Source: Gammaproteobacteria bacterium
GTDB lineage: Bacteria > Pseudomonadota > Gammaproteobacteria > SZUA-229
Length of the DNA stretch: 35,732 nt
NCBI GenBank assembly: GCA_026195255.1
Contig: JAPHSS010000065.1
Coordinates: 1-35,732 of the forward strand
Direction of reading: 5' to 3'
Positions 1-35,732 of this stretch are shown here, piece by piece (the stretch's first letter is position 1; the number at the start of each line of letters is the position of its first letter). The notes below the pieces were generated by a model. That model had not been told where the DNA came from. It worked only from the letters and a program-made list of their open reading frames with translations, and did no database searches. A program made the position numbers and the translations under genes.

Positions 1-2
1 GC

Positions 3-97
3 AGGGATAGCCCGAATAAAAACAGGAAAGCATTTTTTGACGCGATGCTTTTACGCGCCCGAAGGGTGATGCACATGGATGTGCATCATCAATCCCT
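3..97. repeat. Nested palindromic element at the left edge
   Basis: An outer stem AGGGAT (3-8) / ATCCCT (92-97) encloses two hairpins: AAAGCAT (27-33) / ATGCTTT (45-51), and a perfect 10-bp stem TGATGCACAT (67-76) / ATGTGCATCA (79-88) with a GG loop. A small CCC-GAA-GGG hairpin (58-66) lies between them. No gene is visible in 1-233. The architecture resembles the intergenic palindromic repeats with CATGGATG-type tips seen in gammaproteobacteria, or a structured RNA. The copy number in the genome cannot be seen from one window. Confidence 0.5.
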
Positions 98-233
98 CTA
101 CCAGCGTATAGCGACAGTAAGCCCTGTTGGGTTTTGACCTTACCTTAGGCTAATAACATAAGATCAATAATCTCAATTATATTTCCCCCCATCCAGAGCG
201 TACGCCCGAAAGCACACCCTTTCAGATGGTTCT

Positions 234-1109
234 TTATGCTAATAAACAGTAAATTCTTGTTAATAACTCAGTAGGTGGTGTTTCTTTCGGGTCATTCAAA
301 TACTCTTCAAATGCAGGGAAGTCAGCAATTTCGAGATCACTATTAGGTATCCAGTGCCCAAATAACCAGTCGTATGGTTTTTCAAGCTCTGGATGTGGCC
401 CCTTGAATAAGATAGAAATGCATTTACCTGCCGGTATAGTCAGCTGCTCAAATGTATCATCTAATAACTGAGCTTCATCAACGGTTAAACATGCCATAGA
501 ACGAAGATCATCTGAAGGGACTGACTTAGGATCGTCATAATATAAACCAAATGAGCGGGTTTTCTCGTTAAGTAAGTTTTGACTGCCTGCTGCCATGAAT
601 AATTTATCAAATGTACTGCCTATTTCCATATAATCACCTTTATGTGGGTAACCGGCTAAATTAATTTTATGCAGATTTATTTCTTCAATCTTAAACATGT
701 TGTTATTCCTCTTTTTCTCGGGTGGTAACATTGCAATAAAGGGGGCATTGCTAGCACAATTATATTTTTTGCTACTGCGGTAATCACCGGGTGAAGTATT
801 AAACTGCTTTGTAAATGCACGGGTAAATGCTTCGACGCTGCCATATGCAAGCCCTTTAGCAATGCTTTGAATGGACTGATCTGTACGAATCAGATCAGTT
901 GCTGCTTTCTGAAGTCGAAAACGTCTTACCGTTGCATTAACCGTTTCCTGCATTAACTCCCGGTAAATTCGATGAAAATGATAGGGTGACATACATGCAA
1001 TGTTGGCCAGGGTATTAACATCTAAATCACCATTAATATTGTCATGTATGTGATCTAAGACGGATGTTAACCTCAGTCGGTAATTATCATTGGTAGTCTT
1101 TTTCATCAA
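234..1109 (-). CDS. AraC-family regulator with a GyrI-like effector domain
   Basis: A 291-residue transcription factor. Residues about 12-115 form an AraC/XylS double helix-turn-helix; the segment SPYHFHRIYRELM and the second recognition region EAFTRAFTKQFNTSPGDYR are typical. Here the DNA-binding domain is N-terminal. A linker leads to a C-terminal half (about 135-291) that matches the GyrI-like small-molecule-binding fold (AraC_E_bind type, as in Rob and SoxS-like sensors), with the characteristic segment LTIPAGKCISILFKGPH. The protein probably binds a hydrophobic or drug-like ligand and activates nearby promoters. It is divergent from the PEP-CTERM-like gene across a 497-bp gap, but nothing shows that it controls that gene. 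The start ATG at 1107-1109 is the first Met; a second Met follows immediately. Confidence 0.9.
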   Translation of the reverse strand: MMKKTTNDNYRLRLTSVLDHIHDNINGDLDVNTLANIACMSPYHFHRIYRELMQETVNATVRRFRLQKAATDLIRTDQSIQSIAKGLAYGSVEAFTRAFTKQFNTSPGDYRSSKKYNCASNAPFIAMLPPEKKRNNNMFKIEEINLHKINLAGYPHKGDYMEIGSTFDKLFMAAGSQNLLNEKTRSFGLYYDDPKSVPSDDLRSMACLTVDEAQLLDDTFEQLTIPAGKCISILFKGPHPELEKPYDWLFGHWIPNSDLEIADFPAFEEYLNDPKETPPTELLTRIYCLLA

Positions 1110-1606
1110 TTATCTCCAAATTCAGTGTGTTGATGATAACCATACGGATTTGATAATGTTTGCGGTTTTTAAAATTTAGAATTAACGGTATAAGTTTTTC
1201 ATTTGTAGTTGTTTATTCAACTGTTTACGCTTGCTGTATATAGTAACTAATGTGCAGTTAGACAAAGTTAAAGAATTAATTGGATTAATTTAGATAATGA
1301 AAATAAGCTATAAATTGATAATAGTATGTCTCAAAGTAGACGTTGCAGCCTGTATTGTCTGATTTGATTTGGGGTGTTATTCAGATTGAAAGGGTCGGTA
1401 TGTAAGGTTTGATGTTGATGAAATGGGTGTTTAGCTTCCTATACTTAATACGTCGAACAAGTTTACATATAGCTCATGTAAAGCTGTTTATATGATGAGT
1501 ATCAACAGTATATCTTTTTGAAATAAATACATTAGACTGTCAAGGGCATGATTATTGCTTGGTTGTTATGCCGAATTTAAATGATTAATTTATAAAGGAT
1601 ATCAGG
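1110..1606. other. 497-bp divergent intergenic region
   Basis: An AT-rich gap between the AraC-type regulator (minus) and the PEP-CTERM-like gene (plus). No convincing ORF or RNA gene is visible. The one strong signal is the sigma-54-like element at 1544-1559, annotated separately. The unusual length leaves room for enhancer-binding-protein sites, but I could not define one. Confidence 0.5.
1544..1559 (+). promoter_or_regulatory. Candidate sigma-54 (-24/-12) promoter
   Basis: The sequence GGGCATGATTATTGCT matches the RpoN consensus TGGCACGN4TTGCW at 10 of its 12 defined positions. The invariant GG and GC doublets have exactly ten bases between them. Predicted transcription would start near 1570, leaving a leader of about 37 nt before the ATG at 1607. 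Some PEP-CTERM genes in other bacteria are known to be RpoN-dependent through the PrsK/PrsR two-component system, which raises the prior. Confidence 0.6.
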
Positions 1607-2377
1607 ATGAAAAAAACATTCAGAAGGACTGTTCCTACAGGTTGTCTTTGTTTGTCTGCTAATGTGGCGATGGCAGACCTAATTACTTTCAGTTTTACAG
1701 GTCGATTAACGGTAGAAGACCCCAATGGTTCAATCTTGGTTAATTCATCAGATTATTCTATTAATGATGGCTATCAAACGGCTATTGCAGCAAACCTAAC
1801 ATATGATACAAATCTAGGAATAGGTTCAACAGATTTAGCTTTCGAAGGCGAGTTTTGGAATGAAGCGTTACTTATCCATGATATCGATCTTAATTTCATT
1901 GAAGGTACTAAATTAATTGAAGGAAACATGTTAACTGACTGGAACGGCTCAACTGATATGTCTATGCATATTATGTGGGATGCAGCTGGGCTTTTTAATT
2001 CCATTGATTATGGATTACAAGCGGGTGATCGTATTAGTGGTACTAACTTATACCGTGATTTTGACGGTGATGGATATGCAGAAACCCTATTAGGCAATGT
2101 GGGGAGTGCTACACCCCTATCAGATAATTACATAATAAATGATCCATACGGTAGTATTTCCGCATTAAATCAAGGGCCAGCGCCTATGGCAGTAACTGAT
2201 GGAACCTTGGGTTTATTGGATGGGCCATTTCCAGGTTTTAAAATACATATGGATATAGGTAGTGGTAATAGCATGCATGTTACTTCTGTAAGCACTGTAC
2301 CAGTACCAGCAGCAGTTTGGCTCTTTGGTTCAGGCTTAATTGGCTTAGCAGGATTTGCCAGGCGTAAGAAAGCATAA
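1607..2377 (+). CDS. PEP-CTERM/VPLPA-type sorted secreted protein
   Basis: A 256-residue exported protein of unknown specific function. The C-terminus is a classic tripartite exosortase sorting signal: a VPVPAAVWL motif (from residue 231), a hydrophobic helix, and the basic tail ARRKKA. The variant is closest to the VPLPA-type PEP-CTERM signal cleaved by exosortases. The N-terminus has a basic start and an ANVAMA-D cleavage site near residue 23, but the hydrophobic core (TVPTGCLCLS) is short and weak for a signal peptide. A DFDGDGYAE motif near residue 151 resembles a calcium-binding loop. The body is rich in Gly, Asn, Asp and Thr, as in surface and exopolysaccharide-associated proteins. The ribosome-binding site AAGGAT (1595-1600) is well placed for this ATG. 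No exosortase gene is in the window. Confidence 0.85.
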   Translation: MKKTFRRTVPTGCLCLSANVAMADLITFSFTGRLTVEDPNGSILVNSSDYSINDGYQTAIAANLTYDTNLGIGSTDLAFEGEFWNEALLIHDIDLNFIEGTKLIEGNMLTDWNGSTDMSMHIMWDAAGLFNSIDYGLQAGDRISGTNLYRDFDGDGYAETLLGNVGSATPLSDNYIINDPYGSISALNQGPAPMAVTDGTLGLLDGPFPGFKIHMDIGSGNSMHVTSVSTVPVPAAVWLFGSGLIGLAGFARRKKA

Positions 2378-2402
2378 TAACTAAACTAATACTGTTTCAT
2401 CG

Positions 2403-2429
2403 AAAGACGGCTTTTTAGTCGTCTTTTTT
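2403..2429 (+). terminator. Rho-independent terminator after the PEP-CTERM-like gene
   Basis: The stem AAAGACG (2403-2409) / CGTCTTT (2420-2426) is extended by a G-U and a C-G pair, has a TTTTTA loop, and runs into a T tract (2424-2429). It lies 26 bp past the stop codon. Confidence 0.85.
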
Positions 2430-2666
2430 ATGCTTGTGAACTTCCGCTATTGGCGAAAGCTGACATTGAGCATGGGTCAAAACAGGTGCCAGAGTTGTTT
2501 TATTTGCTTATTGTTTAACTGATTAGTTAAATAATCAGCCCATGACTAATACTTCAGGCTAAACCAACTGCATAAAACACCAAACCATTCAAATTTTTCA
2601 TATATAAAAACACCCCAATCTCCCGTATATTATCCAGCTCCATCATCCCCCAGTAATTGAGTGAAT

Positions 2667-5600
2667 ATGAGCAAAGAATCAATCATCGTCAAAGGCGCTC
2701 GGCAGAACAATTTAAAAAACCTGGATATAGAGCTACCCACTAATGAGTTGATCGTGGTCACCGGGGTTAGTGGCTCAGGTAAGTCGACACTGGCTTTCGA
2801 TACAATATATGCGGAAGGCCAGCGGCGTTATGTGGAAACCTTTTCAGCCTATGCGCGACAGTTTCTTGATCGGATGGATAAACCGGCGGTAGACAGTATT
2901 CAGGGCATACCGCCGGCAATCGCCATTGATCAGACCAGTCAGGTGCGTACTTCTCGCTCAACTGTGGGCACCATGACCGAGTTAAATGACTATTTAAAAC
3001 TGTTATTTGCGCGTATGGCTCAGTTGTACTGTACCGGTTGCGGTCGTGAAGTGATAAGTGATTCAGCACAAAGCATTGTTGATTCACTTTATAAACAGTT
3101 TGCAGACAACCAGAGAGTGATGCTCTGTTTACCTGTAAAAATACCTCATAACTTTACTGAAGAAGAAATAGTTAAGTTATTAAATCAGCAGGGTTACACA
3201 CGTATACATCAACGTCATGGTGATTTGCTGGAAGTTATACAGGACCGGTTTAAGTTAAACGAAGATAACAGGGACAGGTTAACAGAAGCCGTAGAAGCTT
3301 CATTAAAACATGCAAATGGTCGTTTACATGTATTCCCTTTAGATGAGAATAAAAAAGCAGGTAAGGCTATACGTTTTTCAAATCATCATCACTGCCCCGA
3401 CTGTGATATTGAATTTAGTGAGCCCAGCCCGAGTTTGTTTTCATTTAATTCGCCTGTTGGGGCCTGCGAAAGCTGTAAGGGCTTTGGGCGTATTATTGGT
3501 GTTGATTATGGTCTGGTTATACCTGATGAATCTAAAACACTTGAAGAGGGCGTTATAAAACCCATACAAACCCCGAGTTATATTGATGTTCAGGAAGAAC
3601 TCATTAGTTTTGCGAAAAAGAAAAAAATCCCGGTAAATAAAGCCTGGAATAAACTCACAAAGAAACAGCAACGTTGGGTTATTGAAGGCGAAGGTGACTG
3701 GGATGACGGTGTATGGTTTGGCTTGCAGCGATTTTTTAAATGGCTGGAAAGTAAATCTTATAAAATGCACATTCGTGTTTTATTATCAAAATACCGCTCG
3801 TATACACCCTGTGGCACCTGTGACGGCACCAGGTTAAAAGCACCCGCATTATGGTGGCGCGTGGGTAGTCTTGAATTATCAAATAAAGTGATTCAAGTTG
3901 AACAACGATATGTACCCAAAGGTTTAAATTTACCAGCCGATGTTATCAGGCAACTGCCAGGTTTGACCATCCGTGATGTAATGCAATTACCCTTGAGTCA
4001 ATGTGCAGAGTTTTTTAAATTATTAAAATTGCCAGAGGCATTTGATGAAGCCGCTCAGTTACTGCTCAGTGAAATTCGTTCACGTTTAAATTACTTATTA
4101 GAGGTAGGTCTGGGTTACCTTACACTTGATCGTCAGTCACGAACGTTAAGTGGTGGCGAGGTGCAGCGTATTAATTTAACAACAGCGCTGGGCACATCAT
4201 TAGTTAATACCTTGTTCGTGCTTGATGAACCGAGCATTGGCCTGCACCCACGTGATATAAATCGCCTGGTCAGGGTATTACATCGATTAAGAGATGCGGG
4301 TAACTCGTTGCTTGTTGTTGAACATGATCCACAGGTCATGTTAGCCGCCGATAGAGTTTTAGATATTGGCCCGGGGCCAGGAAAACAGGGTGGTGAAATT
4401 TGTTTTTACGGCACACCCAAACAGTTGTTGCGGGATAAGAAATCACTTACAGCTGCTTATTTATCGGGTAAGAAAAGTGTAAGCCCTGCACGAAGTGAAT
4501 TTTCGGAAGTCAGTGAAGATTATCAAACAGCTGATAAATTAAAAACAAAATTAATTCAAATAATTGGCGCAACAGAGCATAACTTAAAAAATATTGATGT
4601 AAGTTTTCCGTTACATCAGCTGGTTTGCATAACCGGGGTGAGTGGTTCAGGTAAATCTACGTTAATGAGAGATGTTTTATATCCATGGATATGTAAACAC
4701 AAAGGTAAATCAGTTGAAACACCCGGCTTATGTAAAAAAGTCACAGGTCATCATTATATCGATGATGTTGTTCTAGTAGACCAGAGCCCTATAGGAAAAA
4801 CCACTCGCTCTATCCCCGCTACCTATGTAGGTGCGTTTGATGTTATTCGTAAATTATTTATTAAGCAGCCTTTATCAAAAGAGCGTAACTATACCCCGGG
4901 TACATTTAGTTTTAACTCGGGTAATGGGCGTTGCCCTACCTGTTCGGGCAATGGTTTTGAAATGATTGAAATGCAGTTTCTTAGTGATGTGTATGTACGC
5001 TGCCCTGATTGTGATGGTAAACGATATCGGGATGAAATTTTACAGGTTAAAGTATTAGGTGATGTAGCCCTGAGTGCTAAAGAAAACCACTTAGAAGCAA
5101 AGTCGATTGCCGATGTTTTACAAATGACAGTCTCAGAAGCGCTGGTGTTTTTCGCTAATGAGGCCGACGTTGTTAAAGTATTACAACCCCTGGTTGATGT
5201 AGGCCTGCCTTATCTTCAATTGGGTCAGGCTGTGCCTACATTGAGTGGGGGCGAGGCGCAGCGTCTGAAGTTGGCGGGTCATCTGGCCAGAAATATAAAG
5301 AGTAAAAATTCAAAAACTGAAAAAGATAACAAGGGAACATTATTTTTATTTGATGAACCTACAACGGGGTTGCACTTTGATGACATTGCAACCTTAATGC
5401 AGGCTTTTCGCCAGTTAATTAATGCCGGTAACTCTTTACTGGTAATTGAACATAATCTTGATGTTATCCGTTGTGCAGACTGGATTATAGATATTGGCCC
5501 GGATGGCGGAGAGCTTGGTGGAGAACTGCTTGGTCAGGGGCCACCGCGCTTATATGCAGAAAGCAATAATAGTTATACGGCAATTGCCTTGCGTGAATAT

Positions 5601-8288
5601 GAAAAATCGTTTGACTCGTCTATATCGGAAGCGATGAATATTTTGCCAGCCAAATCGTCTGCTGTTAAAACAAATAAATCAATTCAGGTGCATAATGCGC
5701 GAGAGCATAATTTAAAAAATGTCGACATTGAAATACCTCGAAATAAATTTACGGTTATATCAGGGGTGAGTGGCAGCGGAAAAAGTACGGTTGCTTTTGA
5801 TATTATTTTTGCTGAAGGTCAGCGACGTTACCTTGAATCTTTAAATGCCTATGCAAGGCAATTTGTGCAACCCGCATCGAGACCAGATGTGGATGCAATT
5901 CATGGTATTCCGCCTACGGTAGCTATCGAGCAGAGAACTAGTCGAGGTGGTCGTAAAAGTACAGTAGCAACACTTACTGAAATTTATCATTACCTGCGCT
6001 TGCTGTATGTAAAGCTGGGTACACAATACTGCCCCGATTGTGAGGTTGCTATTGAACCGCAAACGCCTGATGCCATTCTTGCATTACTGCAAAAAGAATA
6101 TAAAAATCGCCAGGTAACTTTACTTGCACCTTTAGTGGTAGCACGAAAGGGTATTTACAATGAGCTTGCAAAATGGGCGGCTTCTAAAGGTTATCAGCAA
6201 TTACGTGTAGATGGCGAGTATGTGTCGACTGAGCCATGGCCAAAACTGGCACGATATAAAGAACACGATATTGAGTTACCGCTAGGCGAATTGAAAGTTG
6301 GGGTTAATAACGAGCATGAATTATCCGTATTACTCAAGCAGGCGTTAGATATGGGTAATGGGGTTGTTATTGTAGAACCACTTAAAAAAGTCACCAGCAA
6401 GCAGAAAGGCGAAGTTTTATATTCTACCGAGCGAGCATGCCCTTGCTGTGGTCAGGGGTTTGATGAGCTTGACCCCAGGTTGTTTTCTTATAATTCCAAA
6501 CATGGCTGGTGTGAGTCATGTTATGGCACTGGAGAAATGATTAAAGGTTTTGATGAAGAGCAATCAGGTGAGGAAGGGGTTTGGCTGGAAGATGAAGATA
6601 ATAGTTTAATAAAATGTAATGTTTGCGAGGGTCAGCGTTTAAACAATACAGCACTTTCTGTTCGCTTTCGAGATAAGTCTATTGCACAACTGGCGGCTAT
6701 GTCAGTTGATGATTCTGAGAAATGGTTTGCAAAACTTAAATTAAAAAATAATGAGCAGTTTATTGCGCGTGATTTACTAAAAGAGATGACCGCTCGATTA
6801 AGTTTTCTTAAACGGGTTGGTTTAAATTATTTAACCCTTGATAGATCTGCGCCTACTTTAAGCGGTGGTGAAGCACAGCGGATTCGTTTAGCCTCACAAT
6901 TAGGCTCTAATTTACAGGGGGTATGTTACATACTGGATGAACCTACAATCGGTTTGCATACACGTGACAATAGACAATTAATAGAAACACTGCGTGAAAT
7001 TCAAAAGCAGGGTAATACGGTACTGGTCGTAGAGCATGATGAAGACACTATTCGTGAAGCTGATTACCTGATTGATATGGGGCCGGGTGCAGGTGTTGAA
7101 GGTGGAGAAGTGGTTGCCCATGGAACCCTGAAGCAGATGATGAAAAATAAAAAATCATTAACTGGCCAGTTTATAAAAAGCCCATTACGTCACCCGATGA
7201 AAAACTTACGTGATTCTGAAAAACGCTTACAGTGGAAAGCGCAAGATATAAAAATAACAGCTGCAAGTGAAAATAATTTAGCAAATATAGATGTAACAAT
7301 ACCGCTTCGAAAACTGGTTGCGGTGTCGGGTGTAAGTGGCAGTGGTAAAAGCACACTTATTCGCTCTGTTTTATATAGCAACCTGAAAACATCTATAAAT
7401 AATCAACGTAGTAAGGCAGGGCGCAATAAAAAAATCACCTGGTCTGGCTGTAAAAACATTAAAGGCTGGGATTCTATTCAACGAATTTTAGAAGTTGATC
7501 AAACACCTATTGGTAAAACCCCACGTTCTTGCCCGGCTACTTATATTGGTATCTGGGACACTATTAGAAAGTTATTCTCGGACACGGTCGACGCACGTTT
7601 AAAGGGTTTTAAGCCAGGGCGTTTTTCATTTAACGCGGGTGATGGACGTTGTGATGCCTGTGGTGGTCATGGTATGAGAAAAATCGAAATGAATTTTTTA
7701 CCAGATGTGCGGGTTGAGTGTGAAGTTTGTCATGGCTGGCGTTTTAATGATGAAACGCTTTCGGTACGTTATAAAGACAAACATATAGGTGAAGTGCTGA
7801 GCATGAATGTTAAATCGGCTACTGAATATTTTTCAGCTATTCCAAAAGTGCATCATGCCTTGCAGCTGTTACAGGATGTAGGCCTGGGTTATTTAACCTT
7901 AGGCCAACAAAGCCCTACTTTAAGTGGTGGCGAAGCGCAGCGTATTAAACTGGTGGCGGAACTGGCTAAAGCAAATTCCGGCTCAATATCAAAAACACAA
8001 CAACATAGTCTTTACGTATTAGATGAACCGACGGTTGGGTTACATATGGCCGATGTAGAGAAACTACTGCGGGTTTTACACCGCCTGGTTGATGCGGGTA
8101 ACTCAGTGATTGTCATTGAGCATAACCTGGATGTAATAGCAGAAGCTGACTGGGTGCTCGATATGGGGCCAGAAGGCGGTAAATATGGCGGTAAACTTAT
8201 AGCTCAGGGTAAACCTGCTGATATATGTAAACGAAAACGTTCGCAAACAGGGATTTACTTAAGTGAGTTAATGGGTGTTATTCATTAA
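2667..8288 (+). CDS. uvrA: Tandem-fused double-length UvrA-like ATPase
   Basis: UvrA recognises bulky DNA lesions with UvrB in nucleotide excision repair; standard UvrA is about 940 residues with two ABC modules. This single ORF of about 1,875 residues carries four. Walker A motifs (GVSGSGKST) lie near residues 35, 659, 1035 and 1557, and ABC signatures (LSGGE[VA]QR) near 495, 861, 1400 and 1754. Each half has UvrA-type zinc-finger CxxC pairs, for example CPDC...CESC and CPTC...CPDC in the first half and CPCC...CESC and CDAC...CEVC in the second. The halves are diverged: the second has TSRGGRKSTV where the first has TSQVRTSRSTVG. Fused double UvrAs are known elsewhere, such as in Chlamydiae, so this is rare rather than unique. 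The start could be GTG 2661 or ATG 2667; I prefer the ATG, though the ribosome-binding site is weak. No uvrB, uvrC or ssb is adjacent. It may supplement an ordinary uvrA elsewhere. Confidence 0.93.
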   Translation: MSKESIIVKGARQNNLKNLDIELPTNELIVVTGVSGSGKSTLAFDTIYAEGQRRYVETFSAYARQFLDRMDKPAVDSIQGIPPAIAIDQTSQVRTSRSTVGTMTELNDYLKLLFARMAQLYCTGCGREVISDSAQSIVDSLYKQFADNQRVMLCLPVKIPHNFTEEEIVKLLNQQGYTRIHQRHGDLLEVIQDRFKLNEDNRDRLTEAVEASLKHANGRLHVFPLDENKKAGKAIRFSNHHHCPDCDIEFSEPSPSLFSFNSPVGACESCKGFGRIIGVDYGLVIPDESKTLEEGVIKPIQTPSYIDVQEELISFAKKKKIPVNKAWNKLTKKQQRWVIEGEGDWDDGVWFGLQRFFKWLESKSYKMHIRVLLSKYRSYTPCGTCDGTRLKAPALWWRVGSLELSNKVIQVEQRYVPKGLNLPADVIRQLPGLTIRDVMQLPLSQCAEFFKLLKLPEAFDEAAQLLLSEIRSRLNYLLEVGLGYLTLDRQSRTLSGGEVQRINLTTALGTSLVNTLFVLDEPSIGLHPRDINRLVRVLHRLRDAGNSLLVVEHDPQVMLAADRVLDIGPGPGKQGGEICFYGTPKQLLRDKKSLTAAYLSGKKSVSPARSEFSEVSEDYQTADKLKTKLIQIIGATEHNLKNIDVSFPLHQLVCITGVSGSGKSTLMRDVLYPWICKHKGKSVETPGLCKKVTGHHYIDDVVLVDQSPIGKTTRSIPATYVGAFDVIRKLFIKQPLSKERNYTPGTFSFNSGNGRCPTCSGNGFEMIEMQFLSDVYVRCPDCDGKRYRDEILQVKVLGDVALSAKENHLEAKSIADVLQMTVSEALVFFANEADVVKVLQPLVDVGLPYLQLGQAVPTLSGGEAQRLKLAGHLARNIKSKNSKTEKDNKGTLFLFDEPTTGLHFDDIATLMQAFRQLINAGNSLLVIEHNLDVIRCADWIIDIGPDGGELGGELLGQGPPRLYAESNNSYTAIALREYEKSFDSSISEAMNILPAKSSAVKTNKSIQVHNAREHNLKNVDIEIPRNKFTVISGVSGSGKSTVAFDIIFAEGQRRYLESLNAYARQFVQPASRPDVDAIHGIPPTVAIEQRTSRGGRKSTVATLTEIYHYLRLLYVKLGTQYCPDCEVAIEPQTPDAILALLQKEYKNRQVTLLAPLVVARKGIYNELAKWAASKGYQQLRVDGEYVSTEPWPKLARYKEHDIELPLGELKVGVNNEHELSVLLKQALDMGNGVVIVEPLKKVTSKQKGEVLYSTERACPCCGQGFDELDPRLFSYNSKHGWCESCYGTGEMIKGFDEEQSGEEGVWLEDEDNSLIKCNVCEGQRLNNTALSVRFRDKSIAQLAAMSVDDSEKWFAKLKLKNNEQFIARDLLKEMTARLSFLKRVGLNYLTLDRSAPTLSGGEAQRIRLASQLGSNLQGVCYILDEPTIGLHTRDNRQLIETLREIQKQGNTVLVVEHDEDTIREADYLIDMGPGAGVEGGEVVAHGTLKQMMKNKKSLTGQFIKSPLRHPMKNLRDSEKRLQWKAQDIKITAASENNLANIDVTIPLRKLVAVSGVSGSGKSTLIRSVLYSNLKTSINNQRSKAGRNKKITWSGCKNIKGWDSIQRILEVDQTPIGKTPRSCPATYIGIWDTIRKLFSDTVDARLKGFKPGRFSFNAGDGRCDACGGHGMRKIEMNFLPDVRVECEVCHGWRFNDETLSVRYKDKHIGEVLSMNVKSATEYFSAIPKVHHALQLLQDVGLGYLTLGQQSPTLSGGEAQRIKLVAELAKANSGSISKTQQHSLYVLDEPTVGLHMADVEKLLRVLHRLVDAGNSVIVIEHNLDVIAEADWVLDMGPEGGKYGGKLIAQGKPADICKRKRSQTGIYLSELMGVIH

Positions 8289-8541
8289 ATGAGCCATCAA
8301 CCGATTGGACGATAGTTCTAATTGTTAGATGTCTTGATAGTAAATGCGAATGGAATGTTGTCGATTTATTAAATTATTAAAAAAATAAATGGTTCGCAAA
8401 TATGCAGACCTTAACATTTACTTTACGGCAAAGTTAATTCAAATTTGAGGCAAGTGGTGTTTATAGTACTGGCTTTTCATGGTCACCTGGTTAACCTTTT
8501 GCTCTTTTTTATTTACAGTGTTGTTGAAATCCAGTTGTGCA

Positions 8542-8562
8542 TTTACACTCATGTTGTGTAAA
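8542..8562. promoter_or_regulatory. Operator-like dyad TTTACAC-N7-GTGTAAA
   Basis: A perfect 7-bp inverted repeat with a 7-nt spacer, TTTACAC (8542-8548) and GTGTAAA (8556-8562), about 100 bp upstream of the DUF4136 gene. The size and spacing fit a dimeric helix-turn-helix regulator site. The binding protein is unknown. Confidence 0.4.
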
Positions 8563-8571
8563 GAGTTCCAT

Positions 8572-8585
8572 TACAATTAATTGTA
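8572..8585. promoter_or_regulatory. Perfect 14-bp palindrome TACAATTAATTGTA
   Basis: A perfect palindrome 10 bp after the previous dyad and just upstream of the -10-like CATAAT near 8609. It is a candidate operator for the DUF4136 gene. Such palindromes also arise by chance in AT-rich DNA. Confidence 0.35.
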
Positions 8586-8660
8586 CAGCTTGATCCCGTT
8601 TTTAGGCATAATAGCAGAATTCTCAATTAATAGAAGCATAATACAACTTGAAGGATTGTT

Positions 8661-9248
8661 ATGAAATTATTAAAAATCATGATCAAACTTAATGTCTTTA
8701 TTGTTACTATTTTAACTATTCCATTCACTGTTTATGCCGAGATTGAGCCAGAGTTATTGAGGTCTTCAGCGGTGGTGGTCAAACATCCCGAATTTAAGTC
8801 TGCTAAGTTGAAGTCATTTTCATGGGCTGCTGATCATGCAGACATTTCTGCGGGGCTTAAAAAGCCTGATTTTTCTATATCAGCATTAATTGATGAAGCA
8901 ATACAGCATGCAATAAAGCAAAAATCATATCCATTTTTAAACGACATAAAAGGAAGCTTACTGATTCAGTATCATGTCTCCCTTGCATCGGAGTTAAACG
9001 ATACAGCATTAACCTTGAAGTATGGTTTGTCTCCAGGTTTAAGAGCAAACAGTCTAAGCGCAAAAGAACATGAAAGAGGTACCCTGGTGGTGGATATAAT
9101 TGAGCCAGAATTAAATAAGGTTGTATGGCGTGGTGCGGTTGAGGTGTTTACAGGGGTTGAAAACACACAGCAGGGCCGTCAAAAGAGACTGAATAAGTTA
9201 TTACTTGAGTTGTTTAGCGGTATTCCGAACTTTAAATCAGCTGAGTGA
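8661..9248 (+). CDS. DUF4136-like exported protein
   Basis: A 195-residue protein with an N-terminal signal peptide: a hydrophobic stretch from about residue 8 to 24 and cleavage after VYA near residue 26. There is no lipobox cysteine, although many DUF4136 members are lipoproteins. Family features visible are the early FSWAAD segment, the KGSLLIQYHV strand in the middle, and the late GTLVVDIIEPELNKVVWRG block. Members are envelope proteins of unknown function. The ATG at 8661 follows GAAGGATTG, a good ribosome-binding site. It stands alone, with leaders of about 370 bp before and 420 bp after it. Confidence 0.75.
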   Translation: MKLLKIMIKLNVFIVTILTIPFTVYAEIEPELLRSSAVVVKHPEFKSAKLKSFSWAADHADISAGLKKPDFSISALIDEAIQHAIKQKSYPFLNDIKGSLLIQYHVSLASELNDTALTLKYGLSPGLRANSLSAKEHERGTLVVDIIEPELNKVVWRGAVEVFTGVENTQQGRQKRLNKLLLELFSGIPNFKSAE

Positions 9249-9671
9249 AGATAAACCCATAGAATATTAGAATTTCTTAATTTCTTAATTAGTATTGTTA
9301 AATTACATCTCAGTTATAGAGATGTCTATGCTAATATGCGCTGGCATTTTTTGTGCAGAGTGCATTTGAAGGCATTTTGTATTTTCGTTGTGAGTGTATC
9401 GTAGTCATTACCTGCTTGTTTGGGTTATTTAATTACTAGTTTTGTAGCATAAATGAAGTATATGCAGACACTTAATAGTGTCTTTTATTGTTTATTCCGG
9501 ATATGCGTTGATATTCGCTAATAGTTCGGCGAAAAATGAGTTTTTTGTTGTTTTAATAGCCGAATAGCTGTTAAATTTTACCTGCAGTATGAATTTACTG
9601 GATTCAATTGGCGTTTTTTGGTAATTTCATCAGATATGTTAAAAATAAATTTATATTGGGGTCAATGACTT
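9249..9671. other. 423-bp intergenic region with two hairpins
   Basis: AT-rich and without a credible ORF. It holds a 7-bp dyad ACATCTC (9305-9311) / GAGATGT (9319-9325) and a terminator-like hairpin at 9466-9487. The rest, up to the SCP2-like gene, shows no clear structure. A small RNA between the two hairpins is possible but not demonstrated. Confidence 0.4.
9466..9487 (+). terminator. Terminator-like hairpin
   Basis: The stem AGACACT (9466-9472) / AGTGTCT (9477-9483) with loop TAAT runs into TTTTATTG. It lies 218 bp past the DUF4136 stop codon. That distance suggests either a long 3' UTR or the end of an unannotated small transcript. Confidence 0.5.
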
Positions 9672-10073
9672 ATGCCTGAATTATTTTCAGATGACTGGGC
9701 TACAAATTACAAAGATATATGGAATAGTAATGAAGGTATTGCCAGGGAATTAGGGCAATCTAACTTCAGCTCGGTTGTCGCATTTGGTGTAGATGGTGAA
9801 GATGATCCCCGTGTAGTATTAACCATATCTAATGGCCAGATTGTTTCAGCGGGCAGTCCCAGAGGAGAGTCACTCAACTGGGACCTAAGAGCGTCAATTG
9901 ATGAGTGGGGGGCTCTGGTTGCGAAACCACCGGGGCTAATGAAACTAGGTTTAGCGTATACGTCACGTAAGTTAAAGTTTAAGAAGGGTGACTACGCAGT
10001 GATGATTAAAGACCCACGTTTATCAACTGCATTTGTTAAGTGTTTTGCCCTGATGGCGAAAGCTATAAATTAA
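9672..10073 (+). CDS. SCP2 sterol-transfer-like domain protein
   Basis: A 133-residue protein that looks like a stand-alone SCP2-type domain, the fold that binds lipids or acyl chains in a hydrophobic tunnel. The pattern visible is an early strand SSVVAFGVDGEDDPRVVLTI, a central NWDLRASIDEWGALV segment, and KLKFKKGDYAVMI near the end, matching the low-level modification block of SCP2 proteins (a strand, a glycine-aspartate turn, then the C-terminal helix). There is no signal peptide or membrane segment, so it is probably cytoplasmic. The substrate cannot be told. The assignment rests on pattern only; a hypothetical protein remains possible. It converges with the tgpA operon. Confidence 0.55.
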   Translation: MPELFSDDWATNYKDIWNSNEGIARELGQSNFSSVVAFGVDGEDDPRVVLTISNGQIVSAGSPRGESLNWDLRASIDEWGALVAKPPGLMKLGLAYTSRKLKFKKGDYAVMIKDPRLSTAFVKCFALMAKAIN

Positions 10074-10080
10074 CTTCATT

Positions 10081-10117
10081 AAAAAATAAGCAGAATCTAA
10101 TGATATCGATTCTGCTT
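10081..10117 (-). terminator. Rho-independent terminator of the moxR-DUF58-tgpA operon
   Basis: A perfect 10-bp stem AAGCAGAATC (10088-10097) / GATTCTGCTT (10108-10117) with a 10-nt loop. Read on the minus strand it is followed by TATTTTTT, giving a classic terminator 18 bp after the tgpA stop. On the plus strand it may act weakly for the SCP2-like gene, but there the T tract is missing. Confidence 0.85.
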
Positions 10118-10134
10118 GGTTAACACATTCTGTT

Positions 10135-12120
10135 TCACCTTTTAGCAATCTTAAATCTTCTAACTTGATCCCTTAATTCGTTGTACTGCTGTTTATGATG
10201 TGATTTTTCAAAACGTAATGCGGTAAATAGCCGGGTTATCTGCTCAATAGTTTGTGCTTTTTCTGGTAATGCCATTTTTGCCCTGTTAGCAAAGTCCAGT
10301 GGGCCTTCATGAGGGGCGCGAATTAGACCTCTTGAGGCTAACTTATTACAAAAGTCATTATAGATTTTTACCTCGGGTTCTAATTTTTGTTTTTGCCAGG
10401 GTTTTAAAATAAACATAGCCAAAACCAGTAGCAATACAGCAAGACAACATATCATTATGATGATTATTTCAGATAGTTCGAATTTTTTATTAAATATATT
10501 TTCTAAAAGTTTCTGTTGAAACTTTTCATCATAACCAATTACCCATAAGTTCCACTGGTTGTCCATTGCGTCCCAGTAGAATAAAACGTCTTTAAGGAAA
10601 CTACTATTAATCTGCATATGCAAAGGTCTTGTTTCAGCCTGGTCTAATGCCGCATTAAGGTTTTGTTCAATTCTCTGAGGTGCAACTGCGGCTGTAGGGT
10701 CTATTCTTACCCAGCCCCTGTTTTTAAACCATACTTCTGACCAGGCGTGTGCATCGCTATTTGACACTGTCATTATATTATTTAAAGGGTTATTCGTGCC
10801 GCCTTGAAAACCGAGGACAATACGTGCAGGTATACCAGCTGCTCGCATTAATAAAGTAAAGCTGCTCGCATAGTGCTCACAAAATCCGCGTTTTGTTTCA
10901 AATAAAAATTGATCAACTGAATTAAAACCGGGGGTAAGCGGTGGACGTAATGTGTAATGGAAGTCTTCTTGATTAAAATATTGCAGTACATAGTTTACTA
11001 TGTCTTCTTTATTCTGAAATTGTAACGCCAGGTTCTTACCCATGCGTAATGTTTCAGGGTTAGAATTAAGAGGTATTTTAAGGCCGGCACTCTTTTCCCA
11101 TGGGCTAATCTCAGAGGTATTAAAATATTCAAGCACAGATGAAATTTTATACTGATAAAGGTTGTTGATAGTCTGCTGGGAACGTAAATTATAGTTACTG
11201 GTATAAATTATATCCGCTGGAACATTTGACGGTATATCTAGTGCATATAACCATTTTCTATGGTGAGCCTCTAATGTTACGGTGTAATGAATGTTCTCAT
11301 TTGTAGTTGTCTGTAATGTAGCCAGAGGTGTGGGGTTATGTTTACCTTGCTCCCATGTTCTACCATCAAAATACCAGAGCACCAGGGCTCGCCAGTACAA
11401 CTTGTTTTGCTGAGGAACCGTATCATCAAATTTAACTCTAAAAGCCACAGCATTAGACTGAATCAGGTTCGATATATTACCTGGTGACATTGTGTCACTT
11501 AAACCGGTAATGGCTGACTGACTGTCTTCTGGTAGCTGCCATAAAGGCCCGGAAATTCTTGGAAACAATATAAACATTACCAGCATTAACGGCAGTGCTT
11601 GAAATAATAATTTAAGAGAAAATTTAAATTTATAATTAAGACTCAGTTGTGCGTCACCCTGATTAATACTTAACATACTTATAACTAGAATTATTACAGC
11701 AAACAACATGAATAAAACGACTGGTATACTTTGTGAAAATAAAAAATTAGTTATAATAACGAAAAAACTCAGGGATATTATTAACATATAATCCCGTTTA
11801 GACTGACTTTCGTGTAACTTAACAGCAAGCAGTATGACTAGAAGAACTGATCCTGCTGTTTTTCCAATTAGAGTACCAAAAGAGATAAAAATTGCGGCAA
11901 ATGTTGATAAACTAATTACTACAAGAATCCAGCGAGGTGGTAGCCAGTTTTTATGTTTAATGCAAATAAGGCGCCATAAAAACAATATTATAATAAGCAC
12001 TACAGACCATGCAGGAAATCTACTAAGATGTGGCAAACTGACAATAAAAAGTGATAGAACCACCCAGAATACAGGTGAATTATTAAATACATTTAATATT
12101 TTAAAGCCTGCATAACTCAT
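10135..12120 (-). CDS. tgpA: TgpA-like membrane transglutaminase (DUF3488/DUF4129)
   Basis: A membrane protein of about 661 residues. Several hydrophobic helices fill the first 200 residues, a periplasmic transglutaminase-like domain follows, then one more helix (nt about 10400-10465) and a cytoplasmic DUF4129-like tail. The cysteine protease-type triad is visible: Cys in GFCEHYASSF, His in DAHAWSEVWF and Asp in RIDPTAAVAP (nt about 10680-10895). TgpA is essential in Pseudomonas aeruginosa, and its substrate is unsettled. I choose ATG 12118-12120, which overlaps the DUF58 stop as TAATG; the in-frame TTG at 12156 would overlap the upstream gene by 37 nt and has no better ribosome-binding site. 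It is the last gene of a three-gene operon. Confidence 0.93.
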   Translation of the reverse strand: MSYAGFKILNVFNNSPVFWVVLSLFIVSLPHLSRFPAWSVVLIIILFLWRLICIKHKNWLPPRWILVVISLSTFAAIFISFGTLIGKTAGSVLLVILLAVKLHESQSKRDYMLIISLSFFVIITNFLFSQSIPVVLFMLFAVIILVISMLSINQGDAQLSLNYKFKFSLKLLFQALPLMLVMFILFPRISGPLWQLPEDSQSAITGLSDTMSPGNISNLIQSNAVAFRVKFDDTVPQQNKLYWRALVLWYFDGRTWEQGKHNPTPLATLQTTTNENIHYTVTLEAHHRKWLYALDIPSNVPADIIYTSNYNLRSQQTINNLYQYKISSVLEYFNTSEISPWEKSAGLKIPLNSNPETLRMGKNLALQFQNKEDIVNYVLQYFNQEDFHYTLRPPLTPGFNSVDQFLFETKRGFCEHYASSFTLLMRAAGIPARIVLGFQGGTNNPLNNIMTVSNSDAHAWSEVWFKNRGWVRIDPTAAVAPQRIEQNLNAALDQAETRPLHMQINSSFLKDVLFYWDAMDNQWNLWVIGYDEKFQQKLLENIFNKKFELSEIIIIMICCLAVLLLVLAMFILKPWQKQKLEPEVKIYNDFCNKLASRGLIRAPHEGPLDFANRAKMALPEKAQTIEQITRLFTALRFEKSHHKQQYNELRDQVRRFKIAKR

Positions 12121-13100
12121 TAGATGTGACCAAATAATGCGAGTGCTTTTAAACAACGGTGTTTATGTTGTAAACCACTGGAAGGGGCTATTGAAACACC
12201 TGGGATTTCTAATCCATAGATAATGCTTTTTTCACTAGCATCTAATATCATTCGACATAAAATAGATAAGCGATGTTCTATATCGAGTGTTTCTCTGGTT
12301 TGATTCCAGTTTATGCTCACCTTCCTGGCTGTATCAGTATTGAATAACTTTGTTTGTAACTCGCCTGTTTTTGCTATGGCTTTCCAGGCCATATGGTTCG
12401 GCAAATCGCCCGAATGGTATTGACGAATGCCTAAAAAATCATCAACACCCTGTAATTCACTACTAGTCTGCCCGGTATTTTGCTCGTCTACAAACATGAG
12501 AGGCTGATGTTGCAGAGATGGCGCAGGATAAACAAGGCATTGAGTATCAAATTTTAACCAGCTCCAGGCATGAAATAACCCAAGCGGATATTCAGTATAA
12601 ATTTTAATACGTCCAGGAGAAATATAACCTCTATGAGTTGTTGTGACTGGAAGTTTACATTCAGTTGACGACTTATTAATAAGGTGCGCTGCAACAGTCT
12701 GTCCGGTTTCAGAAAGAAGTTCTATATTAGCGTGTGATGTAGCTGTGCACTGGGAGAGTTGTAATGGGAAAAGTATGTCCTGTTGAGCAAATACGGGTTC
12801 TGCGCGGCCAATTTTTATATTCAGCCGGTTCAAATTTTGATGTGCATAGATCATGCCTGGCAAACCTAGTGAGCCAAGTAAAAAAGTAAGCATGTAACCA
12901 AGGCTTATTTCATAATTTATTGAGCCGAATAAAATGAGCAGTAATACAAAAAAGTAGATGACACCATGGCGAGTAGGTAATATATATAATTGATGTCGAC
13001 TGAGCGTAATTTGATTATTGATATCCGGCTGACGTTTGTCAGACCAGTTCTGTATGAATTTTTCGAAAAACTGTGGTATCAGGGGGAGTGATGATGCCAT
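12120..13100 (-). CDS. DUF58 domain protein of the MoxR operon
   Basis: A 326-residue protein with two hydrophobic segments near residues 45-90 (VIYFFVLLLILFGSINYEIS and the following stretch), then a beta-rich region and the DUF58 core, GVDDFLGIRQYHSGDLPNHM, about residues 217-237. Family members have a von Willebrand A-like fold and sit between a MoxR ATPase and a transglutaminase in many proteobacteria. They are thought to be part of an envelope assembly or chaperone complex. The start overlaps the moxR stop by one base (TAATG), which implies translational coupling. Confidence 0.93.
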   Translation of the reverse strand: MASSLPLIPQFFEKFIQNWSDKRQPDINNQITLSRHQLYILPTRHGVIYFFVLLLILFGSINYEISLGYMLTFLLGSLGLPGMIYAHQNLNRLNIKIGRAEPVFAQQDILFPLQLSQCTATSHANIELLSETGQTVAAHLINKSSTECKLPVTTTHRGYISPGRIKIYTEYPLGLFHAWSWLKFDTQCLVYPAPSLQHQPLMFVDEQNTGQTSSELQGVDDFLGIRQYHSGDLPNHMAWKAIAKTGELQTKLFNTDTARKVSINWNQTRETLDIEHRLSILCRMILDASEKSIIYGLEIPGVSIAPSSGLQHKHRCLKALALFGHI

Positions 13101-14077
13101 TAAACAGGTACCTGTTGAATTAACAACATGATTAAATCATCAATATTTTTATCCTGATGCTCAGGGTGAATTTGTAATCTATGGGCAGCAACACCTGGTA
13201 ATACCTGTTGAACATCTTCAGGTAAAACATGGTCGCGCCCCTGTAAAAATGCCCATGACCGGGCGCAACGTTGTAAAGCCAGACCTGCACGCGGGGAAAG
13301 TCCACTAATAAACCAGGGCGATAAGCGACTGCTACGTACGAGAGATAATACATAATCGAGTATAGCCTGTGACATATGCGTGTTACTTGCGGTTAGCTGT
13401 AACTTGATGAGCTGTTCAGGTGTAATCGAGACATCTAGCTGTTGAATCATTTCATGTCTATTATTACCTTTTAATAACTCCATTTCAGCCTGCTGGTCAG
13501 GGTAACCAATGTTTATACGCATGAGGAATCGATCTAGTTGTGATTCTGGTAGTGGAAAAGTTCCAACCTGTTCCATCGGGTTCTGAGTAGCAATAACAAA
13601 AAAAGGTTTTGGTAGAGCACGTGTCGCCCCATCTTGTGTTACCTGTTTCTCCTCCATTGCTTCAAGTAGTGAGCTTTGAGTTTTAGGTGTTGAACGATTT
13701 ATTTCATCGGCAAGTAATACCTGGGTAAACACCGGCCCTTTATGGAATGTAAATAATTGTGTGCTGGTATCAAATATTGAAACCCCCAGCACATCTGAAG
13801 GTAACAGGTCACTGGTAAATTGAATGCGTTGAAAATCAAGTCCAAAAACTTTTGCCAGGGTAAGTGACAGAGTGGTTTTACCTACGCCGGGCAGGTCTTC
13901 AATCAAAAGGTGGCCGTCAGCTAATAAACAACTTAAGGCAAGTTGTATCTGTTTGTCTTTGCCTAGAATGATCGAAGAAATTGATTCTGATGTTTGTGCG
14001 AGCAAATGCTGTGACTGCTCTATCGTAAAAAGGGCTTGTGTTGACATATATTTCTCTGTTTGATTATTCTGAGACAT
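13100..14077 (-). CDS. MoxR-family AAA+ ATPase
   Basis: A 325-residue cytoplasmic AAA+ ATPase of the MoxR (AAA_3) class. Visible motifs are Walker A in GVGKTTLSLTLA (just after IEDLPG), Walker B in VLLADEINRS, the ATQNPMEQVGTFPLPESQLDRF sensor-1 region (quoted in part as ATQNPMEQ and LPESQLDRF), and the C-terminal lid with SGLSPRAGLALQRCARSWA. MoxR ATPases act as chaperones for partner proteins, here presumably the DUF58 and TgpA-like proteins in the same operon. Two starts are possible: ATG 14077, or ATG 14047 (MSTQALF), which has a GAGA stretch 7-8 nt upstream and fits family length better. The promoter region is shared with the divergent SpoIIE operon. Confidence 0.93.
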   Translation of the reverse strand: MSQNNQTEKYMSTQALFTIEQSQHLLAQTSESISSIILGKDKQIQLALSCLLADGHLLIEDLPGVGKTTLSLTLAKVFGLDFQRIQFTSDLLPSDVLGVSIFDTSTQLFTFHKGPVFTQVLLADEINRSTPKTQSSLLEAMEEKQVTQDGATRALPKPFFVIATQNPMEQVGTFPLPESQLDRFLMRINIGYPDQQAEMELLKGNNRHEMIQQLDVSITPEQLIKLQLTASNTHMSQAILDYVLSLVRSSRLSPWFISGLSPRAGLALQRCARSWAFLQGRDHVLPEDVQQVLPGVAAHRLQIHPEHQDKNIDDLIMLLIQQVPV

Positions 14078-14105
14078 TGCTTATAGAGCGTGGTTCAATG
14101 TTAAT

Positions 14106-14111
14106 AGTATA
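14106..14111 (-). promoter_or_regulatory. Candidate -10 box for moxR operon
   Basis: On the minus strand TATACT lies 17 bp downstream of CTGATT, a weak -35 match. It sits about 30 bp before the upstream moxR start. Moderate evidence only. Confidence 0.35.
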
Positions 14112-14268
14112 GAAGTACAGAAGAGTAAAATCAGTTGTTAGTCTGAATAGTAGCTGGCAGGTATTCACATTATTTAATCATCCTCTTCTGTTTTTTATTA
14201 GTGTTTACTAATATTTATAGTAACTGATTAAATCACTGTTTTTTATCACTTTAGTCAAAAACAACAGC

Positions 14269-14274
14269 TATACT
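14269..14274 (+). promoter_or_regulatory. Candidate -10 box for the SpoIIE-to-lipoprotein operon
   Basis: TATACT lies 40-45 bp upstream of the GTG at 14314, in the gap shared with moxR. The -35 region is poor (TCACTT at 17-bp spacing), so activation by a regulator or use of another sigma factor is possible. Confidence 0.35.
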
Positions 14275-14313
14275 CTAATGAATTTAATTATAAAAATAAT
14301 ATGCTAAAAACCA

Positions 14314-16026
14314 GTGCCTGCCCATAATACAGCTAAAATCAACGCCCCCGGTATGCCTGATGTACCTGTTATTGCTCTTGAGCTTCTTGATTTGACAAAT
14401 CATGAAGATGACTTGCAGCAAGCTGTTGATGATTTAATAGAAAAATACCCAAAATTTTTCAAAAGATTATTAAACATTATTAATTCTGATCATTTTAATT
14501 TAACAAGCAAAGTCAAAAATATCTATCAGGCAATCAGTATGTCGGGTATAGAGCGTTTTTCTCAACTGGCTATTACTCAGGTTATTTATCAAACATTAAA
14601 CCAGTATAAAATATTTGGTTTTGATATGCAGGTTTTCTGGCAAGATTCATTAAGACGCGCTGTAAGCGCAAGAATGACGGGTGAATTAATCGGTCTTGAC
14701 GCCAGTACATGTTTTACTGCCGGGTTTACTCAGGATATTGGGTTTCTGTTACTTTTTCTCGATCAACCTGATAAAGCTGCACTTTTTGGCGAGTTTCATA
14801 AGCGTGAACCTGAAGCCAGGTTAAGTATGGAGCAAAATGTATTTAAGCAACAACATAACACTCAGTTAGCAAAATTCATGGAATCCTGGAATATATTTCC
14901 TGAAATACGCTTACCGTTAAACTCACATCATGACACTAGCAAAACAGAACTTGATAAATCAGGCATGTCTGAGTTAGACAAACAGCTCTGTGAAGTTTTG
15001 TATTGTGCAGACTGGATGGCAGCTGTTTTTACCGCTGATGATAAAAGCCAGGTAATAAACAGATGTCGAAAAATTCTTTCAGAAAAATTTCATATGCAGC
15101 CTTATAGAGCGGAGGAATTACTTGAGGCTATACCTGATGAGGTTGACCTCACCGCTTTAGTTATGGGTATTCAAGTGAAAGAGCATGCTGCTTTTTCTCA
15201 AATATTATATAAAGCAAATATCAGACTTAATGAAGATAATGTAAATTTCCAGGAACTGACTTTACGTCTAGAGCAGGCATTAGATGAACGTGATCAATTA
15301 GCCAAAGAGATTAACAGGGAATTGAATTTAGCAAGAGAAATTCAACAAAGCTTGTTGCCTGAAAGTCAGGGTGATAATTATCCGGTAAATGGTATAAATC
15401 TATCAGCTAAAATTTTATCGGGTGATTTTTATGACTTTTTTGAATTAGACAATGGAAATATATATTTCAATTTGGGTGATGTGTCAGGTAAAGGCGTCAA
15501 TGCAGCGTTATTAATGGCTAAAACAAGTAGTTTATTTCGTTGCCTTGGTAAACGTATAGATGACCCCGGTGAGTTAATGCATGAAATTAACAATGAGTTA
15601 TGTGAAACATCAATACATGGCATGTTTGTGACTATGGTTGCAGGCTTATATTGCCCGCAAACGGGTGAAATTCAGTTAGTTAATGCCGGCAATCCACCCG
15701 CCTTATTGTTCCTGGAAAATGGACTCTGTCAGGAGTTTGAAGCTACGGCACCACCGTTAGGCGTAATGCCAGACACTATTTATTCAAAGTACACAATTAA
15801 TTTAAATAATGGAAGTTTATATATTTATTCTGATGGTGTGACAGAAGGTTATGTAAATGAAAAGTCGATGCTTGAGCTGGGTGGTTTGTTTAAACTAATA
15901 GCTAAAATGGATGATGACCTGACAGCCACTGAAAGGTTGAAGATAATAACTGATAAGTTTACACATACCGAGCTGCCTTTGAGAGATGATGTTACGATGT
16001 TGTTACTTGAAAAACCAGATAATTAA
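14314..16026 (+). CDS. HDOD-SpoIIE (PP2C) serine phosphatase
   Basis: A 570-residue two-domain regulator. Residues about 15-220 match the HDOD domain, a degenerate HD fold used for signalling; IEKYPKFFKRLLNIINS and GFTQDIGFLLLF are typical blocks. A helical linker (about 305-345) leads to a PP2C/SpoIIE phosphatase. Its metal-binding and core motifs are visible: SGDFYDFFEL near residue 370, GDVSGKGVNAALLM, NAGNPPALL, YSDGVTEG and RDDVTMLLL at the end. SpoIIE-type enzymes dephosphorylate STAS anti-anti-sigma proteins. The gene is followed after 4 nt by an RsbW-like kinase and then by a STAS protein, so the substrate is probably that STAS protein. The start is uncertain: GTG 14314 or ATG 14353, neither with a clear ribosome-binding site. 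An ATG at 14301 opens a different frame that stops after eight codons. Confidence 0.92.
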   Translation: MPAHNTAKINAPGMPDVPVIALELLDLTNHEDDLQQAVDDLIEKYPKFFKRLLNIINSDHFNLTSKVKNIYQAISMSGIERFSQLAITQVIYQTLNQYKIFGFDMQVFWQDSLRRAVSARMTGELIGLDASTCFTAGFTQDIGFLLLFLDQPDKAALFGEFHKREPEARLSMEQNVFKQQHNTQLAKFMESWNIFPEIRLPLNSHHDTSKTELDKSGMSELDKQLCEVLYCADWMAAVFTADDKSQVINRCRKILSEKFHMQPYRAEELLEAIPDEVDLTALVMGIQVKEHAAFSQILYKANIRLNEDNVNFQELTLRLEQALDERDQLAKEINRELNLAREIQQSLLPESQGDNYPVNGINLSAKILSGDFYDFFELDNGNIYFNLGDVSGKGVNAALLMAKTSSLFRCLGKRIDDPGELMHEINNELCETSIHGMFVTMVAGLYCPQTGEIQLVNAGNPPALLFLENGLCQEFEATAPPLGVMPDTIYSKYTINLNNGSLYIYSDGVTEGYVNEKSMLELGGLFKLIAKMDDDLTATERLKIITDKFTHTELPLRDDVTMLLLEKPDN

Positions 16027-16030
16027 AAAA

Positions 16031-16468
16031 ATGTTTAAACTAGAACGAATACATTTATTGTCTCGACCTGACATGCTGAAACCGCTGCGTAAATTCGTTC
16101 GTGAACTTGCTAAAAAGCTGAATTGCTGTGATGAAAGTTTAGAATGTCTGGTAATTGCAATTAATGAAGCTTGCATGAACGTAATGCAACATGCATATAA
16201 CAACAGGCAGGATGAGGAAATAATAATCGAGTTCTGGAAGGATAATGAAGATTTAGTGATAAAAATATTTGATTTTGCCGAAGAAGTTGAAATTGAAAAG
16301 ATTAAATCCAGAGACCTGGAAGATATAAGGCCAGGTGGATTAGGTGTACATTTTATTAATCAGTCTATGGATTGCGTAGAATATAAACATATTTCAAATG
16401 AAAAAGGCAATGTCCTGGAAATGCGGAAAAACTTGGGCGAGTCGATTGACTGTCCTACTAATAATTAA
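16031..16468 (+). CDS. RsbW-like anti-sigma serine kinase (HATPase)
   Basis: A 145-residue GHKL ATPase of the anti-sigma-factor/serine-kinase class. The N box is INEACMNVMQHAY, with the catalytic Glu and the Mg-binding Asn. The G2 box is GGLGVHFINQSMD, followed by a conserved late strand. The G1 box is odd: the family usually has D-x-G, while here it reads FDFAEEV, so the glycine is replaced by alanine. RsbW/SpoIIAB-type proteins bind a sigma factor or phosphorylate their STAS partner. I choose ATG 16031, 4 nt after the phosphatase stop; an upstream in-frame ATG at 15986 would overlap the phosphatase gene by 41 nt. It lies 8 nt before the STAS gene. Confidence 0.88.
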   Translation: MFKLERIHLLSRPDMLKPLRKFVRELAKKLNCCDESLECLVIAINEACMNVMQHAYNNRQDEEIIIEFWKDNEDLVIKIFDFAEEVEIEKIKSRDLEDIRPGGLGVHFINQSMDCVEYKHISNEKGNVLEMRKNLGESIDCPTNN

Positions 16469-16476
16469 GGTTATGT

Positions 16477-16803
16477 ATGAAATACCCGGTATCTAAACAT
16501 TTAAATTATTCTATAATTACTTTGTCAGGTGAAATAGATTTAAATGAATCACCTAATGTGAGAAAACAAATCCTGAATATTATAAATAATAATAACAGCT
16601 TATTAATTGATTTATCAAACGTTGAATATATAGATAGTTCAGGTGTTGCTAGTCTGGTTGAGGGTTTACAGACATCGCGTACAAAAAAGTTAAATTTTGC
16701 ACTGCTAGGTGTGAGTGAGTCGGCATTACAGGTTTTACAGTTAGCACGACTAGATACTGTTTTTACAATTTACAATTCTCTTGAAGAAGTAGAACAGGCT
16801 TAG
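16477..16803 (+). CDS. STAS protein: anti-anti-sigma / MlaB-like subunit
   Basis: A 108-residue stand-alone STAS domain. The signature LIDLSNVEYIDSSGVASL (about residues 43-60) contains D53-S54-S55-G56, the canonical phosphoserine site of SpoIIAA/RsbV proteins. A second block, KLNFALLGVSESALQVLQL, is the expected alpha/beta ending. It sits between a kinase gene and an MlaE-like permease gene. E. coli MlaB, the cytoplasmic subunit of the MlaFEDB lipid transporter, is also a stand-alone STAS protein, with a Thr at the comparable loop. So this protein could be the target of the switch, the fourth transporter subunit, or both. A ribosome-binding site AAGG precedes the ATG. The 12-nt gap to mlaE suggests co-translation. 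Confidence 0.88.
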   Translation: MKYPVSKHLNYSIITLSGEIDLNESPNVRKQILNIINNNNSLLIDLSNVEYIDSSGVASLVEGLQTSRTKKLNFALLGVSESALQVLQLARLDTVFTIYNSLEEVEQA

Positions 16804-16815
16804 TCAAAAAGTATA

Positions 16816-17607
16816 ATGAAACAACAAATTGAAAAAATAGGCAGAATTGCAACCGGAGCTGTTGAAGAGCTTGGTTACGGGATAATGCTTTTTGTTGAGT
16901 CAATATACTGGCTAATTTCAGGGCGCTTTAATAAACAACCGGTTTCATTAGCTTTGATTTTCACACAGGCAATGCAGATAGGTGTGCTCGCTACCCCGAT
17001 TGTCGTTATCTTATGTTTTTCAGTCGGTATGATGCTGGCTATACAGGGGCTGGAAACTCTCAAACCGTATGGGGCGCAGGCACAAGTTGTTAGCGGTATT
17101 GCGGTTTCGGTTACTCGAGAATTTTCTGCATTAATAACAGGCATTATTGTTGCGGGCCGATCAGGCTCAGCAATTACCGCGCGTATCGGTACGATGAAAG
17201 AATCGCAGGAAGTAGATGCATTGCAGGTGATTGGTATTAACCCCGTGCGTTATCTTGCGGCACCTGCGTTACTGGCAATGATTATTGTAATGCCAGTGCT
17301 CACTATATTTGGTGACCTAATGGGTATGTTAGGTGGCGGTGTATATACGTTATATGAATTAGGAATGCCGCTTGAAATATACATGGGGCGTAGTTTTGAA
17401 GCCATAAATGTCTTCGATATAATGCAGGGTGTATATAAAAGTATTATTTTCGCCGTATTAATAGTTATTGTAAGTGTATTAAATGGCTTTCAGGTGAAGG
17501 GAGGAGCTGAAGGTGTTGGTCTCGCAACAACACGTTCAGTTGTTATGTCTATAAGCGCCATTGTTATAGCCGATATGATATTCACTTTCTTTCTAACAAG
17601 AGTTTAA
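16816..17607 (+). CDS. mlaE: MlaE-like ABC transporter permease
   Basis: A 263-residue inner-membrane permease of the MlaE/YrbE family. The family blocks are clear: an interfacial N-terminal helix, GMMLAIQGLETLKPYG, REFSALITGIIVAGRSGSA, IGTMKESQEVDALQVIGINP (the ATPase-coupling loop), and a hydrophobic C-terminus. In the Mla system MlaE dimerises with MlaF ATPases and an MlaD hexamer to move phospholipids between the inner and outer membranes. It is the first of four transporter genes and is separated from mlaF-like by 2 nt. Confidence 0.93.
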   Translation: MKQQIEKIGRIATGAVEELGYGIMLFVESIYWLISGRFNKQPVSLALIFTQAMQIGVLATPIVVILCFSVGMMLAIQGLETLKPYGAQAQVVSGIAVSVTREFSALITGIIVAGRSGSAITARIGTMKESQEVDALQVIGINPVRYLAAPALLAMIIVMPVLTIFGDLMGMLGGGVYTLYELGMPLEIYMGRSFEAINVFDIMQGVYKSIIFAVLIVIVSVLNGFQVKGGAEGVGLATTRSVVMSISAIVIADMIFTFFLTRV

Positions 17608-17609
17608 TC

Positions 17610-18467
17610 ATGACAGATCCTCACAACGAGTCTTTAATTCATGTAGACAACCTGGTCACACATTATGCTGATAAGAAAATACTTAATGGTATAAACCTCG
17701 ATGTCAAAAAAGGCGAAATAATGGTGATTATGGGGGGCAGTGGTTCAGGTAAGAGCACATTGCTTCGTTATATGCTGGGTTTAAATAAACCTACCTCTGG
17801 TTGCATTAAATTGTTAGGCCAGGACATTACAAAAATGTCAGCCAATGAGCTTCATCAAATGAAAAAAGAAATTGGTGTGTCATTTCAGGGTGGCGCATTG
17901 TTTGGATCAATGACGGTCTCTGAAAACATTCAGCTGCCTTTAACGGAGCACGCTAATCTCGATATCAATACAATGAAAATAATGAGTCAGATGAAACTGG
18001 AAGTTGTCAATATGGCAGGTTTTGAAGACTTGATGCCATCGCAATTGTCCGGTGGCATGATCAAACGCGCAGCTTTAGCCAGGGCGATTATTCTTGATCC
18101 GAAATTACTGTTTTTTGATGAGCCCTCCGCTGGGCTAGACCCTGTGGTATCGGCCGAATTAGATGAATTGATCTTGCGTTTGAGAGATGCAATGGGTATG
18201 ACTATAGTGGTGGTTACTCATGAGCTGGAAAGTGCATTTAAAATCGCCGATAGAATAACTATACTGGATAGAGGAGATATTTTGATGTGTGGTAGCGTTG
18301 ATGAAGTCAGAAATAGTGATAACCATCGTATCTATAATTTATTACACAGAAAACCGAGACGTGACGTAGTCGATGTCGATGAATACTTACAAAGATTAAC
18401 CGGTAAAAGCCTCGACTCAGTACCTGAAAAATCCAATATTCATAATCCAGATAATTCAAGATATTAA
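17610..18467 (+). CDS. mlaF: MlaF-like ABC transporter ATPase
   Basis: A 285-residue ABC ATPase of the Mce/Mla class. Walker A is GGSGSGKST (residues 42-50), the signature LSGGMIKRAALARAI starts near 145, Walker B is LLFFDEPSAGLDPV near 165, and the H-loop is VVTHE near 203. Changing Q to M in the signature (LSGGM rather than LSGGQ) is usual for MlaF. The C-terminal extension past about residue 245 (LLHRKPRRDVVDVDEYLQ) is longer than in a minimal ATPase. In MlaF a C-terminal extension contributes to dimer contacts and borders the MlaB site, so this tail is relevant to the STAS protein upstream. It begins 2 nt after the permease stop. Confidence 0.93.
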   Translation: MTDPHNESLIHVDNLVTHYADKKILNGINLDVKKGEIMVIMGGSGSGKSTLLRYMLGLNKPTSGCIKLLGQDITKMSANELHQMKKEIGVSFQGGALFGSMTVSENIQLPLTEHANLDINTMKIMSQMKLEVVNMAGFEDLMPSQLSGGMIKRAALARAIILDPKLLFFDEPSAGLDPVVSAELDELILRLRDAMGMTIVVVTHELESAFKIADRITILDRGDILMCGSVDEVRNSDNHRIYNLLHRKPRRDVVDVDEYLQRLTGKSLDSVPEKSNIHNPDNSRY

Positions 18468-18473
18468 TTACAT

Positions 18474-19328
18474 ATGAAAAAAGAAAATACAAATTATTTT
18501 ATGGTTGGAATTTTCGTACTGGCAGGCCTGGCGTTATTCTTAATTATGTTATTTAAAATAACCGGGGGGCAGTCAAACTCTGACGAATATTTTGTAGAGT
18601 TTGATAATGTAACCGGAATTAAAGATGGCATCGTTGTCACCTATGGTGGTTATGCTATTGGTGCAGTTAATGGTGTTGAGCCCGTGTTTAATTCTGCTAA
18701 GACTGTTTACAAATTATCGCTACGGGTTAAATCAAACTGGAAAATACCTGATGACAGTACAGCTCAAATTGTTATGCCTGCAATTATCTCTGATAAACAA
18801 ATAGAAATATCACAAGGCACTTCCACCGAGTATTTATCACCTGGAGATACCCTGAAAAGTGCAGAAGCTGTGGATATTATGGAGCTTGTTGATTCAATTG
18901 CTTCGCAGCTTAATGAGTTTATTCCCCAGTCAACAAAAAATGTAAACGCGCTTATTGCAAAGTTAAATCATTCTGCCAATAAAGTTTCAATTTTATTAAG
19001 TGACGAAAATATTCGACACATGAATAATATATTCAAACATGCTGATTCTTCAGGTAAAAGTTTATCTGAGCTGGCGTTGGGGTTTACACGAATTAATAAA
19101 CAGCTTGATAGTATCCTCAGCCGAACAGATCTGATTTTAAACGATAATAGTGAAGACATACGTTACACCGTAATAGAACTTAAAAAATCAATTGATGTTG
19201 TTTCCGGGCGTATAGAGTCAGTTATGTATAACCTGGATGCAACAAGTCAGAATATGAATGAGTTCAGTCGAGAGTTACGCAACAACCCGGGTGTAATACT
19301 GGGTAGTAAACCACCAGTTGATAAGTAA
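18474..19328 (+). CDS. mlaD: MlaD-like MCE-domain protein
   Basis: A 284-residue single-pass protein. One helix (about residues 10-28, MVGIFVLAGLALFLIMLF) anchors it, and a MCE domain follows (about 38-120) with YFVEFDNVTGIKDG, VTYGGYAIGAV and QIEISQGTST. MCE domains form hexameric rings that shuttle lipid across the periplasm. Residues about 130-260 form a long, weakly conserved helical tail with heptad-like spacing, longer than in E. coli MlaD (183 residues). This is closer to the architecture of Mce proteins that work with a PqiC-type lipoprotein. It is 6 nt from mlaF-like. Confidence 0.9.
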   Translation: MKKENTNYFMVGIFVLAGLALFLIMLFKITGGQSNSDEYFVEFDNVTGIKDGIVVTYGGYAIGAVNGVEPVFNSAKTVYKLSLRVKSNWKIPDDSTAQIVMPAIISDKQIEISQGTSTEYLSPGDTLKSAEAVDIMELVDSIASQLNEFIPQSTKNVNALIAKLNHSANKVSILLSDENIRHMNNIFKHADSSGKSLSELALGFTRINKQLDSILSRTDLILNDNSEDIRYTVIELKKSIDVVSGRIESVMYNLDATSQNMNEFSRELRNNPGVILGSKPPVDK

Positions 19329-19340
19329 AAAGGAATATTA

Positions 19341-19946
19341 ATGTTACGAATCGTTATATTGCTGTTAATAATAAATAATATTGTTTCCTGTAGTCTGGGT
19401 GGTGGCCCGGCACCACAGGATCATTTTTATCGATTACCAGAGGTTAAATTAGATGGCCTGAGTGAGTCTAGTCAGGTTAGTTATAAAAATATTGTGATTA
19501 AACCTGTGAAAGCCACGGGTTTATACCATGAACGGGCTATTTTATTTATTGAAAGTCATAAACCGTTAGAACTGCAGCGTTATCATTATAGTTTCTGGTC
19601 TTCTACACCCGCAGAATTAACTCATAATGCCTTATATGAAGGCTTGCGATCAAGCGGCATAGTGACTCATGTTAGCAGAGGTTTATCTGAGCTAAGGCCA
19701 GATTACATAATTGATACACGAATTATTCAGTTTGAACGTTATATCGATAATTCTGCTGTTAATATTCAGCTTGCATTAGATATTTCAGTGCGTAGCGGCC
19801 ACACAGCTGGCTTAACATGGACTAAACGTTATAAGGTCAGTAAAACACTAGACTCAACAGATATGCATGCCTCTGCAGAGGCCTTTGGAGAGGCCTTCAA
19901 GGAGATATCGACGTTGTTAGTTAATGACCTGTTGAACAAAAAGTAA
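19341..19946 (+). CDS. ABC-type transport auxiliary lipoprotein (PqiC/LIPO family)
   Basis: A 201-residue lipoprotein. The signal peptide ends in a lipobox NNIVSC, with the acylated Cys at residue 17, and the segment after it, APQDHFYRLPEV, is typical of the auxiliary lipoprotein family (PqiC, YmbA). The family lies beside MCE transporters and is thought to act as an outer-membrane-anchored partner. It stands in place of MlaC and MlaA, neither of which is in the window. The ribosome-binding site AAGGA before ATG 19341 is good, and the gap to the MCE gene is 12 nt. This is the last gene of the operon. Confidence 0.87.
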   Translation: MLRIVILLLIINNIVSCSLGGGPAPQDHFYRLPEVKLDGLSESSQVSYKNIVIKPVKATGLYHERAILFIESHKPLELQRYHYSFWSSTPAELTHNALYEGLRSSGIVTHVSRGLSELRPDYIIDTRIIQFERYIDNSAVNIQLALDISVRSGHTAGLTWTKRYKVSKTLDSTDMHASAEAFGEAFKEISTLLVNDLLNKK

Positions 19947-20092
19947 GCAGTTAATTCTTTTTAATTCAAGCTAAAGTATCTCATCTTCCTGCCGATACTA
20001 CTTATGTACATATATGACTAATATTAAGTGACATGTACTTAAAAGTCTTATGAACAACATGTATAAGTCCATCTTTTTTGTATGATCTGGTA

Positions 20093-20431
20093 ATGCTCAG
20101 GCAGGGTATTCATATGTATATGACTCATCATCAGGCTGTAAAACAGCAGGGTGTATATCATCAGTTTAATGGTGTGGTTTTTAGCGATATCAGCTTTGGA
20201 TTTATGCCGGCATTTAAAAACTTAAAAGATCAGCAAATACATCTCTCTGTTGATCAGAATGGCGAATTATCTGTAATGCATTTATTTGATGGCTTACCGC
20301 AATACTGGGTGAAAGAAAAGGATGCCCAGGGTAAGGCGTTAACCTTAAAAAATGAAGTAATTGCAGGGTTTATGCGAAATGCCAGGTTTTATACATTAAG
20401 CGAGATTGTGAACGACATTATTGATAGTTAA
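20093..20431 (+). CDS. Small protein of unknown function
   Basis: I do not recognise the family. The product is about 112 residues if ATG 20093 is used; TTG 20078 would add five residues, and ATG 20114, with AGGCAGG upstream, would remove seven. It has no signal peptide, membrane span or obvious catalytic motif. Composition is mixed, with His, Met and Phe in the N-terminal half (HMYMTHHQAVKQQGVYHQF) and an acidic end. The gene stands alone, 146 bp after the lipoprotein gene and convergent with the cytochrome gene 34 bp away. It may be a conserved hypothetical of this lineage. Confidence 0.6.
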   Translation: MLRQGIHMYMTHHQAVKQQGVYHQFNGVVFSDISFGFMPAFKNLKDQQIHLSVDQNGELSVMHLFDGLPQYWVKEKDAQGKALTLKNEVIAGFMRNARFYTLSEIVNDIIDS

Positions 20432-20465
20432 TCTAATTCAATAAGTCGTAATATCTGTTTAGTGT

Positions 20466-21329
20466 TTAATGTTTCTGTTTAATATTCGTGGCTTCTTTAT
20501 TTATTAACATTGTGCGTAAATTTGAAACAATTTTATGTGTGTTATGACAACGAGCACATACCGTTACAGCGATCTCCCCCATAATTTTCTGACTGGTTTT
20601 AGTATTGCCCTCGCGAATGTTCATTTGTAATTTATCAATATTGTTTGCTGTCATACTGCCTAATATGCGCTCTTTAGGGTAGGCATCGTCTTTATGGCAT
20701 GTAGAACAGCTTTCACCCATATTTTTTAACTGTAAGTTAAGGTCATTGCTGGCAGTTAGGGCTTGTTTGTTTTTACCGTCAGACAGGGCAATTAATATCT
20801 GGTTAATATATGTGGATAATTCCTGCATTGTATTTTCAATATTCTGTGGATTACCATCATTGTCCTTAATTCGAATATTACTGTAATCAGGTGAACGATA
20901 AATAGCTGCTACCTGTGCCTGATAGTCTTTATGACAGCTATCACAGCTATCCGAAATTTTGTTAAGCGTTAAGGCAACCTGATAAAAATTTTCATCATTA
21001 GTAAATTTAACTAACTGGGCTGTCAAATCAGGCTTGATTTTATCTTTCCATTCAGGAATCATGTCAGAAAGGCTATTATAATGTTTATTAAAGTTTATCA
21101 GCCATTTACGCATACTGTCTTTATCTTCCTGTTCAGCGTATTGTCTCAAGGCCTGCAGTTCACGACGTAGTTTAAACATGGTGTGTAACCAAACCTGACG
21201 CTTGTTGTCCGGCTTGTACCATTTAGCTAAAGAGGCAGGTGCCTGCTTTAAATTAATCGTCTCAGCATGTGTTATATGGCTGCTAAAAATAATTTGTGAA
21301 ATAAAAATTATGAGAAAAAATAGTTTCAT
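20466..21329 (-). CDS. Tri-heme periplasmic cytochrome c
   Basis: A 287-residue protein with a signal peptide ending THA-E (about residue 22) and three c-type heme sites: CDSCH at 129-133, CSTCH at 208-212 and CARCH at 258-262. Between the sites the sequence is mostly helical. The first two sites share a spacing of about 80 residues and a similar frame (SCDSCHKDY, SCSTCHKDD), which suggests duplicated single-heme units resembling cytochrome c-prime-like bundles. It probably carries electrons in the periplasm; the partner is unknown. It lies 4 bp after the exonuclease I stop on the same strand, so the two are likely co-transcribed, an unusual pairing. Confidence 0.85.
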   Translation of the reverse strand: MKLFFLIIFISQIIFSSHITHAETINLKQAPASLAKWYKPDNKRQVWLHTMFKLRRELQALRQYAEQEDKDSMRKWLINFNKHYNSLSDMIPEWKDKIKPDLTAQLVKFTNDENFYQVALTLNKISDSCDSCHKDYQAQVAAIYRSPDYSNIRIKDNDGNPQNIENTMQELSTYINQILIALSDGKNKQALTASNDLNLQLKNMGESCSTCHKDDAYPKERILGSMTANNIDKLQMNIREGNTKTSQKIMGEIAVTVCARCHNTHKIVSNLRTMLINKEATNIKQKH

Positions 21330-21333
21330 GTGA

Positions 21334-22779
21334 TTAACTTATATTTAAACCTTCGGTTATCTGGTCTCTCCAGCTTTCTAACTCAAGTAATATCTTTCTT
21401 TTATCTTCATCTAATTCATTATTATTTAAATGAGTTTCAAGTATATTATTAAATTTTTCAATGTTTAATTTTTCATTTTCATTATTAAACTTGCTGATTC
21501 TGTAGTTATCCCATTTTTCTTTTTCTGATGCGTTCAGGCTATGCGGGTAGTTACGCGCACGATACCTGAATAACATTTCAGGGATACGTTCATCCTTAAA
21601 GTTGAAGTCTGCAGTTTTAAGTGCATTTTCATCAAGCTGGCGTAAATCAAGCATACGGTTTTTATCGTCAGGGCTGAAAAAACCGCCTCCATATAAACTT
21701 TTGTCAGGATCAGTTTCTTTAGTGAAAGGGTTATGTTTATATATTTTATTTAATTTACTGTCTAAATCGGGTATGAGCAGCAGCCTGTTAAGGTGTTCCA
21801 TATATACTTTTTGGTCTATTTCTGTTCTTTTTGCTGAAGCTTCATCGAGTGTTTTAAGCGGAGCGACGACAGGGCATTTATTAATGTGAATGGTTTTAAG
21901 TGGGATACGTTCAACACCCTCCGGTAACTGGTCTCGAGGTGTGTATAAACGTTCTATTATTTCATCAGCAGAGAGGTTTTTCAGGTCATCAGGGGAAAAA
22001 CGTAAATCAAAAACGATAATGCCATTTTTATTATTAGGGTGTTGAGCCAGAGGGTATACAACAGTGGTATTACAAATTGTGCCCGGGTACATGCCCGATG
22101 TGTGTAAAACAACTTCAGGTTTATACAGGTTAAGTATGCTGGAAATTTTCTGTTTGCTTTTATGCTCAAATACGTAATTAAATAATTTGGGCTGTTTATC
22201 TTTAATTAATTTTGCAACAGCAATAGTTGCATAAACATCAGACAATGCATCATGTGCAGCTTCATGGCTAATGCCATTAGCTTTTGTAATCAGTTCCAGG
22301 CGATTAGTGGCGATGCCGTTTTCATCAACTGGCCATTCTATGCCTTCTGGTCGCAGGGCACGGGTGATTCTAACTAAATCGATAATATCCCAGCGCGAAC
22401 AGCCATTTTGCCATTCTCTGGCATATGGATCTAAAAAATTTCGATATAGGCTATATCGCGTAAATTCGTCGTCAAAGCGGATGTTATTAAAACCGACAAC
22501 ACAGGTATTGGGGCGGGAAAATTCTTTTTCAATAAGCTCAATAAAATCGGTTTCAATCAAGCCTGTTTCTAATGTTTTTTGCGGGGTAATGCCGGTAATT
22601 AAACAGGCCTCAGGGTTAGGCAATATGTCATCCGTTGCTTTGCAATATATATCGATGGGTTCATCAATAATATTAAAATCCATATCAGTACGAATGCCGG
22701 CAAACTGGGCTATTCTATCGGTTCCCGGGTCAGTGCCAAAGGTTTCGTAGTCATACCAGTAGAAACTAGGTGTTTGCAT
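21334..22779 (-). CDS. sbcB: Exodeoxyribonuclease I
   Basis: A 481-residue DnaQ-fold 3'-to-5' single-strand DNA exonuclease, similar in length to E. coli SbcB (475). The exonuclease motifs are present: YDYETFGTDP near the start (D and E ligands), NNIRFDDEFTRY (motif II), and HDALSDVYAT (motif III). The C-terminal segment LFRYRARNYPHSL is the family SH3-like/helical region that contacts SSB. It processes ssDNA in recombination and mismatch repair. The start Met at 22779 gives MQTPSFYWYDYETFG, the usual family beginning. Confidence 0.95.
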   Translation of the reverse strand: MQTPSFYWYDYETFGTDPGTDRIAQFAGIRTDMDFNIIDEPIDIYCKATDDILPNPEACLITGITPQKTLETGLIETDFIELIEKEFSRPNTCVVGFNNIRFDDEFTRYSLYRNFLDPYAREWQNGCSRWDIIDLVRITRALRPEGIEWPVDENGIATNRLELITKANGISHEAAHDALSDVYATIAVAKLIKDKQPKLFNYVFEHKSKQKISSILNLYKPEVVLHTSGMYPGTICNTTVVYPLAQHPNNKNGIIVFDLRFSPDDLKNLSADEIIERLYTPRDQLPEGVERIPLKTIHINKCPVVAPLKTLDEASAKRTEIDQKVYMEHLNRLLLIPDLDSKLNKIYKHNPFTKETDPDKSLYGGGFFSPDDKNRMLDLRQLDENALKTADFNFKDERIPEMLFRYRARNYPHSLNASEKEKWDNYRISKFNNENEKLNIEKFNNILETHLNNNELDEDKRKILLELESWRDQITEGLNIS

Positions 22780-22887
22780 GATTTGTCTTTTGGGCTAAAT
22801 AAAGAAGCAAGTTTGAATCGAAGTATTTAATGTGTCAAATAGAATTGAAAGGTAACATTATTGATTGTTGGGGGGCAAGGTAATAGA

Positions 22888-22923
22888 AACAGCGCGGCCG
22901 GTGTGATCTTTATGCCGGCTGTT
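22888..22923 (-). terminator. GC-rich hairpin downstream of the 81-residue membrane protein
   Basis: An outer stem AACAGC (22888-22893) / GCTGTT (22918-22923) encloses a second short GC stem (GGC/GCC). Read on the minus strand it lies 8 bp past the stop of the membrane-protein gene and is followed by TCTATT, a weak T tract. It is probably a weak terminator. Confidence 0.45.
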
Positions 22924-22931
22924 TAACTTGT

Positions 22932-23177
22932 TTAAGAGTCTACGGGTGAACGCTGAAAGAACTGCTTTCTGAACATGCAGGCGAACCAGAAACCGACTGT
23001 ATATATAACACCTGCTATTGCTGTCCAGCTTAGAATAGCCTCTGTTGAACGCCTGGCTTCAAGGCCTTCGTAAGAACCGGTTATGATCATGTAAATTGCC
23101 ACCACTGTAACACTGAGGCCAATTAACATATTAACTCGAAATATACGTTGAAATGTTTGTAACATAGTATCTGACAT
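22932..23177 (-). CDS. Small two-helix membrane protein
   Basis: An 81-residue protein with two predicted membrane spans (about residues 15-34, NMLIGLSVTVVAIYMIITGS, and 47-68, ILSWTAIAGVIYTVGFWFAC), a charged loop between them and a basic end. I do not recognise the family. The ATG at 23177 has a GGAG ribosome-binding site upstream. It lies between the MCP and exonuclease I on the minus strand, with separate gaps on both sides. Confidence 0.65.
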   Translation of the reverse strand: MSDTMLQTFQRIFRVNMLIGLSVTVVAIYMIITGSYEGLEARRSTEAILSWTAIAGVIYTVGFWFACMFRKQFFQRSPVDS

Positions 23178-23305
23178 CTTTGCTCATGCTCCATTATATT
23201 CAACCAGATATAGCTAAATTTAAGTCTCTGGTTAGATGTTTATCTGGGAGTCAAATATATAATATGCCGAGATGGGCACATTGATATGAGTCAAGAGTTT
23301 ATATG

Positions 23306-25333
23306 TCAAACCTCTTTTTCAGGCTCAAATACAGAAATCACCTTATTGAGTCGATTAGTGACCTGGCTTAGCTCTGACTCAGCCAAATTTAGTGACTCGG
23401 TACTGCTCGATGTCTTTTCTGCAATAATACTGATAGAGGCTATATTGCTGGCAATTTCATGGGAGGTTGCGCTTTGTTGCGAACTTGAGGTGGCAACCTG
23501 GCTTAATACACTATTTATATTAATAATTTCATCTTTAATTTCATTAAGTGAGCTCGCAACATCACTTACCTGTTCGCTATTGCTGTTAGCTTCTTCAATA
23601 GAAGACGCCATCACTTTTACGGCATTAGCAGCGCCGATTTGTAAACGATCTATTAACTCTTTAATCTGATCTGTGGAGTCCTGGGTACGGCTGGCAAGTG
23701 TGCGTACTTCATCAGCCACCACAGCAAAACCACGCCCCTGTTCACCGGCCCTTGCTGCCTCAATTGCAGCATTCAGCGCAAGCAGATTTGTTTGATCTGA
23801 AATATCACGAATTACATCTAGAACAACACTGATATTATTAGTATCAACCTGTAATGATTGAATCACATTGGCAGAATTATCCAGGTTTTGTATTAAGTGC
23901 TGCATGCCTTTTAAAGCGGCATTTGATTTATCAGAACCTATCTGCGCGCTACTGTCTGCACTCTGCGCAGAGTCTGATGCCGCGGAGGTGTTTCTAGCAA
24001 CTTCTTCAGATGTTAAAGACATTTCTTCTGCAGCGGTTGATACGAGTTCAGTCTCCTGGTTTTGCTTAGTAATATTTGTGCTTGTTTCATGAGTAATTGA
24101 CATTAGATTTGTAGATGTAGTCTGTAACTCAGTAACGGATGAGCGAATTTCATTTATGATTGATTCAAGTTGCTGACTAAATTTATTAACGGTTTTACCG
24201 AGTAACCCAATATCGCCTGCTCGTTCTTCATCCATGCGTGAAGAAAAATTACCGTTAAGTATATTTTTTAAAATTGTATTTATTTCGACAACAACCACAT
24301 TAATCTGCTTACAGGTCATCATGGCAGAAACAATGCCGACTATAAGCGCTATCAGTAATACTACGACTATCTGACCTAACGTATTGCGAGTATTTGTGAT
24401 TAATTCTTTATTTCCGGCTTCTACCTGACGTTTTTGATAAGTTATCATCGAGTCAATTTGTGAGCCAATTTCATTAATTAATGGGCTTATTTCCTTATTA
24501 ATTAGCGTCACATCTTTTCGCCATTTATTGGTTTTTAATAAATCGAAAATATCATTTATATATTTAAAATATTTTTTAGATATTTCACTTAATCTGGGGA
24601 ATCCTTCCTCCTGCTCAAAAGTGAATAAATCTGAATTTTTATTTATTCTAGTGGTTAATAGTTCATGTTGATCAATATATATATTAAGCTGGGATATTCG
24701 ATCAACAGTAGGGTTTGAAAGGAAAGTGCGCAATAAAGCAACAATGCTCATCCAGTTTTGTCTAAGATCGTTTATTTGCTGTAAATAGGCGCGTCTCTCA
24801 GCGGTTGGCGTTTCACCAAACTCAGAATTAATCATTTCTGTGAATATCTGTAATGTTTCCTGATGTCTTGGGTTTATCTCTGCATTAGCAATTTTCAGAC
24901 CTGGATAATTTTCAATAAAGTTTTTGTTTAAATAATCGATTTCTTCCTGATGGTCAATAAACCGGTTTACCAGCTCTTCTAACAATTGAGTGTTTTCCTG
25001 CATTTTTTTATCTTGTTTTACCGCAGGTAATTCATTGTATTTACGTAATGCATCTTGCAGGTTGTTCACGCTCAGGGTGAATTTTTCTGAATATTCAGGT
25101 GTTTTATTTATAATATATAAACCCATCAGGCTGGTAGTTGACTGAATGCGTTCTTTTAGCGTAAGGGCAGATAACATGGCAGGCTGAGAATAGTCTGCGA
25201 TACTGGTCGCCTGATTCTGAACCTGTAATAACCTGAAAAAACCAATGGCGCTCACCAGTATAATGAGTAACATTATGCTGATAAAACCAAGCCAGATCTG
25301 CTTGCGAAGGGAGAGCCTGTTAAATAAATTCAT
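23306..25333 (-). CDS. Methyl-accepting chemotaxis protein
   Basis: A 675-residue transmembrane chemoreceptor. The first helix is residues about 14-36 and the second about 318-340, enclosing a large periplasmic helical sensor of about 280 residues, closer in size to HBM/PilJ-like bundles than to a four-helix bundle. A HAMP segment follows, and then the MA signalling domain. The hairpin tip [19 protein letters not shown] (about residues 521-540) matches the universal receptor tip. The end, [14 protein letters not shown], has no CheR/CheB-tethering pentapeptide. The ligand is unknown. No che genes are nearby, so the receptor is an orphan. Confidence 0.95.
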
Positions 25334-26090
25334 TACGAAACCTCAAAACTTGCTCCAAAATATTTAGACCATTTAAAATCAAAAACTTAAACCTGATGAA
25401 TGAGCTCACCTCTAGTAGGAATATAGACTAGTTATTTCAGTTTTTCAGCTAGTTATATTCAGATATATATCGGAAACTTTAAGAGGCAGCTGTTTAGCAT
25501 CATCAATCACAATATAACTGGCATTGCCGCACATGATTTTTAAATATTCCCTTCCGGCGAGAAGCAAGTAATGCGACAGGTGTATCTTCAATGGCATATT
25601 CGCCACCTAATATAAGAAAACGTCCAGCCAGGTCTGAGGCAGTTAAATCATCATGACGTTAAATAGTGAGCAGGGGTTTCTTTAAATATCAGGTCATATG
25701 CTCCATAAGGCGTGTTTTGCCACAACCGGTAGGGCCTTTAAGTCATATTGGTAACTGTTAGCCATAAGCAGCGAAAAATATATCAATTTTGGCGCCTGCA
25801 GCTGCACAGTAAGGCTGCTCGTTAATAAAACTCTCTTCAGGTTTCAAAGATTTGGCGATATCGTTTATTCATGGCGCTATTACGCCATCCGGTGGGGCAC
25901 ATCTAAAGTGCTGTTTAGTACTTGAATAATGGTTATTTTTTTCTATTCGTCATGAATGTGCAGATAGCGCTTAAGAAATTTTATAGTTTGCCGATATAGA
26001 ACAATACACATAGAAATGTATTTTTTTAGTAAAACCTGAAAGCTTTTTTGGCAGCCTGGTCTGCAGTAAGTGATTCAGAAGGACAACACC
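25334..26090. other. 757-bp gap containing a decayed gene
   Basis: Between the MCP and DUF5610 genes the only content I can identify is the NorQ/CbbQ-like pseudogene (minus strand) and a small hairpin ATGGCG-CTATTA-CGCCAT at 25871-25888. The ends of the gap (25334-25464 and 25900-26069) are AT-rich, presumably holding promoters for the flanking genes. Confidence 0.5.
25465..25870 (-). pseudogene. Decayed NorQ/CbbQ-type AAA ATPase
   Basis: Translating the minus strand gives a recognisable NorQ/CbbQ pattern. FINEQPY comes first, then LKGPTGCGKTRLMEHM (Walker A at 25713-25736), KKPLLTI, and HDDLTASDLAGRFLILGGE, where intact proteins have DLTASDLVGR. The frame is broken by stops after AAYG, QLPI, EHMT and LLTI, and a frameshift near 25520 moves MCGNASYIVIDDAKQLP into another frame. 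There is also no downstream half of the gene and no NorD-like partner. The reading is manual, so the exact ends are approximate. It is a relic of an ATPase that normally remodels a partner such as RuBisCO or nitric oxide reductase. Confidence 0.7.
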
Positions 26091-27242
26091 ATGAACACTC
26101 TATTTAATAACCAGGGATATGCGCCTGGAAATAGTCTGGGTAATGCATTTAATTCACCGGCTTTTAATTCACAGTCTTTAAAACAGGCCGATTCGAATAA
26201 GGCTTATAACTCGGCTTTTAAGCCCGAGCAGAGTCCAGTACAGTTATTAGAAAATCAGATATCAAAAAAAATACCTGAATTATCCTCAGTCAGCCAGCAG
26301 AATACCGGCGATTTTTCCCCGCAGGCGGTCGCTGATCGAGTTCTTGGTTATGTCGAAACAGCCATCAGACAAAGAGCGGGTAGTGAGTTAGAAGCGCAGA
26401 GTATGTTGCAACAGGCAAAGCAAGGTATTAGTCAGGGTTTTGCAGAAGCCAGAGAGATATTAAGTGAAATGCCTCAGATGTCAGAAAGCATTGAAACGCA
26501 GATTGCAAAAACTGAAACACTGATCTTTCAGGGCCTGGATAATATAGCCAATAATTTAAATGATAAACCGCTGCAGCAGAGAGCTGGTGAGTTAATTTCT
26601 GAGAGCGCTTCGTTATCAAGCCGCTTTGAACAAAGTAAAGAAGCCTCAATTGAAATAGTCACACAGGATGGAGATAAAATTGAGGTAAGTTATTCAGCTT
26701 TTATTGAGTCGGCGTCAAGTCAAAGTTATTCGCGTAATCAACAGGGCTCATCTGCATCTTATGAGTACTCAAGTGTTTCCTCGGCGGCTTTTCAGTTTAG
26801 TGTGCAAGGTGAGATTGATGAAGGTGAACAACAGGCAATAAATGAGCTGTTAAATAAAGTCGGAGATTTGGCGAGTCAGTTTTTTAATGGAGATGTACAG
26901 GCTGCATTTAATTCTGCAATGCAGTTAGGTTTTGATAGTGAAGAATTAAAAAGTTTTGCGCTTGATTTTCAACAAAGCACATATATTGAAGTCACTCAAA
27001 CCTATCAAAGAACAGAGCAATTTAGCGACTCTACTAAGAGGCTGCCAGCACCCGGCCCGGCAGCGGCTATTGATTTATTATCTCAGTTAGAAAAATTAAT
27101 AGAGCAGCAACAAGATAATCAGATGTTTGAACGGGCAGATAATACAATCAAAACATTACTTACAGGTATGCTGGATTTGGTAAATCAGGATCTTTCACAG
27201 CCTGTGCACAATTTTATAAATGAAATTATAGAGAGTGTTTAG
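26091..27242 (+). CDS. DUF5610-like protein
   Basis: A 383-residue protein of unknown function, probably a DUF5610 member. The recognisable section is residues about 75-155 (AVADRVLGYVETAIRQRAG, then EAREILSEMPQM and a helical stretch). The first 60 residues are low-complexity and rich in Asn, Ser and Gln; the middle has a YSRNQQGSSASYEYSS linker; the end is helical. There is no signal peptide. The ATG at 26091 has an AAGGA ribosome-binding site; an upstream in-frame GTG at 26070 is less likely. Confidence 0.65.
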   Translation: MNTLFNNQGYAPGNSLGNAFNSPAFNSQSLKQADSNKAYNSAFKPEQSPVQLLENQISKKIPELSSVSQQNTGDFSPQAVADRVLGYVETAIRQRAGSELEAQSMLQQAKQGISQGFAEAREILSEMPQMSESIETQIAKTETLIFQGLDNIANNLNDKPLQQRAGELISESASLSSRFEQSKEASIEIVTQDGDKIEVSYSAFIESASSQSYSRNQQGSSASYEYSSVSSAAFQFSVQGEIDEGEQQAINELLNKVGDLASQFFNGDVQAAFNSAMQLGFDSEELKSFALDFQQSTYIEVTQTYQRTEQFSDSTKRLPAPGPAAAIDLLSQLEKLIEQQQDNQMFERADNTIKTLLTGMLDLVNQDLSQPVHNFINEIIESV

Positions 27243-27304
27243 GTTTGAAAAATATGAGCCTTACCTGGTAGTGTTTCTATCAAACTTAATATTTATGTAA
27301 TAAA

Positions 27305-28708
27305 CTAGTTCGCATCATTACCAGAAATAACAACACCGGAAAAATCATCTGCACTATGTTGTACATCATCACCTAATAAGTCTTTCTGTAATGCGACCTC
27401 ATCAATTGTCGCCCCCAGATGTTTAACAATTGTGCGCATATCGATTTCAGCATTTTCTATACAGGATGTACCGCCGGGTGAAGGGGTCATATTAAAAATA
27501 GCACCAATGCCTGTATCGATTTTAGCTTCCCCCATTAGTAATTTGCTGTGATCTTTATCAATCAGTTGAGGGCGTATACCCCCCACTTTATTTGCAAATT
27601 TTAAATCACCTAATTTTAAAGAAGGAATAATTTTTCTTACATCTTTTAAGAAAAGTACCTTGCGTATTATCGGTATCTCAAAAAGCATATTTTTAAACAT
27701 ATAATTTCTTATGTCGGCAACTTTTAATAAATCCCATAATACTTTTGCTACCCGACCATCAAAACGAAACACCTGTAAAAAATCAGGCAGGGTTTTTAAG
27801 TTATATCTTTCTAATATGGGTAAAACTAATGCTGTGGGGCCAAAACGTGTTGCACCAGGTACCAGCACGTCCGGGTCACCATGAATAGCCGCAAACGGTA
27901 ATGCATCGTTTTGCACCGTATATACTTTGCCATTAAGAACATGGGGTGTGAAATAATAACTACCTGCAATAGGTAATACTGAATAGTGATGCCCGTAACC
28001 CATATCATGAGCTAACTTAAGGCTATGGCCACCGGCACACACAACCAGTGATTTTGCACGGTAACAAACGCCGTTGGTTTCTACAATAAAGCCGTTTTTA
28101 TCAACTCTGATGTGATTTACATATTCATTGTAATGAATATCAATGGTCTTCTCAGGATGTGCTGCGGCTTCAATTTCTGCCTGGCGCACAAATGAACGTG
28201 ATAAGGCTTCAAAGTTTACAGCGGTATACTCATCGGTAGAGCCCATAGCAATAATTTCATCTTTGCGAAATTTATCGTTAAGCATGGCTACATTAGGTTC
28301 AATGCGCGCAATAGCCTTTTTATCGAGTAGTTTCAGGTGAGGGTAATGTGGGCTGAAAATCTTAAAACGCTCTCTAAGTAACTCACACTCCTTGTTGCCA
28401 ACCCCTAAAACCATTTTCGAATACTTAAATATAATGTGATGGGCATCGGCCTGGGCAGTCGCATAGTTGCGTAACATACTGGCAGCACGTTGTACTTTTA
28501 ATGCTTTTTCGAGTGTGTAATTGGTTTCTATATCACCACAATGCAATGTCTGACTGTTATTGCTGGATAACGAATTGACCCTTGCCGGTGCCGAATACTT
28601 CTCAATAACACCGATATTCTGAATATCAGTGTATTTAGTGGTGAGATAGAGTAGCGCGCTACCGGAAACACCGGCGCCAATAATTAACAGGTCGTACTGG
28701 TTAGACAT
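27305..28708 (-). CDS. Malate:quinone oxidoreductase-like FAD enzyme
   Basis: A 467-residue FAD oxidoreductase. The N-terminal Rossmann motif is LIIGAGVSGSALLY, then SLSSNNSQTLHCGDIETNYT, and the C-terminal block NMTPSPGGTSCIENAEIDM resembles the Mqo signature. Mqo oxidises malate to oxaloacetate and passes electrons to quinone at the membrane. The segment after the Rossmann fold differs from standard Mqo (which reads NNAGTGH...), so the substrate could be another 2-hydroxy acid, as in LhgO. ATG 28708 is preferred; an in-frame upstream Met at 28786 would add 26 residues with no family support. It is divergent from the YlqF gene. Confidence 0.8.
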   Translation of the reverse strand: MSNQYDLLIIGAGVSGSALLYLTTKYTDIQNIGVIEKYSAPARVNSLSSNNSQTLHCGDIETNYTLEKALKVQRAASMLRNYATAQADAHHIIFKYSKMVLGVGNKECELLRERFKIFSPHYPHLKLLDKKAIARIEPNVAMLNDKFRKDEIIAMGSTDEYTAVNFEALSRSFVRQAEIEAAAHPEKTIDIHYNEYVNHIRVDKNGFIVETNGVCYRAKSLVVCAGGHSLKLAHDMGYGHHYSVLPIAGSYYFTPHVLNGKVYTVQNDALPFAAIHGDPDVLVPGATRFGPTALVLPILERYNLKTLPDFLQVFRFDGRVAKVLWDLLKVADIRNYMFKNMLFEIPIIRKVLFLKDVRKIIPSLKLGDLKFANKVGGIRPQLIDKDHSKLLMGEAKIDTGIGAIFNMTPSPGGTSCIENAEIDMRTIVKHLGATIDEVALQKDLLGDDVQHSADDFSGVVISGNDAN

Positions 28709-28869
28709 TAAATTTCCCGAGAATAGGTATGTATGAATATTTAAGTGAAATTTTAGCTTAGTTTGCGAGTCTTTTGGGTTAAACATAAAAAATTCAGTTG
28801 AGTCACTGAAGTCCAGATGAGCATTTTAGGTTAAAATAACACTTATTCAAATATACAGTGAACAATTTT

Positions 28870-29736
28870 ATGGCAATTCAGTGGTTTCCAGGTCATATGC
28901 ACAAAGCTCGTAAAGAGATCAAAAAGGTTATGCCTAAGATTGATCTTATTATTGAGGTGTTAGACGCGCGCATTCCCTATAGTTCAGAAAATCCGCTGGT
29001 GGCTGAGTTACGGGGTGATAAACCCTGTATAAAATTATTGAACAAGTCTGACCTGGCTGATCCGAAGGTGACTCAGATGTGGATAGAGCACTTTCAGGAA
29101 TCGCGAAATATTAAAGCGCTCGCCGTAACCCAGGATCAGCCTGCAAAAATTAAGCAGACCTTAAATTTATGTAAACAGTTTTTTCCAGATAGAAATCTTG
29201 CTGTGAAACCTGTGCGTGTTCTTATTATGGGTATACCTAATGTGGGTAAATCCAGTGTCATCAATACACTTGCCGGCAGATTTATTGCAAAGGTCGGTGA
29301 CGAGCCGGCTATTACAAAACGTCAACAAAAGATAATTCTGGATAATGGAATTGAGTTAATGGATACCCCGGGGTTTTTGTGGCCTAAAATCCACAATGTT
29401 AATAGTGGTTATCGACTAGCGATGACCGGTGCGATAAAAAGTACCGCTATGGAATATGAGGATGTGGCATTATTTGCGGCGGCTTATTTAGCGACAGCTT
29501 ACCCGGCGTTACTGCTTAAGCGATATAAGTTAACCGAGTTATCAACCGATGAAATGGTAGTCTTAGAAACCATTGGCAAAAAACGAGGTTTTTTACAGGC
29601 AGGCGGTAAAGTGAACTTACATAAAACTTCTGAAATTTTATTAAATGAATTTCGAGCAAAACTAATTGGTGAAATTAGTCTGGAAACGCCAGCAATGATT
29701 CATGCTGAGTTAGATGAAATGAGAAACAGTCAGTAA
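28870..29736 (+). CDS. ylqF: Ribosome biogenesis GTPase YlqF/RbgA
   Basis: A 288-residue circularly permuted GTPase that acts in late assembly of the large ribosomal subunit. Motif order is permuted: G4 (LNKSD, near residue 58) comes before G1 (GIPNVGKSS, near 121) and G3 (DTPG, near 165). The N-terminus AIQWFPGHMHKARKEI is the family hallmark, and a helical RNA-binding C-terminal domain follows. GTG 28858 is an alternative start that adds four residues; ATG 28870 matches family starts better. Confidence 0.95.
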   Translation: MAIQWFPGHMHKARKEIKKVMPKIDLIIEVLDARIPYSSENPLVAELRGDKPCIKLLNKSDLADPKVTQMWIEHFQESRNIKALAVTQDQPAKIKQTLNLCKQFFPDRNLAVKPVRVLIMGIPNVGKSSVINTLAGRFIAKVGDEPAITKRQQKIILDNGIELMDTPGFLWPKIHNVNSGYRLAMTGAIKSTAMEYEDVALFAAAYLATAYPALLLKRYKLTELSTDEMVVLETIGKKRGFLQAGGKVNLHKTSEILLNEFRAKLIGEISLETPAMIHAELDEMRNSQ

Positions 29737-29780
29737 TTTTAAATTACGTAAAATAAAAATAAAAATAAGATTAAGTCGTT

Positions 29781-30164
29781 ATGAGTATAGAAGTAAATAT
29801 TTTAGATAATGGAGAGGGCATTGAAATATTGGCCAGCGGCATCGTTTATGGGCGTGACATTATACAGTCACACCAGAAAATATATGATGAAAAACATTTA
29901 AGAAAGCAAAAGTACCATATTATTGATAAATCAAAATGTACTGAATATGATGTCACCGCAAATGATATTGAAATTATTGCTGAGCTGGATAAAAAAGCCT
30001 CAAAAATTAACCCGAACATCATAATTGCTGTTATTGAATCCGAAAGTTTGCAGTTTAGCCTTACCGGTGTATGGCAGGCCTATGTAAAAAACTATATTTA
30101 CAAAACTAAAACGTTTGTATTACGTGAACAGGCTATTGACTGGATAACTGAGAATAAGCCATAG
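29781..30164 (+). CDS. SpoIIAA/STAS-like fold protein, orphan
   Basis: A 127-residue cytoplasmic protein of unknown function. The alternation of strands and helices, with EILASGIVYGRDII, KYHIIDKSKCTEYDVT and VWQAYVKNYIYKTKTFVLRE, fits the SpoIIAA-like/STAS-like fold seen in short environmental proteins. There is no DSSG phosphosite, so it is not a canonical anti-anti-sigma factor. It stands alone between the GTPase and a methyltransferase. The call is by pattern only. Confidence 0.5.
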   Translation: MSIEVNILDNGEGIEILASGIVYGRDIIQSHQKIYDEKHLRKQKYHIIDKSKCTEYDVTANDIEIIAELDKKASKINPNIIIAVIESESLQFSLTGVWQAYVKNYIYKTKTFVLREQAIDWITENKP

Positions 30165-30186
30165 CTAATTGATCTTGATCAGCTAT
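30161..30186 (+). terminator. Possible stem-loop at the end of the SpoIIAA-like gene
   Basis: Stems ATAGC (30161-30165) / GCTAT (30182-30186) and TGATC (30170-30174) / GATCA (30177-30181) with a TT loop and a four-base bulge. The T tract is missing, so terminator function is doubtful. Confidence 0.3.
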
Positions 30187-30289
30187 CTATCATAAATCTT
30201 ATGTATATTTCTATCTTATCTTGTTACTAAATTTTAGCGGTGGTACGGTTTTTGATTGCCCGTATAAAGTTTAAGTAGAAAATAAGATC

Positions 30290-30907
30290 ATGTCTAATAA
30301 AGAACATTGGGAAAACGTTTATAAAGAAAAGTCATCTAATGATGTTAGCTGGTATCAGAAAGAGCCTTTGTTGTCGTTAGATTTAATCAACAAGAGTAAA
30401 CTCACTTTAGATGATGCTATTTTAGATGTAGGTGGCGGGGTCTCTGTTCTTGTTGATAAACTGCAGGAGAAAGGTTTTATCAATCTGGCGGTATTAGATA
30501 TTTCTAACAATGCACTGCTGGGTGCAAAAAACAGACTGGGTGATAAAGCTGATAAAATAAACTGGTATGAAGCTGATATCACGCAGTTTAATAGCCCACA
30601 ACCTTTTTCGCTCTGGCATGATCGAGCTGTGTTTCATTTTTTAACAGATAAGCGGGACAGAGAAAAATACGTTGATGTTTTAAAGAACACACTTAAACCC
30701 GGTGGTCACCTGATTATCGCGGCATTTTCAGTCGGTGGCCCGGAAAAGTGCAGTGGTTTAGATATTGTGCAGTATGATGAAGGCAAGATGTCTGCGGCCC
30801 TGGGAAAAGATTTTAGCTTGCTTGAGTCTAAAAGTGAAACTCATATTACACCAGCTGGTAAAGAACAGCGTTTCACCTACTTTCATTATATTATTCAGGG
30901 TAGTTAA
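30290..30907 (+). CDS. Class I SAM-dependent methyltransferase
   Basis: A 205-residue cytoplasmic methyltransferase. Motif I, AILDVGGGVSVLVDKL, binds S-adenosylmethionine; LAVLDISNNAL provides the acidic ribose-binding residue, and WYEADITQF and LWHDRAVFHFLTD follow. The short opening EHWENVYKEKSSNDVSWYQ is typical of a family of small methyltransferases (thiopurine-like and others) of unknown substrate. No neighbour suggests a pathway. Confidence 0.85.
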   Translation: MSNKEHWENVYKEKSSNDVSWYQKEPLLSLDLINKSKLTLDDAILDVGGGVSVLVDKLQEKGFINLAVLDISNNALLGAKNRLGDKADKINWYEADITQFNSPQPFSLWHDRAVFHFLTDKRDREKYVDVLKNTLKPGGHLIIAAFSVGGPEKCSGLDIVQYDEGKMSAALGKDFSLLESKSETHITPAGKEQRFTYFHYIIQGS

Positions 30908-30977
30908 TATTCTGTTTATTCTGTAGTGGCTTGTCACATACGGTTTTTATTAACCTTATGTTTTATTAAGCGCCATA

Positions 30978-32039
30978 TTAGTTTAATAACACAATGCAGG
31001 TGACCTCTTCACGGTCATGGTATAAATGTTTAATTTTTATTTTATAAGAATAATTCAATTTATCTAATTCAGCACTTATATATTCTTTACATTCCATTAC
31101 CATGTCATAACGTTTTTTCATGGGCAGTTTTAAATTAAATACTGCATATTTACAGTGCCCACCCGTAAGCCAGCGAGTCATTAAACGTGTAATGTGCATG
31201 GGGCGTTCGACCATGTCACAGACTAACCAGTCAACTGGTTTTTCGGGCAGATATTTAAATCCATCGGCTTTAATTTCTTTTACCAGTCCGGTGTCCATTA
31301 ATTTTTTATCCATAGCGCCATTATCAATCGCACTAACTCTAATTCCCCGGTTAACTAATTGCCATGTCCAGCCACCGGGACATGCCCCAAGGTCTACCGC
31401 CATCATGCCGTTTTTTAAATATAACGCCTGTTCATTCTCGGTGAGCATGGTTTTAAATGCTTCTTCTAGTTTTAAAGTAGAGCGACTCGGCGCTTCTTTA
31501 GGAAAGCGTAAACGTTTAATGCCCATCACGTCTGGCGAGCTATTATTTATATGGCTGACAGCAATATAAACAACACTGGAATTTAAGAAGAAAAGATGTA
31601 AGCGCCACTCACTTTTTTTATGTATTAAATTTTTTCGCTCCAGTTTTATAGTAAGAGGCGTAGAAAACTTTTTACAGAAACTGCTTAACTCCTTGCCTTC
31701 ATTTGTGTCGGGAGTTTCTAAAAACACATCATTAAAAGACAGCTTCATATCTTGAATAGCCGCCAACAAGGGTGTGATTCTATCTTCGGAAGGTAAATCG
31801 TCTAGAATCTGGCTTACAAATAGAGACTGCCTGGAAAAAATCATTTGATTATATTTAACCGCCTCATTGAACTCAGTTAGCTCAACAGGCGAGGCCGGAT
31901 AAAAACCAAGATAACCGCTATCTGCCTTGGCTTTTATATAACCTTGAATATTATGGCTTTGAGTGAGGTGCATAATTTCAGAAGCTGATTCTTTTTCAAA
32001 TCCAGGGCGACAATATAACAGGCAGCAAACAGGTTTCAT
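30978..32039 (-). CDS. rlmM: 23S rRNA C2498 2'-O-methyltransferase RlmM
   Basis: A 353-residue enzyme that methylates the 2'-OH of C2498 in 23S rRNA. It has an N-terminal THUMP-like domain and a RrmJ-type Rossmann domain. The SAM motif MAVDLGACPGGWTWQLV (residues about 213-222) and the catalytic region VDWLVCDMVERP, with the Lys in FNLKLPMKKR near 303, are visible. The length and start (MKPVCCLLYCRPGFEKESA) match the family. Confidence 0.95.
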   Translation of the reverse strand: MKPVCCLLYCRPGFEKESASEIMHLTQSHNIQGYIKAKADSGYLGFYPASPVELTEFNEAVKYNQMIFSRQSLFVSQILDDLPSEDRITPLLAAIQDMKLSFNDVFLETPDTNEGKELSSFCKKFSTPLTIKLERKNLIHKKSEWRLHLFFLNSSVVYIAVSHINNSSPDVMGIKRLRFPKEAPSRSTLKLEEAFKTMLTENEQALYLKNGMMAVDLGACPGGWTWQLVNRGIRVSAIDNGAMDKKLMDTGLVKEIKADGFKYLPEKPVDWLVCDMVERPMHITRLMTRWLTGGHCKYAVFNLKLPMKKRYDMVMECKEYISAELDKLNYSYKIKIKHLYHDREEVTCIVLLN

Positions 32040-32222
32040 AAGGTGTAAATAACCAGGTTAATTAAGGGTGGTGGTTAGAATAACGGTGTAAAAGTTATGT
32101 CTGTAGTGAATAAATTGTCAATAATATAGGCTTATGCCTGTTAATCCCACCTTTCGAGACTGGTTGAATTATTGCAGAGGCGGTGTAATATCCACCATCC
32201 AAACAATATTACGAGTTTTAAA

Positions 32223-32468
32223 ATGTCTGCTGAAGATGTAAAAAAGTTAATTGAAGACGGCGTAGAAGGCGCGCAGGCGATTATAACCGGTGAAGGCTGT
32301 AATCTGGAAGCGGTTGTAATCAGTGATGTTTTTGAAGGTAAAAGCATGTTAGCCGAGCAAAAAATGGTATATGCCACTGTGAATCACCTAATTCAGACCG
32401 GTGAGCTGCATGCTCTGGGCATAAAAGCCTATACAAAAGCTGAATGGGCAGAACAGGAACAGAAGTAA
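32223..32468 (+). CDS. ibaG: BolA/IbaG family protein
   Basis: An 81-residue BolA-fold protein. The opening SAEDVKKLIEDGVEGAQAII, then FEGKSMLAEQKMVYATV and the LGIKAYTKAEW end, are typical of IbaG (YrbA), which binds Fe-S clusters together with monothiol glutaredoxin. In E. coli ibaG adjoins the mla genes; here it stands alone, 12 kb from the transporter operon. The upstream in-frame start at 32172 is unlikely; ATG 32223 begins the family domain. Confidence 0.88.
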   Translation: MSAEDVKKLIEDGVEGAQAIITGEGCNLEAVVISDVFEGKSMLAEQKMVYATVNHLIQTGELHALGIKAYTKAEWAEQEQK

Positions 32469-32477
32469 CATTAAAAC

Positions 32478-32505
32478 CGTAAACCTGTAGCGGTTTACGC
32501 TTTTA
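32478..32505. terminator. Bidirectional terminator between ibaG and suhB
   Basis: A perfect 8-bp stem CGTAAACC (32478-32485) / GGTTTACG (32492-32499) with a TGTAGC loop has CTTTTAATT on one side and, read on the other strand, GTTTTAATG. It serves the two convergent genes. Confidence 0.85.
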
Positions 32506-32510
32506 ATTAA

Positions 32511-33308
32511 TTATTTCAGGTCATCCGTAAGGTGAGGTTTAATTGCCTCATACAAAGCCGGGTAAACCTTGCTCGCAGCGGCAATAACATTACCTGTGTT
32601 CAGGTAGTCACCTTCACCACTAAAGTCTGTCACGATACCACCTGCTTCACGAATTAAGAGTACGCCCGCGGCCATATCCCAGGAATTAAGTCCAATTTCC
32701 CAGAAACCATCAAGGCGTCCTGCTGCAACATAAGCCAGGTCCAGTGCTGCCGAGCCTGCACGGCGAATACCAGCTGCCTGAGGGTGAACCGCTTTAAATG
32801 TTTCCAGGTAAGTATCAAGGTGCTGCGGCTGTTTAAACGGGAAACCGGTGCCTAATAAAGAACCTCTAATGCCTTTATGATCAGTTACACGAATGCGTTT
32901 GCCATTTAACTGGGCGCCATCACCACGAGCCGCGGTAAATAGTTCGTTTTTAATTGGGTCAAATACAACGCCAACTTCAATGCGGCCTTTATATTGAAGG
33001 CCAATGGATACAGCGTATTGTGGAAAACCATGCAGATAGTTAGTGGTGCCGTCTAAAGGGTCAATTATCCACTTATATTCACTATTTTCGTTAAGTGTGC
33101 CGGTTTCTTCGCCTAAAATGCCGTGATCGGGATAGGCTTTAAGAAGTGCCTCTATAATGACTTCTTCGGCTTTGCGGTCAACCTGGGTTACAAAATCGTT
33201 TTGTGCTTTCAGTTCAATCTTAATGCGATCGAGTTTATCAATATTACGCAGAATGATATTGCCCGCGTCTCGGGCAGCGGCTATGGCGGTATTTAACATG
33301 GGGTGCAT
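32511..33308 (-). CDS. suhB: Inositol monophosphatase SuhB
   Basis: A 265-residue Mg-dependent phosphatase. Metal-binding motifs are visible: GILGEETG, WIIDPLDGTTNYLHG, and NSWDMAAGVLLIREAGG late in the protein. SuhB hydrolyses inositol phosphates and, in E. coli, also joins rRNA antitermination complexes. It is divergent from trmJ, as in many gammaproteobacteria. Confidence 0.95.
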   Translation of the reverse strand: MHPMLNTAIAAARDAGNIILRNIDKLDRIKIELKAQNDFVTQVDRKAEEVIIEALLKAYPDHGILGEETGTLNENSEYKWIIDPLDGTTNYLHGFPQYAVSIGLQYKGRIEVGVVFDPIKNELFTAARGDGAQLNGKRIRVTDHKGIRGSLLGTGFPFKQPQHLDTYLETFKAVHPQAAGIRRAGSAALDLAYVAAGRLDGFWEIGLNSWDMAAGVLLIREAGGIVTDFSGEGDYLNTGNVIAAASKVYPALYEAIKPHLTDDLK

Positions 33309-33440
33309 AGTTGACGGTCTTCACAGCAGATTGGAGGGCGCAGATGATAGCAGAAATTAAGCATGATTTCTGCCCGAAATTACATTCCCATCTAATATTT
33401 AAGGCGGTATGATGTCGGCTTTTCATAATGATAGCACTCA

Positions 33441-34193
33441 ATGTTAGATAATATTCGTATCGTTCTGGTTAATACACACCATCCCGGCAATATAGGCTCA
33501 GCTGCAAGAGCCATGAAAAACATGGGAATTACCCGTTTATATTTAGTCGATCCCAAGAACTTTCCCTCTTTTGAGGCATCTCAGCGAGCCTCATCTGCCA
33601 GTGATGTGCTTACAAATGCCGTGGTGGTTGATACATTGGCCGAAGCACTAACAGGTTGTAGTTTAGTGTGCGGAACCACGGCGCGTTTGCGTTCAGTTAA
33701 ATGGCCACAGGTAGATGGTCGTGAGTGTGGTGAAATTATTCATGCAGAAAGTGAACAGCATGAAGTTGCCCTGGTATTTGGTCGAGAGCGCTCCGGTTTA
33801 TCAAATGATGAGCTTGAGCTGTGCCAGACATTAGTGAATATCACCACGGGTGAAGCGTATAGTTCATTAAATCTGGGGCAGGCGGTTCAGGTGCTTGCTT
33901 ATGAGATTTTAATGGCAAGCCGACAGGGTGAGCCGATTGAGACTCAAAGTGAGCCAAAAGATGAAAAAGATGTTCTGGCGACTAATGACCAGTTAGAGGG
34001 AATGTATAATCATTATGTGGATGCGTTAACGGATATGAATTTTTTCGGAAAACGTAATCCCGAGCACATAATGCGAAAACTGAGGTGTTTATACGGCAGA
34101 GCAAGGCCAACACAAAGAGAAACACAGATTTTACGTGGCATATTATCCTATGCACAGGGCCGCAGAACGCAAACACCCGAGAAAGAAGATTGA
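33441..34193 (+). CDS. trmJ: tRNA C32/U32 2'-O-methyltransferase TrmJ
   Basis: A 250-residue SPOUT-class methyltransferase. The N-terminal block NTHHPGNIGSAARAMKNMG, the SAM knot motifs LVFGRERSGLSNDEL and YSSLNLGQAVQVLAYEI are diagnostic. It methylates position 32 in tRNA. The C-terminal part past about residue 180 is the helical extension present in bacterial TrmJ. ATG 33441 is the first Met. Confidence 0.95.
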   Translation: MLDNIRIVLVNTHHPGNIGSAARAMKNMGITRLYLVDPKNFPSFEASQRASSASDVLTNAVVVDTLAEALTGCSLVCGTTARLRSVKWPQVDGRECGEIIHAESEQHEVALVFGRERSGLSNDELELCQTLVNITTGEAYSSLNLGQAVQVLAYEILMASRQGEPIETQSEPKDEKDVLATNDQLEGMYNHYVDALTDMNFFGKRNPEHIMRKLRCLYGRARPTQRETQILRGILSYAQGRRTQTPEKED

Positions 34194-34400
34194 AGTGTAG
34201 TAAAGGAACATCTCCCTCGGGGAAAGACCGCCGCCTTTTGGCGCTCTGTCCCCTGATTGATGCCATCAAGAGTAGTACGGAGTAGTTCATAACTCTGTCA
34301 CGCGACCAGAATCATCACAGCTGACGAAGCGCCCCAAATCAATTGAAAGTAAACGGCGGATCATCACTGAGTAAAGCAAACAGACGTAATCTGGTTTAAC
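34194..34400. other. 207-bp GC-richer intergenic segment
   Basis: Between trmJ and the convergent DUF423 gene. It has no credible gene. It contains a long imperfect hairpin at 34219-34253, GGGGA...TCCCC closing an inner CGCC-TTTT-GGCG stem. No T tract follows on either strand, so it looks more like a REP-type element or mobile relic than a terminator. The segment looks locally richer in G and C than its surroundings. Confidence 0.4.
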
Positions 34401-34766
34401 TCAACTTCTATAAACCGAAACCCCTAACCACAACCAGGCAATCAGAAAACACATTCCACCCAGTGGCGTAACCATGCCCAGAGCTTTTATACCACTCAGG
34501 CTCAGAATATATAAACTGCCTGAAAACAGAACTATTCCCGCCAGCATTATCCAGCCAGGTTTATTCAGGTTGATTTTCAGGTTATTAGCCAGTAACCCAA
34601 TAAGTATCAAACCTAATGCATGGGCCATCTGGTAATCTACAGCTGTCTGCCAAATACCAAGTTCGTAGGCACCCAGGCTCTGTTTTAAACCATGTGCAGC
34701 AAAGGCGCCGAGTGCCACAGCAATAAAGGCATTGATAACACCGCTAATTATTAATTGTTTATACAT
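34401..34766 (-). CDS. DUF423 membrane protein
   Basis: A 121-residue integral membrane protein with about four helices. The opening ALGAFAAHGLKQSL and the later block PLGGMCFLIAWLWLG are typical of DUF423 (YgdD) proteins, whose function is unknown. ATG 34766. The gene is divergent from yajQ across 50 bp. Confidence 0.92.
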   Translation of the reverse strand: MYKQLIISGVINAFIAVALGAFAAHGLKQSLGAYELGIWQTAVDYQMAHALGLILIGLLANNLKINLNKPGWIMLAGIVLFSGSLYILSLSGIKALGMVTPLGGMCFLIAWLWLGVSVYRS

Positions 34767-34816
34767 TTATTTCTTTTTACAATAGGTTAAAACACACAGT
34801 ATAACAGGAGAGTTTA

Positions 34817-35302
34817 ATGCCATCATTTGATGTGGTTTCTGAAGTAGATACACATGAGTTAAGTAATGCAATCGACCAGGCTGTTCGTGAAGTGAGCACG
34901 CGATTTGATTTAAAAGGCTCTGATGCAAAAATTGAGCTAAAAGATTCTGTGATTAAAGTAGAAGCCGAGAATGAATTTCAGTTGAAACAAATATCGCCTA
35001 TTATTTATGCAAAACTGGGCAAACGCGATATAGATATTCGAGCTCTTGAAAAAGGCAAAGCAGAACCCCGCGGTAGACGCGCATATCAGGATATCACCGT
35101 AAAACAGGGCATAGATAAAGAAGATGCCAAAAAAATAGTGAAGCTGGTGAAAGAAATGAAAATAAAAGTGCAGGCGGCTATTCAGGGTGAGCAGGTGCGT
35201 ATCACCGGTAAAAAACGTGATGATTTGCAACAGGTAATGAGTTTATTAAAAGCCTCAGATAAACTTGATATGGCTTTGCAGTTTACTAATTTCAGGGATT
35301 AG
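34817..35302 (+). CDS. yajQ: YajQ family cyclic-di-GMP-binding protein
   Basis: A 161-residue protein, the usual family length. The opening MPSFDVVSEVDTHE and the segments STRFDLKGSDAKIEL and KIKVQAAIQGEQVRITGKKR are diagnostic of YajQ. Homologues in Xanthomonas bind cyclic-di-GMP and act with a LysR-type regulator. An AGGAG ribosome-binding site lies before the ATG. A DUF2835 gene follows 34 bp downstream. Confidence 0.95.
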   Translation: MPSFDVVSEVDTHELSNAIDQAVREVSTRFDLKGSDAKIELKDSVIKVEAENEFQLKQISPIIYAKLGKRDIDIRALEKGKAEPRGRRAYQDITVKQGIDKEDAKKIVKLVKEMKIKVQAAIQGEQVRITGKKRDDLQQVMSLLKASDKLDMALQFTNFRD

Positions 35303-35336
35303 TTTAAATATTTTAAATTAATTAGTTAAATCTGTT

Positions 35337-35555
35337 ATGCAAAAAATGCGTTTTTCAATCAGTATTTCATCAGAGCAATATCAGGCTTATTATCAGGGCG
35401 CTGCAAAATTTGTGCGAGTGCAGGCTGAAGATGGTCGTTCATTAAAGTTTCCTGCTGAAAAATTACAGCGGTTTATTATGCATGATGGTATTAATGGTCG
35501 GTTTGAAATTGTTTTTGATGATGATCATAAGCTGGTTAGTTTAGAGCGTATTTGA
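35337..35555 (+). CDS. DUF2835 protein
   Basis: A 72-residue protein of unknown function, typical in length and pattern for DUF2835 (YYQGAAKFVRVQAEDG and FPAEKLQRFI). The family is found mainly in gammaproteobacteria. It may share a transcript with yajQ. Confidence 0.88.
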   Translation: MQKMRFSISISSEQYQAYYQGAAKFVRVQAEDGRSLKFPAEKLQRFIMHDGINGRFEIVFDDDHKLVSLERI

Positions 35556-35644
35556 TTTTACAAATATAGTTTATGTTATAACTTAATCACACATTATCTG
35601 TATTCTACAAAAATAGCTTTATGGGAATTTGATTTCTGAGGTTT

Positions 35645-35717
35645 CGCCTTTGTGGCGACTCACTTTTTTGCCTGCAGCTGCAAAATAGTAAGCAAAAAAT
35701 AGCCGCCCTTTAGTCGC
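35645..35717. repeat. Composite inverted-repeat element at the right edge
   Basis: A small hairpin CGCC (35645-35648) / GGCG (35654-35657) is followed by an imperfect 13-bp inverted repeat, CTCACTTTTTTGC (35659-35671) / GCAAAATAGTAAG (35680-35692), with two mismatches and a GCAGCTGC-containing centre. An outer GCGACT (35655-35660) / AGTCGC (35712-35717) pair encloses it. The pattern resembles the widespread GGCGACTTACTTTTTTG-type intergenic repeats of gammaproteobacteria. It may partly serve as a terminator for DUF2835. The window ends shortly after it. Confidence 0.5.
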
Positions 35718-35732
35718 TAGTTCTCATCAAAA

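Follow-up and report, generated by a model that had tools for sequence, protein, structure and literature searches.

A kinase-phosphatase module that tracks the ATPase of an MCE-type lipid transporter suggests control of lipid transport by phosphate in many gammaproteobacteria

Can a serine phosphorylation cycle of the partner-switching kind act on a lipid transporter? The question is raised by a seven-gene operon within a 35,732-nucleotide stretch of gammaproteobacterial DNA (the window, meaning the whole stretch that was analysed), where genes for a phosphatase, a kinase and a STAS protein precede those of an Mla-like transporter. The operon occupies positions 14314-19946:

14314..16026, + strand: HDOD-SpoIIE protein, a sensor domain with a PP2C-type serine phosphatase (Pfam HDOD at residues 14-207, SpoIIE at 380-566)
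16031..16468, + strand: RsbW-like GHKL serine kinase (HATPase_c_2, 86.6 bits)
16477..16803, + strand: STAS protein with the phospho-site motif DSSG (Pfam STAS, 69.2 bits; TIGR00377)
16816..17607, + strand: permease of the MlaE type, not fused to a STAS domain (Pfam MlaE at 221.3 bits and no STAS hit)
17610..18467, + strand: MlaF-like ATPase with a C-terminal extension (Pfam ABC_tran, 114.5 bits)
18474..19328, + strand: MlaD-like MCE protein of 284 aa with an extended C-terminal part (Pfam MlaD, 43.8 bits, residues 37-115)
19341..19946, + strand: ABC-type transport auxiliary lipoprotein (Pfam ABC_trans_aux, 36.5 bits)

The original prediction of seven one-strand genes with short gaps was borne out by the ORF analysis of the window, where all seven frames are intact, and by Pfam matches that are all above cut-off. 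The gaps are 4, 8, 12, 2, 6 and 12 nt, figures which assume that the RsbW-like kinase starts at ATG 16031; the ORF list also offers the upstream ATG 15986, which overlaps the preceding gene. A lipobox-like IVSCS was seen by eye at the N terminus of the auxiliary lipoprotein, and scans of 13950-20500 returned 25 promoter-like sites (25.8 in shuffles) and 2 terminator-like sites (3.6 in shuffles). MlaE, an MlaF-type ATPase and MlaD are encoded together (Pfam), the gene set of an MCE/Mla-type lipid ABC transporter; none of the three reaches the NCBIfam cut-off of its E. coli-type model, and MlaE falls just short of that of TIGR00056 (211.1 vs 212.2). No MlaC is found among the seven proteins, and the canonical mlaFEDC locus of this genome, together with its canonical MlaB, lies separately on contig C29. 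The operon STAS is the sole STAS found on the contig of the window.

Both enzymes of the putative cycle carry intact catalytic motifs. HDOD (101.9 bits) and SpoIIE (126.4 bits) lie within a single 570-aa protein (Pfam), which would dephosphorylate the STAS protein and holds the phosphatase motifs GDFYD (370), GDVSGKG (388), SDG (506) and RDD (557). A wider count of the third motif was dropped because at least some of the 55 out of 91 proteins missed by the SDG-only pattern carry TDG (e.g. L063). Its RsbW-like neighbour, which would phosphorylate and sequester the STAS protein, has E46, N50, D81, G102, G103 and G105 invariant among 23 homologues, and 98 of 100 kinases hold the ExxxN and PGGxG motifs. 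These motif counts use the 109 of 129 loci that were kept after duplicate removal, with MlaF counted only at a minimum of 52% identity and at least 240 aa. The sensor domain on the phosphatase varies among relatives (HDOD, GAF or REC), and in eleven loci a single open frame spans phosphatase and kinase, three of these having been checked with Pfam.

Residues 53-56 of the STAS protein read D-S-S-G (S54, S55), as originally noted, and 97 of the 97 STAS proteins inspected carry the motif. S54 opens helix 54-69 (AlphaFold2 single-chain model, pLDDT 95.8). In SpoIIAA and RsbV it is the first serine of this motif that is phosphorylated. The operon protein is RsbV-type by family: it matches TIGR00377, the anti-sigma factor antagonist superfamily model, with 73.3 bits (cut-off 53.45), stays below the cut-off of the mlaB_1 equivalog NF033618 (30.6 bits vs 90), and its predicted fold aligns with RsbV (6m36) at Z 16.6 and with SpoIIAA (1thn) at Z 15.6. 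The best anti-sigma antagonist rows of the fold search range from Z 17.4 to 15.5; a chain of P. aeruginosa MlaFEBD, taken to be MlaB, scores Z 12.1. Canonical MlaB is described, in the excerpted text of PMC7367683, as a minimal STAS fold that lacks the terminal strand and helix found in SpoIIAA-type proteins, and the single-chain model of the operon STAS departs from this minimal fold with a short version of those end elements (a two-residue strand near 98-99 and helix 102-107). The 'MlaB-like subunit' of the original prediction is therefore apt for the inferred role only, since by profile and fold the family is that of RsbV.

A first alternative draws on exactly this kinship with anti-sigma antagonists, namely a conventional partner switch where the STAS protein frees an unlinked sigma factor, or some other regulator, from the kinase, the transporter being merely co-transcribed or in the regulon. 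We regard it as unlikely, in part because no sigma-factor gene was noticed by eye among the ORFs listed for the window, including the operon and its listed neighbours, and in part on the genomic distribution described below.

The first serine of the motif is kept in 17 of 17 canonical MlaBs that are not beside this kinase, so that conservation of S54 alone is no evidence of phosphorylation. The second position is A or G in 16 of the 17 canonical MlaBs of the surveyed genomes; as a phosphorylation marker the second serine was rejected, given that the solved anti-sigma antagonist TM1442 has D-S-A-G at the aligned place, and DSSG versus DSAG thus marks family, not chemistry. In E. coli, T52 of MlaB is treated as the equivalent phospho-site in the excerpts of PMC7367683 and PMC5016091, where a T52A complex still assembles with its ATPase activity abolished, a poor fit to simple phospho-control. 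Together with the serine of the 17 canonical MlaBs, which points to a structural or catalytic role, the T52A result (PMC5016091) speaks for a second alternative, that the STAS protein serves constitutively as a structural MlaB subunit and that the kinase and phosphatase serve slow control of assembly or turnover, or have another main target. This seems quite unlikely, because the conserved kinase motifs and DSSG, and the variation of the sensor among HDOD, GAF and REC, are what an active signalling cycle would lead one to expect, and the phosphatase-kinase single frames also count against it.

The recurrence of these genes across genomes bears on a link between cycle and transporter. Among 370 genomes of the class, the kinase subfamily occurs in 56 and the MlaF subfamily in 58; the two coincide in 55, which leaves one genome with the kinase only and three with MlaF only (Fisher p 8e-61, a value that ignores relatedness); counted by family, both are present in 30 of the 32 families having either. 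The kinase subfamily was counted only at E 7e-37 or better, and the 16 other genomes (of 72) whose matches begin at 5e-24 were left out because of the E-value gap between the groups. Kinase and MlaF lie at most 5 kb apart in 50 of the 55 genomes, 46 of those on the same strand, and in one further genome their separation is a contig break. Among the best 80 of 133 loci found by kinase sequence alone, the STAS gene adjoins the kinase in 78 and the order STAS-MlaE-MlaF is seen in 53, a recurrence which argues that the arrangement is not due to chance. No other STAS was found beside operon-type MlaF ATPases. One locus, L162, comes from a named strain, Methylohalomonas lacus HMT 1. In a set of 26 genomes the weak matches in G005 and G053 were left aside, and 13 of the 14 loci without nearby MlaE/F were checked, L130 on its 6-kb contig being left out.

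The proposed linkage of the module to mlaE held in those 53 loci, but the cassette is also kept without a permease or with a different one. Of the genomes examined in which STAS and MlaF stand with no permease, 6 of 6 have an MlaE-D-A operon at another place that lacks MlaF; five such STAS-MlaF loci are among the best 80, of which two (L163 and L198) break off within MlaF and a third (L175) stops 0.5 kb past it. In genome G098 the same cassette lies upstream of an MlaE-D-A-C set, with MlaF 69% and MlaE 30% identical to those of the window and no further STAS_2 match on the contig, and L107/L128 and L168 have, downstream of a window-type operon, an MlaE-D-A-C set that lacks MlaF. For unlinked MlaF-E-D operons whose module is elsewhere, tblastn of the fetched flanks gave no STAS/MlaB match, a search that a very divergent MlaB could escape. 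The kinase-STAS pair thus tracks the ATPase, not the permease. Co-occurrence, linkage and split operons give strong support to a coupling of the putative phospho-cycle to the transporter, as originally predicted, with the refinement that the link lies with the ATPase specifically. A conventional partner switch leaves it unexplained that kinase and STAS remain with an MlaF split from its permease, that they co-occur with MlaF in unlinked cases, and that the permease type can change while the cassette is kept. It does gain from three genomes (L171 = G341, L172 and L197) that retain the kinase and a DSSG-type STAS, adjoining or elsewhere, and where no MlaF above 49% identity was detected, which means that kinase and STAS can persist without the operon-type transporter. 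MlaF operons without the module number two or three: in G119 neither kinase nor STAS adjoins MlaE-F-D-Aux; G274 has MlaF-E-D with the C-terminal motif intact, and no such DSSG-type STAS was detected in its genome; in G064, where the locus is cut by the contig start, neither such a STAS nor the kinase was detected.

The C terminus of the ATPase offers a candidate contact with the STAS protein. In E. coli, Y261/L265 of MlaF docks at the MlaB interface, according to the excerpted PMC7367683, and the operon MlaF carries Y259 and L263 at the same spacing within a predicted terminal helix 256-264 (single-chain model, with a pLDDT of about 54-63 for the block). L263 is invariant and Y259 nearly so in 21 MlaF sequences, and the motif is kept in 83 of 84 MlaF homologues; this element would contact STAS. 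The MlaFs analysed end 63-83 residues past the H-loop, and the one found adjoining a fused STAS-MlaE (L115, a single case) ends 54 residues past it. Mean-field DCA on paired alignments was uninformative, with top inter-protein scores only modestly over three re-paired controls each: 1.59 for STAS-RsbW (N 96; controls 1.37-1.49), 1.88 for STAS-MlaF (N 73; 1.31-1.63) and 2.08 for STAS-MlaE (N 64; 1.18-1.74), STAS-MlaE being as high as STAS-MlaF. One high-scoring pair, which joins E104 to L260 of the MlaF C-terminal motif, was set aside. The listed in-frame STAS and MlaF genes lie ~1.1-1.2 kb apart with MlaE between.

From the gene set, the intact catalytic motifs, and the linkage and co-occurrence with MlaF, we consider it likely that the product of the operon is an MCE-type lipid ABC transporter whose MlaB-equivalent STAS protein is under a serine phosphorylation cycle that switches MlaF; phospho-transfer, the binding of STAS to MlaF and the way in which the switch turns are inferred. 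Unphosphorylated STAS would bind MlaF, probably via the face used by canonical MlaB, and STAS-bound MlaF would join MlaE and hydrolyse ATP, as E. coli MlaB suggests. The RsbW-like kinase would phosphorylate S54, and may also hold unphosphorylated STAS; MlaF would then lose its partner and transport would stop, until the SpoIIE phosphatase, driven by HDOD (GAF or REC in relatives), restores STAS. The excerpts of PMC7367683 and PMC5016091 place T52 of MlaB near the centre of the MlaF interface, and report that T52E lowers MlaF binding and that MlaF needs MlaB to join the complex.

More tentatively, and with rather less than even confidence, the kinase-STAS-MlaF cassette may be an exchangeable, phosphorylation-gated engine of lipid transport, with sensors (HDOD, GAF, REC) and permeases (MlaE-MlaD-lipoprotein or MlaE-D-A-C) being swapped and MlaB a member of the switch family that lost its kinase. 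In some genomes one gated ATPase might power two different permeases, as the MlaF-less sets downstream of window-type operons suggest.

The available evidence suggests that in many gammaproteobacteria a phosphorylation switch is tied to the ATPase of a lipid pump, so that lipid transport would be turned on and off by phosphate. If true, a serine switch provides post-translational control of envelope lipid traffic, an ABC transporter becomes a new output for partner switching, and phospho-control of MlaB gains a tractable system. The excerpted PMC5016091 and PMC7367683 propose phosphorylation of MlaB as a hypothesis, left open and with no kinase named. With kinase and phosphatase encoded beside the STAS-MlaF pair, and kinase and MlaF co-occurring across 30 families of one class, the operon would make testable what Thong 2016 and Kolich 2020 left open. 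Among the matches listed from open-licence PMC (titles and abstract starts), none ties a kinase/phosphatase module to Mla or MCE transporters.

As far as the excerpted sources describe the known systems, the operon shares features with several. Like E. coli Mla (MlaFEDB), it has an MlaE/MlaF/MlaD-type ABC transporter with one STAS encoded alongside, a hydroxyl residue at the same motif position (T52 in MlaB, S54 here), and an MlaF whose C-terminal extension ends in a short helix (PMC5016091, PMC7367683); it differs in its RsbV-type STAS with full DSSG and extra C-terminal elements, in the adjacent kinase and phosphatase genes, and in having an auxiliary lipoprotein in place of MlaC. Brucella Mpc likewise has an MlaE/MlaF/MlaD-type transporter whose MlaD-like protein is extended, and it has a STAS domain, which is however fused to the permease N terminus, whereas here STAS is free and the 263-aa MlaE has no STAS match (PMC12436622). 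The same three protein families with intact motifs make up RsbU-RsbV-RsbW and SpoIIE-SpoIIAA-SpoIIAB; here no sigma factor was noticed nearby, and the conserved neighbour is MlaF. In SiaABCD of P. aeruginosa, too, phosphatase, kinase and STAS-like protein are encoded with their output protein; SiaC in its unphosphorylated state binds the output and activates it, and this binding is blocked once SiaB has phosphorylated SiaC (PMC8457831). There the output is a diguanylate cyclase and SiaC a DUF1987 protein, whereas the proposed output of the operon is the ATPase of an ABC transporter.

The seven-gene operon of the original prediction was confirmed, as all seven genes are intact, separated by gaps of 4, 8, 12, 2, 6 and 12 nt, and match Pfam families above the cut-offs. 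On inspection of the sequence, the motifs of its phosphatase, kinase and STAS protein appear intact. The operon's divergent neighbour on the opposite strand starts with a MoxR-type AAA ATPase gene. The operon and further features of the window are as follows.

14314-19946, forward strand: operon of phosphatase (HDOD and SpoIIE), RsbW-like kinase (HATPase_c_2), STAS protein (STAS), permease (MlaE), ATPase MlaF (ABC_tran), MCE protein (MlaD) and auxiliary lipoprotein (ABC_trans_aux)
1607-2377: PEP-CTERM protein, its C-terminal motif marginally above the cut-off
2661-8288: UvrA of double length (1875 aa), containing two stretches of UvrA interaction domain
20466-21329, opposite strand, downstream of the operon: multi-haem c-type cytochrome-like protein

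Elsewhere in the genome (3.56 Mb, 70 contigs), MlaE occurs at one further locus. There, on contig C29, canonical mlaF-E-D-C genes are accompanied by a separate small STAS protein (C29:102252-102521), so the window's transporter is the second system of this genome. The window's STAS protein is the sole STAS match on its contig, and its kinase heads the genome's HATPase_c_2 matches at 86.5 bits, followed by 27.8. A second partner-switch locus (L015) was seen on contig C31, where a 140-aa STAS frame lies near a protein of 565 aa in which receiver, PP2C-like and HATPase parts were recognized by eye.

The window's STAS protein scores above the cut-off of the anti-sigma antagonist model and below that of the MlaB equivalog. 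The nearest folds to its predicted structure (pLDDT 95.8) are anti-sigma antagonists (3f43: Z 17.4, rmsd 1.4, 108 aligned). RsbV 6m36 scores Z 16.6 (99 aligned, rmsd 1.6), and P. aeruginosa MlaFEBD (7cha) is matched at Z 12.1 (rmsd 2.1, 94 aligned) through a chain of 98 residues that is taken as MlaB. By family model and fold, the protein is therefore of RsbV type, and it would play an MlaB-like role. In E. coli, as part of PMC7367683 describes, the C-terminal extension of MlaF forms a short helix that puts Y261, L265 and L266 into the MlaF-MlaB groove. The window's MlaF carries Y259 and L263 within a predicted helix at 256-264 (block pLDDT about 54-63), and the motif is kept in 83/84 MlaF homologues. 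The sole exception, in genome G119, belongs to a transporter with no STAS module alongside; against a tie between motif and STAS protein, genome G274 keeps the motif though no STAS of the window's kind was detected.

The kinase is present in 26 genomes, including the window's own, in a search of 145 relatives. Regions were fetched around 20 of these hits, and the seven-gene operon, or a remnant left by contig ends (as in L051 and L057), lies in all nine same-family regions (L049-L057) and in six of 11 more distant ones, two of which have another domain before SpoIIE. The original prediction had also called for a survey of kinase and phosphatase linkage to mlaE, which bore out the arrangement: in the best 80 of 133 loci from a kinase-alignment scan of named genomes, nearly all titled gammaproteobacterial or proteobacterial assemblies, STAS adjoins the kinase in 78, a SpoIIE match is adjacent in 72, and the order STAS-MlaE-MlaF occurs in 53. 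Three more have STAS-MlaF followed by an E-D-(A)-C-type MlaE, five a permease-less STAS-MlaF (three close to contig ends), five STAS-MlaE cut by a contig end, and 14 neither MlaE nor MlaF nearby. Among 13 genomes checked from these 14, MlaF was found elsewhere at >=53% identity in 10, and those of L171, L172 and L197 gave matches of <=49% only. Four of the scanned loci (L137, L174, L186, L197) come from metagenome bins titled Klebsiella pneumoniae; their operon resembles that of other uncultured gammaproteobacteria, and the titles look wrong.

Across 109 distinct loci, DSSG is found in 97/97 STAS proteins, and ExxxN with PGGxG in 98 of 100 kinases, the exceptions being in PGGxG (S for the first G in L139; A for P in L258). 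The domain preceding SpoIIE is HDOD, GAF or a receiver. At L148 and L163, kinase-STAS-MlaF was seen with no adjoining phosphatase. Phosphatase and kinase share a single open frame at 11 loci, and Pfam was run on three of them (L259, L261, L262).

One-frame phosphatase-kinase, HDOD type: L061, L248, L262
One-frame phosphatase-kinase, GAF type: L153, L259-L261, L263-L266

Among 370 class genomes, the kinase subfamily occurs in 56 (E 7e-37 or better, a cut-off set at a clear gap, the next match being 5e-24) and window-type MlaF in 58 (E 1e-80 or better). Both occur together in 55, the kinase alone in one (G341) and MlaF alone in three (G064, G119, G274), giving a Fisher value of 8e-61 with relatedness of genomes ignored; by family, both are found in 30, MlaF only in two and the kinase only in none. 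The two genes lie within 5 kb in 50/55 genomes, on the same strand in 46; of the remaining five, G147 reflects a contig break, and in G096, G169, G232 and G422 they are unlinked.

Three kinds of natural experiment, read from gene order and sequence, point to a module that goes with MlaF rather than with the permease. Six genomes (G075, G218, G335, G446, G447, G448) have STAS then MlaF with no MlaE on the same contig, and all six carry an MlaF-less MlaE-D-A operon elsewhere; in G446, the genome yields just one MlaE, and just one MlaF match at E 1e-40. In G098, the module and MlaF are followed by an MlaE-D-A-C type permease set, with MlaF 69% and MlaE 30% identical to those of the window, and the cassette's STAS is the sole STAS_2 match on its contig. 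In the unlinked genomes, MlaF is the first gene of an MlaF-E-D operon, MlaC often lies close by, and no STAS/MlaB match was seen in the fetched flanks (1.5 kb in some cases). G444 shows the reverse split, with STAS beside MlaE-MlaF-MlaD-lipoprotein and kinase and phosphatase elsewhere. Downstream of a window-type operon at L107/L128 and L168 comes an MlaE-D-A-C set that has no MlaF of its own, which suggests that one MlaF could be shared by two permeases.

If E. coli MlaB T52E, as covered in part of PMC7367683, and SiaC-SiaD are taken as guides, unphosphorylated STAS would license MlaF and phosphorylation at S54, the first serine of DSSG, would free it. Against this switch, E. coli MlaB T52A retains binding but abolishes ATPase activity, according to part of PMC5016091; canonical MlaBs not adjoining a window-type kinase keep the serine (17/17); and three genomes retain the kinase without window-type MlaF. 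At L197 and L254, the kinase-STAS pair persists without transporter or SpoIIE phosphatase, beside CHASE2-type or FHA/PP2C-like genes (named by eye), and in the genome of L172 the STAS is unlinked from the kinase. The original idea that the phospho-cycle controls lipid transport directly is partly supported overall: its tie to the transporter is strengthened by linkage, co-occurrence and split operons. The operon would represent a new variant of partner switching, with an ABC-transporter ATPase as its probable output, and SiaC-SiaD, as described in part of PMC8457831, offers an analogue for licensing and release of MlaF through STAS phosphorylation.
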